DNA of 64,000 bases, from positions 1 through 64,000 of the forward strand of contig PXQU01000001.1 of assembly GCA_003021785.1 (NCBI GenBank), read 5' to 3'. The notes under the pieces are model-generated. The model was not told the origin of the DNA. It worked only from the letters and a program-made list of their open reading frames with translations, and did not search any database. A program made the translations under genes and the position numbers. The first letter of the stretch is position 1. Each line of letters begins with the position of its first letter. Source of the stretch: Halobacteriales archaeon QH_7_65_31. Lineage in GTDB: Archaea > Halobacteriota > Halobacteria > Halobacteriales > Haloarculaceae. This document shows positions 1 through 64,000 of the stretch, in pieces.

Positions 1-279
1 GACATCCTCGAGCATGGTCGCCGTATCGGTGGCGGCGTACACCGGTGCGCCATGGGCGAGAGCGTCGCCGAGTGACTGGTAATGATCGAGGTGGGCGTGG
101 GTGAGACAGATCGCGGAGAGATACTCGCCGGTGTCCTCGTCGAGGAGATCGTCCGTCGAGACGTTCTGGCCAGCATCGACGAGCACGCAGACTGTCTGGT
201 CGGTAAGCAACCCATCGATCCGCAGGACGACGGATTCGCGCCCGGAATGTGGATTCGCGTGCTGGAACTGGATCTCCAT
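1..279 (-). CDS. Metallo-beta-lactamase-fold hydrolase, N-terminal part (runs off the window)
   Basis: The frame is open from the window edge to an ATG at 279 and gives the first 93 residues. Residues 60-66 read THAHLDH, the HxHxDH zinc-binding signature of the metallo-beta-lactamase fold (His61, His63, Asp65, His66). Before it lies the usual beta-strand pair with LVDAG around residues 33-37. Family members hydrolyse thioesters, lactones, phosphodiesters or RNA with two zinc ions; which substrate applies here cannot be told because the C-terminal two thirds are missing. It is divergent from the amidohydrolase, with 138 bases between the two starts, and that gap holds AT-rich stretches (cgatatatt-like) that could serve both promoters. 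Confidence 0.85.
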   Translation of the reverse strand, partial: MEIQFQHANPHSGRESVVLRIDGLLTDQTVCVLVDAGQNVSTDDLLDEDTGEYLSAICLTHAHLDHYQSLGDALAHGAPVYAATDTATMLEDV

Positions 280-417
280 GATATATCATCCATCGATAGG
301 CGACGGTATATATTATTCCTCCGTGGTTGGTCAGCGCCGCGTTGTAGGAACGAACCATTGACAACCGCGACCAGCCGGCTCCCGAACGCTTACCGACGCC
401 CCCGTCAATCCTCCGGT

Positions 418-1947
418 ATGACAGCACCAGCCGACACGATTCTCACCAACGCCGAGGTGCACACCCTCGGCGACCCGGACGAGACGTACGGAGCGGTCGC
501 GATTCGCGACGGGCGCGTCGTCAGACTCGCAGACAGCTACGAGATCGAGTTCCTCGACGGGACGACGACTGAGACCATCGACTGCGAGGGCGGCGTCGTG
601 CTCCCCGGCTTCATCGACGCACACACCCATCTGGAGATGGTCGGTCGCCATCTCGTCCACGCCGACCTGCGCGACGTCTCCTCGCCGGAAGAAGCCGTGG
701 AACGGCTCCGCGATCGCAGCGATGAAACCGACGGCCCGGTGCTCGGCTACGGCTACGACGAATCGACTTGGGACGAGTCGCGGTATCTCACGAGCGCAGA
801 GCTGGACGCCGTCGCCGACGACCGGCCCGTCGTCGCCTTCCGCGAGGACATGCACACCGCCTCGGTCAACGGGCACGCGCTCGACAGCTACCGCGAGGCG
901 ATGCCCGAGGAGGACATCCAGACCGAAGGAGGGGAGCCGACGGGCGTGCTCGTCGAGGAGGCGGTCGAGCCGCTCTTTTCGGCGTTCGAACCCGGTATCG
1001 ACGGGACCGAGGAGCTACTCCGTGCCGCACAGGAGCGGGCGAACGCACTCGGCGTGACCGGAATCCACGACATGTGTCGGCGGAGCCACAAGCCGCGCGT
1101 CTTCCGGACGCTCGACGCGCGCGACGAGCTGACCCTTCGCGTCCGGCTCAACTACTGGGTGGACCACACGGACGCCGTCGTCGAGACGGGGCTGCGCTCC
1201 GGACACGGGAGTAGGATGGTCCAGACGGGTGCGATAAAGACGTTCACCGACGGGAGCTTCGGGGGACGGACGGCGAAGCTCCGTGAGCCGTACGCCGACG
1301 CTGACGAAGCAAGCGACGGCCAGTGGGTCGTCAGTCCCGACGAGCTGGCGGGGCTGGTCGCCGACGCCGCCGATTCGGGGCTTCAGTTCACCGCCCACGC
1401 CATCGGTGACGCGGCGGTCGCGGAGACGCTCGACGCGCTCGGTGAGCACGACGCGGCTCGACTCCGCCATCGGGTCGAACACGCCGAACTCCTGACCGGC
1501 GATCTCGTCTCGCGGTTCGTCGAGACGGGAGCCGTCGCCTCCGTCCAACCGAACTTCCTGAAGTGGGCGCGCGAGGGCGGGCTGTACGAGTCCCGGCTCG
1601 GTGAGCGTTACCGCGAGGTGATGCCGTTCCGCGAGCTACTGGACGCCGGTGTTCCACTCGCGTTCGGCTCCGACTGTATGCCGCTCGACCCGCTGTTCGG
1701 GATCGAGCAGGCGATCACCGCACCCGAGCCGAGCCAGCGGCTCACGGTGACCGAGGCGCTGCGCGCGTACACCCGCGGCGGGGCCTACGCAGCTGGGCGC
1801 GAGACCGAGCTCGGCACGCTCGAAGTCGGCAAGCGGGCGGATATCGCTGTGCTCGACGAGTCACCGTGGACGGTGGATGCAGACAGCGTCGCCGAGATCG
1901 ACGTGGTCCGAACACTCGTGGACGGAGAGACGGTGTACGCCGGCTGA
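418..1947 (+). CDS. Amidohydrolase family protein (YtcJ-like, amidohydrolase 3)
   Basis: A 509-residue metal-dependent hydrolase of the TIM-barrel amidohydrolase superfamily, probably cytoplasmic and acting on an amide or N-acyl bond. The N-terminal beta-sandwich (about residues 8-65) leads into GFIDAHTHLE (64-73), whose His69 and His71 are the first metal ligands. FTDGSFGGRTAKL, HAIGDAAV, RVEHAEL and FGSDCMPLDPLFGIEQAI follow in the order seen in the YtcJ subgroup. The C-terminus (ELGTLEVGKRADIAVLD) closes the sandwich domain. The frame stays open upstream to position 82, but that part overlaps the divergent hydrolase gene and has no homology-like features; the ATG at 418 gives the family start. 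The substrate is unknown. Confidence 0.88.
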   Translation: MTAPADTILTNAEVHTLGDPDETYGAVAIRDGRVVRLADSYEIEFLDGTTTETIDCEGGVVLPGFIDAHTHLEMVGRHLVHADLRDVSSPEEAVERLRDRSDETDGPVLGYGYDESTWDESRYLTSAELDAVADDRPVVAFREDMHTASVNGHALDSYREAMPEEDIQTEGGEPTGVLVEEAVEPLFSAFEPGIDGTEELLRAAQERANALGVTGIHDMCRRSHKPRVFRTLDARDELTLRVRLNYWVDHTDAVVETGLRSGHGSRMVQTGAIKTFTDGSFGGRTAKLREPYADADEASDGQWVVSPDELAGLVADAADSGLQFTAHAIGDAAVAETLDALGEHDAARLRHRVEHAELLTGDLVSRFVETGAVASVQPNFLKWAREGGLYESRLGERYREVMPFRELLDAGVPLAFGSDCMPLDPLFGIEQAITAPEPSQRLTVTEALRAYTRGGAYAAGRETELGTLEVGKRADIAVLDESPWTVDADSVAEIDVVRTLVDGETVYAG

Positions 1948-1991
1948 TTTTTGCGCCTCCACGACTCCGTGTGCTGTTTCGAGGCTACCAC

Positions 1992-2153
1992 ATATCGGGG
2001 AACGACGAGTCTGTTACGCTCGACGTAGCGGTTGGTCTCCTCGACGATCCCGTCTTTCGTATGGCCCTGTTCGCAGAAGTCACGAAGCTCGTTCGGATCG
2101 AGATCGCGAAGCTTCGTCTCTTCTCGGAGGGCGCGGCGATCTGTCGCTGGAGA
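1992..2153 (-). pseudogene. Coding-like fragment next to the CRISPR array, family not recognised
   Basis: On the minus strand this stretch reads as an open, protein-like frame containing KLRDLDPNELRDFCEQGH and IVEETNRYVERNRLVVPRY, with haloarchaeal acidic/basic balance and GC-rich third positions. It has no start codon of its own in a sensible place, runs backwards into the antisense of the amidohydrolase, and is cut at the other side by the first CRISPR repeat at 2158. I read it as a remnant of a gene truncated when the array arrived or when cas or leader sequence was lost. It may be chance; I do not recognise the family. It occupies the place where the CRISPR leader should be. Confidence 0.3.
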
Positions 2154-2157
2154 TCGG

Positions 2158-2834
2158 GTTACAGACGAACCCTCGTGGGGTTGAAGCAGCTTGATGACGG
2201 AGTCGACCGCGAGTAGCGCCGGTTACAGACGAACCCTCGTGGGGTTGAAGTGGGACCAGCGATTCCGTGCGGTTGCGACTCGATCGTTACAGACGAACCC
2301 CTGTGGGATTGAAGCATGTCGTGGATCTCTCCGACGGAGGACGAGGCGGTTACAGACGAACCCTTGTGGGATTGAAGCGCCGTTGACGGTGTTATCATCG
2401 CCGACCACGTGCCGCGTTACAGACGAACTCTCGTGGGGTTGAAGCAGCCGCTCGAAGTAGTGGCTCCTCGATAGGCTGATGTTACAGACGAACCCTTGTG
2501 GGGTTGAAGCATGATCTTCGCGTTCGCTCGGACGGCAGGAAACACGGTTACAGACGAACCCTTGTGGGATTGAAGCAAACAGCTTCGCGAGCGCGTCGCG
2601 AATCAAGGGGGTTACAGACGAACTCTTGTGAGGTTGAAGCGCGTCTCGGAGCTTGAGGTAGACTGGAATCCCGCGTTACAGACGAACCACTGTGGGATTG
2701 AAGCAGGAGATAGTCGTACTCAAGCGCGTTCTGGGTCGAGTTACAGACGAACCCTCGTGGGGTTGAAGTACGCCGTGGTTTGCGGACCGCCTGACCGAAC
2801 GCGCATTTCAGACGAAACGCTGCACAGTCGAAAA
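2158..2834 (+). CRISPR. CRISPR array, haloarchaeal type I-B-like repeat, 10 repeats plus a degenerate terminal repeat
   Basis: Thirty-base repeats of the form GTTACAGACGAAC...TTGAAGC start at 2158, 2222, 2286, 2349, 2416, 2481, 2547, 2611, 2675 and 2740. They are separated by unique spacers of 33-37 bases. A decayed copy lies at 2805-2834 (keeps CAGACGAA and TCGAA) after a 35-base spacer. The GAAGC-type 3' end is the crRNA 5' handle of halobacterial I-B systems, so transcription is left to right, the leader side is about 1950-2157 and the degenerate repeat marks the old end. The repeats are not uniform: positions 14-17, 21, 23 and 30 vary. No cas gene is in the window, so this is an orphan array here, perhaps served by a system elsewhere in the genome. 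Confidence 0.97.
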
Positions 2835-2916
2835 CAGCTTCAACACCAACGCACCCAACGTCGACCCGAACTCGTTCGGCCCAACGGTCAGACGTGTCCC
2901 GCGTCTCTTGTACAGT

Positions 2917-3198
2917 ATGCGCCCGGTCGAAACACGGCAACTGTTCAGAGAGGAACTGGTGTTCCCGACGACGCGTCGGGCAGCGATCGAGCAGGTCGGT
3001 GAGCGGGAACTCGACGCGCCGAACGGTGACGGAGAGCTGGTAGCGACCGCGCTCCGAGCGTGCCCGGAACGCGAGTTCGAGACCGCAGCCGGGCTCTACG
3101 CCGAGATGATGGAGTTCCTCGACCCCACCTTCGTCGGTAGGGTCGGCTACGATGACCGCGGCGGAGTCCACGAGGACCGGATCGCGATGTCACTGTAG
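2917..3198 (+). CDS. Small conserved haloarchaeal protein (DUF5789-like)
   Basis: A 93-residue acidic soluble protein with no signal peptide or membrane segment. It has the look of the small haloarchaeal DUF5789 group: an opening LF-type helix, FPTTRRAAIEQVG near residues 16-28, an ELDAPNGDGE turn, and a C-terminal EFLDPTFVGRVGYDDRGG. That family assignment is from memory of the pattern, not a search. I chose the ATG at 2917; a TTG nine bases upstream would add three residues. It lies 82 bases after the degenerate CRISPR repeat and has no obvious operon partner. Confidence 0.62.
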   Translation: MRPVETRQLFREELVFPTTRRAAIEQVGERELDAPNGDGELVATALRACPEREFETAAGLYAEMMEFLDPTFVGRVGYDDRGGVHEDRIAMSL

Positions 3199-3286
3199 CC
3201 GCGTTCGGCTCGTACCCCACCGATTCGGCTTGTACGTGTGCCGTCCCCGATCACCCACGGCTGTCGTCCTCACTCGTAACCACGGC

Positions 3287-3314
3287 GATTTATGATAGCG
3301 TGGCTGTCACCACG
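3287..3314 (+). promoter_or_regulatory. TATA box and inverted repeat upstream of the MoxR gene
   Basis: GATTTATGATA at 3287-3297 sits 21-31 bases before the ATG at 3318, the spacing for a leaderless haloarchaeal transcript. An inverted repeat CGTGG-6-CCACG at 3299-3314 falls between box and start, where a repressor would block initiation. Both are read by eye. Confidence 0.5.
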
Positions 3315-3317
3315 TGC

Positions 3318-4265
3318 ATGGATATCTCCGAGACGAGTGCAGCCTGTCAGGCCGTTCTCGATACGCTCCGTGGGGCGATCGTCGCAGACGACGCGTTCTT
3401 CGAGGACATCCTCGTCGGACTGTTATCGCGCGGGCACGTGCTCATCGAGGACGTACCCGGGACGGGGAAGACGCTCACCGCTCGCTCGATGGCGGCGGCA
3501 CTCGGACTCTCCTTCTCTCGCGTGCAGTTCACCCCTGATCTGCTCCCCTCGGACGTGACGGGGACGACCATCTACGACGAGGGGACCGCCGAGTTCGAGT
3601 TCTCCGAGGGACCGATCTTCGCGAACGTCGTCCTCGCCGACGAGATTAACCGCGCGCCGCCGAAGACGCAGGCCGCCCTGCTGGAGGCGATGGAAGAAGA
3701 GCAGGTGACCGTCGACGGAACGACGTACGAACTGCCATCGCCCTTCTTCCTCATCGCGACACAGAACCCCGTCGAGCAGTCGGGAAACTTCCCGCTTCCC
3801 GAGGCACAGCTCGATCGGTTCACCGTCAAGACCGCGATGGGCTATCCGGACACCGACGGCGAGATCGAGCTGCTGCAGCGGCGACGCGACCGGATCGAGC
3901 AGTCGCCGTCCGTCGAGCGGGTGCTCGACGCCGAGCGGGTGACCAGCGCGCGCGAGACGCCCGAATCGATTCGCGTCGATGACGATCTGCTCGCGTACAT
4001 GGCGTCGGTGACGCAGGCGACCCGGAGCGATCGCCGGGTCGAGATCGGCGTCTCGCCTCGCGGCACACAGCGACTGCTGGAGGCGACGCGTGCGGCCGCG
4101 ACGCTCGCCGAACGGGAGTTCGCCACGCCCGACGACGTGAAGCGGGTCGCGACGCCGGTGCTCGCACATCGTCTCGTGCTCACGCCGGACGCGACCGTCG
4201 AGAACGTCGCGAAAGGCGACGTGCTCGCGGACGTACTGAGCCGCGTGGACGTGCCGACGGTCTAA
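3318..4265 (+). CDS. MoxR-family AAA+ ATPase
   Basis: A 315-residue AAA+ ATPase of the MoxR class, cytoplasmic chaperone-like proteins that work with von Willebrand factor A (VWA) domain partners. Walker A is EDVPGTGKT, Walker B is VVLADEINRAPPKTQAALLEAMEE, sensor 1 is IATQNPVEQSG, and a C-terminal lid domain follows with VSPRGTQRLLEATRAAA. The ATG at 3318 was chosen over a GTG at 3300 because the TATA box then sits about 27 bases upstream and the family starts here. The usual DUF58, VWA or transglutaminase partners are absent on both sides: the next three genes are an ABC exporter on the other strand. So its client is not shown by context. Confidence 0.92.
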   Translation: MDISETSAACQAVLDTLRGAIVADDAFFEDILVGLLSRGHVLIEDVPGTGKTLTARSMAAALGLSFSRVQFTPDLLPSDVTGTTIYDEGTAEFEFSEGPIFANVVLADEINRAPPKTQAALLEAMEEEQVTVDGTTYELPSPFFLIATQNPVEQSGNFPLPEAQLDRFTVKTAMGYPDTDGEIELLQRRRDRIEQSPSVERVLDAERVTSARETPESIRVDDDLLAYMASVTQATRSDRRVEIGVSPRGTQRLLEATRAAATLAEREFATPDDVKRVATPVLAHRLVLTPDATVENVAKGDVLADVLSRVDVPTV

Positions 4266-4271
4266 CGAGAC

Positions 4272-5087
4272 TCAGAGGTCGCTCTCGTCGAACCGTCGGT
4301 AGCCGACGACGAACGGAACTGCGCCCCACGCGAGAAGCGCGACGACCGCGACGATCGGGGAGACGAACCAGCCGCTCTGTGCCGGCGCGGCGAGCAGTGG
4401 TCCCTCCCCGAGCAGCTGGACGAGCAGATACTCGACGGCGGTATCGGGGAGGATGAACGTCACGAACTGCGCCCACGTCGGCGGATCGGCGAGCGCGCCG
4501 GGCTGGAGCCGGAACAGCAGCACGACGACCGCATTAACGACCTGTGCGCCAAACACGACGAGTCCGAGATACGCACCGAAGGCCGCGGTGATGACCCGTC
4601 GTGTCGTTGATATTCCCATCGACAGCCCCGTCGCGAGGAGGAGAAACACCCCGCCGTAGCCGATCGCGACGGCGGCGAGACCGATGAGTGCGATCGGGTC
4701 GAACCCGTCGAACGTCACGCTCGTGAGGACGCCCGCGAGGAGCGTCCCGAGACCGACGGCGGCCGCGAGTAGCCCCGTCCGGGCGGCGAGCTTTCCGACG
4801 GCGAGATCAAGCCGCGAGTGTGGCAGCGACAACGCGAGTGCCGCCGTCCCCGAGTCCCGTTCGCCGATGACCGACTCGTAGCCGAAGAGGACAGCGATCA
4901 GCGGCACGAGCAGAACGAACAGCGTCGCCAGCAGATCGAGATACGTCACGAACGCCGGGTCGTCGACGTAGAGGAGGACGGCCGCCAGCCCGAGATACGC
5001 GAGCAGGAAGACGGCAAAGAGCGCGATGGTCCCGCGGGCGCGGCGGGCGGTGCGAGCGTCGGTACGGGCGATCGCACGCCAGCTCAT
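4272..5087 (-). CDS. ABC-2 type transporter permease (second permease of the operon)
   Basis: A 271-residue membrane protein with about six hydrophobic segments, beginning MSWRAIARTDARTARR, a basic amphipathic start followed by the first membrane helix (FAVFLLAYLGLAAVLL). ESVIGERDSGTAALALSLPHSR is the cytoplasmic loop typical of ABC-2 permeases that contact the ATPase. It ends GYRRFDESDL, like its sister at 5134 (GGYLRFRGTDL), so the two are paralogues and probably pair as a heterodimer. It follows that gene by 46 bases on the same strand. Its stop is six bases from the convergent MoxR stop. The transported substrate is unknown. Confidence 0.9.
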   Translation of the reverse strand: MSWRAIARTDARTARRARGTIALFAVFLLAYLGLAAVLLYVDDPAFVTYLDLLATLFVLLVPLIAVLFGYESVIGERDSGTAALALSLPHSRLDLAVGKLAARTGLLAAAVGLGTLLAGVLTSVTFDGFDPIALIGLAAVAIGYGGVFLLLATGLSMGISTTRRVITAAFGAYLGLVVFGAQVVNAVVVLLFRLQPGALADPPTWAQFVTFILPDTAVEYLLVQLLGEGPLLAAPAQSGWFVSPIVAVVALLAWGAVPFVVGYRRFDESDL

Positions 5088-5133
5088 CGGCGATCACCGC
5101 CGGTCGGACGCGTCCGTACGTCCCGTGTGTCGG

Positions 5134-5952
5134 TCATAGATCCGTCCCCCGGAATCGCAGATAGCCACCGACGAGCGGGAGCGCGAACCACGCGAGCAGG
5201 AGGACGACAGCCGTCTCGCCGCCCAGATACCACGGCGCGTCGGGACCGAGGAACGGGCCCGTCTCGCGACCGACGACGAAGCTGGCGAGGATGCGGTCGT
5301 AGAGGAGCGACGGTTCGAGCCCGTAGACGAACAGCGCCCAGTCGGGCAGCCCGCCGGTCGCGGTCGTCAGTCCGAGAGAATCCAGCGCGAGTGCGAACAG
5401 CCCGCGGAGATTCGACCAGAAGGCGACGGCGACGACGACGCCGAACGCGCCGACGGTCGCGCGCCGCGGGGAGACCGTCAGCGTCGAGAGCGCCAGCGCG
5501 AGTGCGAACAGCGCCAGCGCGAACAGGAGCGTCGCCGACAGATAAACCAGTAGCTCGCCGCCGTCCACCGTCCCGAACGGGTACGAGACCAGCCATGCCC
5601 CGACGAGCGCGCCAGCGAGGATGGACCCGACGACGACCGCACCGCGCGCGACGAACTTCCCGACGAGCACGTCGCGCCGGGAGTGTGGCAGGGTGAGCAG
5701 CAGCGTCAGTCGTCCCGCCGCCCGGTCGCCGACGATGGCCCGGTAGCCGAACAGCAGCGCGAACGCCGTTATCAGGAGCGGCGTGATTCCCGACAGTCGG
5801 CGGGCGTACGTCACCATCGTCCCTCTGGGACTCGCGCCGGCAGCGTAGCCGCCGACAGCAAAGATGAACGCGACGAGCGCGATCGCTATCTTCACGGAGC
5901 GGCCGTCGACGAGGGTCGCGAACTCGCGGCGAGCGATCGGTCGCCACGACAT
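5134..5952 (-). CDS. ABC-2 type transporter permease (first permease of the operon)
   Basis: A 272-residue permease with about six membrane helices, starting MSWRPIARREFATLVDG. The loop YRAIVGDRAAGRLTLLLTLPHSRRD matches the coupling loop of its paralogue downstream. The ATG at 5952 overlaps the stop of the ATPase gene (TGATG), so translation is probably coupled; a GTG one codon earlier is the only nearby alternative. Together with the ATPase and the second permease it should form a drug, peptide or lipid exporter in the cytoplasmic membrane. Several haloarchaeal genomes carry such cassettes next to stress genes, but nothing here fixes the substrate. Confidence 0.9.
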   Translation of the reverse strand: MSWRPIARREFATLVDGRSVKIAIALVAFIFAVGGYAAGASPRGTMVTYARRLSGITPLLITAFALLFGYRAIVGDRAAGRLTLLLTLPHSRRDVLVGKFVARGAVVVGSILAGALVGAWLVSYPFGTVDGGELLVYLSATLLFALALFALALALSTLTVSPRRATVGAFGVVVAVAFWSNLRGLFALALDSLGLTTATGGLPDWALFVYGLEPSLLYDRILASFVVGRETGPFLGPDAPWYLGGETAVVLLLAWFALPLVGGYLRFRGTDL

Positions 5953-6863
5953 CACGCCGTTCCCCGCGTGTACTCGACGAAGAGATCTTCGAGCGAGGCC
6001 TCCTCCGTCGAGAAGTCGAGCACATCGACGCCGCGGTCCTCCAGCGCGACGAGCACGTCCACCTTCGCGTCGTTCTCACAGGTGACGCCGAACTGATCCT
6101 CCGATTCGAGCCACGCGGTGTCGACGCCGTCCGTCGCTTCGACGGCGGTGAGATGCGCCTCGTCGGGATCATCGACCGTGATGAGGAGCTTCGTCCCGCC
6201 GCCGGCCGTCTCGCGCAGCCCCTCGATGGTATCGACGGCCGCGAGCCGACCGTGGTGCATGATGCCGACGCGGTCACAGACCGCCTCCACCTGTTCGAGC
6301 ACGTGCGACGAGAAGAAGACGGTCGTCCCGCGCTCGTTTTCCGCGGTGAGTATCTCGCGCATCGCCTTCGCACCGTTCGGATCGAGTCCGCTCGTCGGCT
6401 CGTCGAGGACGAGCAGGTCCGGACTCCCGACGAGCGCCATCCCGAGGACGAGCCGCTGGGCCATCCCCTTCGAGTAGCCACCCGCCGGTCGGTCGGCCGC
6501 GTCGGTGATGTTGACCCGATCGAGCACGTCGAACGGCTCGCCGTCGACGCCTTTCGACTCCATGGCGAACTCGATATGCTCGCGACCGGTCAGCGACTCG
6601 TAGACGGAGTACCCCTCCGGCAGCACGCCCATGTGTTCGCGGGCGGCGACGCTGTCGGTCTGACAGTCCGAACCGAACACCTCGACCGTCCCCGTCGTCG
6701 GGCGGGCGAAGTCCAGTAGCATGTTGATCATCGTGGACTTGCCCGCGCCGTTGTGGCCGAGGAAGCCGAATATCTCCCCCTCCTCGACGGTGAGGTCGAT
6801 GCGGTCGACGGCGGTCACCGACCCGTACCGCTTCGTCACCTCTGTCGCGCGTATCGCTGCCAT
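5952..6863 (-). CDS. ABC transporter ATP-binding protein (ABC-2 exporter ATPase)
   Basis: A 303-residue ATPase that powers the two permeases after it. Walker A is GFLGHNGAGKST (about residues 33-44), the signature motif is the variant GGYSKGMAQRL, Walker B is LLVLDEPTSGLDP, and the switch histidine is in FFSSHVLEQVE. The C-terminal 80 residues form the DrrA-type extension, ending EEASLEDLFVEYTRGTA. It is closely similar to the ATPase at 37801-38730, which is in the second ABC-2 cassette of this window. First gene of a three-gene operon; a TATA box and a palindrome lie just upstream. Confidence 0.94.
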   Translation of the reverse strand: MAAIRATEVTKRYGSVTAVDRIDLTVEEGEIFGFLGHNGAGKSTMINMLLDFARPTTGTVEVFGSDCQTDSVAAREHMGVLPEGYSVYESLTGREHIEFAMESKGVDGEPFDVLDRVNITDAADRPAGGYSKGMAQRLVLGMALVGSPDLLVLDEPTSGLDPNGAKAMREILTAENERGTTVFFSSHVLEQVEAVCDRVGIMHHGRLAAVDTIEGLRETAGGGTKLLITVDDPDEAHLTAVEATDGVDTAWLESEDQFGVTCENDAKVDVLVALEDRGVDVLDFSTEEASLEDLFVEYTRGTA

Positions 6864-6865
6864 AC

Positions 6866-6879
6866 TGACCGTACGTTCA
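6866..6879 (-). promoter_or_regulatory. Candidate operator palindrome at the start of the ABC-2 operon
   Basis: TGAACGTACGGTCA on the minus strand is self-complementary except for one pair. It lies between the TATA box (6889-6900) and the start codon at 6863, that is, over the expected transcription start. A bound repressor here would block the exporter operon, a common design for drug-efflux genes. The regulator gene is not adjacent. Confidence 0.5.
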
Positions 6880-6888
6880 GAAACGCGA

Positions 6889-6900
6889 GGTATATGTTTT
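6889..6900 (-). promoter_or_regulatory. TATA box of the ABC-2 operon
   Basis: AAAACATATACC on the minus strand sits 26-37 bases before the ATG at 6863. That spacing fits an archaeal box with transcription starting at or next to the start codon. Confidence 0.6.
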
Positions 6901-6915
6901 CCGCTCGTCGCCGGC

Positions 6916-6969
6916 TCACTCGCGGTAGGCGTCCCGTCGGTGGCTCACCCGCTCTACCGTCCCGGTCTC
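6916..6969 (-). pseudogene. Severed 3' end of the secretion-ATPase gene, left of the island
   Basis: Read on the minus strand this piece ends ETGTVERVSHRRDAYRE and a stop. The complete gene at 9596-11665 ends ETGTVERVSHRRDAYK and a stop. The 41 bases 6929-6969 are identical to 9606-9646. The simplest reading is that this is the original 3' end of the ATPase gene, cut off when the island inserted, while the island supplied a replacement end to the intact copy. Only about 17 codons remain here. Confidence 0.8.
6929..6969. repeat. attL-like direct repeat (41 bp, left copy)
   Basis: The 41 bases are identical to 9606-9646 and in the same orientation. The identity begins and ends sharply, apart from scattered matches after the right edge. 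It marks the left boundary of an AT-rich insertion. Such repeats at a gene's 3' end are the product of site-specific integration that rebuilds the target gene. Confidence 0.85.
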
Positions 6970-7157
6970 ATTGGCGACATATCTACGCTCGCACAAGAGC
7001 AGAAGTAATTGTCAGACCAGTCGATCAGGCCGGATGCTCCCATCTGTAGTCAGTGGGGATCAAAAGTATTTAAATCCGCATTCTTGCTAGAAAACTCGTA
7101 TACCGATTGACCGACGGTGTCGTTGAACGAGGTACGAGAACTGTCGTATTGCCCCCG
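6970..7157. other. Gene-free left end of the island
   Basis: An AT-rich stretch with a tttaaatcc motif near 7069 and no convincing open frame on either strand. It could hold element control sequences or decayed genes; I see nothing definite. Confidence 0.4.
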
Positions 7158-8375
7158 TTATCGGAATGCAGTCACAACGCCATGGTCTACTGAGTATACG
7201 ACATCACCGGCAACGATCGTCTCGCCGTCGCTCGATAGATTTGGAATCTTCCATGTGGCTTTACCATCAGTTGTATCAAGACCACGCATCTCCTCGCCTG
7301 TTCTTGTAATGATGGACTGTTCGGTGACAATGGGTGGACTTCGGGGCCCTTGTTCCATCTCGTTAACCCACTCAACGGTTCCATCTGTCGTTGAAATGGC
7401 GTATACACCGGGAGTCTCTGATTCAGCGACCGTCATATACACATGCTCCGAATTACCTCCAAGCGCGTACACTCCTGCTGGAACACTCTTTGTCCAGCCA
7501 TCTTTGTCCTCACTGATCGGATTAGATACCAATTGACCAAACATCTCATCTACCGAGTAAATTACTCCCTCCTTGTAGTATCGCTCATCTTTAAAGTCAG
7601 CGCCAGATTCTTCAGGTCCGTTTATTAATTTACCTGTCTGCGTTTTAATCGACCATGGTATTTGTCCATTGTGACCGGTTGCAACGAAGACACGGTCATC
7701 GCTGGCGAATAAGTATCGTTCCCAAGGGTCTCCAATTGTTTGTGTCCACTTCCTCGACCCGTCCTCAATCGCAAGGCACACGACGGTAGGTTCCGACTCA
7801 CCCCCGATGAAATAGATGCCATGAGAGGCAGCAACTACGGTCGGTTTGTTAATTACGTTCTCGCTGTCATAAAGATCGCGCCTGTTTGGTGTCTCTTTGC
7901 TCCATATCTCTGTTCCATCGTCTGGACTGAGCGAAATAATTCTCTTCCGAGTCGGGATAAATATCTGTTCAGCGACGAAGAACGGTGAATACGAAGCTGA
8001 TTCAGTGGAGATCTGCCAGTATTTATCACCAGACCTAGCATCGAAACAAAAAACAGAACCATCTCGACTGGTTACATATAGTCGATTGCCTGTGACAATG
8101 GGGGTAGAGAGGTCTTTCTCTGTCTGAATCCGCCAAAGTTCAGCGACAGATCCAGTCGGTCCAGGAAGGCTGGATACGCCTCCACTGAGACTAGGATCAT
8201 GGCGAGGCATTGGCCAGTCTGAGCTGATGTTGTTCGGCACATCTGGAGAACCCGCAGTCGATGTTTTTGTCTCTGTTGGAGAGGAGTCGTTCTGGGTCTG
8301 TCCAGTAGTACATCCTGCGAACGCTACGAAACCCATCGTCGAAAGTACTTTGCGGCGTGTCTGCTGTGTTATCAT
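7158..8375 (-). CDS. Tat lipoprotein with PQQ-like beta-propeller repeats
   Basis: A 405-residue predicted surface lipoprotein. Residues 7-8 are a twin arginine (TRRKVLSTMGFVAFAGC) and Cys22 is the lipidation site, followed by a Thr/Ser-rich linker. From about residue 80 it shows repeated blades with the BamB/PQQ signature: VTGNRLYVTSRDGSVFCFDA, SPDDGTEIWS, IEDGSRKWTQ, ISTTDGTVEWVNEM, DTTDGKATWKIP, about 40 residues apart, which suggests a seven- or eight-bladed propeller. Such domains usually bind proteins rather than PQQ. It lies 82 bases behind the zincin on the same strand inside the island, with its own TATA box. Codons are more AT-rich than in the flanking chromosome, as expected for acquired DNA. 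Confidence 0.82.
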   Translation of the reverse strand: MITQQTRRKVLSTMGFVAFAGCTTGQTQNDSSPTETKTSTAGSPDVPNNISSDWPMPRHDPSLSGGVSSLPGPTGSVAELWRIQTEKDLSTPIVTGNRLYVTSRDGSVFCFDARSGDKYWQISTESASYSPFFVAEQIFIPTRKRIISLSPDDGTEIWSKETPNRRDLYDSENVINKPTVVAASHGIYFIGGESEPTVVCLAIEDGSRKWTQTIGDPWERYLFASDDRVFVATGHNGQIPWSIKTQTGKLINGPEESGADFKDERYYKEGVIYSVDEMFGQLVSNPISEDKDGWTKSVPAGVYALGGNSEHVYMTVAESETPGVYAISTTDGTVEWVNEMEQGPRSPPIVTEQSIITRTGEEMRGLDTTDGKATWKIPNLSSDGETIVAGDVVYSVDHGVVTAFR

Positions 8376-8395
8376 ATCTGACTATTTTATTCTGA

Positions 8396-8410
8396 GATTA
8401 TATATCTTTT
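8396..8410 (-). promoter_or_regulatory. TATA box of the propeller lipoprotein gene
   Basis: AAAAGATATATAATC on the minus strand is centred about 27 bases before the ATG at 8375. It shows that the lipoprotein gene has its own promoter although it follows the protease gene. Confidence 0.65.
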
Positions 8411-8457
8411 GACGGTGGTTTCAATTGGTATACTATCAACCAATAACCAAGACAATT

Positions 8458-9267
8458 TTAGAAATTATCTTTGACGTAACTAATGCAATCATCAGTCGCT
8501 TCGTCAAAGCAACTTGATGTCCTGAGGCTGGCATAGTCGGGTGCTGCTGAATCAGTACAGTCTCCGCAGTCCGAATATCTATCATATTGTGCCATTATCG
8601 TGTGATGTTCCAGATTAAAACTGCGTGCATCTTTACATGGCGTGACATTATCAGCTAGATAGTGAGATTTTCGACCATTGTCATCCCCACAGAAGTATGT
8701 TCCATAGTCACTATTCCACGAAGAAGTTGGAGCACAGAATTGATGCCCCAACTCATGTCCGGGAGCCCAATAGACACCCCTGTTTCGACAGTAACTGTCC
8801 AGAGTCTCTGATCCTTTTACGCTTATTGGGCCATAACGAGGTCCATTGTACTCGTATGGCATAGAAACATGGTTATTATAATTAGTACCAGAGTATGTTC
8901 CTCCCTCGTTAGCAGGATGGTCATTATCGTTGGGATGTATAAACACATTTCCTCCCCCGTCTTTCCAGTGTCCAAGTTCGTATACCACGTCTCGCCCGTA
9001 CTGGTACTGATCACAGTTTTCATTAGCTGTACAGTCCAAATAGCCGGTGATATCTGTTTCATAAATTTCTATCCGATATCCAGTTAATGCGAGAATATTG
9101 TCCATCATAATGCCCAAATCGTTTGCTATATCACCTAATTCCGAAGTATTCTGCCCATCCGTTTGGTATACTCGGACTAAAGGACTGTACCAAGAACTGG
9201 GAGTATGGCTGTTCTCAATCGAATTAATGAGCGTAGCTGATACATTCGATGGTGATGGCGATGGCAT
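8458..9267 (-). CDS. Cysteine-rich zincin-like metalloprotease
   Basis: A 269-residue protein with GHELGHQFCAPTS at residues 170-182. His171, Glu172 and His175 form the HExxH zinc site. Downstream HHTIMAQYDR (221-230) resembles the Met-turn of metzincins. The usual metzincin third ligand (HExxHxxGxxH) would fall at 181, which is Thr, so His201, His221 or His222 would have to replace it. Ten cysteines (79, 85, 160, 178, 193, 211, 234, 237, 253, 261) suggest disulphides and a life outside the cell. Yet the protein starts MPSPSPSNVS with no signal peptide, and the reading frame upstream is stopped at once. Either secretion is unusual, the N-terminus was lost, or the enzyme acts on leaving the cell. 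Function unknown. Confidence 0.78.
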   Translation of the reverse strand: MPSPSPSNVSATLINSIENSHTPSSWYSPLVRVYQTDGQNTSELGDIANDLGIMMDNILALTGYRIEIYETDITGYLDCTANENCDQYQYGRDVVYELGHWKDGGGNVFIHPNDNDHPANEGGTYSGTNYNNHVSMPYEYNGPRYGPISVKGSETLDSYCRNRGVYWAPGHELGHQFCAPTSSWNSDYGTYFCGDDNGRKSHYLADNVTPCKDARSFNLEHHTIMAQYDRYSDCGDCTDSAAPDYASLRTSSCFDEATDDCISYVKDNF

Positions 9268-9290
9268 AGATCTGAAATTTCATCCATAGA

Positions 9291-9300
9291 ATAAAATATT
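9291..9300 (-). promoter_or_regulatory. TATA box of the zincin gene
   Basis: AATATTTTAT on the minus strand lies 24-33 bases before the ATG at 9267. This supports that ATG as the true start of a leaderless message, and so the absence of a signal peptide. Confidence 0.6.
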
Positions 9301-9595
9301 TGTGGCTGAACGAGCACCCGGAGTGTAATCCAGAAATCATTTTTGATTATATCTTGATCTTAGTGTGGACTTTCGATTCGGAATTTCAGAACAGAATGCC
9401 GACATTCTAATTAACTAGCTATGTTTGAGTATAGATGTTGGCCTCTCATAGGTATAAAACTCACTGAGCTGTTGAGCGGTGTTTTAGCTAAACTTGCGTC
9501 AAGTCCGTTAGTGAACATTGTGATAGATCAACTCAAATATGCGTTCGTAAGTAGAAGTATGGTGTTTAGTAGGCATAAGGGAGTTACTCACACCG
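9301..9595. other. Gene-free right end of the island
   Basis: An AT-rich stretch with several stops in all frames. A plus-strand frame from 9421 encodes about 55 residues of mixed hydrophobic sequence before it reads into the antisense of the neighbouring ATPase; I do not consider it a gene. No integrase remnant could be recognised. Confidence 0.4.
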
Positions 9596-11665
9596 TCACT
9601 TATACGCGTCCCGTCGGTGGCTCACCCGCTCTACCGTCCCGGTCTCGTCGGTGTACAGATCGGCGAGGAAGCCGAACAGCTCCGCGGCCCGATCGATCTC
9701 CTCGTCGACGAGATACTCGACGTAGCGGCGCTTGCGATCGAACTCGGCGGCGAGGGCCGCAGTCGACTGATCGGTTCGGACGGCGAGCCGATCGGCGACG
9801 GTCGTCCTGTCGAGCGAGAGCGCACCGTCACCGCGCGACCAGTGTTCCGTCCACGCGGGCGTGACTGCGGAGCCAGCTTCCGTCGCGGCGTCGGTGAACC
9901 GCCCGACCGCGGTGACCCGGCGTTCGCCGTCGATATGCCGGGTGACGAGGACGGCATCGAGCCGCCGGGTCGTCTCCGCCGAGTCGGTCCACTCGGCGAG
10001 CCGTCGGGCGAACACGTCGGGATCAGCGGCGTCGACCGTCGCGAGCACGCCCGCGCCGGCGGCCAGCCGCTCGGCCAGCAACTCGCTCCGTCCCGGCCCG
10101 TCTACGTCGTCCAGTACGGTGATCGAGGGATCGATGGCCGTGAGCTCCGCCCCGACGTCGGTGACTGAGATGCGGCGCTCCGGGTCGGCGTGGTCGTGTG
10201 TCGCGAGCCGAAGCGACGAGTCGTGCGGGACGGTGACGCCGGCGGTGTCGCCGGCGACGACCGGACGGTGATCGTGGGGGACGAACGGAAGCAGCGCGTT
10301 CAACAGCGTGGTCTTGCCGGCCCCGCGCTCACCGACGATCGCGATCGTTCCGCGCGTCTCGGCCAGCAGCCAGCAGAGCGCGACCGCACCGGCGGGGAGC
10401 CGGTCGGCGGCGACGAGTTCGGGCGCTGTCGGCGGGTCAGCTGGTCGACGTCGGACCGACAGCTGCGGGCCGCTGTCGGTGGTCCGGGCGAGACCGAGCG
10501 TGCAGTCGAGGGTCGCGTCGGTCCCCGACGGGCGCACGGTGACGGTCGCCGTCGGCGTCTGCGCTGACAGGTCGGTTCCGCCGGCGGCCGCGAGCCGACG
10601 CACCTGCTCGCGGAGCGAGTCGGCGTCGAACTCGATGTTCGTCGGGAGCCGACGGGCCGCGCCGTCGCGCGGTCGGACGGTGACGCCGCTCTCGACGGAC
10701 GCCTCGACCGCGTCGAGCCGCTCGTCTCGCAGCGGAATTGTCAGCCGTCCCTCGCCGACGAGATCACGGACCACGTAGTACGAGAGGTCGTCGAGCCGAT
10801 CCGGCGCGACCGCCGGCTCGACGGGCGGCGCGGCGAGATCGCAGTCGGCGAGCAGTCGGCGGACGCGTGCGCGGCTAGCGGTGAGCCACGCCGACGGGGT
10901 AGCGGCCGTCAGCTCGTCGCGGAGGAGCCGTCGCGCTCTCGCCTCCACCGCGTCGGGATCGTCGGTGTCGAACTCGTCGGCAGTCGCCAGCAGCCGTCGG
11001 CGACAGCGGTCGATGCGGTCGCGGTCACCGGGGCGCAGCGGCGGCTCGTCGACGGCGTATTTGAGGGTGAAGCCGTCCGTACCGAGCGTGCGGTCGCGGT
11101 AGCGGACGACCGGTATCTCGTATCCGCAGAAGTCGACCGTCTCCCGGGATCGGCGCTCGCTCGCCAGTCGCGCGACCCGGTCGGGAGCCGCCTCGAACTC
11201 CGTGAGAGCGGGCGCGAACCGCTCCGTGTGGATCGCGACGGTCTCGCCGGTGTCGACAGTCTCGATCCGGTCGTCGAGCGCGAGCGGCGTCAGCTCGCCC
11301 AGCCCGCGGTGGGTAGCGCGGAGATGGTAGTCGAGCCGGCGGGTCGTCGCGGGCGGGCCGTCGTACGCCCGATCGCGTCGCTCGCGCCACGACGCCGGAA
11401 GCGGTTCAGTGAAGCGTTCGCGAACTCCCGTCGTGGTCCGTGGCGGCGCGCGTCGCGCGGCGGCGAACCGGTCGTGCAGCTCGTCGAGGGTGTCGCGCAC
11501 GTCACCGGGGATAGACGGCTCGCGCACCTCGTACGCGAACGGCGCGTCGCCCGCCTGCTCGCGGATGGTCGCGACGACTCCCGGGGAGACCTCCGTCTGT
11601 GCGCGAACGTCGGGGGCGTACCACGCCTCGGGGTCGTCGGGCGCGACCGGAGCCGGGATCTCCAT
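9596..11665 (-). CDS. Type II/IV secretion-system ATPase, GspE/TadA/VirB11 superfamily, divergent
   Basis: A 689-residue ATPase of the secretion superfamily that drives archaeal pilus or secretion machines. The N-terminal about 200 residues are variable. The middle carries the family's N-terminal domain (CGYEIPVVRYRDR, YAVDEPPLRPGDRDR, LSYYVVRDLVGEGRLTIPLRD). The RecA-like core has Walker A IVGERGAGKTTLLN near residues 441-454, then a weak Walker B ITVLDDVDGPGRSELL and GVLATVDAADPDVF. A TadC-like membrane partner would normally follow, but the 2.7-kb island begins at its 3' end and no partner is seen. The last codons (DAYK, stop) come from the island; the older end (DAYRE, stop) is at 6916. 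A TATA box precedes the ATG. Confidence 0.82.
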   Translation of the reverse strand: MEIPAPVAPDDPEAWYAPDVRAQTEVSPGVVATIREQAGDAPFAYEVREPSIPGDVRDTLDELHDRFAAARRAPPRTTTGVRERFTEPLPASWRERRDRAYDGPPATTRRLDYHLRATHRGLGELTPLALDDRIETVDTGETVAIHTERFAPALTEFEAAPDRVARLASERRSRETVDFCGYEIPVVRYRDRTLGTDGFTLKYAVDEPPLRPGDRDRIDRCRRRLLATADEFDTDDPDAVEARARRLLRDELTAATPSAWLTASRARVRRLLADCDLAAPPVEPAVAPDRLDDLSYYVVRDLVGEGRLTIPLRDERLDAVEASVESGVTVRPRDGAARRLPTNIEFDADSLREQVRRLAAAGGTDLSAQTPTATVTVRPSGTDATLDCTLGLARTTDSGPQLSVRRRPADPPTAPELVAADRLPAGAVALCWLLAETRGTIAIVGERGAGKTTLLNALLPFVPHDHRPVVAGDTAGVTVPHDSSLRLATHDHADPERRISVTDVGAELTAIDPSITVLDDVDGPGRSELLAERLAAGAGVLATVDAADPDVFARRLAEWTDSAETTRRLDAVLVTRHIDGERRVTAVGRFTDAATEAGSAVTPAWTEHWSRGDGALSLDRTTVADRLAVRTDQSTAALAAEFDRKRRYVEYLVDEEIDRAAELFGFLADLYTDETGTVERVSHRRDAYK
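9606..9646. repeat. attR-like direct repeat (41 bp, right copy)
   Basis: Identical to 6929-6969. It encodes the last residues of the intact ATPase (VSHRRDAY region), so the reading frame survives integration. It marks the right edge of the island. Confidence 0.85.
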
Positions 11666-11691
11666 CGTTGTATCCGGTAGTCTAGAACTGA

Positions 11692-11702
11692 AATATATGT
11701 TG
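11692..11702 (-). promoter_or_regulatory. TATA box of the secretion-ATPase gene
   Basis: ACATATATTTC on the minus strand lies 27-37 bases before the ATG at 11665, the expected distance for a leaderless start. Confidence 0.55.
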
Positions 11703-11725
11703 CGGTCACGGAGCTGGCGCGTCGA

Positions 11726-12967
11726 TCACGGGCGCGTCGACGCTCCGGTCGACGCCGGGATCTGACGCTCGGACGGCTCAGTCTCCCGGCTTCGGTGTCG
11801 TCTCGGACGCCGGCGTCGGCGGGCGGAGGAGGAGCGCGGCGAGCCCGGCCCCGAATAGAGCAGCGCGTAGTTCGACGAGGAGTGCGCCAGCCCGTAGTAC
11901 TCCCCGACGAGACTCGGAAAGAGGGTGTACTGCGGACTCCAGAAGAACACCGCGACGACGACGCTCGCGACGAACAGCGCGGGAGCGCCGGCGCTGACGG
12001 CGTACACCAGCCCGGCGATCCCAGTGCCACACAGGAGGAAGGAGACGGCCATCATCCGACGGCGATCGAACCGGTCGGAGAACTCGCCCATGACGAGCCG
12101 GCCCACGCCGGCGGCGATCGGTAACACCGTCGCCGACAGCGTCGCCGTGTCGATGCTCGCACCCAGTAGTCGGGTGTTGTCGGCGATAGCGGTCGCCTCA
12201 GCGAAGGAGACCACCTGTGCGGTCACCATCAGCCCGGCTCCGCTGACGGCGATGAACATCGCGTACATCACCCAGAACTGCCACGTCCGCAGCGTCTCGC
12301 GCCACGTGAACTGGTGGCGACTCGAATCCGTCTCGTCGTCCGCGGTGTCCTGATCGCGCCAGTCGCTCGGCGGGTCACGGATGACGAGCGCCGCGGCGAA
12401 CACGAGCAGCCCGATGAGCACCCCCATGTTCCGGAGCACCTCGCTGTAGGCTCCGACCGTCTCGTTCGCGCGGACGTAGGGGACGAACAGCGCCGAGCCG
12501 CCGGCGAAGGCCATCGTGCCGACGCCGGTCGTCAGCCCACGGCGATCCGGGAACCACTTCAGTGCCGTGTTGACGGAGACGGTGTAGACGATCCCGACGC
12601 CGACGGCTCCGAGCGCGTAGAACAGATACAGTTGCCACACCTGCGTCGCGTACGCCAGTCCGACGTAGCCACCGCCGGCGAGCAGTGCCGCGAGCGCGGT
12701 GATACGGCGGGGACCGTTGCGGTCGCGCCACCAGCCGACCGGGAACTGCGAGCCGGCCTGCAGGACCACGAACAGCGTGAAGATAGGCGCGAGAACCGCC
12801 GGCTCGACGCCGAAATCCGTCGCCAGCGGTCCCTCGATAGAGGACCAGACGTACTGATACGGGCTGATGACGCCCATCGCGCCGGCGGCGGCGACGATGA
12901 GCCACCACCGCGAGTACCCTAACTCCTCGCGTGCGCGGGCGGCTGGATCGACTCCACTCGAACTCAT
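11726..12967 (-). pseudogene. MFS transporter (oxalate/formate antiporter-like), C-terminus destroyed by an internal deletion
   Basis: From MSSSGVDPAARAREELGYSRWW the protein reads as a normal MFS carrier of the OFA group for about 360 residues. It keeps ten helices, the GWWRDRNGPRR loop and GEFSDRFDRRRM. After EYYGLAHSSSNYALLYS the frame turns into an Arg/Ser-rich antisense-like tail. In another frame, directly after the same point, lies GAGLAALLLRPPTPASETTP and a stop at 11778, which looks like the end of the last helix and the natural acidic tail. So roughly 60-80 codons (helices 11 and 12) plus frame are missing. The deletion probably inactivates transport, unless it is an assembly error. 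The intact family is about 420-440 residues. Confidence 0.75.
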
Positions 12968-13055
12968 TACCCGTGGTCTGTGACGACGATAGGTATTCGT
13001 ACCGGTCGCGGATCGTCACGCCGACCTCCGTGGCTGGACGGGTCGCACCGAACGG

Positions 13056-13499
13056 CTACGCCTGCACGGTCTCCAATCGCGTCTGCAGGTTCTGGAGCGT
13101 CGTCGAGAGCTCGCGCTCGTTGTAGCGTTCGGCGAACGGCCGGACGGCGGCTTCGAGCACCGACGACGGCAGCTCGTAGGAGGCGCTGTAGGTGACACGC
13201 GTCCCGTCGTCGGTCGCCTCGAACTGCCAGCGCAGCTCGCCCGAGAGCGGTCCCTCCACCAGCTCGAAGGTGACGTGCGACTCCGGCTCGTACGTCGTCG
13301 TCTCCAGCGTCCCGTCGAGCGAGACCCCGGCCATCGTGTAGGTGTAGTCGAGTCGCTTCCCCTCGTCGCCGCGGTCCTCGACGTTGCGAACGTCCGACAG
13401 CGACGGGGTGATCGCCGCCTGCTTGTGCGGATCGTCCATGTACGCGAACACGTCCGAGAGTGGGGCGTCGATCTCGACGGTTTCGGTGACCGAGAGCAT
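13056..13499 (-). CDS. SRPBCC (START-like) family protein
   Basis: A 147-residue single-domain protein beginning VTETVEIDAPLSDVFAYMDDP, the typical first strand and helix of the SRPBCC helix-grip fold. GTLETTTYEPESHVTFELVEGPLSGELRWQFE forms the central strands, and a long C-terminal helix (SSVLEAAVRPFAERYNERELSTTLQNLQTRLE) closes the cavity. Members bind lipids, polyketides or other hydrophobic ligands; in haloarchaea most are uncharacterised. It is a single gene in front of the divergent flavin-binding protein at 13578. No metal or catalytic motif can be pointed out. Confidence 0.85.
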   Translation of the reverse strand: MLSVTETVEIDAPLSDVFAYMDDPHKQAAITPSLSDVRNVEDRGDEGKRLDYTYTMAGVSLDGTLETTTYEPESHVTFELVEGPLSGELRWQFEATDDGTRVTYSASYELPSSVLEAAVRPFAERYNERELSTTLQNLQTRLETVQA

Positions 13500-13577
13500 A
13501 GCCGTGATAGGGACGGAGCGCGCAAAAAGGGCAGCGTAACCCCTGACACTATTCGGATGGCGACCCTACGACGGGGT

Positions 13578-14021
13578 ATGACAGATCACGAGACCCGGGC
13601 GGCGGCGATGGACGATGCGGCGGTGGACGCGTTCCTCCGCGAGCAAGGGACCGGTGTGCTCTCACTCGCCGAGGACGGTGCGGCGTACGCCGTCCCCGTC
13701 TCCTTCGGCTACGACACCGGGCGGGCGCTGTTCGGCTTCTACACCTTCGGGGAGGAGAGCAGGAAACGACAGTTCGCGGCGACGACCGACCGCGCCTGTC
13801 TCACCGTGTACGACACCGACGACGAGACCGACTGGAAGAGCGTCCTCGCCTTCGGCCCGCTCGCCGAGCTGGGCCAGGAGTCGTGGGACGAGGTCGGGGA
13901 GCTGATCAGCGAGAACGCGTGGACGCCGGACCTCTCGGCGGTCGGCAGCCGTCGGCTCTCCGTGACGGCCTACGAGCTTGACATCGAGGAGGTGACCGGG
14001 CTTCACGGAGACGGGGAGTGA
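13578..14021 (+). CDS. Pyridoxamine 5'-phosphate oxidase-like flavin-binding protein
   Basis: A 147-residue split-barrel protein. AAVDAFLREQGTGVLSLAEDGAAYAVPVSFGYD is the characteristic opening strand set of the PNPOx-like fold. FYTFGEESRKRQFAATTDRACLTVYD and WKSVLAFGPLAEL follow as the flavin-contact region. Haloarchaeal relatives bind FMN, F420 or haem; the substrate cannot be named. The ATG at 13578 follows the conserved pattern MTDHETRAAAMDD; an ATG at 13557 would add seven poor residues. Its stop is 41 bases before the sugar dehydrogenase gene on the same strand, so the two may be co-transcribed. Confidence 0.85.
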   Translation: MTDHETRAAAMDDAAVDAFLREQGTGVLSLAEDGAAYAVPVSFGYDTGRALFGFYTFGEESRKRQFAATTDRACLTVYDTDDETDWKSVLAFGPLAELGQESWDEVGELISENAWTPDLSAVGSRRLSVTAYELDIEEVTGLHGDGE

Positions 14022-14062
14022 CGGGACAGAAGGGATTTACTTCCGGTTCCCGACTGACGCGT

Positions 14063-15412
14063 ATGGACGATCGCACGCGCCGAGAGCTACTGGCGAGCGG
14101 AGTGGCGGTCGGCACTGTCGGACTCGCCGGCTGTTCGACCGGCGGGGAGACGGACACGTCGGAGACGACCGACACCGGAACGGCGACGCAGACCCCGACC
14201 GAACCCGACTACGACACCGCGCTCACACACGACGCGACCGCGTGGGAGGGGTACGACGCCGAGTGGACCGCCCCGGCCACGAACCCCGAGGGCGAGTACG
14301 AGACGGAGCTGCTCGTCGAGAACCTCGAAATTCCGTGGGACCTCTCGTTCGCCGGTGAGAAGCTGTTCATCACCGAGCGGACGGGTCGCGTCCGGGTGTA
14401 CGACTCCGGGACGGTCTCAGACATCGCCGCCCCGCAGGACGCAATCGACGCCGGCTCGCTCGAACCGGGAAGCGACGACTCGTCGTGGTTCGTCGACGGC
14501 GGCGAGGGCGGGACGATGGGTGTCGCCGCGCATCCGGGCTATCCGGAGCCACCGCTCGTGTACGTCTACTACACTGCGACGACGGACGACGGCATCGAGA
14601 ACCGACTCGCGTATCTCGACGCCAGCGCGGAGAACCCCGCCGCCAACAGCAAGACGCTCCTCTCGACGCCGGCGTCGAGCGTCCACAACGGCGGACGGAT
14701 TACGTTCGGCCCGGCCAACTACCTGTGGGTGACGACCGGTGACACCGGTGACGGCGCGCTCGCTGCAGACCCGAGCTCGCTCGCTGGGAAGATTCTCCGA
14801 CTCATGCCGGAGGGGGAGCCGGCTCCCGACAACCCCGGCCTCGACGCACCGGAGGTGTACACGATGGGCCATCGGAACCCGCAAGGAATCGACTGGCTGC
14901 CGACCGCGACGCCGATCATCAACGAACACGGTCCCGGGCCGGACGAGGTGAGCCGACTCGTCGCGGGCGGCGACTACGGCTGGCCGACCGCCCGCCGCGC
15001 TGACGCCTACACCGGGAGCGACTACCACCGCCCGCTCGCGAGCGGAGCCGTGGCCGGAACGACGTGGGCTCCGTCGGGATCGACGTTCTACACAGGCGAC
15101 GTGGAGCCGCTCGCCGGTCGCTATCTCGTCGGCGCGCTCGCGAGCCAACAGCTCGTCGCGTTCACGCTCACTCGCGAGGGGGCCGAACCGCCGCTCGGTG
15201 AGACGGGGGTACGGTACGACGCCGACTGGCTCGGCGAGGGCTATCGGGCCACGAGTCACGCGCTCCTGACGGACGAGCTCGGGCGGATTCGCCATCTCGA
15301 AGCCGGGCCGGACGGCGCGTTGTACGCCATCACCTCGAACCGGGACGGGCGGGCGAGCGAGGGGTTCCCCCGCGAGCGCGACGACGTGCTGGTTCGGATC
15401 ACCGCGGCGTAG
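14063..15412 (+). CDS. PQQ-dependent aldose/glucose-sorbosone dehydrogenase, Tat lipoprotein
   Basis: A 449-residue secreted enzyme. The twin-arginine signal is DRTRRELLASGVAVG and the lipobox LAGC (Cys about 24), followed by a Thr/Glu linker. The six-bladed propeller of soluble quinoprotein glucose dehydrogenases begins with LEIPWDLSFAGEKLFITERTGRVRV. GGEGGTMGVAAHPGY, the calcium/PQQ-site SVHNGGRITFGP, WVTTGDTGDGALA, AGKILRLMPEGEPAPDNP, and YTMGHRNPQGIDW carry the conserved His, Asn and Arg residues. It would oxidise sugars at the outer membrane face and pass electrons to the respiratory chain. PQQ synthesis genes are not in the window. Confidence 0.9.
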   Translation: MDDRTRRELLASGVAVGTVGLAGCSTGGETDTSETTDTGTATQTPTEPDYDTALTHDATAWEGYDAEWTAPATNPEGEYETELLVENLEIPWDLSFAGEKLFITERTGRVRVYDSGTVSDIAAPQDAIDAGSLEPGSDDSSWFVDGGEGGTMGVAAHPGYPEPPLVYVYYTATTDDGIENRLAYLDASAENPAANSKTLLSTPASSVHNGGRITFGPANYLWVTTGDTGDGALAADPSSLAGKILRLMPEGEPAPDNPGLDAPEVYTMGHRNPQGIDWLPTATPIINEHGPGPDEVSRLVAGGDYGWPTARRADAYTGSDYHRPLASGAVAGTTWAPSGSTFYTGDVEPLAGRYLVGALASQQLVAFTLTREGAEPPLGETGVRYDADWLGEGYRATSHALLTDELGRIRHLEAGPDGALYAITSNRDGRASEGFPRERDDVLVRITAA

Positions 15413-15475
15413 TGTCAGCGACGAATTCATCCCGGTGGATTTATACTTCGATGCCAGTTACTCCGCCTGCACGTC

Positions 15476-16363
15476 ATGGATAATCCGATAGACACGTGGA
15501 TCGCGACGGCGCTTCAGTCGTACGTCGTCGTCGCGGTCATTGCCCTCCTCGTCGGGGCGACGATCGCCCCGTACGCCGTCGGCGTGGCCACCTCCAGTGG
15601 CTCCGAGAACCACGTCGCCGTCGTGAAGATCGACGAGCCAATAAGCGACAGTACAGTGACCAGCGTAACACAGGAGCTGCGGGAGCTGCGCGCGAACGCA
15701 TCGGTCGATGCCGTCGTGTTGCGGGTGTCGAGTCCCGGCGGTGCGGCCGCCGCCAGCGAGGCGCAGTATCTCGCCGTCAAACGGCTCGCCGCCGAGAAGC
15801 CGGTGTACACCAGCGTCGGCGGCACGGCCGCGTCCGGGGCGTTCTACACGATTCTCCCGACGAACCGCATCTACGCGACGCCGGGGAGCATCGTCGGCAG
15901 CGTCGGCGTCCGCGGCACGGCCCCGAGCGACGGGCTGACCGGCGAGCCGACCACCGGGCCGGACAAGGCGCACGGCGGGATGACCGCCGAAGAGTACTAC
16001 ACGAGCCTGGAGACGATGAAACGCGGCTTCGTCGGTGCGGTGATGACGGAGCGGAGCGACGCGCTCGAAATCGACCGCGAGACGGTCGCGACCGCCGCTA
16101 CCTACACCGGCTCGCGTGCAGTCGAGGTCGGCTACGCAGATGAGATCGGTGGGCTGGAAGCGGCGATCGCCGGCGCGGCCGACGAGGCCGGGATCGACAG
16201 CTACGACGTCACGTACAGAGACCCCGCGAGCCCCTCGCTCGGACTGCTGTTCGCGGGCGCTGAAGACGGAGCGCAGACATCGCAGATCGAGCATCCGCGC
16301 TTCTATATGCTGTACGGGACACTCCCGGGCGAGAGCAGTAACAGCACGGAGGTGACCGCATGA
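15476..16363 (+). CDS. S49-family serine protease, SppA/SohB-like, membrane-anchored
   Basis: A 295-residue protein with one N-terminal membrane helix (YVVVAVIALLVGATIAPYAV). The protease domain shows VLRVSSPGGAAAASEA (82-97), the nucleophile region VGGTAASGAFY with Ser120, and a likely general-base lysine at Lys164 in GPDKAHGG. That matches the Ser-Lys dyad of signal-peptide peptidase A, here in the short, single-domain archaeal form. It cleaves membrane-embedded remnants of signal peptides or other transmembrane proteins. Its stop overlaps the start of the next gene (ATGA), so the two are coupled. A TATA-like box (ttatac) lies about 35 bases upstream. Confidence 0.88.
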   Translation: MDNPIDTWIATALQSYVVVAVIALLVGATIAPYAVGVATSSGSENHVAVVKIDEPISDSTVTSVTQELRELRANASVDAVVLRVSSPGGAAAASEAQYLAVKRLAAEKPVYTSVGGTAASGAFYTILPTNRIYATPGSIVGSVGVRGTAPSDGLTGEPTTGPDKAHGGMTAEEYYTSLETMKRGFVGAVMTERSDALEIDRETVATAATYTGSRAVEVGYADEIGGLEAAIAGAADEAGIDSYDVTYRDPASPSLGLLFAGAEDGAQTSQIEHPRFYMLYGTLPGESSNSTEVTA

Positions 16364-17307
16364 GCACCGCCGCACGCGGTGTGCTCTTCGCCGGCGTGTT
16401 GCTCGCCGTCGTCAGCGGCGCGGTCGTCGTCGCCGATACCGGATCGGGACCGACGCCGGCCGTCGACGGTGAACCGGAAGCCGTCTTCACCGGTGAGAAC
16501 ATGGCGGCGACGGTCCCGACGGAGGACGGATCGGTGTCGCTGTCGGCCGACGCGAGCGGCAAGACCATCGCGATCGACGCGGCCCACGGGAACGCTCCCT
16601 CCCGGGAGCAGCTCGCGCCGGTCGTCTCGACGCTGACCGAGAACGGCGCGGAGGTAACGTTCACGAGCAGCCAGCGGTCTGGGAACTTCAACGCGACGCT
16701 CCGGAACGCCGACGCGTTCGTCGTCTTCGGAGCCGACGAGCGGTACACCACCGGCCAGCTGGCTGCCATCGAATCGTTCACCGACGCCGGTGGCCGGCTG
16801 CTCGTGTTGACCGAGCCGGAGAAACAGACGTTCGGCGGGCTGTTCTTCCCACCGAGAGGCGAGTCGGCGCTCGAAACCCCGCTCACCCCGCTGTTGAGTG
16901 AGTACGGCGTCGGAGTGCGTGACGGCTATCTGTTCAACATGGCCGACTACGACAACAACTTCGTCAACGTCTACGGGACGCCGGCCGGCGAGAGTGAACT
17001 CACCGCCGGTGTCGACGAGCTCGTCTTCCACGAGTCGGTCGCGCTCGTCGGTGGGGAGTCGGTCGTCACGTCCGGCGACCAGACCACGCTATCGACCACG
17101 CGCGAGAGCGACACGTACGGCGTCGTGACCCGGGCCGGCGAGAACGCGGTCGTCGTCGGGGACACCAGCGTCCTCGGCTCGGAGTTCGTCCAGCGGAGCG
17201 ACAACGAGGTGTTCACCAGCAACCTCTTGGCGTATCTCGTGACCGGTGAGAAATCGCCCGCGGACGCGCCACAGCCGTCCGATTCCGCCGGGCCGCGGCG
17301 CGCGTAA
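16360..17307 (+). CDS. Secreted DUF4350-type protein coupled to the SppA-like protease
   Basis: A 315-residue protein with an N-terminal hydrophobic segment (RGVLFAGVLLAVVSGAVVVA) that is a Sec signal or anchor. The domain from about residue 65 begins GKTIAIDAAHGNAPSREQLAPVVSTLTENG. It continues through DAFVVFGADERYTTGQLAAIESFTDAGGRLLVLTEPEK, the pattern of DUF4350/GATase-like (ThuA-fold) extracellular domains. No catalytic Cys is present. The start codon overlaps the protease stop by four bases, so the two proteins are probably made together and may act on the same membrane substrate; that link is inference. Confidence 0.75.
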   Translation: MSTAARGVLFAGVLLAVVSGAVVVADTGSGPTPAVDGEPEAVFTGENMAATVPTEDGSVSLSADASGKTIAIDAAHGNAPSREQLAPVVSTLTENGAEVTFTSSQRSGNFNATLRNADAFVVFGADERYTTGQLAAIESFTDAGGRLLVLTEPEKQTFGGLFFPPRGESALETPLTPLLSEYGVGVRDGYLFNMADYDNNFVNVYGTPAGESELTAGVDELVFHESVALVGGESVVTSGDQTTLSTTRESDTYGVVTRAGENAVVVGDTSVLGSEFVQRSDNEVFTSNLLAYLVTGEKSPADAPQPSDSAGPRRA

Positions 17308-17311
17308 CTGA

Positions 17312-17518
17312 CTACGGCTCTTCTTTCAGTCCCAGATCGGCAGCCGCGAGCTCGGCCACCTGCTCGCGGATCGCCGGATCGACCGTTGCGATCTGCTCAC
17401 CGTCGTGGCGCGTCTCGTTGTGTCGGTCGAGCGCGTCACCGACGGTGTCGAGCGGGAGCCGCGTCTCCGTCCCGCACTGCTCGCAGCGAATCGGCACTGT
17501 CGGCTGCTCGTTGCTCAT
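17312..17518 (-). CDS. Small zinc-ribbon protein
   Basis: A 68-residue acidic protein starting MSNEQPTVPIRCEQCGTETRL. The CxxC pair (residues 12 and 15) is followed only by histidines (RHNETRHDGE), so a zinc site would be Cys2His2-like. The C-terminus is helical and acidic. It is typical of small single-domain haloarchaeal zinc-finger proteins of unknown role. The ATG at 17518 was chosen over one at 17545. It is convergent with the DUF4350 gene, with four bases between stops. Confidence 0.7.
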   Translation of the reverse strand: MSNEQPTVPIRCEQCGTETRLPLDTVGDALDRHNETRHDGEQIATVDPAIREQVAELAAADLGLKEEP

Positions 17519-17749
17519 GGGGAACGTCGGGCGAGAGACGGACAAAAGAGTTCTCCCCCCGCAGCGACGAATGGTGAGCTACTGAACAGAGATGTGAGAG
17601 TGTGGAACGGTAGTCACCACCACCCTCGGGTCGTCTGAGATCGACGAGCAGTTCGCAGACGCGTGAGCGTCGATACCGAGTCGGGTCCTCTATCAACAGG
17701 CGCAATATTCAGAATAATCCCGATCGCCTCAAGATATTTCCATATAGAG

Positions 17750-18280
17750 ATGGTAGAGAGAGCCGTGAGCGAGGAATCCGACCGGGACTGGGCTGGGGAA
17801 CTATCGGCAGCCGAGCGTACCGAAGCGGTCGCGCTTACCGTCAGTGAGCCTCGAACGGCCAACTGGATCGCTGAGAAAGCGGAGGTGGCCCACGGGACGG
17901 CGACGAAGTATCTCGACCGACTCGTGAGTGATGGAAAACTGAGCGCGGAGACGCACGGACAGCAGACCACGTATGCGCCGGATCCCGTCGGGCAGTATCT
18001 CATCGAGATGCGCGAACTCTACGAGGACCACTCGCCTGACGAACTCACCGCAGCTCTCGAAGAGATGAACGACCAGATTCGGACGTGGAAGGCCGAATAC
18101 GACGTAGAAACACCGAACGAGCTACGCGCGAGTCTCACGACCGCTGACCGCGACGATGAGCGCACGCGCCGTCAAGCCGCCCGAGAGTGGGAGCAGCTTC
18201 GGACGCGCCGCCGTCTCGTCGAAGATGCGCTCCACCTCTATGATCGGTTCCCCGACGGACAGAGCCCTGTCTCTGCATGA
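17750..18280 (+). CDS. Winged-helix protein, candidate antitoxin/regulator of the following gene
   Basis: A 176-residue protein. Residues about 25-75 (RTEAVALTVSEPRTANWIAEKAEVAHGTATKYLDRLVSDGKLSAE) are a winged helix-turn-helix of the ArsR/MarR type. The rest is a long charged helix region (LTAALEEMNDQIRTWKAEYDVETPNEL, RRQAAREWEQLRTRRRLVEDALHLYDRF) that may form a coiled coil. I used the ATG at 17750, which follows an AT-rich promoter-like stretch (aatattcagaataat); a GTG at 17663 would add 29 residues. Its stop overlaps the next ATG by four bases. Such HTH/partner pairs are common in haloarchaea and are often described as toxin-antitoxin-like. Confidence 0.75.
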   Translation: MVERAVSEESDRDWAGELSAAERTEAVALTVSEPRTANWIAEKAEVAHGTATKYLDRLVSDGKLSAETHGQQTTYAPDPVGQYLIEMRELYEDHSPDELTAALEEMNDQIRTWKAEYDVETPNELRASLTTADRDDERTRRQAAREWEQLRTRRRLVEDALHLYDRFPDGQSPVSA

Positions 18281-18714
18281 CCCCAGACGCAGAGAATCCG
18301 GCTCTGTATCGAACGCTCAGAGATGTGCTCCAGCGACAAGCGGAGGTGGTCTCTGTCTGGTTCGAGCCGGATGCGATTCAGAAGCGATTTCTGGCCGCCG
18401 AAGTCGATCCGCATCGTGTCGTTCCCGCAACTGGTCCCGATCCGCCACGAGTGGAGGTCCACTGGAAGCTGACACCGCCGCACGACGAGTTCAGAATCGA
18501 CTATGCCGATCCCAATACGGCGTTCCACTGTGGATGGCATCAGGACGCCGATCACGACGATCTCGGTGCGGCGCACTTCCAGTATCAGACGATCTCGATG
18601 GAGAGACCAGCGTACGAGAGCACCGTATTCGAAGCGGAATCACCGCCGAAGCTTCTCTGGGAGTGCTGTGAGGCGCTCTTTGAGGATGTGATCCCCGAAT
18701 ACACACGGACATAG
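18277..18714 (+). CDS. TumE-like protein, candidate toxin of a two-gene module
   Basis: A 145-residue soluble protein. The central block EFRIDYADPNTAFHCGWHQDADHDDLGAAHFQYQ, with clustered His and Asp, resembles the TumE family (DUF6516), the toxin half of TumE/TumA systems. The C-terminus is a short amphipathic helix (PPKLLWECCEALFEDVIPEY). It is translationally coupled to the upstream winged-helix gene (ATGA overlap), the arrangement in which the DNA-binding partner is the antitoxin. The family call rests on remembered patterns and should be treated as provisional; an alternative is an uncharacterised enzyme with a metal site. Confidence 0.6.
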   Translation: MTPDAENPALYRTLRDVLQRQAEVVSVWFEPDAIQKRFLAAEVDPHRVVPATGPDPPRVEVHWKLTPPHDEFRIDYADPNTAFHCGWHQDADHDDLGAAHFQYQTISMERPAYESTVFEAESPPKLLWECCEALFEDVIPEYTRT

Positions 18715-18805
18715 CTTTGCCGAGCCACGTCTGTCGTCGATCCTGAATGCACCGATATTACGTATCAGTAGATATGCACTGCTGGCTGATGTTCTGTACA
18801 ATCGA

Positions 18806-18819
18806 CGCGTCTAGACGCG
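18806..18819. terminator. Perfect 14-bp palindrome between convergent genes, possible bidirectional terminator
   Basis: CGCGTCTAGACGCG reads the same on both strands. It lies between the stop of the TumE-like gene (18714) and the stop of the opposing gene (18823). A short perfect hairpin here could end or stabilise both transcripts. Archaeal termination usually needs U-tracts, which are absent, so RNA stabilisation is the other option. Confidence 0.35.
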
Positions 18820-18822
18820 CCG

Positions 18823-19185
18823 CTACGACCGGAGTCGACGGCGGAGCCGCGAGAACAGTCCGTCGTCGCGGTCGTCGACGCCGAGCTCCGCCGCGAGCGC
18901 GTCGATCTCAGCGTCGCCGTAGCGGTCGTCGCGGCGGGCGTCAGCGAGCCACGTCTCCCACTCGGTCGTGTCGAGGACGCCTCGCGACTGGTCGCTCCAC
19001 TCCTCGCGGAACGCCTCCGTCGACGGGACGGGCACGTCCATCTCACCGCCGCCCCAGTAGAGCGGCGTGAGGACGAACGCGATGTCGTCGCGGTCGCTGG
19101 GATCGAACCGGTAGGGGTACTCCTCGTAGTGGAACACGTCGTCCGGCGAGACGGTCTCGCCGGTCGGGAGTTCGAGCGTCTCCAT
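18823..19185 (-). CDS. Conserved haloarchaeal protein of unknown function
   Basis: A 120-residue protein from METLELPTGETVSPDDVFHY to RLRRRLRS. It is acidic in the middle with a strongly basic C-terminal tail (LFSRLRRRLRS). FVLTPLYWGGGEMDVPVPSTEAF and EWETWLADARRDDRYGDAEIDALAAELG are its recognisable blocks. There is no signal peptide or membrane helix. The ATG at 19185 was chosen because upstream residues are Arg/Pro-rich antisense-like sequence. I do not recognise a family; it follows the monooxygenase-like gene on the same strand. Confidence 0.65.
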   Translation of the reverse strand: METLELPTGETVSPDDVFHYEEYPYRFDPSDRDDIAFVLTPLYWGGGEMDVPVPSTEAFREEWSDQSRGVLDTTEWETWLADARRDDRYGDAEIDALAAELGVDDRDDGLFSRLRRRLRS

Positions 19186-19225
19186 GGCTACCGTACGCGG
19201 TCGCGCCGGAAAGCGGTTCGGCCGG

Positions 19226-19528
19226 TCACAGCACCCGCGTCGTCTCGGCCACGTCGAACCGGACGAGTTCGGGTTCACCGCCCGCGAACGACGGTAACGT
19301 CTCCTGAAACGCGGTGAAGTGGTCGCTCTCGTTGTGGGCCGCGAGCGCCGCCTCGTCTTCGTACCGCTCGATGATACGGACGAGCGTCTCGTCGTCGGCG
19401 TCGACGGTGACGCGGTAGGTCACGACGCCGTCCTCTGCCCTCGACTGTCGACCGAGGTCGCGCAACGCGTCGAGTCCCTGTTCGCGGGCGTCCGGGTCGA
19501 GCGGTATCATCGCGTGTTGAACGATCAT
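19226..19528 (-). CDS. Antibiotic-biosynthesis-monooxygenase (ABM) domain protein
   Basis: A 100-residue ferredoxin-like fold protein, MIVQHAMIPLDPDAREQGLDALRDL... The pattern GVVTYRVTVDADDETLVRIIERYEDEAALAAHNESDHFTAF is the classic ABM/YgiN sequence, with the conserved E.(Y/W) and HxxSxHF-like region. Members are small dimeric heme- or quinol-related oxygenases or simply dimerising sensor domains. It lies 40 bases ahead of the hypothetical gene at 18823 on the same strand and is divergent from the histidine kinase at 19640. Confidence 0.85.
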   Translation of the reverse strand: MIVQHAMIPLDPDAREQGLDALRDLGRQSRAEDGVVTYRVTVDADDETLVRIIERYEDEAALAAHNESDHFTAFQETLPSFAGGEPELVRFDVAETTRVL

Positions 19529-19639
19529 CGGGTGGACAGTCGGCCAGCTATGGTAAAACTGTACGCCAACGGTCGCTCGTCAGACGTACGTCGCATTTAT
19601 GTTGGTTTGCGAGAATATCACTTAAGAGGAGACGGAGGG

Positions 19640-21379
19640 ATGTGCACGATGATGCCTCCGCTACTCAGCGCAGCGAAATTTCCGTATCTCCTCGTTTTCG
19701 GCGGAATCATGCTGGCGTGTTTCGGGCTTGCCGGCGTGTTGGCTCACCGGAGGGTAGCGGCCGGTGAGCGGGAGCTGTCGATGCTGTTCGCCGCTATCGG
19801 CTGCTGGAACGGAGCCACTGTCGGCATCCTGCTCGTTTCCCGACAGTTCGTCGCGCGGGTGCTGTTCGCCGCGTCGCTGCTTTTGGCCGTCGTCGTCTCC
19901 GTCGTCTGGCTCCGGTTCGCACGGGCGTACTGCGATCGAGATCCGCTCCCGTTCGCCGGCTCCGACTACATCGTCACGGCGGTGCTGGTGGCCGCCGTGA
20001 CGCTTTCGGTAACAAACCTGTTTCACGGGTTAGTGTGGACAGATATTACCGTCCAGTACCGGTACGGTACGTCGGTCTTCGTGCCACAGCGGGGGCCCGC
20101 ACATTATCTCTTCACCGGTGTGTCGTATCTGTTCACGTTCGCAGGCGTTCGCTGTCTCGCGATTCGCTTCTGGAACGCGCGCATCACCCGCCCGGCGATC
20201 GTCTCCGTGTTCCTCGGATTCGGGCTCTCGATCTCCACGAACGTCCTCCCGATCGTGGCCGACCTGCTGATCGAGTATCCGCCGGCCGTGACAGCGGGCG
20301 GCGGGGCGTTCGGCGCGTTCGGTATTCTCGTCGCCGTCCGCTCGGATCTGTCCGGGACGGTCTCTATCGCGCGCCGGGCCGTCTTCGAGACGCTCGCAGA
20401 TCCGGCGGTCGTCATCGACACCGGCGGGCACGTGCTGGCGACGAACGACGCGTTCAGCGCGACCTTCGGCGAGTCGTGTATCGGCGAGCCGTTCGCGGAG
20501 ACACACCCCGAGCTGGCGCGCCAGCTCGACGTCGACGCGTCGGGGACACAGACGGTGAAGACGGACGACGAGAGTCCGATCACCTACTACTCGGTCATCG
20601 CCTCGCCGGTCGGCGTCAACGGAGCGCGGGGCCGGTCGCTCGTCTTCCGGGACGTCTCGGAGCTTCGCTCCGTGACCCGGCGGCTGGAGCGACAGAACGA
20701 GCATCTCGACGAGATCGCCTACTCGGCGGCGCACAATCTCCGTAATCCGCTGGGTGTCATCGACGGCTACGCGGGGATGCTCGGCTCGGATCTGGACGAG
20801 CTCGATGACCCGCCGTTCGACCCCGAGCAGATCGAGACGTATCTCGAGAAGATCACCTCGAACAGCCAGCGGATGGAGGAGATCGTCACCGACCTGTTGC
20901 GCGTCACACACGCCAGTAAGGCGGCGGGCGACCGGGAGTGGCTCTCGCTGAGTGAGATGGCCGAGGCCGCGACCGACGCCGTCGACGACATCGATAACGT
21001 GACGACGACGGTCGATCCCGACGGACAGATTCGGTCGAATCCCGAGCAGTTCGAGATGTTGCTCACGACGCTCGTCCGGGCGAGCCGCGACCGCGCCGAC
21101 GACGAGGAACAGGTGTGGATACGGCTGTCGGCCTGCGGAGACGGCTTCGTCTTCGAGGACGACGCCAAGTCCATCGACGAACAGGACGCCGACGTGTTTC
21201 TCTCGTACGGCTACACGACGAAGTATCCGGGGACTGGGCTCGGACTGGCCGTCGCACGTATGCTCGCAACGAGCCACGAGTGGGAGATCGATATCGACGG
21301 GAGCCACGACGGGCTCCGTGTCATCGTCACGGAGGCGACGGCACAGACGGCGATCGGGACGACCGACACCGGGGAGTAA
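19640..21379 (+). CDS. Seven-helix membrane histidine-kinase-like protein with an eroded ATPase domain
   Basis: A 579-residue protein. Residues 1-235 form seven hydrophobic segments of the histidine-kinase 7TM sensor type. A PAS-like domain follows (VFETLADPAVVIDTGGHVLATNDAF, about 250-340). The HisKA helix has IAYSAAHNLRNPLGVIDGYAGML with His365, and the domain ends with the G2 box YPGTGLGLAVARML (531 on). The N box, normally NLL.NA, is replaced by MLLTTLVRASRDR. The G1 box DxGxG is replaced by EDDAKSIDEQ. ATP binding is therefore doubtful, so it may be a receptor scaffold. The ATG at 19640 comes after a ggaggg tract; an ATG at 19649 is possible. The lipid-kinase gene follows 25 bases downstream. 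No response regulator is adjacent. Confidence 0.85.
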   Translation: MCTMMPPLLSAAKFPYLLVFGGIMLACFGLAGVLAHRRVAAGERELSMLFAAIGCWNGATVGILLVSRQFVARVLFAASLLLAVVVSVVWLRFARAYCDRDPLPFAGSDYIVTAVLVAAVTLSVTNLFHGLVWTDITVQYRYGTSVFVPQRGPAHYLFTGVSYLFTFAGVRCLAIRFWNARITRPAIVSVFLGFGLSISTNVLPIVADLLIEYPPAVTAGGGAFGAFGILVAVRSDLSGTVSIARRAVFETLADPAVVIDTGGHVLATNDAFSATFGESCIGEPFAETHPELARQLDVDASGTQTVKTDDESPITYYSVIASPVGVNGARGRSLVFRDVSELRSVTRRLERQNEHLDEIAYSAAHNLRNPLGVIDGYAGMLGSDLDELDDPPFDPEQIETYLEKITSNSQRMEEIVTDLLRVTHASKAAGDREWLSLSEMAEAATDAVDDIDNVTTTVDPDGQIRSNPEQFEMLLTTLVRASRDRADDEEQVWIRLSACGDGFVFEDDAKSIDEQDADVFLSYGYTTKYPGTGLGLAVARMLATSHEWEIDIDGSHDGLRVIVTEATAQTAIGTTDTGE

Positions 21380-21404
21380 AGACGGGGGAGTGAGTCGTAC
21401 GGGT

Positions 21405-22304
21405 ATGCAGATCGGGTCGCGTCGCGCCGTGCTCAACCCGCACAGTGGAACCGGAGACCACGCCGACTACGTCGAGCGACTGCTCAAGGGCCGCGGCTAC
21501 GCCGTCGAACGGACGGACGCTCCGGAGGCCGCTGTTCGACTCGGCCGCGAGGCCGGTGTAGACGGCGTCTCGGAGCTTGCTGTGTGCGGCGGCGACGGAA
21601 CCGTCAACGAGGTGTTGTGCGGGCTCGCCGACAGCGATGCGCTCGGCGATCCGACGATCAGCGTCGTCCCCTGTGGCACGGCGAACATCCTCGCGGAGAC
21701 GCTCGGTGTCCGCGATATCGGACACGGCGTCGAGCTGGCCGACGGTGGCCCCGTTCGAGAGATCGACGTCGGTGTCGCCGGCGGCGAGCCGTTCATCGTC
21801 TCCTGTATCGCCGGGCTGCCGGCCGACGCGAGTCTCGCGGCGTCGAGCGATCTCAAGTCGCGGTTCGGAACGTTCGCCTTCGTCGTCACGGGCGTGCAGG
21901 AGGCGCTCGGCTTCGACGGGATCGAGATCGAGCTGTCGGCGACCGTCGCCGGGGAGACCGAGACGTGGGAGGGAGAGGCGACCTGCGTGCTGGTCGGCAA
22001 CGCCCGGAAGTTCATCGAGGAGGGCGGCCAAGCGGACATGGAGAACGGGCTGTTCGACGTCGCGATCGTCGATAAGATGCCGGCGGGGAACCTCGTCGCC
22101 GAGGCAGTCGGCCACCGCGTCCTCGGTCAGGAGACGGACGGCGTCACACATATTCAGGCGAGCGAGCTTACCGTCTCCGGCCCGCAGCCGATCACCTTCT
22201 CGCGAGACGGCGAACTCGTGACCCACGAGCGGCTGACGCTGACGAACCGCGAGCGACTGCTATCGCTACGTGTCGGCCCGACGTACGACTCGACGCCGTC
22301 GTAG
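21405..22304 (+). CDS. Diacylglycerol-kinase-family lipid kinase (YegS/LCB5-like)
   Basis: A 299-residue cytoplasmic kinase of the DAGK_cat superfamily. It starts with a strand RRAVLNPHSGTGDHADYVERLL and carries the nucleotide-binding GGDGTVNEVL (62-71) and VVPCGTANILAETL. The C-terminal domain binds the lipid (IQASELTVSGPQPITFSRDGE). In archaea such enzymes may phosphorylate ether lipids or act in dolichol or polar-lipid metabolism; the substrate is not fixed. It starts 25 bases after the histidine-kinase-like gene on the same strand and may share its transcript. Confidence 0.9.
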   Translation: MQIGSRRAVLNPHSGTGDHADYVERLLKGRGYAVERTDAPEAAVRLGREAGVDGVSELAVCGGDGTVNEVLCGLADSDALGDPTISVVPCGTANILAETLGVRDIGHGVELADGGPVREIDVGVAGGEPFIVSCIAGLPADASLAASSDLKSRFGTFAFVVTGVQEALGFDGIEIELSATVAGETETWEGEATCVLVGNARKFIEEGGQADMENGLFDVAIVDKMPAGNLVAEAVGHRVLGQETDGVTHIQASELTVSGPQPITFSRDGELVTHERLTLTNRERLLSLRVGPTYDSTPS

Positions 22305-22404
22305 CTTCGGCCGTCGTCCGGAGCCGTGCGGTCGTTGTGAGGTGTGACCGCGTGTGGTGTGTAAACACCCGTAGCGTTAATGAGACAGCAGACGTATCTC
22401 CGGT

Positions 22405-23448
22405 ATGTCACTCTTCCTCGGAACGCGAAGCGGCGTCTACCGGACGGCGACCCCACACGCGGAGGACGTTACCCACGTTCTCGACAGCGGGAACACGCCT
22501 CGCGTTCGGACGGTTCCCGCCGTCGATGGTGTGTTCGCCGCGTCGGCGTCGGGGCTGTATCGCTCCACGGACGACGGACAGACGTGGGACCGGCTGGCCG
22601 TCCCGCGCGAGGAGGTGTACTCGGTCGTCGCCGATCCGGACGGCGAGCGTCTGTACGCGGGGACGCATCCGGCGCACCTCTACGTGTCGAGCGACGGCGG
22701 AGAGACGTGGACGGAGCTCGACGGGTTTCAGGAGCTTCCGTCGCGGGACGAGTGGCACACGCCGCGCCACCGCAACGAGGCGCACGTCCGGGGTCTCGGC
22801 GTCGCTCCGGAGGCTTCCGACCGCGTAATCGCCGGTGTCGAGGTCGGCGGCGTCCACGTCAGCGACGATCAGGGCGAGACGTGGGCCGAGCGCCGCGGTG
22901 GTAGCTCCGCGAGCGAAACGGGCGGAGGCTCGCCGCGAGAGGGACGAAGTGACGGTGTCTCCGCGAGCGAAGCGAGCGGAGGCTCGTCACGAGAGGAGCG
23001 AAGTGACGGTGTGCACGACGACGTCCACCACGTCCTCGTCCTCGGGGCCGACGAGTACATCGCCTCGACCGGCGACGGGCTGTATCGGACGCGCGACGCC
23101 GGGCGGTCGTGGACTCGTCTCGATACGGGGATCGATCACCGGTACTTCCGAGAGGCGTTCGCGCTCGACGGCAGACTCTACGCGGCCGCCGCTCACGGCC
23201 CCCCGGGAACGTGGAGCGGAACAAACGGGGCCAACGCGGTCCTGCTCGAATCGGTGGACGACGGCGAGACGTGGGAGCGCGTCTCGTATCCCGGTGGTCC
23301 CGAAGAGGTCGTCCTCGGGTGGACCGAGTTCGACGAGCGCGTCGTCGCCGGGACGAACGACGGCTCTCTCATCAAGCACGGGGGCGACGGAACGTGGACC
23401 GAGACGGGAGCCGTCCCGGCGGAGATCCGCTCGCTCGTGGTCTGTTGA
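22405..23448 (+). CDS. BNR/sortilin-type beta-propeller protein with an inserted 18-residue tandem duplication
   Basis: A 347-residue cytoplasmic-type protein (no signal peptide) made of BNR/photosystem II stability-factor-like blades. The Asp-box pattern SxDxGxTW recurs: STDDGQTWDRL, SSDGGETWTEL, SDDQGETWAER, TRDAGRSWTRL, SVDDGETWERV. Between the third and fourth blades, residues 168-203 are two in-frame copies of an 18-residue unit (SASETGGGSPREGRSDGV and SASEASGGSSREERSDGV). These are encoded by a 54-bp tandem repeat full of inverted repeats, an insertion that the propeller tolerates in a loop. It is annotated in many haloarchaea as glycosyl hydrolase, but no catalytic residues are visible, so that name is not justified. 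Confidence 0.85.
   Translation: MSLFLGTRSGVYRTATPHAEDVTHVLDSGNTPRVRTVPAVDGVFAASASGLYRSTDDGQTWDRLAVPREEVYSVVADPDGERLYAGTHPAHLYVSSDGGETWTELDGFQELPSRDEWHTPRHRNEAHVRGLGVAPEASDRVIAGVEVGGVHVSDDQGETWAERRGGSSASETGGGSPREGRSDGVSASEASGGSSREERSDGVHDDVHHVLVLGADEYIASTGDGLYRTRDAGRSWTRLDTGIDHRYFREAFALDGRLYAAAAHGPPGTWSGTNGANAVLLESVDDGETWERVSYPGGPEEVVLGWTEFDERVVAGTNDGSLIKHGGDGTWTETGAVPAEIRSLVVC
22906..23013 (+). repeat. 54-bp tandem duplication with inverted repeats inside a propeller gene
   Basis: Two 54-base copies, 22906-22959 and 22960-23013, keep the reading frame. Each contains hairpin-forming stretches; in copy 2 CGAGC-4-GCTCG and CGTCAC-12-GTGACG are exact inverted repeats. The GCGAGCGAAGCGAGCGGAGG core is of the kind scattered through haloarchaeal genomes, so this looks like a small repeat inserted in frame and then duplicated. 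Confidence 0.8.
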
Positions 23449-23570
23449 TCCATCCGGGTGGCGCGTACCGCAGCACTGACCGCGGGCGTACAGGTAGACC
23501 CGGCTCCGGTTGAGCGTACGTCGGCAGGATCGACAGAGGTATCCGAACGGCTACGCCCCGACGACGATCG

Positions 23571-24716
23571 CTATCCGCGCAGCGCCTCAACCGGGCGGTC
23601 GTTCGCCGCTCGCCACGCCGGATACACCCCGGCGACGAGACTGACACCGATCCCGAACAGCGCCGCCGCCGCGAGATACAGCAGCGACTCGCCCGCGAAC
23701 GCGAGCGGGCCGCCGAGGAACAAAGCGTTCGCGGCCATCGTCACGAGCAGCGCGAGCGTCAGCCCGATCGCCGTCCCGATGAGACCGAGCAGTGCCGCCT
23801 CCGCCAGCAGGATCCGGACGATGTCGCGGCGACCGTAGCCGACGGCTCGGAGCACGCCGATCTCCTGTCGCCGGCGAATGATCGCCATCAGCATCGTGGA
23901 GGCGATCGAGACGCCGGCGACGAGCAGCGAGATGGCCGCCAGCCCGGCGAGAAACAGGTTGATACCGTTGACGATCGAGCGGAACAGCCGAACGAGCGAC
24001 GTGAGTTCGAAGACGAGCAGCGTGTCCGTGCGGCCGTTGAACTCCTCGCGGAGCGTCGCGGCGGCCGATTCCGCTCGCTCGACCGACTGCGTCGTCACGC
24101 GGAGCCGGCTGAACCGCCGCTCGCCGGTCAGTTCGAGCGGGAGCAGCACGCTCGGGCCACCGACGCCGCCGCCACCGGTGACGACCGCTTCGACCCGGAC
24201 GACGCTCGTCTCACCGTCCCGAGTCAGATGGACCCTGTCGCCCGGTTCGAGGCCGTACTCGTCAGCGACGCCCGCCGACAGCAGTGCGCCCCGTCGCCAG
24301 TTCGTCGGGATCGAGCCAGCCCGCACGTCGTAGACGAGCCGCGGCGCGGCGAGATAGGTGAGCGACACCGGCTCGGTCCCCTCGCGCGTCCGGAGTTCGC
24401 CGCCGCCCGATCGGGTGGCGAGGACGCCGGCCGGCGCGATGCGTTCCTCGATTCGCTGCACGTCCGTCCGATCGAATGTCCGCTCGTCGCGGTCGATCCC
24501 GGGGAGGACGAAGACGTTGGTCGCGCCCTGATCGTCGAGCGTGGCGAGCTGGCTCTGTTTGAACGCCGCGCCGCCGGCGCCGATCGCCCCGATCGCGACG
24601 ACGCCGATGACGATGGCCGCGATCGCGAGTCCCGACCGGACCTTCGCACGGGTGACGTTCCGGCGCGCAACGAGCATCGACGGCACGCGGCCGAACAGGC
24701 GGGTCCACGGGATCAT
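23571..24716 (-). CDS. MacB/FtsX-type ABC transporter permease (fourth gene of the operon)
   Basis: A 381-residue permease. One helix comes near the N-terminus (RSGLAIAAIVIGVVAIGAIGAGG), then a roughly 200-residue extracellular domain (GATNVFVLPGIDRDERTFDRTDVQRIEE...). Three C-terminal helices follow, with the FtsX signature (RRRQEIGVLRAVGYGRRDIVRILLAEAALLG and AGVYPAWRAANDRPVEALRG). This is the topology of mechanotransmission ABC proteins of the MacB/LolCE class, which do not move substrate through the membrane. The ATG at 24716 overlaps the stop of the previous gene (ATGA) and is preferred to an ATG at 24758. It is paralogous to that gene and probably dimerises with it. Confidence 0.9.
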   Translation of the reverse strand: MIPWTRLFGRVPSMLVARRNVTRAKVRSGLAIAAIVIGVVAIGAIGAGGAAFKQSQLATLDDQGATNVFVLPGIDRDERTFDRTDVQRIEERIAPAGVLATRSGGGELRTREGTEPVSLTYLAAPRLVYDVRAGSIPTNWRRGALLSAGVADEYGLEPGDRVHLTRDGETSVVRVEAVVTGGGGVGGPSVLLPLELTGERRFSRLRVTTQSVERAESAAATLREEFNGRTDTLLVFELTSLVRLFRSIVNGINLFLAGLAAISLLVAGVSIASTMLMAIIRRRQEIGVLRAVGYGRRDIVRILLAEAALLGLIGTAIGLTLALLVTMAANALFLGGPLAFAGESLLYLAAAALFGIGVSLVAGVYPAWRAANDRPVEALRG

Positions 24717-25888
24717 CCCTGAAACGCCTCCACGGGCCGCTTGTTCGCCGTCCGCCATGCGGGATAGATCCCGGCGAGCAGTGCGGTCAACACGCCGAAC
24801 AGCGCGCCTATGGCGACGTAGGTGAGCCCGGTCTGCGTGAACGCCAGCGGATCACCGACGAGCAGGGCGTTGACGAGTAGCCCGATGCCGAGCGCAACCG
24901 GGATGCCGACGGCCGCGCCGACTACACCGAGCGCCACGGACTCGGCGACGAGCAGCCGGACGACCGCCAGCTTCGGATAGCCGACCGCCCGCATCACCCC
25001 GAGCTCCCCCTCGCGTTCGAGCGCGCTCATCAGCTGCGTGTTCGCGATCGTGACCGCCGCCACGAGCAGCGACAGCGCCCCGATCCCCGCGAGGAACTGA
25101 TTGATCGTGCCGAACAGCTGCTCAAACTGCTCGCGCTGGTCCTGAACGGGGGAGACGGACACCTCTTGACGACGGACGTTGAGCGCCGCCTCGATCGCGT
25201 CGGCCGTCGCGTCGATGTCCCCCGTCGTCGTGGAGGCACGGACGACCGCCGAGTCGTAGCGGGGATCACTGAACTTCGAGAGCGGGACGAAGACTGACTG
25301 GTCGGCGCTGAGCGGATCGGCAAAGCCTTGCGGCTCCAGTATCGCGGCGACGGCGAACGCTCGCTCGAAGTCGCCGGCGACGGAGACGGTGACGCGGTCG
25401 CCCACCGCGATACCGTTCGTGTCGGCGATGCGTGCCCCGACGACGACGCTCCGCCGCCAGTTCGCCGGGATCGAGCCCGCCCGCGCGTCGTAGAAGGCCC
25501 CGGGACTCTCGATGCCGTTCACCTGTGCCGTGAGCGCCAGCTCGCCGCTCGCGGTTCGGACAGTCGTACCCCCGGGCGAGACGACCGGGAGAACCGTCGC
25601 GTCGCCGGCGGCCTGTCGCATCCGGTCGATGTCGCTCTCGCCGAAGCCACGCTCGTCCGGCGGCTCTCCCTCGTAGTCGATCGGATCGACGGTCGCCGTG
25701 CTACCGAACCCCTCGAACGCCGACGCCTGATCCTGTTTGAACGCCTCGCCGCCGAGCCCGATCCCCCCGATCGCGACGACACTGATGACGACCGCGAGCA
25801 CGGCGAGCGTCGTCAGATCGCGCGACCGGGCGAGGTTTCGGCGCGCGAGCAGCAGGACGGGAAACCGCGCGGCGAGCCGATCGAACAT
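24713..25888 (-). CDS. MacB/FtsX-type ABC transporter permease (third gene of the operon)
   Basis: A 391-residue paralogue of the permease downstream. The N-terminal helix is LTTLAVLAVVISVVAIGGIGLGG, a large external domain spans about residues 60-260, and the three C-terminal helices carry EREGELGVMRAVGYPKLAVVRLLVAESVALG and GIYPAWRTANKRPVEAFQG. The end sequence KRPVEAFQG is the standard permease tail that contacts the ATPase. The start lies one base before the ATPase stop, so these genes are tightly coupled. The pair of permeases with one ATPase fits the LolCE-D and MacB design. Confidence 0.9.
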   Translation of the reverse strand: MFDRLAARFPVLLLARRNLARSRDLTTLAVLAVVISVVAIGGIGLGGEAFKQDQASAFEGFGSTATVDPIDYEGEPPDERGFGESDIDRMRQAAGDATVLPVVSPGGTTVRTASGELALTAQVNGIESPGAFYDARAGSIPANWRRSVVVGARIADTNGIAVGDRVTVSVAGDFERAFAVAAILEPQGFADPLSADQSVFVPLSKFSDPRYDSAVVRASTTTGDIDATADAIEAALNVRRQEVSVSPVQDQREQFEQLFGTINQFLAGIGALSLLVAAVTIANTQLMSALEREGELGVMRAVGYPKLAVVRLLVAESVALGVVGAAVGIPVALGIGLLVNALLVGDPLAFTQTGLTYVAIGALFGVLTALLAGIYPAWRTANKRPVEAFQG

Positions 25889-25889
25889 C

Positions 25890-26593
<704 letters not shown>

Positions 26594-26594
<1 letters not shown>

Positions 26595-28075
26595 CAGTCG
26601 CGCCGGCGGATGAGGACGCCACCCACGAGTAACGCGGCGACGGCCAGCCCGCCCAGCAGTATCGGTAGCCCGCCGCCGCCGCTGGACTGCTCGGTCGGCT
26701 CGGCCCGCTCGACGGACAGCTCTCGCGTGTACGACCGCTCGGTGTCTCCGACGTCGTAGCGAACGGTGACCGGCACGGACGACACGTCGCCAGTCACGCT
26801 CGTAGTCAGGGTGAACGCGGCGAAATCGCTCCCGTCCACGCTACCGACGAAGTACTCGCTCGCGGTGACGTTCGCTCCGCCCACCTCGACGGTGACCGAG
26901 CTCGCCTGCGAGCCGCCGAGATTGCTCGCCGTCGCCGACAGTTCGAGCCGGCCCCCGCGGGCGACGGTCTCGACGCCGGTGAGCGAGATCTCCGCCGGAT
27001 TCGCCGGCTCGGTGAACCGCGTCCGAACGGTGTGGTCGGTCTGTCGCTCGGCGCCGTTCGCCGTGGTGTAGCTGACGGTCACGTCGAACGTCTGCTCGCC
27101 CATCCCGTCGCGAGTGACGGGGAAGGTGAACGTCCGGCCCGCGCCGCTGGCGAGCTCGGTGCTGACGCGGCGATCGGTTCGGAGCTGCACGCCCTCGCCG
27201 GCCACCTCGACGGCGAGCTGTCGCACCGGCTGATCGAGGCCGTTCGTGAGATTGAGCGAGAGCGTCGTCTCCGCGCCGGGAAACGTCGGAGCGACGCTGC
27301 CACCGACGCCGATCTCGCCCGCGAGATCCGGCGAGCGGAAGCGGACGGCGAGCGTCTCGGTCGTCGTCCGTCGGACGCCGTCCTCGTCCGTGTACGACAG
27401 CGTCGCCTCGATCTCACGGACGCCGAGTTCTGCCGGCGTCGCGGTGAACGCGAAGTCGCGTTCGCCCCCCGCGGCGACCGAGGACGCCACTCGCGTCGGC
27501 TCGTCGAAGGTGACGCCGTCTGCGGCGAGCGCGAGATTCACGTCTCTGACCGGCACGTCGAGTCCGTTCGCGACACCGACCGTCAGCTCGGTCGGCTCAC
27601 CGGCGACCGTCCCCGCGGCGTCGATCTCGATCCGCGGAGCCGGCTCGTACACCTCGACGGTCGTCGTCGTCTCGACGTTCAGCGCGTCCCCGCTCGTGGG
27701 CCGGGCGTCGATCTCGACGAACAGGGTCTTGGATCCGGCCTCGTCGAAGCCGATGTCGAGGGGAATGCGCTCCGAGCTACCGGGGGCGACTCGTCCCTGA
27801 TACTCCCGGCGGTCGAGGCGGTCACCGCCAGCGGAGGGATCACCGTCGTACACCTCGACGCTACGGACGGAGTAGGTCTCGGAGCTTCCCTCTGGGTTCG
27901 TGAGCCGAGCGGTGAGCGTGAAGTTCCCGCTCGTCGTCGGCTGGATCGGATCGGTGCTCGTCGTCAGATACAGGAAGCCGTCGTCGGCAGCCGTCGTCGC
28001 GCCCGCGACCGGCGGTGCACCCGCGCTCACGGCGAGCAGTAGGACCAGCGCCGCAACCGCACGATACGTTGTCAT
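26594..28075 (-). CDS. CARDB/NEW-domain surface protein of the MacB-like operon
   Basis: A 493-residue surface protein. The Sec signal peptide is AVAALVLLLAVSAGAPPVAGATTA. About four immunoglobulin-like CARDB/NPCBM-associated domains of 100 residues follow, repeating motifs such as GVANGLDVPVRDVNLAL, NLTNGLDQPVRQLAVEVAG and SNLGGSQASSVTVEVGG. The C-terminus is a Ser/Gly linker, one membrane helix (LPILLGGLAVAALLVGGVLI) and RRRD inside. It is the first gene of the operon. In bacteria MacA occupies this place; here a membrane-tethered Ig-type protein replaces it, perhaps as the periplasm-like arm of the ABC machine. The start at 28075 was chosen for the signal peptide. Confidence 0.85.
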
Positions 28076-28076
28076 A

Positions 28077-28090
28077 CGAGTGCATACTCG
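28077..28090. promoter_or_regulatory. Candidate operator palindrome before the CARDB-MacB operon
   Basis: CGAGTGCATACTCG has perfect 5-bp arms around a GCAT centre. It lies one base from the start codon at 28075, with a weak box (GCTTTACCGG, minus strand) about 25 bases further up. The placement over the expected transcription start suggests repressor control. Confidence 0.4.
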
Positions 28091-28189
28091 CCCGCCGGTA
28101 AAGCGTTTCCGAGCCGCTGTACAGGGATCGCTCGGAGCCGGTGTCTCACTCGCCCGCGGGTTTTTCCGTCCGGCCGTCGCAGTTGCCGT

Positions 28190-29230
28190 ATGCGCGCAGC
28201 ACGCTATCACGGTCCCGGCGACATCCGCATCGACGAGGTCGACCGCCCCGAGATCACGGACCCCGAGGAGGCGCTCGTCCGTGTCACCCACACCGCGATC
28301 TGCGGCTCAGACCTGTGGTTCTACCGCGGCGAGCAGGACCGGGACACGCCCTCCGGCGTCGGCCACGAGCCGATGGGCGTCATCGAGTCGGTCGGCGAGG
28401 ACGTGGTCTCGCTCGAACCCGGCGACCGCGTCCTCGCGCCCTTCGCGATCTCCTGTGGCGAGTGCGAGTTCTGCCGGAAGGGGCTTCACACCTCGTGTGC
28501 GAACGGGAGCGGCTGGGGCGGCGAGAACGGCGGCGGGCAGGGCGAGTACGTCAAATGCCCAACCGCGGACGGAACCCTCGTCAAAGTGCCCGACCGTCAC
28601 GCCGACGATCCGGAGACGCTGAAGTCGCTGCTCCCGCTGACGGACGTGATGTGTACCGGTCACCACGCCGCCGTCAATGCTGGCGTCGAGACCGGCTCGA
28701 CCGTCGCGGTCGTCGGTGACGGAGCCGTCGGGCTCTGTGGCGTCCTCGCGTCGAGACGGCTCGGCGCGGAGCGGATCATCGCCATGGGTCACCACGAGGA
28801 CCGACTCGACATCGCTGAGGAGTTCGGTGCGACCGACCGCGTGACCGCACGCGGCGACGAGGCGGTCGAACAGGTCCACGAGCTGACCAACGGCGGCGTC
28901 AACCACGTCATCGAGGCGGTCGGGATGGAGTCGTCGATGAACACCGCGTTCGACGTCGCGCGACCGGGCGGAACGGTCGGCTACGTCGGCGTCCCCGCCG
29001 GCGTCGACGAGGCGGCCTTCCTCGGCACGGCATTCGGCGACAACATCGCGCTCAAAGGCGGCGTCGCACCCGTTCGCGAGTACATCGAGGAGCTGATGGC
29101 CGACGTGTTACAGGGGACGCTCGACCCCGCGCCGGTGTTCACGAAGACGGTCGATCTGGACGGCGTGCCGGCGGGATACGAGGCGATGGACGAGCGGGAC
29201 GCGGTGAAGGTGTTCGTGGACCTGACCTGA
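28190..29230 (+). CDS. Zinc-dependent medium-chain alcohol dehydrogenase
   Basis: A 346-residue NAD(P)-dependent dehydrogenase of the MDR superfamily. Catalytic zinc ligands are Cys38 (ICGSDLWFYRG), His59 and Glu60 (GVGHEPMG). The structural zinc loop has four cysteines at about 89, 92, 95 and 103 (CGECEFCRKGLHTSC). The Rossmann motif is VAVVGDGAVGLCGVLASRRLGA. The class oxidises alcohols or sugars such as threonine or glucose; the exact substrate cannot be read. GGENGGGQGEYVKCP is a loop found in the haloarchaeal form. It stands alone, divergent from the CARDB operon. Confidence 0.92.
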   Translation: MRAARYHGPGDIRIDEVDRPEITDPEEALVRVTHTAICGSDLWFYRGEQDRDTPSGVGHEPMGVIESVGEDVVSLEPGDRVLAPFAISCGECEFCRKGLHTSCANGSGWGGENGGGQGEYVKCPTADGTLVKVPDRHADDPETLKSLLPLTDVMCTGHHAAVNAGVETGSTVAVVGDGAVGLCGVLASRRLGAERIIAMGHHEDRLDIAEEFGATDRVTARGDEAVEQVHELTNGGVNHVIEAVGMESSMNTAFDVARPGGTVGYVGVPAGVDEAAFLGTAFGDNIALKGGVAPVREYIEELMADVLQGTLDPAPVFTKTVDLDGVPAGYEAMDERDAVKVFVDLT

Positions 29231-29292
29231 CGCCGTCGGTTCGAGCCGACTCGCCCGAACCTACTTGCCGTTCTCGCCCGTACAGATGGGTG

Positions 29293-29445
29293 ATGCGACA
29301 GTGTACTCGCTGTGAGACACAGATTTCTCCCGACGGCGAGCGGCGAGCGCGCCGTCGCCTCTGCGACCGACTCCGCTTCGGGCGTCTGTTCTACCGCCCA
29401 GCGTCTGCGAGCGCGTCACCGACCGACGGTATCGACGCCGCGTGA
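29293..29445 (+). CDS. Small zinc-finger-like protein coupled to a lipoprotein gene
   Basis: A 50-residue frame starting MRQCTRCETQISPDGERRAR, with a CxxC knuckle at Cys4/Cys7 and a third Cys at about 24 (RRLCDRLRFGR). The body is basic, unusual for a haloarchaeal protein and suggestive of nucleic-acid binding. Its stop overlaps the GTG start of the next gene by four bases (GTGA), the coupling seen elsewhere in this window. It is short, so chance is possible, but the overlap and the CxxC near the start argue that it is real. Confidence 0.45.
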   Translation: MRQCTRCETQISPDGERRARRRLCDRLRFGRLFYRPASASASPTDGIDAA

Positions 29446-29837
29446 CCGAGCTATCACGCCGGCGGCTCCTGTGTGCGACTGGCGTCAGTCTCGCGACGCT
29501 GGCCGGCTGTTCGGCCGACGAGACGCCCGAAGCCCGGTTCCGTGACGCGCTCGCGAGTGCCGAGATCGAGATTCGCGCGCTCTCGGCCGCCCGGGACGGC
29601 TGGGAACTAGAGTATCTCACGACCGCGGTGACGACCGCGACGCTCCGGGCGGAGGCGGAGACGATCGCACTCGCGTACGCCGACCACCACCCTGACGGGA
29701 TGCACGCGCTCGGCGCGGTCGCGATTGCCGGCGGGGAGGACGCACTGACCGCGGAGTGGCGCGCCCGAGCGGTCTGGACTGCTCGCGACGAGTCGGCGTA
29801 TCTCGATCGGGTGCGAGAGACGACCGACGCGTTCTGA
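29442..29837 (+). CDS. Tat lipoprotein of unknown function
   Basis: A 131-residue predicted lipoprotein beginning with GTG. The twin arginine is SRRRLLCATGVSLATLAGC with lipobox LAGC (Cys about 23). The mature domain, from ADETPEARFRDALASAEIEIRALSAARDGW, is mainly alpha/beta with LEYLTTAVTTATLRAEAETIALAYADHHP. No catalytic motif can be seen. It is translationally coupled to the small zinc-finger-like gene and 39 bases ahead of the thioesterase gene, so the three may be co-transcribed. Confidence 0.7.
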   Translation: MTELSRRRLLCATGVSLATLAGCSADETPEARFRDALASAEIEIRALSAARDGWELEYLTTAVTTATLRAEAETIALAYADHHPDGMHALGAVAIAGGEDALTAEWRARAVWTARDESAYLDRVRETTDAF

Positions 29838-29876
29838 AACCGAAACTGACGACCCGCCCGCCCTCCCGAGTCAGGT

Positions 29877-30287
29877 ATGGACGGCTACCGCTTCACCGAG
29901 ACGATACCGCTTCGACTGCGCGACATCGACCAGATGAACCACGTCAACAACGCCGTCTACGCGACGTTCCTCGAACAGGCGCGGGCGGCGTACTTCCGTG
30001 ACGTCGTGGGTGAGCCGCTCGACTCCGTCGGGATGGTCATCGCCGATCTGACCGTGACGTTCGAGCGGGCGATCACGCTCGACGCCGGCGAGGTCGTCGT
30101 CGGGGCGCGCGTCACCGAGCTCGGGACGAGCAGCGTCCCGATGGAGTACGAGATCCGCGCCGACGGCGAGCGCGCCGCGACCGGGGAAACGACGATGGTG
30201 CACGTCGACCGAGCGACGGGGACGGCCGAGCCGCTTCCCGACGCGTGGCGCGAGGCGATCGCGTCGTTCGAATCACTCGAAGCGTAG
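29877..30287 (+). CDS. 4-hydroxybenzoyl-CoA thioesterase-like (hotdog) protein
   Basis: A 136-residue hotdog-fold acyl-CoA thioesterase. ETIPLRLRDIDQMNHVNNAVYATFLEQARAAYF is the 4HBT signature. The catalytic Asp sits in RDIDQMNHVNN and the conserved long helix follows. VIADLTVTFERAITLDAGEVVVGARV forms the strands. It hydrolyses short- or medium-chain acyl-CoA esters in the cytoplasm. Its 3' end overlaps the convergent peptidase gene by 15 bases. Confidence 0.9.
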   Translation: MDGYRFTETIPLRLRDIDQMNHVNNAVYATFLEQARAAYFRDVVGEPLDSVGMVIADLTVTFERAITLDAGEVVVGARVTELGTSSVPMEYEIRADGERAATGETTMVHVDRATGTAEPLPDAWREAIASFESLEA

Positions 30288-31304
30288 CGTTTCGCTCCCC
30301 GCGTCGAGGACACAGCGGCCGCCGACCGGTATCGGAGCCGTCGGTCGCGTGTGGCCGAACTCGACGTCCGTGACGACGACCGCGTCGCCGTACTCGCGGA
30401 CCGTCTCGACGACGGCCTCGCGCTGTCGCTCGCGATACGCCGTGCGTTCTGCCGGCGTGCGCTCGTTGCCGAAGCCGCGCGCCTTCGCCCGGCCGACGAG
30501 CACCGCGCCGACATCGAGTGCGCCGCGTTCGCCCAGCCCCCTGAGCACGCGACGAACGACCGTTGGTTCGGGCAGCTCCTCCGACGTTTCGAGCAGGAGC
30601 ACGCTTCCGCTCGTCTCCTTGGGGACGTAGCTATCGGCCATCAGATGCGTCGCGAGGATCTCCAGACAGCCGCCCCACGTCCGGCCTTCGACCGTCCCGG
30701 CTCCGTGCCAGCGGCGACCCGTACTCTCCTCGCGTTCGGGATCGTCTTCGAGGTTCGCGGGATCGTGCCAGTCGAGGTCCTCGTCGCTGAACCAGCCCGT
30801 CTCGCGAAGCGCCCCGAGCGTCTCCTCGAAGAAGGCTCGCTCCAGATAGCGACGGGTGTAGTCGTTGATCCCGCCCGGCTCGCAGACGTCGGTGAACAGG
30901 GTTCCGCCGTAGAACGTCACGACGCCCTGTGCTCGACAGAACGCGGCGAAGGAGGTGTTGTCGCTCGTCCCGTAGAACCGAGTCGGGTGATCGCGGATCA
31001 CGCTCGGGTCCAGATGCTTCAGAATGCGAATCTGGTCGTCGCCGCCGATCGCGGCGATGACCCCGTCGATGTCGGGGTCGCGGAAGGCGCGTTCCAACTC
31101 CCGGGCTCGCCCCTCCGGATCGTCGTACAGCTCCCGGTTGTCAGCGTAAAGACTGTCGAACGCGACGGGATCGAGATCGAACGAGCGCAGTCGGTCGAAC
31201 CCCAGTTCGATGAGGTGGTCGGGGTACGACCCGGTTGCAGGGATCGTCGCCGGGCGACAGACCGCGACGGTACTGCCCGGTTCGAGCGGGGGCGGGATCT
31301 CCAT
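30273..31304 (-). CDS. S66-family LD-carboxypeptidase / MccF-like serine peptidase
   Basis: A 343-residue peptidase of family S66. The opening LEPGSTVAVCRPATIP, the helix FRDPDIDGVIAAIGGDDQIRILKHLD, the nucleophile region FYGTSDNT (Ser114), the Glu in GGCLEIL and the final His in FGHTRPTAPIP give the Ser-Glu-His triad. Bacterial LdcA trims murein tetrapeptides and MccF cleaves microcin C7-type peptide nucleotides. Haloarchaea lack murein, so an MccF-like detoxifying role against peptide-nucleotide antibiotics, or dipeptide recycling, is more likely; that is inference. Standalone gene. Confidence 0.88.
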   Translation of the reverse strand: MEIPPPLEPGSTVAVCRPATIPATGSYPDHLIELGFDRLRSFDLDPVAFDSLYADNRELYDDPEGRARELERAFRDPDIDGVIAAIGGDDQIRILKHLDPSVIRDHPTRFYGTSDNTSFAAFCRAQGVVTFYGGTLFTDVCEPGGINDYTRRYLERAFFEETLGALRETGWFSDEDLDWHDPANLEDDPEREESTGRRWHGAGTVEGRTWGGCLEILATHLMADSYVPKETSGSVLLLETSEELPEPTVVRRVLRGLGERGALDVGAVLVGRAKARGFGNERTPAERTAYRERQREAVVETVREYGDAVVVTDVEFGHTRPTAPIPVGGRCVLDAGSETLRFE

Positions 31305-31348
31305 AGCCGGGATTGCGGGGTCAGGTAGCTAACTGTTCGGGTCGCGTG

Positions 31349-31567
31349 TCACTCCCCCTCACACCACGTCTCCGCCATCGCCACGGCAGCCGCACGGCTC
31401 GGGACGGTCTCGTGTCTGTACGTCTCGCCCTCGGGCGCTTGGATGAGTCGGTCGTAGTGGACGGCCCACTCGCCGTCGGCAGTGTTGCGGGCGACGATCT
31501 CGGCGGCTCCGTCCTCGCGCTCCCAGACGAGCGCCGCGTCGGTCTCGGTCGTTCGCTCCCACGTCAT
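31349..31567 (-). CDS. Small conserved haloarchaeal protein (DUF7543-like)
   Basis: A 72-residue acidic protein, MTWERTTETDAALVWEREDGAAEIVARNT..., with an all-beta look and an end helix SRAAAVAMAETWCEGE. This pattern is common in haloarchaea as a small hypothetical protein; the DUF name is from memory. It starts 90 bases from the divergent small membrane-protein gene at 31657. No catalytic residues can be assigned. Confidence 0.65.
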   Translation of the reverse strand: MTWERTTETDAALVWEREDGAAEIVARNTADGEWAVHYDRLIQAPEGETYRHETVPSRAAAVAMAETWCEGE

Positions 31568-31656
31568 GCCGGCTTCTCGTGAGCCGACGGCTAAACGTAC
31601 CCGACATCACGGCGAACGGAAGCGTTAAGAAAACCACGGCGCGAGAATCAGCAAGG

Positions 31657-31914
31657 ATGCTCGCCGCTTCGCTGCAGGTCGTCGATAATTTTCTGCTCCA
31701 GTACAACGCCGGGCAGATCCTGTTGGCACTGTTTCTGGTGTCGACGCTCGGGCTGGTCCCGGTGAAATCCATCAAGGCGGTCGGACTCAACGTCATCACG
31801 TTCGGTTTCATCTTCCTCGTCACGCCGACCACCCTCGCGCCGATCCAGTACCGGTTTCTGGGTATCGCGCTGCTGTTCGTCGGGCCGATTATCGTCGTCG
31901 CGTCGCGTCAGTGA
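31657..31914 (+). CDS. Small two-to-three-helix membrane protein
   Basis: An 85-residue hydrophobic protein with segments GQILLALFLVSTLGLVPV, AVGLNVITFGFIFLVTP and FLGIALLFVGPIIVVA, three helices in all. It starts MLAASLQVVDNFLLQ; upstream codons are not protein-like. A box-like gttaagaaaacc stretch lies about 27 bases upstream and supports the ATG at 31657. It is conserved in shape among haloarchaea, but its function is unknown. Confidence 0.65.
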   Translation: MLAASLQVVDNFLLQYNAGQILLALFLVSTLGLVPVKSIKAVGLNVITFGFIFLVTPTTLAPIQYRFLGIALLFVGPIIVVASRQ

Positions 31915-31958
31915 CGCCGTCGTCGGTAACGGAGCCGTGGCCTGACGACAGCTCAGCC

Positions 31959-32261
31959 TTAGCTGTACAGCGAGTAGTAGAGCGCGCCGAACCCGACACA
32001 GAACAGCAGCGCGCCGGTCGCCTGAAGCCCGACGAAGAGATCCGTCGCCGGCGCGCGCGCCGAGAGCAGTAGCTGTGTCGTGAGGCTCGTCACCGCGACG
32101 CCCATGCTGACGAACGCGAAGCCGACGAAGGCGTATCTGAGACGGGTCGTCCCGTCGGTCCGGTAGGCTCTGAAGCTGATGAGCGTCAGCCCGAGCGAGA
32201 GTCCGAACAGGACGAGCCGAAGTACCAATAGCACGATTCCGGTGGGTGTCGTCGTAACCAT
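31959..32261 (-). CDS. Small membrane protein paired with an HTH regulator (DUF7521-like)
   Basis: A 100-residue protein with three hydrophobic segments: GIVLLVLRLVLFGLSLGLTLI, YAFVGFAFVSMGVAVTSL and DLFVGLQATGALLFCVGFG. It starts MVTTTPTGIVLL, seven bases after the stop of the winged-helix gene on the same strand. This regulator plus small membrane protein pair is widespread in haloarchaea and may be a one-component sensor system; the mechanism is unknown. Confidence 0.75.
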   Translation of the reverse strand: MVTTTPTGIVLLVLRLVLFGLSLGLTLISFRAYRTDGTTRLRYAFVGFAFVSMGVAVTSLTTQLLLSARAPATDLFVGLQATGALLFCVGFGALYYSLYS

Positions 32262-32268
32262 TCGTGTA

Positions 32269-32619
32269 TCACTCTCTTGCGAGTTCGTTCCACAGCTGCG
32301 AGAACTTCTCCGGGGCGGTGTCGCGATGTCGCAGCTGCACCTCGTAGCCGTCCTCGTCCAGCGTGATGACGGTCGATTCGAAGTTACACTCGTAGACGTT
32401 GTAGTGGTTGCCGTCGGCCGCGATCTCGGTCCGTTCGGTGACGAGCGCGTGTGCTTCGAGCCGCTCCAGCCGACGGTAGACGGTCGGGAGCGACATCCCG
32501 CAGCGTTCGGCGAGCTCCTTTGCCGACCGCGGTTCCACGGCCGCTGCCTCCAGCAGTGCACGCGCCTGCTCGTCACCGAGCGTGTCGAGCAGGTCACTCG
32601 CGGAGCTGGCGTCATCCAC
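32269..32619 (-). CDS. Winged-helix (ArsR/TrmB-like) transcriptional regulator
   Basis: A 116-residue regulator. LLDTLGDEQARALLEAAAVEPRSAKELAERCGMSLPTVYRRLERLEAHALVTERTEI is a winged helix-turn-helix. A C-terminal beta domain follows (HYNVYECNFESTVITLDEDGYEVQLRHRD). The GTG at 32619 is chosen because the T-rich box at 32642-32651 lies about 27 bases upstream; a longer reading from a GTG at 32655 would begin inside that box. It is coupled to the small membrane protein gene and probably autoregulates the pair. Confidence 0.8.
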   Translation of the reverse strand: MDDASSASDLLDTLGDEQARALLEAAAVEPRSAKELAERCGMSLPTVYRRLERLEAHALVTERTEIAADGNHYNVYECNFESTVITLDEDGYEVQLRHRDTAPEKFSQLWNELARE

Positions 32620-32641
32620 ATCGAGGAGCGCACGGGCGACG

Positions 32642-32651
32642 AGTAAAAAAG
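32642..32651 (-). promoter_or_regulatory. TATA-like box deciding the start of the winged-helix gene
   Basis: CTTTTTTACT on the minus strand ends about 23 bases before the GTG at 32619. It makes the upstream GTG at 32655 unlikely as a start, since it would lie upstream of the transcription start. Confidence 0.45.
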
Positions 32652-32668
32652 ACACGCCAACGGTCCGG

Positions 32669-33382
32669 TCACTCGACGACGGTGTTCGATAGCGTGCCGA
32701 TCCCCTCGTACGTGATCTCCACGGTGTCGCCCGGCTCCACCAGCCCGGGGTTGGCCGGGCTGCCGAACGAGATCACGTCGCCCGGTCGGAAGGTGAACCG
32801 CTCGGAGAGGAAGCTAATCGTCGCACGCGGCCCGACGAACATATTCTCCGTGTTGTCCGACTGCCGGCGCTCACCGCCGACGTACGTCTCCATGTCGAGA
32901 CCGACGGGGTCGATATCCGCGATGACGGGACCGAGCGGCGCGGAGCTGTCGAACGCCTTGCGAGCCGTCCGACCGTCCTGATCGAGGGCGTCCAGATCGT
33001 TCACGATCGTGTAGCCCCGGACGACGTCGTCGACCGCCGACTCGTCGATATCGTGACACTGCTCGCCGATGACGGCCGCCAGCTCACCGGCGTAGGTAAG
33101 CTCCTCCGTGAACGACGGGTAGACGATCTCCTCGTTCGGTCCACACAGCGAGGTGGGTCCCTTGATGAAGAAGTCCGGCTCGTCGGGAACGTCGTACCCC
33201 ATCTGTTCGACCGTCTCGCCGTAGTTGCGCCCGACGCAGTAGAACGCCGACGGCTCACACGGCGCGAGCAGTTCGGCGTCCGCGCCGATCGCGTACTCGC
33301 CGTCGTCGGTCGCGACGACACCATCATCGTACTCGCCAGTCTGGATGCCGTCGTCGGTACTGACGCGTGCGTACTTGGTCAC
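32669..33382 (-). CDS. Fumarylacetoacetate hydrolase family protein
   Basis: A 237-residue enzyme of the FAH superfamily that cleaves C-C bonds or hydrates acids in aromatic or sugar-acid breakdown. FYCVGRNYGETVEQMG opens the domain. DFFIKGPTSLCGPNEEIVYP, the metal ligands in ELTYAGELAAVIG, VRGYTIVNDLDALD and FRPGDVISFGSPANPG follow in family order. The start is a GTG at 33382 (TKYARVSTDD), as the residues before it look like untranslated sequence. It is divergent from the hypothetical gene at 33472. Confidence 0.9.
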   Translation of the reverse strand: MTKYARVSTDDGIQTGEYDDGVVATDDGEYAIGADAELLAPCEPSAFYCVGRNYGETVEQMGYDVPDEPDFFIKGPTSLCGPNEEIVYPSFTEELTYAGELAAVIGEQCHDIDESAVDDVVRGYTIVNDLDALDQDGRTARKAFDSSAPLGPVIADIDPVGLDMETYVGGERRQSDNTENMFVGPRATISFLSERFTFRPGDVISFGSPANPGLVEPGDTVEITYEGIGTLSNTVVE

Positions 33383-33471
33383 ACCGCCCGTGCGACTCGC
33401 GGCTGTAAACGACTGGTGGTTTCCGCGGACCGCTCGCGCGGTTTTATCTTCGTGCCCGATAACGGCCACGT

Positions 33472-34137
33472 ATGACCGTCCCGAAGGGAATCGCCCGCGA
33501 CACGCTGTTGGATATCGTCGTCGGTTGGTACGAGGCCGGCGCAGACGACCGGCTCATCGACACCGCCGATGCGGCCGAACACGCCGGCTACAGCGACGCG
33601 ACGAGCCGGCAGACGCCGTTTCTCGAAGCCGTCGGTGTCCTCGACCGCGACGGACAGGACCACCGGCTCACGAGCCGCGGGGTCGCCCTCGCGGCCGCGC
33701 TCGCGAACGACGACGAGACGGAGGCGACGAGCCGCGCGTACGCGATCCTCGCCGCGTGGCCGACGAGCAGTCGGCTCCGCGACATCCTCCGCGGCGGCGC
33801 GATGCCCGAGGACGAACTGCTCGTGCGGGTCGCGGACGTGACCGACGCCGATCTCGACGTGAGCCGCGAGCGTATCGGCTGTCGGACGCTGCTCGACCTG
33901 CTGGTGTGGGCCGGCGTGCTCGACCGGACCGACGACGGACTGTATCTCCCCGGTGCGGTGGAGACGCGCGCCGTCGAACGGGAGCGTGCAGCACTCACCG
34001 TCGGGCTGGAGCTGTCGGTCGATGTGGACCCCGAGGACGTGGAGTCGCTCGTCAGCGCGATCCAGTCGGGGCTCGACGAGGACGAACCGCCGAGGGTTGC
34101 CGCCGAACTCGACGGGGTTTCGCTCCGCGAGGACTAA
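33472..34137 (+). CDS. Predicted winged-helix protein of unknown function
   Basis: A 221-residue acidic protein, MTVPKGIARDTLLDIVVGWYEAGADD. The first 110 residues look like a helix-turn-helix fold with a wing (AAEHAGYSDATSRQTPFLEAVGVLDRDGQDHRLTSRGVALAAAL). A second similar region follows (LLDLLVWAGVLDRTDDGLYLP). It might regulate the divergent hydrolase gene, whose start is 89 bases away. Its stop overlaps the convergent HMCES gene by four bases. Family not recognised with certainty. Confidence 0.65.
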   Translation: MTVPKGIARDTLLDIVVGWYEAGADDRLIDTADAAEHAGYSDATSRQTPFLEAVGVLDRDGQDHRLTSRGVALAAALANDDETEATSRAYAILAAWPTSSRLRDILRGGAMPEDELLVRVADVTDADLDVSRERIGCRTLLDLLVWAGVLDRTDDGLYLPGAVETRAVERERAALTVGLELSVDVDPEDVESLVSAIQSGLDEDEPPRVAAELDGVSLRED

Positions 34138-34802
34138 ACCGGATCGACGAGATCAGGGTCGTCGTTGGCCGGGCTGTTGACACGCTTGGAGACCGGGTAG
34201 GCGTCCATCTCCCCGTCGTACGGGGTGAGCAGCGACTCGTCGGGTTCGGCGAGCCACCGTCGCTCGCCGTCGGAGGCGAGCACCACCGGCATCCGGTGGT
34301 GGTACGTCGACTGGAAGGCGTTCGCCTCGGTCGTCAGTATCGTGAACCGCGCGTCCGGCTCGCCGTTCGTCCCGCCGCCCTCGCCCGCACCGAACGCGTC
34401 TAACCCCGTCTGTGTCGTCTCGGGCTCGTACGGCTCCCAGAGCCCGGCCATCGCGAACGGCTCGCCGTCGGCGCGGGTGATCCGGTAGGGGCGTTTCCCG
34501 TCACCGAGATCGGCCCACTCGTAGTAGCCGTCCGCGAGGACGAGACAGCGCCGGCGGTCGGCCTGCTCGCCGAACTTCTTCTGGAGCGTCTCCGTCCGCG
34601 CGTTGATGATACGCGAGTCGGCCCAGTCGGGACGGAACCCCCACTCGTAGTGGCTGAGCCGGTCGGGGTCGTGGTTGGTGACGACGGGGAGTCGCTGGCT
34701 CGGCGCAGCGTTGTAATGTGGCCCGTACTCCGCACTGACGCGCACGCCGAACCGAGACTCGATCTCGTCGCCCGGCAGGTAGATGCTGTAACGCCCGCAC
34801 AT
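34134..34802 (-). CDS. HMCES/YedK abasic-site DNA-protein crosslinking protein (SRAP)
   Basis: A 222-residue SOS-response-associated peptidase. Cys2 (MCGRYSIY), exposed after methionine removal, forms the thiazolidine link with an abasic site in single-stranded DNA. The other conserved residues are Asn in YNAAPSQRLPVV, Glu in LADGYYEWAD and His in TYHHRMPVVL. The protein protects abasic sites at stalled forks. A short insertion (DAFGAGEGGGTNGEPD) lies in a surface loop. Standalone gene next to the tnpB element. Confidence 0.94.
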   Translation of the reverse strand: MCGRYSIYLPGDEIESRFGVRVSAEYGPHYNAAPSQRLPVVTNHDPDRLSHYEWGFRPDWADSRIINARTETLQKKFGEQADRRRCLVLADGYYEWADLGDGKRPYRITRADGEPFAMAGLWEPYEPETTQTGLDAFGAGEGGGTNGEPDARFTILTTEANAFQSTYHHRMPVVLASDGERRWLAEPDESLLTPYDGEMDAYPVSKRVNSPANDDPDLVDPV

Positions 34803-34883
34803 AGCTTACGGAGGGGGAGCGCGGGCAAAAACCTCTGTGTCGGGAGCGTTCAGATGAGCTGATTCCGTGCGACGCCGATTGAC

Positions 34884-34916
34884 ATCCTCCCCGCCCTGAA
34901 GGGCGAGGATTCCTCG
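34884..34916 (-). terminator. Right-end hairpins of the tnpB element
   Basis: Two adjoining inverted repeats, GCCC-TGAA-GGGC extended by CCTC/GAGG with a small bulge, and CGAGGATTCCTCG. This is the subterminal hairpin needed for IS605-type excision and the likely 3' end of the RNA. Confidence 0.65.
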
Positions 34917-34926
34917 CGTTGGAGTC

Positions 34927-36267
<1,341 letters not shown>

Positions 36268-36367
36268 CACCAGTTGTTACGAATCGAATGTTTGTAAAAA
36301 TACGGATTGGCGTTGGAGACTCAGCCCTGCTGTCGAACGTGGTATGTGCAGTAGTTGTCAGATTTAT

Positions 36368-36387
36368 CCCCGCGCTAAAGCACGGGG
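36368..36387 (-). repeat. Left-end hairpin of the tnpB element
   Basis: CCCCG-C-GC-TAAA-GC-A-CGGGG, a stem-loop with a 5-bp outer and 2-bp inner stem, is typical of haloarchaeal IS200/IS605 left ends. It lies about 100 bases upstream of tnpB. Confidence 0.7.
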
Positions 36388-36475
36388 TTTCTCCTCGATT
36401 CTCCGTAAGCCTGCAACTGTCCCACTGAGAACGGCCCGTCAAAAGCACGAGTTGTCGAGTGGATTAACAATTACC

Positions 36476-36958
36476 TCATACGACGAGCCGGACGAGGGAG
36501 GACGCGACGACGAACGCAACGAGTTGCGTCACTGGAGCTAACAACACGACTGCTCGCGATTTGTAGTAGCCTGCGGCGGCGTAGAGTCCCGAAAGTGCGA
36601 TCACGCCAAGTGTGAAGTTGGCGACTCCACTGGCGAACAACGACGAGCTGAGCGGCGCGTCTGAGACTGTCGCCGGGTTATCTATGACGAGGAAGAAACT
36701 CCCAAACAAGGCCACTGCACCCGCAACAACTCCCCACAGGCCGAGGCCGACGGCGACTGCCGGCTGCTCGCTACGGTCGTAGTGGAGGTATGCGAGTGTC
36801 GCGATGACCGCCGGAAAGCCGATTGTGAGGACAAAATCCAAATTCCCGAATTTGAGGATGCGCAGCCCTCTCCCGATAGCGAGGAGACCTCCGATGACAG
36901 CGAATCCGGTGATTGCAGCATCAATACGTCTGCGGTCAATTGTGGTTGTAGTGTTCAT
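36476..36958 (-). CDS. Membrane protein of unknown function, 4-5 helices
   Basis: A 160-residue protein starting MNTTTTIDRRRIDAAITGFAVIG. Its hydrophobic segments are about residues 10-30, 42-58, 65-95, 110-130 and 140-158 (VVLLAPVTQLVAFVVASSLV). The frame continues upstream without a stop into an apparent gene fragment (see 36959-37258), but the ATG at 36958 begins a typical cytoplasmic N-terminus. Base composition is somewhat AT-richer than core genes. Located in the accessory zone between two transposon remnants; no family recognised. Confidence 0.6.
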   Translation of the reverse strand: MNTTTTIDRRRIDAAITGFAVIGGLLAIGRGLRILKFGNLDFVLTIGFPAVIATLAYLHYDRSEQPAVAVGLGLWGVVAGAVALFGSFFLVIDNPATVSDAPLSSSLFASGVANFTLGVIALSGLYAAAGYYKSRAVVLLAPVTQLVAFVVASSLVRLVV

Positions 36959-37258
36959 AGCTGGAGAACAATCCGACAGTGAGAAATGCTTTCTGATGGT
37001 GTACGCTCGGAAGATCTCGTACAGGAATCTTCTGTTGTAGTAGCTTGTTTTCACCAGGACGTTCTCCGTAGCGTCGACAACATCTGAGTCATTCTTCCAC
37101 GAGTCCGGGTTATTGTTGATCGTGTCGAAGATGGTCCCGACGTAGTCGTGGGAGACCCCTGCGAGATCCTTCGCCGCTTGAGAGGGATAGTATGTGTTGT
37201 TGGGCGTCTTATTACTGATGATCTGGGGATTCTCTCCAGTGCCTGTTCTCCGCGACTA
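36959..37258 (-). pseudogene. Fragment of an unknown gene fused in frame upstream of a membrane-protein gene
   Basis: The minus-strand frame is open from a stop just above 37258 into the membrane-protein gene. It encodes IISNKTPNNTYYPSQAAKDL, AGVSHDYVGTIFDTINNN, DSWKNDSDVVDATENVLVKT and SYYNRRFLYEIFRAYTIRKH. This is protein-like and includes a helix-turn-helix-like stretch (SQAAKDLAGVSHDYVGTIF). It has no ATG, and a stop cuts it off at its 5' end, right beside the hairpin of the transposon remnant at 37282. I take it as the 3' remnant of a gene broken by that element. Family not recognised. Confidence 0.4.
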
Positions 37259-37281
37259 CTCCGAACAGCACTGGTGAACTA

Positions 37282-37706
37282 CCCCGACCTACCGCGCTCG
37301 GGCCTACCCGGCCCTCGCTTGTTGAGGTCGGGGCTTCCTGTTTCTGCGTCGGACCTTGTACCCGACGTGGGCACAGTGGTTCCAGACTCCGCAGGCGATT
37401 TCCCTTCACAGGTGGTTCGGAGTGTCCCACTCCTACCTGTTGGACCCTCGGCCACAACCGACGATGCGCGCTTCTTGTCGCGCTTGAACACCGCCGGAGA
37501 CGTGGTGAGCATCATACTACCTCGTTCGACTGCAAGGGTAGTAAAACCTTGGAACAAAGCGGAAGAAAATGATGACGGCATTGACGAGGCGCTTCGCGTC
37601 TCGTTCGCACACCAGAAATCTGCGATTTCTGGGGACGCTGTATCCCCACCCTACTCGCTTGTGCTTCCGACCGCAGTCGGAAGCCCTGCGCTCGTTGAGG
37701 GTGGGG
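37282..37706 (-). mobile_element. Internally deleted IS200/IS605-type element (MITE-like remnant)
   Basis: Two strong hairpins frame about 425 bases: CCCCGACCT-34-AGGTCGGGG at 37282-37333 and CCCCACCCT-45-AGGGTGGGG at 37644-37706, the second with an inner CTTCCGAC-4-GTCGGAAG stem. Between them, on the minus strand, the frame ending AETGSPDLNKRGPGRPERGR resembles the loose C-terminal tail of haloarchaeal TnpB proteins. The rest of tnpB is gone. A further perfect inverted repeat CCAGAAATC-3-GATTTCTGG is at 37612-37632. I read it as a gutted element in the same orientation as the intact one. Confidence 0.6.
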
Positions 37707-37800
37707 GCTTAGCGCCTGCATACATTTAAACCGATACAGTCGAATCAAGTCAGCTAACGATCAATTGCTTAACTAGCGGTGCTCTTCGGACCCCAGTAAT
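37707..37800. other. AT-rich spacer between transposon remnant and ABC genes
   Basis: Nothing recognisable; contains ttaaacc and gatcaattgcttaac stretches, without an open frame. Confidence 0.4.
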
Positions 37801-38730
37801 CTATACACTGCGCTCTGATTCGACACGCCCCGTCGTGTGAGCGATGAACACATCTTCTATTGATGGTTCGTGAATAGTGAACGAAACAACGGATACAGCC
37901 GTGTTTTCAATCGTTTGTATCACGGGCCACCGGGCGTTGGATCCACGCGTGACGACAACGACCTGATTCCCATCCTCAGTGACTTTGACCACCCCGTCCT
38001 GAGCACGGAGTGTCTCGTCGAGGCCTGATGGGACGTGATCTAACATGAATCGAAGTGATGACTCAACAGCAACCTGTTCACGGAGATCATCAATACGACC
38101 TTCGGCAATTAGGTTGCCATCATCGAGAATACCGATTCGATCACAGACGAGTTCGACCTGACCGAGAACGTGACTGGAAAAGAACACTGCTGCGCCCCGG
38201 TCGTTCTCCTCGTAGACGATGTTACGGATCGTACGCGCCCCATGTGGATCAAGCCCGGTGAACGGTTCATCGAGGATCAGTAGGTCGGGGCTTCCGACAA
38301 GTGCCATTGCTACCCCGAGTCGTTGTTGCATCCCATTCGAATACGTTCCAGCTTGACGATCGATCGCATCACTCAATCCGACCCGAGCGAGGAGTTCTTC
38401 GGGTGTATCTGACGCGTTCTTCGAGTCGATAACGTAGTTGAGATGTCGGCGTCCAGTTAATCGCTCGTAAACGCTAAACCGATCAGGGAGGATGCCAACA
38501 CGTTGGTGGATCTCGACTACGTCGTCTCGTGGATCGCAGCCGAGTATGCGAGCCGTCCCCGCAGTTGGACGGACGTAATCCATAAGCATACTAATCGTCG
38601 TTGATTTTCCAGCCCCATTCGGTCCCAAGAAGCCATACACTTCTCCGTCTTGGATCTCTAGGTCCAGCCCGTTGACTGCAGTTTCCGATCGATACTGTTT
38701 CGTGAGGTCAGTGGTGGTGATTACAGTCAT
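37801..38730 (-). CDS. ABC transporter ATP-binding protein (second ABC-2 cassette)
   Basis: A 309-residue ATPase with Walker A GFLGPNGAGKSTTISML, a variant signature GTYSNGMQQRLGVAMAL, Walker B LLILDEPFTGLDP and the switch His in FFSSHVLGQVE. A DrrA-like C-terminal extension ends EPSIEDVFIAHTTGRVESERSV. It resembles the ATPase at 5952 closely, including GILPDRFSVYERLTGRRHL versus GVLPEGYSVYESLTGREHI. It follows the permease gene by 18 bases on the same strand. Codon use is more AT-rich than in the first cassette, which suggests a separate arrival. Confidence 0.93.
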   Translation of the reverse strand: MTVITTTDLTKQYRSETAVNGLDLEIQDGEVYGFLGPNGAGKSTTISMLMDYVRPTAGTARILGCDPRDDVVEIHQRVGILPDRFSVYERLTGRRHLNYVIDSKNASDTPEELLARVGLSDAIDRQAGTYSNGMQQRLGVAMALVGSPDLLILDEPFTGLDPHGARTIRNIVYEENDRGAAVFFSSHVLGQVELVCDRIGILDDGNLIAEGRIDDLREQVAVESSLRFMLDHVPSGLDETLRAQDGVVKVTEDGNQVVVVTRGSNARWPVIQTIENTAVSVVSFTIHEPSIEDVFIAHTTGRVESERSV

Positions 38731-38748
38731 TCGTTTACACGCTCCGAA

Positions 38749-39699
38749 TTACGCGAGATCCGCCTTCCGGAATCTGTAGTAGCCAACCGAGAAGGGGACG
38801 AGAATCCATCCGGCAAAGACGAGCAGTGCCAGTTCTTCGTGTAGTACGAATAGTGTGTCTGATCTACTGAATGCGAGTTCAGCCACAAGGGCATTCGACT
38901 GCGTGTTCGGTTGAAGATCCGCAAGCACACCAACTATCCACGAGGCCGAGTTGCCAGTAGACAGGATCCAATTTGTGAGGACGTTGTACGCTCCGGCTGG
39001 TGCTAGTCGATGGAGTAGAAATAGGCTTTCTGATGCTGGCGGGTTCAGCGGGTTGACTTGGATCCCCGTCAGGGGCGTGTAGATCTGGTAGACGACGAAA
39101 TCCACCCACCCCAGAATGAAGACGAGATAATAGCTAAACGCAGCGGTTGCCGCCTGAATCGAGGTGGTCACCGCGGCTGAAATCGAGACACCGACGCACA
39201 CGTTTAGAAGCAGATAAACAACTGAAACCGCTACGAAAAGGGCGAACTTGCTGAGTGAGAATAAGCCATACTGGAGTGTTCCGAGTCCACCAACAATCAG
39301 GAACGTAAGTAGTAGGGGTACACAGAGAACCGCTGTTTGCCCGATGACTTTTCCGAGAAGAATATCGTGGCGGCGAACCGGCATTCCACTGACGAATTTC
39401 ATACTCCCAGATTCACGTTCGCTAACAACAGACCGGTGACTGAGGAGAACAGCACCGAACGTTGCAAAGATACTGACTGGGCCTTGAAACGCCGCAAGTG
39501 TCGTGTTACTCTCTAATGCAGCGACAACGTATGATGGGCCACCGATGGAGAGATAACTGGCGAGTATGAGGAAGCCACTCAAAAGCCAGAGACCTTTCGA
39601 TTGGATATGATCATGGAACTCCTTTCGGGCAAGGGGGGACCAGCTCACGATGAAAAGTACCCATTGATACCGTATATATCTGGGATGCCGTTTTTCCAT
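38749..39699 (-). CDS. ABC-2 type transporter permease (second ABC-2 cassette)
   Basis: A 316-residue permease with about six helices. SPLARKEFHDHIQSKGLWLLSGFLILASYL is the N-terminal amphipathic helix plus helix 1. LSHRSVVSERESGSMKFVSGMPVRRHD is the coupling loop. The end VGYYRFRKADLA matches the tails of the permeases at 4272 and 5134. The first 18 residues (MEKRHPRYIRYQWVLFIV) look like an extension and the real start may be a little downstream. It forms an exporter with the ATPase; only one permease is present, so it would be a homodimer. Confidence 0.9.
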   Translation of the reverse strand: MEKRHPRYIRYQWVLFIVSWSPLARKEFHDHIQSKGLWLLSGFLILASYLSIGGPSYVVAALESNTTLAAFQGPVSIFATFGAVLLSHRSVVSERESGSMKFVSGMPVRRHDILLGKVIGQTAVLCVPLLLTFLIVGGLGTLQYGLFSLSKFALFVAVSVVYLLLNVCVGVSISAAVTTSIQAATAAFSYYLVFILGWVDFVVYQIYTPLTGIQVNPLNPPASESLFLLHRLAPAGAYNVLTNWILSTGNSASWIVGVLADLQPNTQSNALVAELAFSRSDTLFVLHEELALLVFAGWILVPFSVGYYRFRKADLA

Positions 39700-39740
39700 G
39701 AGACTTTCGAGAATATTACGCTAATTCGATTTTTCAGCTT

Positions 39741-40010
39741 TCAGAATCCATTATCGGCCTGTAGAACAGTCCCACTGCCGTCCGCGTTCTCTCGAAGTTC
39801 GATGACTGGATTGTCCGTATTGTTCGGAACTGTGTGGACGACTTCACCCTCGACATATGAGTCAAAGTACGAACTGAAGATATCCAGATCAGTGTCCACT
39901 GTCCCGTTCCAATTCCAGAATGGAACATTTGTTTCTCCCGTTGTACTTCTGTTGATGTTCGAGACTGTGGTGTATGGAGAGGCGACCTCCCACTCAATCG
40001 TATGAGTCAT
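39741..40010 (-). CDS. Small acidic protein upstream of the ABC-2 cassette, family unknown
   Basis: An 89-residue acidic frame, MTHTIEWEVASPYTTVSNIN..., rich in Asn, Thr, Asp and Trp (FWNWNGTVDTDLDIFSS), with no cysteine, signal peptide or membrane helix. It ends 41 bases before the permease start on the same strand, so it may be the first gene of that operon. Placement and size would suit a secreted or exported peptide, but there is no leader motif such as GG and no homology I know. It could also be a gene fragment. Confidence 0.5.
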   Translation of the reverse strand: MTHTIEWEVASPYTTVSNINRSTTGETNVPFWNWNGTVDTDLDIFSSYFDSYVEGEVVHTVPNNTDNPVIELRENADGSGTVLQADNGF

Positions 40011-40170
40011 ACATTATCCACAGCTAGTAGCTACTACACAGGAGGCTGTCGGGGTGGTGTACCGTTCCTTTCCGATCAAGAAGGGGGCAGGCTGGCCGCA
40101 GATCGCTGACGTGAGGTATCGTGTCCGTACCGCCGGTCTGTCGCCGGAACCGCCCGATCCGGAGGATCAG
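40011..40170. other. Intergenic stretch without a recognised feature
   Basis: No gene seen between the small acidic ORF and the lipoprotein gene; the AT-rich ttatccacagctagtagctac part may be the promoter of the small ORF and its ABC operon. Confidence 0.4.
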
Positions 40171-40638
40171 TTACCGAATGATTTCGTCGAACGTCACCTC
40201 GTCCGGAGTGATCTGGATGCTGAGTGAATTCCCCGGCTCATCACCTGCCCACTCATACGAGACTGTTTCGTAGCCGTCGACTGCTGCCGTGAGGGTCGCT
40301 GCGGAGTCGAGCGGCGGGTACGTCTCGATTCGTGTCGTCGATGTCGTACCAAGTGTCCACGAGTCGGTGGACTCCTCGCCTCTGTCGGGCGACACGGTAA
40401 GTGATAGCGTGCGAGTCGTGTCGGTCTGATTATCCAGATCCATGTCCGCGACGTCGCTGGAGGTCTCTACGGGTTCGGTCGTGGCAGTAGGCGAGTCAGT
40501 CGGTGTCTCCGTCGCCGTCGGCGAATTCGTCTCTGTCGGTGACGAGGGGGAGTCCGACTCCAGACCGGAACAGCCCGCGAGTCCGACGCCGGCGAGTCCA
40601 CTCACGACAGCGGTGATGAACTGTCGACGATTATCCAT
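40171..40638 (-). CDS. Tat lipoprotein with Thr-rich linker, function unknown
   Basis: A 155-residue predicted lipoprotein: MDNRRQFITAVVSGLAGVGLAGCSG has the twin arginine and lipobox LAGC (Cys 23). A Thr/Ser/Pro linker (SPTETNSPTATETPTDSPTA) follows, then a small beta domain, LDNQTDTTRTLSLTVSPDRGEESTDSW. The mature part resembles extracellular Ig-like or ligand-binding domains. The ATG at 40638 has a TATA box at 40660-40669. It forms the right edge of the accessory zone. Confidence 0.7.
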   Translation of the reverse strand: MDNRRQFITAVVSGLAGVGLAGCSGLESDSPSSPTETNSPTATETPTDSPTATTEPVETSSDVADMDLDNQTDTTRTLSLTVSPDRGEESTDSWTLGTTSTTRIETYPPLDSAATLTAAVDGYETVSYEWAGDEPGNSLSIQITPDEVTFDEIIR

Positions 40639-40659
40639 ACGTGTTATCTGTCTGTCCTG

Positions 40660-40669
40660 ATATATGCTT
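40660..40669 (-). promoter_or_regulatory. TATA box of the lipoprotein gene
   Basis: AGCATATATC on the minus strand is 22-31 bases before the ATG at 40638; the spacing supports that start. Confidence 0.5.
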
Positions 40670-40880
40670 TCTACCTCTGAATTCTGGCGATGAAATGCCG
40701 AGTTCCTGCATTCAAGCTGGGTAGCTAGGCCGCGAGCGGGGGTCGCGAGCATCGTCTCTCTGTTTCCGAATCCGGTGTGGAAACTCAAACAAGAATGCAC
40801 CGACTCACGCGTCATCGGCATCTGAACACCGCTCCTGCGTCCGACCGGAAGCTTATATTCGATTACACGCTATCGGCGGT

Positions 40881-41215
40881 GTGGACGACGAGCCGGAGTT
40901 CACGACGGCGAACGCGCTCCGTGACGAGCAGTCCGAGCCGTCGGGCGACGAGCCGCAGTTCGCCATCACCCACCCACCGAGCAGGTGCTCGATCTGCTGG
41001 AGTCGGGCCCGTACAGCTACGGCGACTGGTTCGACCTGCCGATGCCGCTGTTCTTGGTCCACGACGACGACTCCGACGACACGTTCCGGCTCGGGGTGCG
41101 CGACGACCACGTCGAGCTACACGTCCGATCGGCGACGAGTCCGGCAGGGGTCGCCGCCTTCCACGACCGGCTGACGGACCGCGTCGGCGGCGTCGAACTG
41201 CGCCGCGAACAGTAG
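40881..41215 (+). pseudogene. Small conserved protein with a frameshift
   Basis: Two halves of one protein lie in different frames. The first, from GTG 40881, reads DDEPEFTTANALRDEQSEPS then GDEPQFAITHP. The second, from about 40976, reads EQVLDLLESGPYSYGDWFDL followed by PMPLFLVHDDDSDDTFRLGV and ends at 41215. Joining them needs a single-base insertion near 40971-40978, in a CACCCACCGAG run. A TATA-like box (cttatattcg) lies about 25 bases before the GTG. The protein is acidic, soluble and small (about 110 residues); function unknown. Either a recent inactivating frameshift or a sequencing error. Confidence 0.7.
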
Positions 41216-41245
41216 TGACTTGACCCTACGCGTGCTGGCTCTGGT

Positions 41246-42472
41246 ATGACCGTATCACGCGTCGTCGAGCTGGACGGCCATATTATCGACTCGGGAATGA
41301 TGCAGTCGGCGTTCTCTATCGTGATGGATCTGGGCGGCGATTTCGACGTCGAGGAGTTCGACATCGGTCGGCAGAAGGACGAGGAGTCGTACGCGCGGAT
41401 GCGGGTGTCGGCCGACGACCGCGAGACGCTCCACGCGATCTTACACGAGCTTCACCAGAACGGGGCGAATCCAGCCGATCCGACGAACGCGACGCTCGCG
41501 GCCGCGCCCGGCGATCAGGTCGTCCCCGAGGGGTTCTACTCGACGACGAACCACCCGACGCAGATCCGCTACGACGACGAGTGGATCGACGTCGAGCGGA
41601 TCGAGATGGACTGTGCGGTCGTCGTCGAGGAGGGAGCCGATGGACCGCGGGCGTACACGAAGGTGCTCAACGCCGTCGAGGAGGGAGACCGCATCGTCAC
41701 CGACGCGGGCGGGATCCGCGTCCAGCCGCCCGAGCGAGCCCGCGATCGGAGCGGCGCGTTCGGCTTCATGGAAGGAGGCGTCTCCTCGGAGCGACCGTCG
41801 GAGACGACGATCCGACAGGTCGCCGAGGCGGTCGCGGAGACGAAACGCGAGGGCGGGAAGGTTCTGGTCGTCGCGGGGCCGGCGCTCATCCACACCGGTG
41901 CGCGCGAGGCGCTCGCCCGGCTCGTGGAGGCGGGGTACGTCGACGCCATCTCGGCGGGGAACGGCTTCGCCGTGCACGATCTCGAACGCGACCTGTTCGG
42001 AACCTCACTCGGTGTGGACACCGATACGGCAGACCACGCGCGGAAGGGCCACAAACACCACATCTACACCATCTCGGAGATCATTCGCGCGGGCGGCATC
42101 GAGCCGGCTGTCGAGTCGGGGCTCATCGAGTCGGGGATCATGTACCAGTGTCACCAACAGGACGTGCCGTACGTGCTGGCGGGGTCGATTCGGGACGACG
42201 GGCCGCTCCCGGATACGATTACGGACGCCGTCGAGGCACAAGAGGCGATCCGCGAACAGGCCCACGATGCCGACATGGTACTGATGCTGTCGACGCTGCT
42301 GCACTCGGTCGCGGTCGGTAACTGTCTCCCCTCGACGACGCGGGTGGTCTGTGTCGATATCAACCCGGCGACGGTGACACAGCTGCTCGACCGCGGGAGC
42401 GCACAGGCCGTCGGGATGGTGACGGATATCGGCACGTTCGTCCCCACGCTGGCCGAGAACCTGCTCGCGTAG
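41246..42472 (+). CDS. Archaeal ornithine cyclodeaminase-type protein (TIGR00300, LOR/SDH domain)
   Basis: A 408-residue enzyme of the archaeal LOR/SDH family. The N-terminal part (VVELDGHIIDSGMMQSAFSIVMDLGGDFDVEEF, to about 100) is the LOR/SDH domain. NHPTQIRYDDEWIDVERIEMDCAVVVE is the middle. The C-terminal two thirds bind NAD, with the motif GGKVLVVAGPALIHTG. HKHHIYTISEIIRAGGIE and MLSTLLHSVAVGNCLPS are conserved in the group. A methanogen member converts ornithine to proline and ammonia; the haloarchaeal one is assumed to do the same. Its stop directly abuts the convergent UspA gene. Confidence 0.88.
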   Translation: MTVSRVVELDGHIIDSGMMQSAFSIVMDLGGDFDVEEFDIGRQKDEESYARMRVSADDRETLHAILHELHQNGANPADPTNATLAAAPGDQVVPEGFYSTTNHPTQIRYDDEWIDVERIEMDCAVVVEEGADGPRAYTKVLNAVEEGDRIVTDAGGIRVQPPERARDRSGAFGFMEGGVSSERPSETTIRQVAEAVAETKREGGKVLVVAGPALIHTGAREALARLVEAGYVDAISAGNGFAVHDLERDLFGTSLGVDTDTADHARKGHKHHIYTISEIIRAGGIEPAVESGLIESGIMYQCHQQDVPYVLAGSIRDDGPLPDTITDAVEAQEAIREQAHDADMVLMLSTLLHSVAVGNCLPSTTRVVCVDINPATVTQLLDRGSAQAVGMVTDIGTFVPTLAENLLA

Positions 42473-42853
42473 CTATCGCGGGACGGTCACGACGGGACGA
42501 TCGGTTTCGAGCAGTAGGTCCTGTGCGGTGGAGCCGAACAGCATCTTCCCGGTCGGCGAGCGCTTGCGAACCCCGATGACGATCTCGTCCACCTCGTGAG
42601 TGCGGGCGAACTGAAGCATGTCCTCCTGCGGGCTGTTGCCGCGGACGAGCTGGTGGCTCTCCGCGTCGAGCTCCGCTTCGAGCTGATCGAGTGCGATCTT
42701 GCCGGCGGCGATCTCGTCGTCGCTCGTCTCGCTTCCCCCTCGCTGTGAGTTCACCGCGTACACCGTATCGTCGTCGTCGATCCGGTCGCGGAGATACCCG
42801 ATCAGGTGCGTTGCCGTGTTCTCACCGTCGACGCCTGCCAGAAACGTTGTCAT
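42473..42853 (-). CDS. Universal stress protein UspA family
   Basis: A 126-residue Usp fold protein, MTTFLAGVDGENTATHLIGYL. The ATP-binding C-terminal pattern GVRKRSPTGKMLFGSTAQDLLLETDRPVVTVPR matches the G2xG9xG(S/T) rule. It is therefore an ATP-binding-type Usp that probably senses energy state. The start at 42853 is preferred over earlier ATGs in poor sequence. Standalone. Confidence 0.93.
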   Translation of the reverse strand: MTTFLAGVDGENTATHLIGYLRDRIDDDDTVYAVNSQRGGSETSDDEIAAGKIALDQLEAELDAESHQLVRGNSPQEDMLQFARTHEVDEIVIGVRKRSPTGKMLFGSTAQDLLLETDRPVVTVPR

Positions 42854-42979
42854 ACGGACAGAGGTGACACGGCCAGCTGATAAAAATGCATCTCCCGTAG
42901 CTCTGAGGCGGTGTCGCATGCGCCGTCGGCGCGTCAACGAAACCGCGGGACGCCGAGGTAGGCCGTCGGGACCGAGGAA

Positions 42980-42987
42980 GCTATAAG
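42980..42987 (+). promoter_or_regulatory. TATA box of crtB
   Basis: CTATAAGC at 42980-42987 is 29-36 bases before the ATG at 43016, close to the spacing of leaderless haloarchaeal genes. Confidence 0.55.
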
Positions 42988-43015
42988 CCCGAGGAGCACG
43001 TACACTGCGCAACGA

Positions 43016-43963
43016 ATGGTCGACGATTCCCAGCTCGCGGCGAGCAAATCGATTCATAAGACGACGGGGAAGACCTTCTGGTATGCCACCCGCGTGTTAC
43101 CGAAGCGAGTCCGGGAAGCGACATACGTGCTGTACGCGTTTTTCCGCGTCGCCGACGAGGTGGTCGACGACGCCGGGGACGCGTCGCCCGCCGAGCAGCG
43201 AGCCGAGCTGGAGCGGATTCGCGAGGCGGCGCTCGGCGACGACAGCGACGATCCCGTGTTGACGGCGTTCTCGGAGATGCGCGAAACGTACGACATTCCC
43301 GACGAGGAGGTTCACACCTTCATCGACGCGATGAGCGCCGACATCGAGACCGACCGGTATCAGACGTTCGAGGACGTTCGCGACTACATGCGCGGCTCTG
43401 CGGCCGCCGTCGGCGTCATGATGACGTACGTGATGGAGCCGGACGACGTGTCGCTCGCGGTTCCGCACGCGCGCAAGCTCGGCGAGGCGTTCCAGATGAC
43501 GAACTTCCTCCGCGACGTCGGGGAGGACATCGACGAGTTAGATCGCGTCTATCTCCCCATCGACACGCTCGAACGGTACGGATCGAGCGTCGAGGAGCTC
43601 CGCGACAAGGAGGCGACACCGGCGTTCCGCGAGGCGATGGAGGCGGAGCTACATCGGACGGAGACGCTGTACGACGAGGGGATCAAGGGGATCGCGTATC
43701 TCCCGCGCGACTGCCAGTTCGCTATTCTCGTCTCCGCGATCCTGTACGCGGAACACCACCGGCTCATCCGCGAGCGAAACTACGACACGCTCTCGGCGAC
43801 TCCGAGCATCTCTAAACGTCGTAAGCTCTCGGTGTTGGTGCGTGCGCGCTGGCACTGGACGTGGAACAAAGACCCCGAGGCGGTGTTCGCGACGGTGTCG
43901 TCGGTCCCGAACGCGGAGACGCGCAGCCACGGCGAACGCGTCTCGCCGTCACCGACCCAGTGA
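43016..43963 (+). CDS. crtB: Phytoene synthase
   Basis: A 315-residue squalene/phytoene synthase. The first Asp-rich motif is YAFFRVADEVVDDAGD and the second is TNFLRDVGEDIDELDRVYLP, which bind the Mg-diphosphates. It joins two geranylgeranyl diphosphates to 15-cis-phytoene, the first committed step to lycopene and then bacterioruberin. It faces cruF convergently (its stop directly abuts the cruF stop), so gene set and pathway are side by side. The C-terminus after about 285 is a variable acidic tail. It is driven from a TATA box at 42980. Confidence 0.95.
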   Translation: MVDDSQLAASKSIHKTTGKTFWYATRVLPKRVREATYVLYAFFRVADEVVDDAGDASPAEQRAELERIREAALGDDSDDPVLTAFSEMRETYDIPDEEVHTFIDAMSADIETDRYQTFEDVRDYMRGSAAAVGVMMTYVMEPDDVSLAVPHARKLGEAFQMTNFLRDVGEDIDELDRVYLPIDTLERYGSSVEELRDKEATPAFREAMEAELHRTETLYDEGIKGIAYLPRDCQFAILVSAILYAEHHRLIRERNYDTLSATPSISKRRKLSVLVRARWHWTWNKDPEAVFATVSSVPNAETRSHGERVSPSPTQ

Positions 43964-44824
43964 TCAGCACCACGGGGGCGGAGGTACGTCGAACCGGTCT
44001 GTTCGCCAGAGGCCGACACCGAGAACGCCGGCCAGTCCTACCGCGAGCCACTGCCCGTAGACGGCGTTGATGAGTCCCCACAGCAGGACGAACGAGACGA
44101 GATCGTCGAGCATGAACGCGCAGTCGGTGAGTCGGGTCCGGAGGTCGGTCCACGCGAACGCGCGGTCGAGCGTGACGACGGCGACGGTCGCGGACAGTAC
44201 CCATCCGGCGTAGTTCGACAGCGGAACGCCGTAGAAGCCGACGGACGCGTCGTACGGCCACATCGGAAGCGGCGCGGCCGCGAGATCGTACGTCCAGAAG
44301 CCGATCGCCACGGCTCCGGGATCGAGCACGAGGTCCATCAGCAGGACCGTCGCGATGACGGCGGGGACGCGAACGAGGGCGGAGCGCGCCCGGTCACCGA
44401 GCAGGAGCAGACAGAGCAGATACGCGTTCGCGACCAGCGGCAGGAAGAAGATCGGAAGCCCGACCGGGACCTTCCCCAGCAGCATCGGGCCGAGATCGAC
44501 CCCGTACTCGAAGACGCCGTACGGAACTCCTGTCGTCGTGCCGACGTACTCGACGGCGTACGCGTACAGCGTGAGCAGGCCGATCGCCGCCGCCGCGCGC
44601 CGCCCGACGAGCGGGAGCAGGCCGACGATGAGCGGGAGTCGCATCACAGCCGTCCCGAAGAGGACGAACAGCGGCTGAAAGGCGAGCGGCTCCGGAATGA
44701 GCACCCGCTCCGCGCTCGCGAGCAACGTCACCGCACCGACGAGCGGGAAGAACACGGCGATGGTGAACCGGTTGTCCGCGACCAGACGGTTCAGCCGCCG
44801 TTCGACGGCGGCCCGCTCAGCCAT
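43964..44824 (-). CDS. cruF: Bisanhydrobacterioruberin hydratase (CruF)
   Basis: A 286-residue protein of the carotenoid hydratase CruF family (DUF422-like), with about eight membrane helices. NRLVADNRFTIAVFFPLVGAVTLL and VGTTTGVPYGVFEYGVDLGPMLLGKVPVGLPIFFLPLVANAYLLCLL are the landmark stretches. LVLDPGAVAIGFWTYD is also conserved. It adds water to the terminal double bonds of bisanhydrobacterioruberin, the last step to bacterioruberin. The start overlaps the lyeJ stop by eight bases; third gene of the crtD-lyeJ-cruF operon. Confidence 0.92.
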   Translation of the reverse strand: MAERAAVERRLNRLVADNRFTIAVFFPLVGAVTLLASAERVLIPEPLAFQPLFVLFGTAVMRLPLIVGLLPLVGRRAAAAIGLLTLYAYAVEYVGTTTGVPYGVFEYGVDLGPMLLGKVPVGLPIFFLPLVANAYLLCLLLLGDRARSALVRVPAVIATVLLMDLVLDPGAVAIGFWTYDLAAAPLPMWPYDASVGFYGVPLSNYAGWVLSATVAVVTLDRAFAWTDLRTRLTDCAFMLDDLVSFVLLWGLINAVYGQWLAVGLAGVLGVGLWRTDRFDVPPPPWC

Positions 44825-45686
44825 AGATGAGCACCCACAACGCGCCGTTCGTGAGGAGCGCGCCGGCGACGGTGTTCACGGCCGGAAACCACCAGTACGC
44901 GCGTTCGACGCTCACCTCGGAGAGTGCAATCGCCGCGACGAACAGGGGGTAGAAAACGAAGACGCCGCCCAGAAACGGGTGGAGGAGCGCGAAGGCTCCC
45001 GTCGCTGTGAGCCAGAGGAGCCCGCAGTAGGCGTACGTCCGGCGCTCCCCGAGGCGGGTGGCGGTCGTCTCGATGCCAGCGGCGCGGTCGGGTTCGATGT
45101 CCGGGATCGCCGAGAACGTGTGCATCGCCATCGCCCACAGCCAGCCGCCGGCAACCGCGAGCAGCGGCGGTGAACGCCCCGCGAGCGCGGCGTACGCGAC
45201 GACGCCGGGCAGGATGTAGAGTCCGTTCGACAGCGAGTCCAGCCCGGGATGCGTCTTGAATCGGAGCGGCGGGGCGGAGTACTCGGCTCCCAAGAGGAGA
45301 AACGCCAGCATCGCCGTGACACCCGCCGCCGGGAGGAGCGGCAGGAAGACCAGTCCGGCGAGCCCGGTCGCGGCGACGGCGACGGGAACCGTGCTGTCGC
45401 CGCGATAGCGCACCTCGCGTTCGTCCTTCTTCGGATTCTCGACGTCGATATCGCGGTCGAACACGTCGTTGACGCCGTATAAAAAGACGTTCGCCGGCAG
45501 CAGGAAGTACGCGAACAGCGCGACGGCGATCGGGGCGAACAGCTCGGCGGTCGTCTCGGCGGCGTACGCGACCCCGATGACGACCGGGCCGGCGAGATAG
45601 AGCCAGAATCGGGGCCGGGAGACGCGAAGCAGATAGCCGAGTCGCGTGTCGCGACCGGGCACGAGTCGAGCGAGGCGGTGACCCAT
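44817..45686 (-). CDS. lyeJ: Lycopene elongase / 1,2-hydratase (UbiA family, LyeJ)
   Basis: A 289-residue UbiA-superfamily prenyltransferase with about eight helices. The first Asp motif is FLYGVNDVFDRDIDVENPKKDERE. The second is FSAIPDIEPDRAAGIET. These bind dimethylallyl diphosphate. The enzyme adds C5 units at both ends of lycopene and hydrates them, making dihydroisopentenyl-dehydrorhodopin-type intermediates. Its start is directly against the crtD stop (45686/45687), and it overlaps cruF, so the operon is very tight. Confidence 0.93.
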   Translation of the reverse strand: MGHRLARLVPGRDTRLGYLLRVSRPRFWLYLAGPVVIGVAYAAETTAELFAPIAVALFAYFLLPANVFLYGVNDVFDRDIDVENPKKDEREVRYRGDSTVPVAVAATGLAGLVFLPLLPAAGVTAMLAFLLLGAEYSAPPLRFKTHPGLDSLSNGLYILPGVVAYAALAGRSPPLLAVAGGWLWAMAMHTFSAIPDIEPDRAAGIETTATRLGERRTYAYCGLLWLTATGAFALLHPFLGGVFVFYPLFVAAIALSEVSVERAYWWFPAVNTVAGALLTNGALWVLIYG

Positions 45687-47294
45687 TCAGCTATCGTCGA
45701 TAACTGCGTCGGCGGTGTGTTCCCCCGAGATGAGACACATCGGGACGCCGATGCCCGGCGTGGTGTACGAGCCGGTGAAGTAGAGTCCGTCGAGTTCCTT
45801 CGACCGGTGTGACGGGCGGAGCAGTGCCGTCTGCCGGAGCGTGTGAGCCATCCCAAGGGCGGTCCCCTGCATGGAGTTGTAGCGGCTCGCGAAGTCGTCG
45901 ACGGAGAACTGCTCTTCGACGACGATCCGATCGCGGAGATCGACACCGGTGTTCGCCTTCAGGTCGTCGAGCACCGTCTCGCGGTACTGTGCCCGAATCT
46001 CGTCGGTGTCCTCCAGTCCGGCCGCGATGGGGACGAGGACGAACAGATTCGAGTGGCCCTCCGGCGCGACGGAGTCGTCGGTCTGTGAGGGAGCACAGAC
46101 GTAGTAAGCGGGATCGTCGGGCCAAGCCGGCTCGTCGAAGATCTGCTCGAAGTGGGGGTCCCAGTCGTTCGGCAGGACGAGCGTGTGGTGTTCGATAGGG
46201 TCGATCTCTCCCTCGACGCCCATGTACATGAGAAACGCCGACGGCGCGTAGGTCCGCGACTCCCAGTAGTCGGCGTCGTAGCCGCGCTCGTGTTCGGGAA
46301 GCAGCTCCTGTTCGGTGTGAGCGTAGTCGGCGTTAGAGACGACGCGGCCCGCACTCGCCCGCTCGCGCCCGGCGAACTCGACATCGAACCCGTCGCGCCG
46401 GGAGACGATCTCCGTCACCTCGGCGTTCGTCTCGAACGTGACGCCGAGTTCGTGGCCTAACTCGACGAGTGCGGCGACGACCGCCGCCAGCCCGCTCACT
46501 TCACCGTCACCGACGTTTAGCTGCTCCCGGGTCGAAGCCCCGGGATCTGCGCCCTCGGGGTAGAAGACGCCCATGTTGAAGTCCACGTGGCTCATCATGT
46601 TGTAGATCGCGGGCGTGTTCTTCGGCGAGCCGCCGAGGAACACCAGCGTGTACTGCATGATCTGCTGGAGCCGCGGGTTGTCGAAGTAGTCGGCGACGTA
46701 GTCGTCCATCGTGCCGAGCAGCTGCAACCCGATCGGCGCGGCACGCATCACGTCGAGATCGACCCAGTCGCGCAGTCGAGGCCGGTCCTCGTAGACGAAC
46801 TGCTCCATCGCCGTCTCGTAGTGGACGCCGGAGGTGTCCAGATACGACTCCAACTTCTCGCCCGCGCCCGGCTCGATTGCATCGAACGTCTCGACGTTCT
46901 CGTCGAGATCCGGCAGCATATCGACGTAGCGTGTCCTGTCGTCCGTACCGAACCCCGGGGCTGTCTCCGTGGCCGCGACGCCGCCGTCGCTCGCCGCCTG
47001 CTGGTCCTGCTTGAAGAAGATGCGGTAGTGGGGATCGAGCCGCCGGAGATCGTAGTAGTCGCCCGGCTCGTGGCCGAACTGCTCGAAGAACCGCTCGAAC
47101 ACGTCGGGCATCAGATACCACGACGGCCCCATATCGAAGCGGAACCCGTCGCGCTGCAGCGAGGCGGCCCGCCCGCCCAGCTGGTCGTGCTGTTCGTAGA
47201 CAGTGACGTCGAAGCCGGCATCGGCCAGATAACAGGCCGTCGAGAGCCCGCCGAAGCCGCTTCCGACGACGGCGATCGACTCAGAGCGTGACAT
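45687..47294 (-). CDS. crtD: Carotenoid 3,4-desaturase (CrtD), bacterioruberin pathway
   Basis: A 535-residue FAD-dependent phytoene-desaturase-family enzyme. The N-terminal dinucleotide motif is VVGSGFGGLSTACYLADAGFDVTVYEQ. DMGPSWYLMPDVFERFFEQFGH is typical of the family. The C-terminus is TGSYTTPGIGVPMCLISGEHTADAV. It inserts the 3,4 double bonds in the lycopene-derived C45/C50 intermediates. The start was set at the ATG at 47294 (MSRSESIAVVGSG), six residues downstream of another ATG. First gene of the crtD-lyeJ-cruF operon. Confidence 0.94.
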   Translation of the reverse strand: MSRSESIAVVGSGFGGLSTACYLADAGFDVTVYEQHDQLGGRAASLQRDGFRFDMGPSWYLMPDVFERFFEQFGHEPGDYYDLRRLDPHYRIFFKQDQQAASDGGVAATETAPGFGTDDRTRYVDMLPDLDENVETFDAIEPGAGEKLESYLDTSGVHYETAMEQFVYEDRPRLRDWVDLDVMRAAPIGLQLLGTMDDYVADYFDNPRLQQIMQYTLVFLGGSPKNTPAIYNMMSHVDFNMGVFYPEGADPGASTREQLNVGDGEVSGLAAVVAALVELGHELGVTFETNAEVTEIVSRRDGFDVEFAGRERASAGRVVSNADYAHTEQELLPEHERGYDADYWESRTYAPSAFLMYMGVEGEIDPIEHHTLVLPNDWDPHFEQIFDEPAWPDDPAYYVCAPSQTDDSVAPEGHSNLFVLVPIAAGLEDTDEIRAQYRETVLDDLKANTGVDLRDRIVVEEQFSVDDFASRYNSMQGTALGMAHTLRQTALLRPSHRSKELDGLYFTGSYTTPGIGVPMCLISGEHTADAVIDDS

Positions 47295-47423
47295 ACCGGA
47301 TAGTGGAACCACAGCGTCGAAAACCCACCGGTAACCGTCGTGAATTCGACGCGCGAACGGCGTTTCGGCCGCACGACAGCGACCGCGCCGACAGGGCTAT
47401 GTCCGCGGCTCCGAAGAGCCGGT

Positions 47424-48430
47424 ATGCATATCGAGCCGTTCGAGCTGGAGCGTTTCTTCGACCGCTTCGAACACGACGCCGACGTCATGCTCGCGGAGTC
47501 GGGGATCGAACCCCGCTCGACCGCCGAGTTCGACACCGATCCCGAGGAGCTGGGCTACGTCATCCCGACCGGCGGCGACCCGGCGTTCCGCGAGCAGGTC
47601 GCTGCCCGATACGACCGGTCTGGCGACGAGCTGCTGTTCACCTGTGGCGCACAGGAGGCGAACTTCACGACGCTCGCGGCCGTGATGGGTGATCACGCCG
47701 TCACCGTCACCCCGACGTACCAGTCGCTGGCCGCCGTACCCGACGCCTTCGGCGAGGTGACGACCGTCGATCTCGAACCGCCGACGTGGACGCTCGACAC
47801 CGACCGAGTACAGGAGGCGCTCCGTCCCGACACCGCGGTGCTCGTCGTCAACAACCCGAACAACCCGACCGGGCGGTATCACGACGAGGCGACGATGCGC
47901 GAGCTGTACGAGATCGCCGCCGACAACGGGACGTATCTCCTCTGTGACGAGGTGTACCGACTGCTCGCCGACGAGCCGCTTCCGCCGGTCGCCTCCTTCG
48001 GCGAGTACGGCATCTCCACCTCGTCGGTGACGAAGTCTCTGCGGCCGCCAACTGGAAGGACTACACCACGATCTCGCCATCGACGTTCGGTCAGCATCTC
48101 GCGAAACAGGCGCTCGCTCGCGAGGACGAGATTCTGGCGGAGAACCGGACGCAGGCGCGAGAGCACCGCGAGCGCGTCGACGAGTTCCTCGCTGAGCACG
48201 GCCTATCGTGGCGGGAACCGACCGGCGTCAACGGGTTCCCGACCGTGCCAGACGGCTTCGCGAGCGGGCAGTCGTTCTGTGAGGCGCTCGTCCGGGAAGA
48301 GTCGGTCCTGCTCGCGCCGGGCGACGCGTTCGGCGTTCCCGACCGGTTCCGCATCGGCTTCGGGCTGGCGACCGCGGAGCTGGAGACGGGGCTCGACCGG
48401 CTCGGTGCGTTCCTCACACGCCACGCCTGA
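47424..48430 (+). pseudogene. Class I/II aminotransferase, broken by a deletion at the PLP-lysine region
   Basis: The N-terminal 210 residues are a normal fold type I aminotransferase, with VVNNPNNPTGRYHD, LLCDEVYRLLADEPLPP and ISTSSVTKS. At position about 48038 the frame changes: the natural continuation AANWKDYTTISPSTFGQHLAKQAL lies in the next frame and runs to a stop at 48430 after GAFLTRHA. Compared with relatives, roughly 20-25 residues that follow the PLP lysine (normally SK.YGL.G.R.GW) are missing. So both a deletion and a frame change inactivate it, unless the assembly is wrong. It would have been about 360 residues. Its amino donor is not known. Confidence 0.8.
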
Positions 48431-48445
48431 CGGGGTATCGCACCG

Positions 48446-48451
48446 TTTATA
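48446..48451 (+). promoter_or_regulatory. TATA box of the eIF5A gene
   Basis: TTTATA at 48446-48451 lies 25-30 bases before the ATG at 48476, a textbook leaderless arrangement. Confidence 0.65.
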
Positions 48452-48475
48452 CCGACAAGGCGGAAATGCGAGACC

Positions 48476-48853
48476 ATGGCACGAGAGCAGACCGAGGTCC
48501 GCGAACTCCAAGAAGGCAACTACGTGATGATCGACGACACGCCGTCGATCATCACCGCCTACAGCACGTCGAAGCCGGGCAAACACGGGAGCGCGAAGGC
48601 CCGCGTCGAGGGACAGGGCGTCTTCGACGGCGGTCGGAAGCGCAACTTCACGAACCCCGTCGACGCGAAGGTGTGGGTCCCGATCATCACCCGCAAGCAG
48701 GGTCAGGTCGTCTCCACCGGCTCCGGCGAGATGCAGGTGATGGACCTCGAAACGTACGAGACGTTCACGATGCGCGTTCCGGACGATGTCGACGCGAACG
48801 CGGACGACGAGATCGAGTTCCTCGAGTACGAGGACCAGCGCAAGGTCGTTTAA
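48476..48853 (+). CDS. eif5a: Translation initiation factor 5A (aIF5A)
   Basis: A 125-residue factor. The hypusination loop is [14 protein letters not shown] with the modified lysine expected at Lys36. [18 protein letters not shown] precedes it in the N-terminal SH3-like domain, and the OB-fold domain starts near residue 72. It stimulates peptide-bond formation at proline-rich stretches. It is followed by the agmatinase gene after 22 bases, consistent with the archaeal route in which hypusine is made from agmatine. Confidence 0.97.
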
Positions 48854-48875
48854 CCCTGCGTCTCGAACCCCGGCC

Positions 48876-49697
48876 ATGTCTCAGTTTCCGGGGAGTCACG
48901 CCGACGCCGACGATGCGCGGTACGCCGTCGTCGGCGCACCGCTCGATGTCTCGACCACCTTCCAGCCGGGGACGCGGTTCGGCCCGGACCGCATCCGCCG
49001 GTTCGCACGGACCTTCGACGACTACGACCGCCGTACGGACGCGCGTTTCACCGACCGCTCGGTCCACGACGCCGGCGATCTCCGCGCGTGGGACGACGCC
49101 GCGGAGTATCTCGATTTCCTCGAAGCCGAGCTTCGCGAGTGGCACGACGGCGGCGTGACACCGTTACTCGTCGGTGGTGAACACACCGTCTCCGTCGCGG
49201 GCGTCCGGGCGGCCGACCCCGACGTGTTCGTCACCGTCGATGCGCATCTGGATCTCCGCACCGACTACGACGGGAACGAGCTTTCACACGCGACGACGAC
49301 CCGCCACGCACTCGACAGCGCGGACGAGGCCGTCATTGTCGGCGCGCGCACCGGCTCGCCGGCCGAGTACGAGCGCGCCGCCGAGTCGGACGTGACGGTC
49401 GTCGCCCCCGAGGAGGTGGACGAGTGGACCCCCGAGTTCGACGGTGACGCGTATCTCTCCGTCGATATCGACGGCGCGGACCCCGCCTTCGCCCCCGGGA
49501 CGGGGACGATGGAGCCGTTCGGACTCACGCCGCGTGAGATGCGGGAGACGGTCCGGGCGGTCGCCCCCTCCTGTGTCGCCTTCGACACCGTCGAGGTGAA
49601 CGACCGCGACGACGGACAGGCGGCCGCGCTCGCCGGAAAGCTGCTCCGCGAGTTCGTCTTCGCGCACGCAGACGCGCGACCGGAAGCCAGCGCCTAA
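48876..49697 (+). CDS. speB: Agmatinase family protein (SpeB), linked to hypusine formation
   Basis: A 273-residue ureohydrolase. Manganese ligands are in LLVGGEHTVSVAG, FVTVDAHLDLR and YLSVDIDGADPAFAPG. The catalytic region includes NELSHATTTRHALDSAD. GGEH in place of the usual GGDH is common among archaeal relatives. It hydrolyses agmatine to putrescine, or the agmatinyl group on eIF5A; work in Haloferax supports the second role, and the neighbouring eIF5A gene fits it. The ATG at 48876 is 22 bases after the eIF5A stop. Confidence 0.93.
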   Translation: MSQFPGSHADADDARYAVVGAPLDVSTTFQPGTRFGPDRIRRFARTFDDYDRRTDARFTDRSVHDAGDLRAWDDAAEYLDFLEAELREWHDGGVTPLLVGGEHTVSVAGVRAADPDVFVTVDAHLDLRTDYDGNELSHATTTRHALDSADEAVIVGARTGSPAEYERAAESDVTVVAPEEVDEWTPEFDGDAYLSVDIDGADPAFAPGTGTMEPFGLTPREMRETVRAVAPSCVAFDTVEVNDRDDGQAAALAGKLLREFVFAHADARPEASA

Positions 49698-49721
49698 CAC
49701 GCCGGCGTTCGTGCGTCGGGT

Positions 49722-50483
49722 ATGCAGCTCTCCGAGTTCACCGAGCGGCTGAACGCCGAGCTACAGATCGACCAGTGGGCCGGTGCGGATTACGCCGTCA
49801 ACGGGCTACAGGTCGGCCCGGAATCGACCGATATCGGTCACGTCGCGTTCGCCGTCGATGGCGTCGTCGAGACGGCCGAACAGGCGGCCGCCGCCGGCGC
49901 GGACCTACTGGTCGTCCACCACGGTATCTCGTGGGGAGGCATCGACCGCATCACGGACAAGGAGTACGAGCGCGTGCAGGCACTCCTCGATGCCGACATC
50001 GCGCTGTACGCCGCCCACGCGCCGCTCGACGGGCACGACGAGTACGGCAACGCCGCCCGGCTCTGTGACCGGCTCGGACTCGACATCGTCGGCCCGTTCG
50101 GCGAGAACGGACCGGGCCACGTCGGCCAGCGCGGCCACGCACCAACGCCGTTCTCGACCGACGAGCTCCGCGACGAACTCACCACGCTGGAAGGAGCCGA
50201 CGAGATACAGGTGCTCGATTTCGGTCCGGCGGAGCTATCGGATATTGCCGTCCTGACCGGAAGCGGGACCGACTGGCTGGACGAGGCGCGCGAGCTCGGC
50301 GTCGACGCGCTGATCACCGGCGAGGGAAAACAGCCGGCCTATCACGAGGCGAGAGAGGCCGGTATCTCGGTGTTTCTCGCCGGCCACTACGCGACGGAGA
50401 CGCTCGGCGTGACGGCACTCCGGTCGCTCACTGAGACGTGGGGACTGGAGACGACGTACGTCTCGCATCCGACCGGGCTATAG
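49722..50483 (+). CDS. NIF3/DUF34 dinuclear-metal-centre protein
   Basis: A 253-residue NIF3-family protein. AGADLLVVHHGISWGGIDRITD provides the first metal histidines. LYAAHAPLDGHDEYGNAARLCDRLGL is the next signature block. The C-terminal LITGEGKQPAYHEAREAGISVFLAGHYATETLGVTAL carries the last ligands. The family has two metals; roles proposed include GTP cyclohydrolase-like or toxic-metabolite clearance, none proven here. It starts 24 bases after the agmatinase stop and may be in that operon. Confidence 0.93.
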   Translation: MQLSEFTERLNAELQIDQWAGADYAVNGLQVGPESTDIGHVAFAVDGVVETAEQAAAAGADLLVVHHGISWGGIDRITDKEYERVQALLDADIALYAAHAPLDGHDEYGNAARLCDRLGLDIVGPFGENGPGHVGQRGHAPTPFSTDELRDELTTLEGADEIQVLDFGPAELSDIAVLTGSGTDWLDEARELGVDALITGEGKQPAYHEAREAGISVFLAGHYATETLGVTALRSLTETWGLETTYVSHPTGL

Positions 50484-51203
50484 CGATTCGACGTCGAGCG
50501 AGAAGCCCCACTCCGCGCTCGGCGACTCGTCGGTCGCCGTCCCGTCCGACGTTTGTTCGAGCGGCGCTGTCGTGTACGTCGTCTTGAACCGGTACGTACC
50601 GGCTGGGAGACACGTCTCGGCGGTAGCGTCCGGATACAGCCCGACGAACGCCGTCAGCGTGCCGCCGGCCGGAACCTCGACCGTTCCGTACTCGGCTGTC
50701 ACGGCGATCGGCTCCGTCAGCCGCCAGCACGCCGCGCCGTCGGCGGTCGGATACGTCGGCCGCGTTCGCTCCGGAACGCCGTCGGTCGAGCGGTCGGAGT
50801 GTGGGAGCAAGGTGTAGCGCTGATCACTGCTCGCGACGTACTGGAACACGACGGCCCGATACTCACCGATCGTGACCGGATCGTCGGTCGGATTGTCCAC
50901 GTCCACCCGGAGAAGCGCCGGACTGTCGGACGTGACGAACTCGTCGGCGACGGTGACGGACGGCTCGACGGCGATATCCGGGCTGTCGCCGCTCGACAGG
51001 AGGGTGACCTGCCCAGTGGCGTCAGTCGAGCCGAATTGGTCGTCTGAATCAGACGCCGTGTCCGTCGCTGTCTCCGTTTCTCCCCCCTCATCGCGGTCGT
51101 CCGTCCCGTCGGTCGGGTCGCCCGTACAGCCGGCGAGACCGACTGCCGCTACGACCCCGCCCGTTCGGAGGAGCGCGCGACGCAGATACGCTCGGTCTAC
51201 CAT
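50478..51203 (-). CDS. Tat lipoprotein of unknown function
   Basis: A 241-residue predicted lipoprotein: YLRRALLRTGGVVAAVGLAGC with the twin arginine and lipobox (Cys about 26), then a Thr/Asp linker to about 65. The mature part has a beta-sandwich look (ALLRVDVDNPTDDPVTIGEYRAVVFQYV, ETCLPAGTYRFKTTYTTAP) and two cysteines. Haloarchaea have many such proteins with unknown roles. The start at 51203 was chosen for the signal. Its 3' end overlaps the convergent NIF3 gene by six bases. Confidence 0.72.
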   Translation of the reverse strand: MVDRAYLRRALLRTGGVVAAVGLAGCTGDPTDGTDDRDEGGETETATDTASDSDDQFGSTDATGQVTLLSSGDSPDIAVEPSVTVADEFVTSDSPALLRVDVDNPTDDPVTIGEYRAVVFQYVASSDQRYTLLPHSDRSTDGVPERTRPTYPTADGAACWRLTEPIAVTAEYGTVEVPAGGTLTAFVGLYPDATAETCLPAGTYRFKTTYTTAPLEQTSDGTATDESPSAEWGFSLDVESL

Positions 51204-51300
51204 ACCCGTCGTAGACCAGCTACGCGTATAAGTCGTCTGGAGGGTCAAACTGGCGTTTGAGCCACCGAATACTGACGTGCGTGGCCCACGGTCTCCGGGC

Positions 51301-51786
51301 ATGGAACTCCGCGAGGCGACCGCCGCTGACGCCGACGCGATCGCCGCCGTCGGCACGGAGACGTGGCACGACACCTACGACGACATCATGGGACCGGAGA
51401 CCGTGACCGACCTGACCGACGACTGGTACGCTCCCGAGACCGTCGCGAGCTACTTCGACGACGACTCCTTTCGGGCCCACGTCGCCGAGACAGACGGCGC
51501 GGTGGTCGGCTACGCGTACAGCCGCCCGGACCCCGACGACGAGTCGCTGTGGCATCTCCCCGCGCTGTACGTGCTCCCAGAGCGACAGGGTGACGGACTC
51601 GGCGCGCGACTGCTCGACCGGGTGGAGGCCGACGCCCGCGACGCTGCCGCCGAGACCGTCCGACTGGTCGTGCTCGCGGCCAACGACAGCCGAGCGTTCT
51701 ACGAGCACCACGGCTACGAGCAGGTCGACGAGCGCGACGAGGAAGTCACGGGCACGCGAGAGCTCGTCTACGAACGTGCTATATAA
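51301..51786 (+). CDS. GNAT-family N-acetyltransferase
   Basis: A 161-residue GNAT enzyme. HLPALYVLPERQGDGLGARLLDRVEADARD is the acetyl-CoA pyrophosphate loop (motif A). NDSRAFYEHHGYEQVDER is motif B. The substrate, protein amine or small amine, is unknown. It starts with an ATG at 51301; an upstream GTG is less convincing. It is convergent with the ZIP transporter and overlaps its stop by eight bases. Confidence 0.9.
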   Translation: MELREATAADADAIAAVGTETWHDTYDDIMGPETVTDLTDDWYAPETVASYFDDDSFRAHVAETDGAVVGYAYSRPDPDDESLWHLPALYVLPERQGDGLGARLLDRVEADARDAAAETVRLVVLAANDSRAFYEHHGYEQVDERDEEVTGTRELVYERAI

Positions 51787-52651
51787 GTAGCCACGCGGCG
51801 ACGACGGCGAGTGCACCGGTCGCCGTCGAGCCGACGGCGTGGACGCGGAGCTTGTCAAGCAGGACGTGGGCGTTCTCGGACAGCTGTGCGACCTCGCCGA
51901 CCTCCGTGCCCGTCTCACAGGTCGGAAGGAAGTCCATCGCGACGTGGAGGAAGACGCCGGCCCCGAAACCGAAGATGACGGCTTTCGTCTGCGCCGTGAA
52001 GGTGGGGTCCAGCAGCGCGACCGGAATCGCCGTCAGCCCGATCCCCGCCGCCGGCAACAGCAGGACGGAGACGGGTTTGTTCGCCTTGCGGAGCCGTCGG
52101 GCCGCGGCGTAGCCGGCAGGTCCCTTGTGGGAGACGATAGAGAGGCCGAGCAGATACCCGACCGTCGGGAGCGCGGCGTAGATCGTGCCGATGACCAGCC
52201 CCGCCGAGAGGGAGTGTGCCGTGATCTGGGCGGCGGCGCTGTCGAACGCGGCGTCGACGTGCGAGAGCCGATGGCCGATGGTGTGACCGCTGTAGGCGGC
52301 AAGGAGTCCGAGCGCCACGCCGACGCCGCCGGCTTTCGGGCCGAGCACGCCGCCGCTCTCCCGCCCGAGGGCGAACGCCTGCGGGAGCAAGAACAGACTC
52401 GCCGAGGTGACCATCGCCCCCGCGGCCAGCCCGTACCCCCAGACGAGCCGGCGAGCGTTCTGCGTGCCCGCCGCGCGCGCGCCCGGCACGGCGAAGCCGG
52501 CCATCGCGAGAAAGGCCACCGCCGAGACGGCGAGCACCTTCTGCTCGCCCGCCCTGTATCCGGCGAAGAGCAGGACGCCCAACAGCGCCGTCGCGCCGAC
52601 GCCGACGAGCGAGAGCCGTGCCGTCTGTGACCCCGCAGTGTCGCCTGACAT
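51779..52651 (-). CDS. ZIP-family metal transporter
   Basis: A 290-residue protein with about eight helices. The metal-binding helices are AQITAHSLSAGLVIGTIYAALPTVGYLLG and FGAGVFLHVAMDFLP. AAYSGHTIGHRLSHVDAAF is a His-rich loop that may sense metals. It probably imports zinc or another divalent metal, although the direction of ZIP-like relatives in archaea is not settled. The start at 52651 was chosen over one 36 bases upstream. Confidence 0.85.
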   Translation of the reverse strand: MSGDTAGSQTARLSLVGVGATALLGVLLFAGYRAGEQKVLAVSAVAFLAMAGFAVPGARAAGTQNARRLVWGYGLAAGAMVTSASLFLLPQAFALGRESGGVLGPKAGGVGVALGLLAAYSGHTIGHRLSHVDAAFDSAAAQITAHSLSAGLVIGTIYAALPTVGYLLGLSIVSHKGPAGYAAARRLRKANKPVSVLLLPAAGIGLTAIPVALLDPTFTAQTKAVIFGFGAGVFLHVAMDFLPTCETGTEVGEVAQLSENAHVLLDKLRVHAVGSTATGALAVVAAWLLI

Positions 52652-52710
52652 TACTAACTCAGTACCCAAGATTAACAATAAGCCCACCGATTCACGGCCG
52701 TCGAGCGTGC

Positions 52711-53400
52711 CTACCGCGTCGCGGATTTCCAGTCGCGGAGGCTGAGCACCGTCCCGTCCATCTCATCGGCGTCGGCCGCCGTCGCCGCCCAGTGGAACAT
52801 CGGCGCTACGTCCTCGGGATCGCGTCCCTGCATCCCGTTCGTCAGCTCCGACGAGACCTGTCCGGGATCGACGACGGCGACCGGGTGATCGAGTTCGGCG
52901 GCGAACTGTCGGACGAGCGCCTCGGCGAACGCCTTCGAGACGGCATAAGAGCCGAATCCCGGTTTGGCATCGCGTGCGACCCCACCGGAGGGAACGAGCA
53001 GTCGCGCGTCGTCGGCCAGATGCGGGAGCGACTCCCGGAGCGTCGTGAAGACGCCCCGCCCGTTTACGTCGGTGTGCTCGTCGAACGCGGCGTACGACTC
53101 CTCCGCCAGCGGCGTCTGACCCGGCGCGCCGTGGTACACACCGGCGTTCGCGAACACGGCGTCGATCGCTCCCCCCGCTTTGGCGGCCGTCTCCATCAGC
53201 CGCTCCATGTCGTACTTATCGCGCACGTCGGCCCGCTGGATGATCGCCTCGCCCCCGGCGTCTCGCACGTCACTCGCAACTGTTTCGAGGTCGTTTTCCG
53301 ACCGAGCACAGCAGACCACACGGTCGCCGTTGTCGCCGTACTCTCGTGCGAGTGCCGCCCCGATCCCGCGACTTGCGCCCGTAATGACTACGGTGTCCAT
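52711..53400 (-). CDS. Short-chain dehydrogenase/reductase (SDR)
   Basis: A 229-residue classical SDR. The NAD(P) motif is VVITGASRGIGAALAREYGDNG, NAG is in VFANAGVYHG, and the catalytic Tyr-Lys are in FGSYAVSKAFAEALVRQ. The catalytic Ser is in LVPSGG. CCARSEND suggests NADP preference. The substrate is unknown. The ATG at 53400 is used; an upstream extension is Arg/Ser-rich. Standalone between ZIP and UbiB genes. Confidence 0.92.
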   Translation of the reverse strand: MDTVVITGASRGIGAALAREYGDNGDRVVCCARSENDLETVASDVRDAGGEAIIQRADVRDKYDMERLMETAAKAGGAIDAVFANAGVYHGAPGQTPLAEESYAAFDEHTDVNGRGVFTTLRESLPHLADDARLLVPSGGVARDAKPGFGSYAVSKAFAEALVRQFAAELDHPVAVVDPGQVSSELTNGMQGRDPEDVAPMFHWAATAADADEMDGTVLSLRDWKSATR

Positions 53401-53434
53401 ACGCGGGCTACGTCGGCTCACAGTATGGGCCTTG

Positions 53435-55099
53435 TCACTCGTCGCCCCGGTTCGGGAGATTCTGCCGGGTGAACTGCGGGCTCGCGGCGATCCCAGAGTT
53501 CGACTTCGCGAACGAGCGGTACAGCAGTCCGGCCAGTCCGAGCGCCAACACACCGCCGACGGCCGCAGTCTCCAGCGGTGCGAAGGTGTACAACAGCGCC
53601 GTCGACGGGAGCGCGAACGCGAGTAAGATCCCGTAGATGAGTCGGCTCGCCAGCTTCCGGAACATCGGCGGATCCTCGGGGAACTCCACCGTCGCCTCTA
53701 AGTTCCCGCGTTCGACGGTGTCGAGCACGTCCTCCAGCTTCGGCGGAACGCGAAACAGCGACTGCGTCGTCTCGGACAGCTGCGCGCCGGTGTCACGCAC
53801 TGCGTCCCGAACCCCCTCCTCGATGTACCCCTCCTCGCCGAGATACTCCGTCGCGACCGTGATGAAATCGAACTCGGGGTCGAGCGTCACACAGACCCCC
53901 TCGACGACGGTCGCGACTCGCAACACGAGCGCGAGATTCGGCGGCAGTCGCAGCGGAAACTCGTACAGCGTGTCCTCGATCTGGGTGACGATCTGCTGGA
54001 CGCGGTACTGCTCGATCTCCTCACCGCGCGCGTCTGCGATGGCCAGCTCCATTACCTCGCTCATCACCTCGCGGTCGGCCTCCGGCGAGAGCGTCCCCAT
54101 GCTCACCAGCGTGTCCAGCACCGCGTCGGTGTCCTGGCGAGCGATCCCGACGTAGAAGTCGATGATCTTCTCCTGAATGAACGGATCGACGCGGTCGCTC
54201 ATCCCGAAGTCGTAGAAGACCAAGGTCCCGTCCGGCTGGACGGCGAGATTCCCGGGATGTGGGTCGGCGTGGAAGACGCCGTCGTCCACGATCATCTGGA
54301 GATACACCCGCTGGAGCGTCTCGGCGAGTCGCGTCCGATCAATATCCAGCTCGTCGAGTCCCTCCACGTCGTTGATCTTCGTCCCGGGAACGTACTCCAT
54401 CGTCAGGACGCGCTCGGTAGACTGCGCCTCGTAGACGGCAGGGATTCGAAGCCGCTCGTCGCCTTCGAAGCTGGCGCGTATCTCCCGGAGCATCTCCCGC
54501 TCGCGGCGGTAATCCATCTCGTCGCGGATCACGCGGGAGAACTCGTTGGCCAGCGTCTCCATCGAGAACGACCGCGAGTCGTCCACGAACCGCATCAACA
54601 ACGGCAGCAGAGTCGTGATGACCCACAGATCGGCCTCGACCAGCGACTCAACGCCCGGGCGACGGATCTTCACCGCGACCTGTTCGCCGTCGAGTTCGGC
54701 GACGTGTACCTGCCCGAGCGACGCCCCGCTGATCGCGTCGGTGTCGAACTCGTCGAACGCCTCGTCGACGGGACCGACGTCTGCCTCCAGCACCTGCTTC
54801 GCGTCGGCCCACTCGGCCGGCGGGACGCGGTCCTGTAGCTCCTCGAACTCCTCGATATACTCCGGCGGTAACACGTCGGGGCGCGTCGAGAGCAGCTGGC
54901 CGAGCTTGATAAACGTCGGACCCAGCGTGAGCAGCGAGTCGAGCAGCGACTGCGCGCGTCGGCGTCGCGTCTCGCTGTCGACGCTCCGGCCACTCCCGAA
55001 GAAGATGAACCGGTTTCGGTCGCGAGCGTACGCTATCAACAGCGGGAGAAACTGGACCGCGACGACGACGAACCGACGGTACGCGCGAAGGACGGCCAC
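53435..55099 (-). CDS. ABC1/UbiB-family (AarF) atypical kinase
   Basis: A 554-residue UbiB-family protein. The KxGQ motif is LGPTFIKLGQLLSTRPDVLP. The Ala-rich nucleotide loop is ISGASLGQVHVAEL and the ExD region DEMDYRRERE. The catalytic part is DGVFHADPHPGNL and VFYDFGMSDR. Two membrane helices at the C-terminus (IYGILLAFALPSTALLY, VGGVLALGLAGLLYR) anchor it. In bacteria and mitochondria it supports quinone biosynthesis or lipid distribution; in haloarchaea it may do so for menaquinone. The GTG start comes directly after the hsp20 gene, so the two are coupled. Confidence 0.93.
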   Translation of the reverse strand: MAVLRAYRRFVVVAVQFLPLLIAYARDRNRFIFFGSGRSVDSETRRRRAQSLLDSLLTLGPTFIKLGQLLSTRPDVLPPEYIEEFEELQDRVPPAEWADAKQVLEADVGPVDEAFDEFDTDAISGASLGQVHVAELDGEQVAVKIRRPGVESLVEADLWVITTLLPLLMRFVDDSRSFSMETLANEFSRVIRDEMDYRREREMLREIRASFEGDERLRIPAVYEAQSTERVLTMEYVPGTKINDVEGLDELDIDRTRLAETLQRVYLQMIVDDGVFHADPHPGNLAVQPDGTLVFYDFGMSDRVDPFIQEKIIDFYVGIARQDTDAVLDTLVSMGTLSPEADREVMSEVMELAIADARGEEIEQYRVQQIVTQIEDTLYEFPLRLPPNLALVLRVATVVEGVCVTLDPEFDFITVATEYLGEEGYIEEGVRDAVRDTGAQLSETTQSLFRVPPKLEDVLDTVERGNLEATVEFPEDPPMFRKLASRLIYGILLAFALPSTALLYTFAPLETAAVGGVLALGLAGLLYRSFAKSNSGIAASPQFTRQNLPNRGDE

Positions 55100-55100
55100 G

Positions 55101-55457
55101 TCAGGCGTCCGAGACCGGGACGCTCGTCCCGCCCGTCGCGGCGGTCGTCGGGAGCGTCACCGTCAGTACGCCGCGCTCGACCGTCGCCGTCGCGTCCGTC
55201 GCGTCCACCGTCGGCGGGAGCGGCAGCTCGGTGTCGAGAAACAGCGACCGCTCCTCGGTGTCGTACCGAAACGCCGTCGGAACGTCCTTCTCTCGGCGGG
55301 CTTCGATACGTAGTCTGCCGCCTTCAGCGGTCACATCGACCGTGTCGGCGGTGACGCCCGGGAGATCGAGGACGACGCGATACGCCTCGTCGCTCTCCAG
55401 TAGATCGGCGAACACCGCTTCCGGCAGATTCCCCAGTGCTTCACGAAGCGCGCTCAT
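55101..55457 (-). CDS. Hsp20/alpha-crystallin small heat-shock protein
   Basis: A 118-residue sHSP with a short N-terminus, an alpha-crystallin domain (EAYRVVLDLPGVTADTVDVTAEGGRLRIEARREKD) and the strand ERGVLTVTLPTTA. The C-terminal IxI-like anchoring motif is weak (TSVPVSDA). It prevents aggregation of unfolded proteins. It lies directly upstream of the UbiB-type kinase gene, an unusual pairing that suggests co-regulation. Confidence 0.92.
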   Translation of the reverse strand: MSALREALGNLPEAVFADLLESDEAYRVVLDLPGVTADTVDVTAEGGRLRIEARREKDVPTAFRYDTEERSLFLDTELPLPPTVDATDATATVERGVLTVTLPTTAATGGTSVPVSDA

Positions 55458-55552
55458 GGCTCAGTGGACGGTCCCGCGAGCGAAAAATCTCCCGGTGGGG
55501 AGACGCCGGCCGTTCGGGTAGCTTTATCCGGATACCAAGCGACGACGTTGGT

Positions 55553-56428
55553 ATGCTCCGCGTGCGCGCGCCGGCCACGAGCGCGAATCTCGGAAGCGGG
55601 TTCGACACCTTCGGCGTCGCACTCGATCGCCCGAGCGACGTGGTGGCCGTCGAGAAGGCCGACCGCACCAGTATCGAGGTCTCGGGCGTCGGTGCGCGTT
55701 TCATCCCCGAAGACCCCGAACAGAACACCGTCGGTGCTGTCGCCGACGCGCTCGATGCCCCTGCACGCATCAGCATCGAGAAGGGCGTCCGCCCGGCTTC
55801 GGGACTCGGCTCGTCGGCAGCCAGTGCCGCTGCTGCTGCCGTCGCGCTCAACGAGCTGTACGAGCGAGAGAAGAGCCGCGAGGAGCTCGTCCCCATCGCC
55901 GCAGAAGGCGAGGCGGTGGTCTCGGGAGACGCACACGCCGACAACGTCGCCCCCTCGATCCTCGGCGGCTTCACGATCGCCCGCGACGACGGCGTCACCC
56001 GTCTCGACGCGGATATCTCGCTGGTCGTGTGTCTCCCCGAGCTCGTCATCTCGACGCGCGACGCCAGACAGGTCGTCCCCGAGCAGGCGCGAATGCCGGC
56101 GGTCGTCGAGACGGTTCGTAACGCCGCCACGCTGACAGCCGGGATCGCCCGCTCCGATCCGACGCTCGTCGGGCGAGGCATGGATGACCCGGTCGTCACG
56201 CCCGCCCGTGCCGAGCTGATCGACGGCTACGAACAGGTCCGACGGGCGGCGTTCGACGCCGGCGCGAGCGGTGTGACCATCTCCGGAGCCGGCCCCGGTA
56301 TCCTCGCCGTCTGTCCGGACGGAACCCAGCGTGATATCGCGCTCGCGACGATCGAGACGTTCGCCGACGCCGGGATCGAGGCCCGAGCCTTCCAGACCGC
56401 TATCGGATCCGGTGCGACGCTTCTGTAG
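55553..56428 (+). CDS. thrB: Homoserine kinase
   Basis: A 291-residue GHMP kinase. It starts MLRVRAPATSANLGSGFDTFGVALDRP. The ATP loop is VRPASGLGSSAASAAAAAVALNEL. GDAHADNVAPSILGGFTIA and GVTISGAGPGILAVCPDG complete the family motifs. It phosphorylates L-homoserine on the way to threonine. The ATG at 55553 is used; upstream residues are unconvincing. Divergent from hsp20. Confidence 0.95.
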   Translation: MLRVRAPATSANLGSGFDTFGVALDRPSDVVAVEKADRTSIEVSGVGARFIPEDPEQNTVGAVADALDAPARISIEKGVRPASGLGSSAASAAAAAVALNELYEREKSREELVPIAAEGEAVVSGDAHADNVAPSILGGFTIARDDGVTRLDADISLVVCLPELVISTRDARQVVPEQARMPAVVETVRNAATLTAGIARSDPTLVGRGMDDPVVTPARAELIDGYEQVRRAAFDAGASGVTISGAGPGILAVCPDGTQRDIALATIETFADAGIEARAFQTAIGSGATLL

Positions 56429-56451
56429 CGAGCAGGCGACTCGGTACACAC

Positions 56452-56467
56452 AGCGCGACGTCGCGCT
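56452..56467. terminator. Perfect 16-bp palindrome between convergent thrB and cdc48
   Basis: AGCGCGACGTCGCGCT is identical on both strands. It lies between the thrB stop (56428) and the cdc48 stop (56542), where a hairpin could serve both transcripts. There is no clear U-tract, so it may stabilise RNA ends rather than terminate. Confidence 0.4.
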
Positions 56468-56541
56468 CCCGTCTCGGGCGCTGTGGGCGGCTACTCAACG
56501 CATACCGCCGGTGGCTCGGCTTCCGATAAAAGCCTCCGCCG

Positions 56542-58767
56542 CTACTGGAAGCCGATCTCGCCGGAGTTGCCCGCCTGATCCAGCCCGGAGGAGTCCCCCT
56601 TGAACTGGTCTTCGACGCTCTCGTAGTAGTCGCGGATGTCCTCGTTGATCGTCGGGCGGACGCTCTCCAGCGCCTGCCGGAAGTGGCGCATCTCGGCCGT
56701 CTCTGCGCCGTCGTCCTCGCGCAGTGCCTCGATGGCCGCCTCCCGCGCGATGGATTCGAGATCGGAGCCGACGTAGCCGTCCGTGATCTCGGCGAGCTCG
56801 CGGAGGCTCACGTCCGGGGAGAGCGGCATCTCCTCGGTGTGGATGTTGAGGATCTGCTCGCGACCTTCGAGATCCGGCTCGCCGACCATGACGAGTCGGT
56901 CGAACCGGCCCGAGCGGATGAGCGCCGGATCGATCATGTCGGGGCGGTTCGTCGCCGCGACGACCATCACGTCGCCCATGTCTTCAAGCCCGTCCAGCTC
57001 GGTCAGCAGCTGGTTGACGACGCGCTCGCTCACGTTCGTGCCGCTGGAGCCGCCGCGACCGGGAGCCAGCGCGTCCAGCTCGTCGAAGAAGATGACCGTC
57101 GGTGCGACCTGTCGCGCCTTCCGGAACGTCTGTCGGATCGCCTTCTCCGACTCACCGACCCACTTCGAGAGCAGCTGCGGGCCGCGAACCGAGATGAAGT
57201 TCGCGTTCGTCTCGTTGGCGACCGCTTTCGCCATCAGCGTCTTCCCGGTTCCCGGCGGCCCGTACAGCAGGACGCCCGCCGGCGGATCGATCCCGAACCG
57301 ATCGAACTTCTCGGGCGAGGAGAGCGGCCACTCGACGGCCTCCTGCACCTGACTCTTCGCCGCTGAGAGCCCGCCGACCTGCTGCCAAGAGAGCTTCGGC
57401 AGCTCGACCAGCACCTCTCGCATCGCCGAGGGGCTCACCTCGTTTAACGCGCCGTCGAAGTCCTCGCGCTTGATGATCATCCGGTCGATGAGACTCGGCG
57501 GGATATCCTCCTCGTCGAGATCGATCTCGGGGAGATACCGCCGGAGCGCCTTCATCGCCGCCTCCTTCGTCAGACTCTCCATGTCGGCCCCGACGAACCC
57601 GTGCGTGTCGTCGGCCAGCGCGTCGAGCGAGACGTCGTCCGACAGCGGCATGCCGCGGGTGTGGATCTGTGCGATCTCCTTGCGCCCGCTCTCGTCGGGG
57701 ACGCCGATATCGATCTCGCGGTCGAACCGGCCCGGGCGGCGGAGCGCGGGGTCCACGCTGTCGACGCGGTTCGTCGCGCCGATGACGACCACCTGACCGC
57801 GCGACTCCAGCCCGTCCATCATCGTCAGCAGCTGTGCGACGACGCGCCGCTCCACCTCGCCGGTCACGTCCTCGCGTTTGGGCGCGATGGAGTCCAGCTC
57901 GTCGATGAAGATGATCGACGGCGACTCCTCGGTCGCCTCCTCGAAGATTTCCCGGAGCTGCTGTTCGCTCTCGCCGTAGTACTTCGAGATGATCTCCGGG
58001 CCTGCGATGGAGAAGAAGCTCGCTGAGGTCTCATTCGCGACGGCCTTCGCGAGCAGCGTCTTCCCCGTGCCGGGCGGTCCGTGCAGGAGGACGCCCTGCG
58101 GCGGCTCGATGCCCAGCTTCGAGAAGATCTGCGGATGTTTCATCGGCAGCTCGACCATCTCGCGGACCCGCTGGATCTCGTCGCCGAGTCCACCGATATC
58201 CTCGTAGGTGATGCCGCTGCCGGTCTTCTCGAAGCCGGAGATCGGCTCCTCGCGCAGCTCGACCTCGGTGTCTTCCGTGATGAGACAGACGTCCTCGGGA
58301 TCGGTCTCGATCGCGATGAGCGGAATCGCCTGTCCCGGCGAGCGCATGAACGGGTGGTTCGTCGAGGACATCACCGGGACGATGTCGCGCTCGACGACCG
58401 GGCGCTTCAGAATCTGACGTTTGACCATGCCGGCCGCATCGGAGCCGAACTGAACGGACGCCTCCTCCGGAGGTGCGAGGACCAGCTTCTCCGCTTTCGT
58501 GGCCTCGGCCTTCGTGATGGTGACACGCTCACCGATACCGACGTCGGCGTTCTGTCGCGTGAACCCGTCGATACGAACCGTGTCGGTGTTCCAGTCCTGT
58601 CGGTCTGCGCGCCACACCTTCGCGGCTGTGGTGTCTGCGCCTTCGATTTCGATGATATCCCCCGGCGAGAGCTTGAGATGGAGCAGCGTATCCGGGTCGA
58701 GCCGCGCGATGCCTCGACCGGAGTCGTTCGGGTACGCCTTCGCCACCTCGAGTTGGACCTCGTTCAT
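56542..58767 (-). CDS. cdc48: Cdc48/VCP-type AAA+ ATPase with two AAA domains
   Basis: A 741-residue homologue of p97/Cdc48. The N domain (1-180, [21 protein letters not shown]) binds substrates or adaptors. D1 has Walker [16 protein letters not shown] (about 227-241) and Walker [18 protein letters not shown]2 has [15 protein letters not shown] and [15 protein letters not shown]. Arginine fingers are in [13 protein letters not shown] and LIRSGRFDR. It unfolds proteins for the archaeal proteasome. The C-terminus is acidic and Gly-rich ([17 protein letters not shown]). A box ACATATCTC lies about 35-42 bases before the start. Confidence 0.97.
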
Positions 58768-58833
58768 TGGCGTGGTATCTACTCACAGTCGGGCCGCCCG
58801 AGAGATATGTCTTGTGCTCGCTGGGGTGATTCC

Positions 58834-59793
58834 CTAATGAAGCCCCATCGCTTCGATCTGCTCCTGATACCGGTTTCGGATGGTGACTTCGGTGACCTGC
58901 GCGACGTTGGCGACCTCGCGCTGGGTCTTCTTCTCGTTACAGAGCAGGGAGGCGGCGTAGATCGCCGCCGCCGCGTACCCCGTCGGCGACTTTCCGGAGA
59001 GCAACCCCTGTTCGGCGGTCGTGTCGATGATCTCTTTCGCCTTCTCGCGCACCTCGTCACCGGCGTCGAGCGCGGAGCAGAACCGTGGGACGTACCGCTT
59101 CGGATCAACCGGCTCCATCTCCAGTCCGAGCTCCTGTGAGAGATACCGGTAGGTGCGCCCGATCTCCTTGCGCTCGACCCGCGACACCTCCGAGATCTCC
59201 TCCAGCGAGCGAGGGATCCCCTCCTTTCGACAGGCGGCGTACAGCGTCGCCGTCGAGACCCCTTCGATAGAGCGCCCGCGGATGAGATCGTCGTCGAGCG
59301 CGCGCCGGTAGATGACGGAGGCCACCTCACGTACCGACCGCGGTACACCGAGGGCGGAACTCATCCGGTCGATCTCGCTCAACGCGAACTGGAGATTGCG
59401 CTCGCCGGCGTCTTTGGTGCGGATGCGTTCCTGCCACTTGCGGAGCCGGTGCATCTGACTCCGCTTTTCTGAGGAGATCGACCGCCCGTACGCGTCCTGA
59501 TTCTTCCAGTCGATCTGGGTGGTCAATCCCTTATCATGCATTGTCTGGGTGGTCGGCGCACCCACGCGGGACTTCGACTGCCGCTCGGAGTGGTTGAACG
59601 CCCGCCACTCCGGCCCCCGGTCGATGTTCGACTCCTCGATGACGAGCCCACAGCCCTCACAGACGAGCTCGCTGTCGCCCGTCGTCACGAGCGACGCCGT
59701 CTCGCACTCCGGACAGGCGTCTTCGACCGTCGTCGTCTCCTCGCTCTCTCCGGTCTCGCGGGTTCGGGTCCGCTCGCGACTGGATCGTGCCAT
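58834..59793 (-). CDS. tfb: Transcription initiation factor TFB (TFIIB homologue)
   Basis: A 319-residue TFB. The zinc ribbon Cys27, Cys30, Cys45, Cys48 ([22 protein letters not shown]) comes first. The B-finger is [24 protein letters not shown]. Two cyclin-fold repeats follow ([31 protein letters not shown] and [41 protein letters not shown]). The last helix-turn-helix ends [16 protein letters not shown]. It recognises the BRE and recruits RNA polymerase. Haloarchaea have several TFBs; this one is next to cdc48. Confidence 0.97.
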
Positions 59794-59817
59794 CTTATCA
59801 CGCCATACACCCGAACC

Positions 59818-59844
59818 AGATATAAAACCATCCCGGATATCCGG
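59818..59844 (-). promoter_or_regulatory. Promoter of tfb: TATA box and adjoining palindrome
   Basis: GTTTTATATCT (minus strand, 59818-59828) is 25-35 bases before the ATG at 59793. The perfect 12-bp palindrome CCGGATATCCGG is at 59833-59844, next to it at BRE distance. It could bind a regulator or be coincidental. Confidence 0.55.
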
Positions 59845-59915
59845 TCACACCGACCGAAGCGAACCGGCCCACAGAAACGTGTCAGACGCAGTGCGCGTCC
59901 GGCGACGCTCGGCTG

Positions 59916-59923
59916 TTTATATA
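59916..59923 (+). promoter_or_regulatory. TATA box of the rnhA operon
   Basis: TTTATATA at 59916-59923, 64 bases before the rnhA ATG, implies a short leader of about 35 bases, in contrast with most genes here. Confidence 0.5.
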
Positions 59924-59986
59924 CGCCCGGCTCCCAGACGGTGGGCGACACGACAGCCCTATCGCCGTCGCCGGGTAACGATCTGT

Positions 59987-60580
59987 ATGCCCGTCATCGA
60001 GTGTGACGTCGCAGACGCCCGCGAGCGCCTCCGCGAGGCGGGGATCGAACCCACCGCCGGCAACACCGACCACGAGCAGTGGCGTGTGACCGACGGCGAT
60101 GCTACCGCCATCGCCTACGAGGGGAAGGTCGTCGTTCAGGGGAACGACGCCGAGCGACTCGTCGGGCTTCTCCGCGAGGGCGGCGGTCGCGCGTACGTCT
60201 ACTTCGACGGCGCGTGTCGCGGAAATCCCGGTCCCGCGGCCGTCGGCTACGCCGTCGTCACCGGAGACGGTATCGTCGCCGACGGTGGTGAACGGGTTGG
60301 CCGGATGACCAACAACCGCGCGGAGTACGAGGCGCTCATCCGGGCATTAGAGGTCGCGACGGCACACGGATTCGACACGCTCGAACTCCGCGGTGACTCA
60401 CAGCTCGTCGTCAAGCAGGTGCGCGGCGAGTGGGAGACGAACGATCCCGACCTCCGCGAGCGCCGGGTCAGAGTCCGGGAGCTGCTCTCCGGCGTCGAGT
60501 GGCGCATCGAACACGTTCCGCGGGAGATAAACGAGCGGGCCGATAAACTCGCAAACGACGCGTTCGATGCTCCCCGATGA
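59987..60580 (+). CDS. rnhA: Ribonuclease HI
   Basis: A 197-residue type 1 RNase H of the Halobacterium type. The N-terminal 65 residues are a small extra domain (VIECDVADARERLREAGI). The RNase HI core has AYVYFDGACRGNPGP with the first catalytic Asp, NRAEYEALIRAL with Glu, LRGDSQLVVKQV with Asp, and EINERADKLAND with the last Asp. It degrades the RNA strand of RNA-DNA hybrids such as primers and R-loops. It overlaps the next gene by 14 bases. Confidence 0.95.
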   Translation: MPVIECDVADARERLREAGIEPTAGNTDHEQWRVTDGDATAIAYEGKVVVQGNDAERLVGLLREGGGRAYVYFDGACRGNPGPAAVGYAVVTGDGIVADGGERVGRMTNNRAEYEALIRALEVATAHGFDTLELRGDSQLVVKQVRGEWETNDPDLRERRVRVRELLSGVEWRIEHVPREINERADKLANDAFDAPR

Positions 60581-61169
60581 TATCTGTGACGAGGCGGAAC
60601 GACTGACGCGGCTCGCCCGTGACGCTGAACAGCGGGGTGACGCCGAGACTCCCGGCGACGACGACCGGCTGACCGTGTCGGACCCCGACCGCTACCGACA
60701 GCGCCGCGACGAGCTGCTCGCCGAGCACGGCTACGTGGCCCGGCTCCGCTCGGACGACACCGAGACGCAGCTGATCTTGCATCCCGACGACTGGCTCGAC
60801 GAGGACGGGATCGTCGTGTTCGAGCGCGTGGACACCGACGAGGCGGTCGAACGCCGGCTCTCCGGCACGGGAGACGGTGACGACTGGGCCGAGGTCGAAG
60901 CGCACAACCGGGCCGTCGCCGAGCGGGTGGCCCGCGAGCACGGCGAGCCACACGGCTACAACGCCGCCCGACTCGCCGACTTCGCCGGCAACCACTACGT
61001 GAAGCCGATCGAGCGGCTCACGCCCGCCGAGCGCGCCGAGTTCCTGACCGACTACTACCCGCGCAACGGCTTTCCGGACGCGACACAGCGCAGTGCGGTC
61101 GAAACGTCCGTCGAGCTGACCGTCGAAACCGCGGCGAACCGAACGGGAGAGCCCACTGACGAGGAATAG
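60567..61169 (+). CDS. Conserved protein of the rnhA operon
   Basis: A 200-residue acidic, soluble protein, MLPDDICDEAERLTRLARDAEQRGD. Its blocks include DRLTVSDPDRYRQRRDELLAEHGYVARLRSDD, HPDDWLDEDGIVVFERVDTD and HYVKPIERLTPAERAEFLTDYYPRNGFP. In haloarchaea the same gene follows rnhA and is annotated only as an rnhA operon protein. The 14-base overlap with rnhA points to coupled translation. Role unknown, but a link to RNA-DNA hybrid or primer processing is reasonable. Confidence 0.8.
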   Translation: MLPDDICDEAERLTRLARDAEQRGDAETPGDDDRLTVSDPDRYRQRRDELLAEHGYVARLRSDDTETQLILHPDDWLDEDGIVVFERVDTDEAVERRLSGTGDGDDWAEVEAHNRAVAERVAREHGEPHGYNAARLADFAGNHYVKPIERLTPAERAEFLTDYYPRNGFPDATQRSAVETSVELTVETAANRTGEPTDEE

Positions 61170-61208
61170 CCGCGGCTATCCGGCGGAAATAAACAGCAAT
61201 GGTCGACG

Positions 61209-61559
61209 TTATTCGAGCTGCGCGTCGAGTCGCTCGGCGTGGTCCTCGTCGGTGGTGAGCCGCTCGAACTCCCAAGCGTACTGTTCGAACAGCACGTCCA
61301 CGCCCTCCTCGGTGAGCTCGTACTGGTTCGTTCGCTTGTCCAGCTCGCTCTTGTCGACGAGATCGAGCTCGACGAGATCGTCCAGATTCGGGTAGAGGCG
61401 GCCGTGATTGACCTCTGTCCCGTAGTACTCCTCCAGCTCGCGCTTGATCGCGAGCCCGTAGCGCGCCTCCTCTGCGAGGATGGTGAGTATGTTGCGCTGG
61501 AACGCGGTGAGTTCACTTGCGATGCTCGGAGTGCCCGTGGCCGATTGTGCCTCTGACAT
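61209..61559 (-). CDS. PadR-family transcriptional regulator
   Basis: A 116-residue PadR-type winged-helix regulator. ELTAFQRNILTILAEEARYGLAIKRELEEYYGTEVNHGRLYPNLDDLVELDLVDKSELDKRTNQYELTEEG is the whole domain, with the recognition helix in HGRLYPNLDDL. A short dimerisation helix ends the protein. It is divergent from the pyrophosphatase gene. A box TGTTAAATGCG on the minus strand lies about 25-35 bases upstream. Target genes are unknown. Confidence 0.92.
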   Translation of the reverse strand: MSEAQSATGTPSIASELTAFQRNILTILAEEARYGLAIKRELEEYYGTEVNHGRLYPNLDDLVELDLVDKSELDKRTNQYELTEEGVDVLFEQYAWEFERLTTDEDHAERLDAQLE

Positions 61560-61691
61560 GGTACTTGTATTGCCGGTAACGCATTTAACACTTTGCGAAC
61601 AGTCGACTCGAACGTCGGTTCGCTGTCGTGTCTACTACGATGTAGGTCCCGATAGGCCTTAGAGGGTTTCGATGCCCGCTTCGAGTGCGAC

Positions 61692-61706
61692 ACAGATACT
61701 ATCTGT
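61692..61706. promoter_or_regulatory. Perfect inverted repeat in the PadR-ppa divergent promoter region
   Basis: ACAGATA-C-TATCTGT has 7-bp arms. It is 49-63 bases before the ppa ATG and about 135 bases from the PadR start. It could be the operator for the divergent pair. Confidence 0.45.
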
Positions 61707-61754
61707 CACGGGGCAATCGAAAGTGGTTTCCGAGACCCAGACGCACCGCGGGGT

Positions 61755-62288
61755 ATGGCAAATCTCTGGGAAGACATGGAGACGGGACCGAACCCGCCCG
61801 AGGAGATCTACGCCGTCGTAGAGTGTCTCAAGGGCGAGCGCAACAAGTACGAGTACGACAAGGAGATCCCGGGCGTCGTGCTCGACCGCGTGCTCCACTC
61901 GAACGTCCACTACCCCTCGGACTACGGCTTCATCCCGCAGTCGTACTACGACGACGAGGACCCGTTCGACGTGCTCGTGTTGGTCGAAGACCAGACGTTC
62001 CCGGGCTGTGTCATCGAGGCGCGACCGGTCGCGCTGATGCGGATGGACGACGACGGCGAGAAGGACGACAAGGTCATCGCCGTCCCGAGCGAGGACCCCC
62101 GCTACGACCACATTGAGGACCTCGGAGATATCCCGCGCCAGCAGCTCGACGAGATCGAGGAGTTCTTCGAGACGTACAAGAACTTGGAGGAGGGGAAGGA
62201 GGTCGAGACGCTCGGCTTCGAGGACAGACAGGCCGCATACGACGCGATCGAGCACGCACAGGCGCTATACGACGAGCAGTTCGCCTGA
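61755..62288 (+). CDS. ppa: Inorganic pyrophosphatase (family I)
   Basis: A 177-residue soluble family I pyrophosphatase. Metal-binding residues are in YPSDYGFIPQSYYDDEDPFDVLVLVED and MDDDGEKDDKVIAVPSEDPRYDH. The start MANLWEDMETGPNPPEEI is the usual archaeal one. It hydrolyses PPi and so drives biosynthetic reactions. The protein is unusually acidic, as expected for a high-salt cytoplasm. Confidence 0.97.
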   Translation: MANLWEDMETGPNPPEEIYAVVECLKGERNKYEYDKEIPGVVLDRVLHSNVHYPSDYGFIPQSYYDDEDPFDVLVLVEDQTFPGCVIEARPVALMRMDDDGEKDDKVIAVPSEDPRYDHIEDLGDIPRQQLDEIEEFFETYKNLEEGKEVETLGFEDRQAAYDAIEHAQALYDEQFA

Positions 62289-62333
62289 GTCGCTCGCCGA
62301 AACCGCCATTACTGTTCCTCTACAGGCTCACCC

Positions 62334-62705
62334 GTGGAGATCGTCCACCAAGAGTCGGGTGAACCGCTCGCGACGACCGTCGAAATCGCCGACACGCGAC
62401 TCGCGCGCGCTCGCGGACTGATGTTCCAGCGGTCGATCTCCGACGACGACGCGCTCGTCTTGAGTTACGACGGCCAATCGACTCGACAGCTTCACATGCT
62501 GTTCGTCCCGTTCGACATCGACGCGATATGGCTCGCCGACGGCGTCGTTCAGGCGACGAAGCGACTGCCGGCGTGGATCGGTCACGGACGGGCCGTCGCG
62601 GATACCGTCGTCGAGCTTCCGGCCGGCACGGCCGACGACGTGGAGCCGGGCGATCACGTGCGGCTTGCTCAGACCGGCCAGAGCCGAAGTTCCCACGTCC
62701 AGTAG
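62334..62705 (+). CDS. DUF192 family protein
   Basis: A 123-residue DUF192 protein starting at a GTG. VEIADTRLARARGLMFQRSI is the opening and HMLFVPFDIDAIWLADGVVQATKRLPAW is the core. ELPAGTADDVEPGDHVRL ends the domain. In other organisms DUF192 proteins may bind sugars or be exported, but here no signal is visible. The 3' end overlaps the convergent lipoprotein gene by 37 bases. Confidence 0.9.
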   Translation: MEIVHQESGEPLATTVEIADTRLARARGLMFQRSISDDDALVLSYDGQSTRQLHMLFVPFDIDAIWLADGVVQATKRLPAWIGHGRAVADTVVELPAGTADDVEPGDHVRLAQTGQSRSSHVQ

Positions 62706-63277
62706 TCCCCGACGATGAGACCGAGCTGATACGTCCCCCCGTCGTAGCGGACGTACTCGGCGTCCGGCAGCGGTGGACGATCAGCCCCCAGTTCCGTCGA
62801 GTAGCCGCCGTCGACTGCGGCCCGAACGATCTCCCGCTCGTCGTCGGTGAGGTTCGCCGCGTCGACGACCGACGCGTTCGCTCCCGGCGTCGCGCGCTCG
62901 GCGTCCACGCCGTAGCTCGCGTACAGCCGCCCCTGCGTGAGCGAGACCTCGTACACCGTCCCGTCGTAGCGGAGATACTCCGGTTCGTTGAACGCGCCCG
63001 CGACGCCCGGCCCGAACCGCGTCTCCGGGACGTGTGGCGAGTCGGGGAGGAACGAGACCGTCCGGTTCACGGCCACGCGCACCGCCGCCTGTTCCGTCTC
63101 AGAGAGATCGGTGTAAGAGATGGTGTTCGCCGCTGTCGGTTCGGCGTCCGTCGCCGTCTCGGTCGGTGTCGGGGTCACGCTTGCCGTCTCGGTCGCTGTC
63201 GGCGTCGTGGCCGGACTACCACCGGTGCAGCCGGCGACGAACAGGAGCGCGACGAGGAGCGGGAGGGCAGCTCGCAT
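62669..63277 (-). CDS. Lipoprotein of unknown function
   Basis: A 202-residue predicted lipoprotein; the signal is MRAALPLLVALLFVAGC with a lipobox at Cys17 and no twin arginine, so Sec may be used. A Thr/Pro linker (TTPTATETASVTPTPTETAT) precedes a domain with two similar halves, EPEYLRYDGTVYEVSLTQG and DAEYVRYDGGTYQLGLIVG, each behind a helix (SETEQAAVRVAVNRTVSF; TDDEREIVRAAVDGGY). An internal duplication is therefore likely. Function unknown. Confidence 0.75.
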   Translation of the reverse strand: MRAALPLLVALLFVAGCTGGSPATTPTATETASVTPTPTETATDAEPTAANTISYTDLSETEQAAVRVAVNRTVSFLPDSPHVPETRFGPGVAGAFNEPEYLRYDGTVYEVSLTQGRLYASYGVDAERATPGANASVVDAANLTDDEREIVRAAVDGGYSTELGADRPPLPDAEYVRYDGGTYQLGLIVGDYWTWELRLWPV

Positions 63278-63347
63278 GGTCGGACTGGCCCGCAGACCGG
63301 TAAGTGCTTTCGGGCGCATCCGTACTGTTTTGTCGCGAGCCGCGTCT

Positions 63348-63641
63348 ATGGTACGTGTGAGCGACGAGTATCTCGTGGAGATCAAGCGGTCGGCGCGGAA
63401 GGTGTCGCCCGACGCCGGTCGCTGGGTGCGCGCACACGGCGCGCGCCGGTCGTTCGCCACGAAGGCGCTCGCGGCCCAGTGGGCGCGGATCATGTCGCCG
63501 CCCGACCGGACGGTCTGGGTGCAGGACGCCGCTCCGTGGGACGCCAGCGACGTGGACGGGTACGTCGTCGGTGGCCGTCGCGTCTCGCCGCGTCGCGATC
63601 CCGACCCCGGCGAACAGGGGTCACTCGCCGATCTCGGGTAG
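63348..63641 (+). CDS. Small conserved haloarchaeal protein
   Basis: A 97-residue protein starting MVRVSDEYLVEIKRSARKVSPD. It has a mostly beta pattern with WVRAHGARRSFATKALAAQWARIMSPPDRTVWVQDAAPWD, and a basic N-terminal half. No signal or membrane helix is present. It starts 70 bases from the divergent lipoprotein gene and is followed closely by the small membrane-protein gene. Family not identified. Confidence 0.6.
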   Translation: MVRVSDEYLVEIKRSARKVSPDAGRWVRAHGARRSFATKALAAQWARIMSPPDRTVWVQDAAPWDASDVDGYVVGGRRVSPRRDPDPGEQGSLADLG

Positions 63642-63677
63642 CGCACGGCTTATGCTCGCGTAACCGTGAACGTGGGT

Positions 63678-63926
63678 ATGGGAACTGACGGGTCGGAGTT
63701 CACGCTCAGTCGGAAGCGCGCGCTCCGCGCTATCCTGCCGTTTCTCGCCCTCGGCATCGCGGACGTGGTGCTCCTGCTCGAATGGGGACTCGACCCGCTG
63801 TGGGGGTTCATGATCCTCCCGCCGATTCTGATGATCAGCGTGCTCGGATGGGTGGCGTTCCGCGGCGGCATGATCCGTAACCACGGCGTCGAACCCGGTG
63901 GGGACGAGCATCCTGACCGTCAGTAG
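63678..63926 (+). CDS. Small membrane protein, two helices
   Basis: An 82-residue protein with helices ILPFLALGIADVVLLLEWGL and WGFMILPPILMISVLGWVAF. A basic N-terminal part (SRKRALR) is followed by a charged tail (RNHGVEPGGDEHPDRQ). It starts 36 bases after the preceding gene. Typical of small haloarchaeal membrane proteins without assigned role. Confidence 0.65.
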   Translation: MGTDGSEFTLSRKRALRAILPFLALGIADVVLLLEWGLDPLWGFMILPPILMISVLGWVAFRGGMIRNHGVEPGGDEHPDRQ

Positions 63927-64000
63927 CCGACCGTTCGGTGGCCGTTCGAGCAACATGCTACGCGGTTGCTCTCTGGCGACAGTAGAAGAACGCCGAGAGT

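Follow-up and report, generated by a model that had tools for sequence, protein, structure and literature searches.

An AT-rich 2.7-kb island lacking an integrase at the rebuilt 3' end of an ATPase gene in a haloarchaeon

In the genome of a Halobacteriales archaeon (G000; assembly of 2.25 Mb in 16 contigs, 90.6% complete), the 3' end of a gene encoding a FlaI/TadA-like ATPase is occupied by an AT-rich island that is bounded by exact 41-bp direct repeats and carries two cargo genes. The island is probably a tyrosine-recombinase element that is missing its integrase, that is, a CIME-like remnant. The preliminary description of the window, which is the 64,000-nucleotide stretch of contig C1 analyzed here, had proposed the footprint of site-specific integration, left by either a satellite or a deleted element. 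This proposal is supported by two relatives: in one (G002) the site is empty, and in the other (G004) the ATPase gene end carries a different insert.

The direct repeats that bound the island lie at 6929-6969 and 9606-9646, both read on the minus strand, and the match extends to 46 of 49 nt over 6926-6974 and 9603-9651. No third copy of the 41-bp core was found in the 2.25-Mb assembly, even when 3 mismatches were allowed. Identical 20-mer pairs spaced 0.4-25 kb apart in the window numbered 43, of which 22 belong to the island repeat and 21 to CRISPR repeats, and first-order Markov shuffles of the window gave 0 such pairs in 20 of 20 cases. The GC content of the island is 0.452, compared to 0.659 for the remaining window, and the GC3 values of the cargo ORFs (0.46 and 0.38) are below those of the flanking genes (0.86 and 0.88). 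The exactness of the repeats and the AT-richness, both given in the preliminary description, were thus confirmed. A second stretch of lower GC content (0.50-0.56) is located at approximately 36000-40000 in the window, for which no flanking direct repeats were detected in the scan.

The target gene (9596-11665, minus strand) encodes a 689-residue protein that matches the archaellum ATPase (E = 1.5e-25) and TadA-like (E = 4.6e-15) families of NCBIfam, both below the cut-off, and its orthologues in G004 and G002 are 74% and 72% identical, respectively. Matches to this ATPase at E<=1e-60 were present in 96 of the 146 family genomes; the gene's label as essential-looking in the preliminary description was not borne out. 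The copy of the repeat at 9606-9646 lies within the rebuilt gene, which keeps its frame and ends in DAYK followed by a stop at 9596-9598, whereas the copy at 6929-6969 (minus strand), distal to the gene, comprises the displaced last codons of the native gene. The remainder of the native end (6916-6928, minus strand) reads AYRE with a stop at 6916-6918; the displaced end is DAYRE, and both ends were found in the sequence as the preliminary description had claimed. Since the gene ends in DAYRQK in G002 and in DAYR in G004, the displaced end is of the native type, and the tail of the rebuilt gene was supplied by the island. Beyond the displaced end lies a gene for an ABC transporter ATPase (5952-6863, minus strand), the counterpart of which directly follows the target gene in G002.

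Only two cargo genes are located between the repeats, as had been reported. ORF1 (7158-8375, minus strand; 405 residues) encodes a PQQ_2 beta-propeller protein (Pfam PF13360, E = 1.3e-30), the start of which resembles, by eye, a Tat lipoprotein signal. ORF2 (8458-9267, minus strand; 269 residues) encodes a putative metallopeptidase, an assignment that is based on an HExxH motif (HELGH), since no match to ORF2 was found in Pfam, NCBIfam, PHROGs or PDB sequences. No signal peptide was seen in ORF2, and an AlphaFold2 model from the single sequence had a mean pLDDT of 30 and was unusable. Both ORFs are preceded, by eye, by a TATA-like box approximately 23-32 nt upstream of the ATG, a distance that suits leaderless haloarchaeal transcripts. 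Matches to ORF1 at E<=1e-20 were found in 3 of 195 order genomes including its own, the others being G005 (38%) and G156 (36%), and matches to ORF2 in 2 of 293 order genomes including its own, the other being G095 (33%). No exact repeat longer than 18 nt flanks the ORF1 relatives in G005 and G156. The ORF2 relative in G095 has HEIWH at the corresponding place and, by eye, a Tat-like start that is absent from ORF2.

The remainder of the island is non-coding. In the left end (6970-7157), the frames between stops are at most 39 residues long and no integrase match was observed; in the right end (9268-9605), the last 10 bases (9596-9605) form the new gene end, encoding YK and the stop. A tblastn search of the island with 10 integrases returned nothing below E = 5.4, and neither cargo ORF matched a recombinase, relaxase or transfer protein in Pfam, NCBIfam or PHROGs. 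The genome contains 7 matches to Pfam Phage_integrase (6 above the cut-off), all on contigs other than that of the window, although a broken integrase missed by Pfam sits on the window's contig at approximately 106 kb. The claim that the island contains no integrase therefore stands. No debris of a lost integrase was detected in the island, which counts against the remnant reading, and so do the open cargo ORFs, which suit a young or functional unit equally with a remnant.

Comparison with relatives shows how the site looks without the island. In G002, the site is empty, as the preliminary description had suggested might be found in relatives: a single copy of the core is present, and the flanks of the window island join with a 44-nt overlap. 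When 3 mismatches were allowed, 3 of 146 family genomes contained the core: G000 has two copies, and G002 and G004 have one each. In G004, an unrelated insert of approximately 2.1 kb, bounded by 20-nt repeats that are 85% identical, is located at the same ATPase gene end. This insert encodes another PQQ-repeat protein (28% identity to ORF1 over approximately 110 residues) and, approximately 40 nt from the ATPase stop, a broken fragment from the C-terminal part of a tyrosine recombinase, which corresponds, in two frames, to residues 336-435 of a 435-residue relative (E = 4.8e-10). Two intact relatives of this recombinase match PHROG integrases and fall under the Pfam integrase cut-off. The G004 insert was presumably placed there by its recombinase, the repeats being short for such an assignment (20 nt, 85%). 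The suggested check for larger elements with the same attachment site in the same gene was favorable in part: a different insert with a recombinase fragment was found, but no larger intact element with this core in the 146 family genomes or in viral contigs.

It also counts against the remnant reading that the recombinase family of the G004 piece was not matched in the 6 genomes of the genus at E<=1e-5, a search for which a positive control among these genomes was lacking. In 60 kb around relatives of this recombinase in five genomes, a single exact repeat of at least 18 nt was located near the integrase (21 nt, in G011). A wider hotspot outside the genus was considered and rejected: downstream of 40 of the 91 matching ATPase loci (6-14 kb each), a second gene end was found in none, and the longest exact match to the last 80 bp of the ATPase gene was 15 nt. 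In G003 and G005, which belong to the same genus, the downstream context of the ATPase gene differs. A shared insertion site is claimed only for G000, G002 and G004.

The genome of G000 carries further integrated elements, which were sought as direct repeats 0.4-25 kb apart in 719 kb (32% of the assembly), made up of the window, a 40-kb stretch surrounding each of the 7 Pfam integrase matches and further stretches; the elements described here are among the pairs listed. Three elements occupy tRNA genes, and in each the integrase frame is open and lies close to the distal repeat: the tRNA-Gly element (18 kb, GC 0.61), the tRNA-Phe element (8.9 kb, GC 0.53), of which partial repeat copies occur at two distal positions, and the tRNA-Val element (4.2 kb, GC 0.48). 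Their repeats are 22-64 nt long. Not all integrases fit this scheme, because 4 of the 7 Pfam hits have no flanking repeat of at least 20 nt in their 40 kb. Two GC-rich pairs other than CRISPR repeats were also listed, at C1 24555/25733 (GC between the copies, 0.70) and C16 221272/222091 (0.65).

For the 3.7-kb element at C1 103192-106930 (GC 0.53), the repeats are exact over 52 nt and cover the 5' end (probable start codon and first 16 codons) of an HFX_2341_N-family gene. The distal end of the element contains an integrase that is spread over two reading frames and continues beyond a stop codon; it matches positions 17-354 of the integrase frame (356 residues) in the tRNA-Phe element (E = 2.6e-48), and its pieces alone match no Pfam or PHROG integrase. 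The element also carries two other ORFs, one lipoprotein-like and the other small and helix-turn-helix-like. In G002, the flanks of this element join with a 52-nt overlap.

For the 0.8-kb island at C16 194521-195399 (GC 0.41), which is the second island without an integrase (no match at E<=10), the repeats are 73 nt long with 71 identical positions, lie 806 bp apart and end 12 nt short of the stop of a VOC/glyoxalase-like gene (Pfam, under the cut-off). It contains one small lipoprotein-like frame, with a signal-like stretch just upstream in another frame. The rebuilt gene ends in HELPPL and the displaced end reads HETPDT, compared to HETPDS in G004 and HETPEI in G002; the displaced ends of the ATPase and VOC genes alike thus resemble the native-type ends of the relatives. 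The flanks of the 0.8-kb island join in G004 (72-nt overlap) and in G002 (71 nt), and one-copy empty sites were found in G002 for 3 of the 3 islands in protein genes.

These comparisons bear on two alternatives to the recombinase-based remnant. The first is that host homologous recombination integrated, by one crossover, a circle that bore part of the ATPase gene end. Such a crossover gives an identical footprint, and the 73-nt repeat of the 0.8-kb island, with its 2 mismatches, is like a diverged gene piece; however, a 41-bp repeat is short to support homologous recombination efficiently. This route would also leave unexplained why the ATPase gene end in G004 is occupied by unrelated DNA that includes part of a recombinase and why the integrase-bearing tRNA-gene elements have repeats of similar length (22-64 nt), and we regard it as quite improbable. 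The second is an assembly artefact or chimera, for which the division of a 90.6% complete assembly into 16 contigs leaves some room. The reading frame continues intact into the new gene end, G002 has a clean empty site, and two further islands of the same geometry also have clean empty sites, which makes an artefact scarcely credible.

A genus-wide rule was not supported: a similar repeat scan that covered 400 kb in each of G004 and G002 detected a single island, at a tRNA-Tyr gene of G002. The scan missed the worn ATPase insert of G004 and so undercounts old cases. The G002 island (G002:C7:120982-125544; 4.5 kb, GC 0.56) has 30-nt exact repeats, one of which lies within the tRNA-Tyr 3' end.

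The simplest account of these elements is a series in which the integrase is open at the tRNA genes, broken at the HFX_2341 gene and in the G004 ATPase insert, and absent from the ATPase and VOC islands. Because stages of integrase decay are present elsewhere in the genome, a deleted element is favored over a satellite. We infer that a tyrosine recombinase was the agent and that the integrase was lost rather than originally absent. In this scenario, the final codons of the ATPase gene would have served as attB, and the recombinase would have joined them to the attP of a circular element. Because attP would have borne a near-identical copy of the gene end, integration would have given the gene a slightly altered tail and moved its native end to the distal side. 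With the later loss of the integrase gene, the two cargo genes would have remained between the att copies, an arrangement that amounts to a CIME. At present, the island is probably not self-mobile, and an integrase reading the same core could still excise it.

A satellite, or hitch-hiker, would never have needed an integrase of its own and would be moved in trans by a virus or plasmid integrase sharing the att site; its appearance in the sequence would not differ from that of a remnant. In agreement with this, the island is compact and free of debris, and both of its open cargo genes are preceded by a TATA-like box. The genome also contains a further integrase-less island with this geometry, and another element, one with a recombinase, has used the ATPase gene end in G004. 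A helper carrying the exact or near-exact core was, however, not found in the 146 family genomes, apart from the genus's own gene ends, or in viral contigs. No parent element was found either, by the core in the 146 family genomes or by island DNA in 391 class genomes, plasmids and phages. Island DNA had no match in plasmids or phages and no long match in the class genomes, where only two short matches (31-34 nt), involving 2 other genomes, were seen. ORF2 had no match in viral contigs, plasmids or phages, and ORF1 had none in plasmids at E<=1e-10. In addition, none of the 62 spacers of this genome (two arrays) and the 34 of G004 matched any of the three protein-gene islands over at least 20 nt, and no further such islands were found in 400 kb each of G004 and G002. 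On this evidence, a satellite is an unlikely explanation, if one that deserves attention. The outcomes named as refuting in the preliminary description, namely the cargo genes without the repeats in relatives or an unrelated duplication as the source of the repeats, were not seen, island DNA having no long match in the 391 class genomes.

A broader proposal is that the genus carries minimal islands (0.8-2.7 kb, 1-2 genes, a lipoprotein-like product each) that are integrase-less by design, use protein-gene ends as att sites, rebuild them and are moved by passing virus or plasmid integrases. We consider this proposal doubtful, more so than a satellite origin of the ATPase island alone; if true, these islands would be among the smallest satellites proposed for archaea.

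Near-identical CRISPR repeats are present in the window at 2135-2768 (10 copies), in G000 at C13 ~182150-185660 (54) and at G004:C1:668074-670339 (35). The G004 array is located in the region that corresponds to the short array of the window, approximately 9 kb from the ATPase gene. One G004 spacer matches the tRNA-Gly element of G000 over 21 of 21 nt (C13:134001-134021) and also matches G004:C1:633595-633623 over 28 of 29 nt. These matches may be a sign that this type of element is targeted and that the G004 spacer is self-matching.

The island, read as a remnant, belongs to a familiar type of element, although its target is less common. CIMEs are decayed ICEs or IMEs of bacteria that have lost their integration and transfer genes and kept attL and attR (PMC5704250). 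The island likewise retains both att sites at the end of its target gene, with cargo between them and no integration or transfer genes. CIMEs are bacterial and derived from ICEs or IMEs (PMC5704250), whereas the island is archaeal and a conjugative or mobilizable ancestor was not seen.

Archaeal elements in protein genes are also documented. In a thaumarchaeal survey, 14 of 74 elements (casposons included) lie in protein genes, one of these replaces the stop codon at a gene 3' end, and one orthologous gene holds unrelated elements in two species and is empty in two others (PMC6563490). Such cryptic integrated elements resemble the island in their insertion into the 3' part of a protein gene, in the stop supplied by the element and in sizes down to 2.6 kb, and they resemble the ATPase site in that orthologous genes are hit by unrelated elements and empty elsewhere (PMC6563490). 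The island shows the site-specific insertion, the direct repeats and the restored gene of these elements, whereas they encode an integrase by definition (PMC6563490) and the island has none. A review of archaeal tyrosine recombinases also mentions sites in protein genes (PMC8371274).

For Haloquadratum, one study describes prophages in tRNA genes and deletions at short repeats (PMC3119063). Haloarchaeal tRNA-gene elements, the three of this genome included, share with the island a partial copy of the target gene on the far side of an AT-richer insertion, but differ in their tRNA-gene sites and in the integrase beside one end (PMC3119063). The literature search, which covered few subscription papers, returned nothing, by title or abstract, that deals with islands lacking an integrase at the ends of protein genes in haloarchaea.

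Overall, one haloarchaeal genome contains integrated elements in which the integrase is intact, broken or absent, and three of these elements are located at protein genes and have clean empty sites in a relative. The ATPase site provides a defined att pair within a protein gene, which could be used to test movement in trans. If integrase-less islands do move in trans, haloarchaea would have in them a simple means of exchanging cargo genes and altered protein ends.
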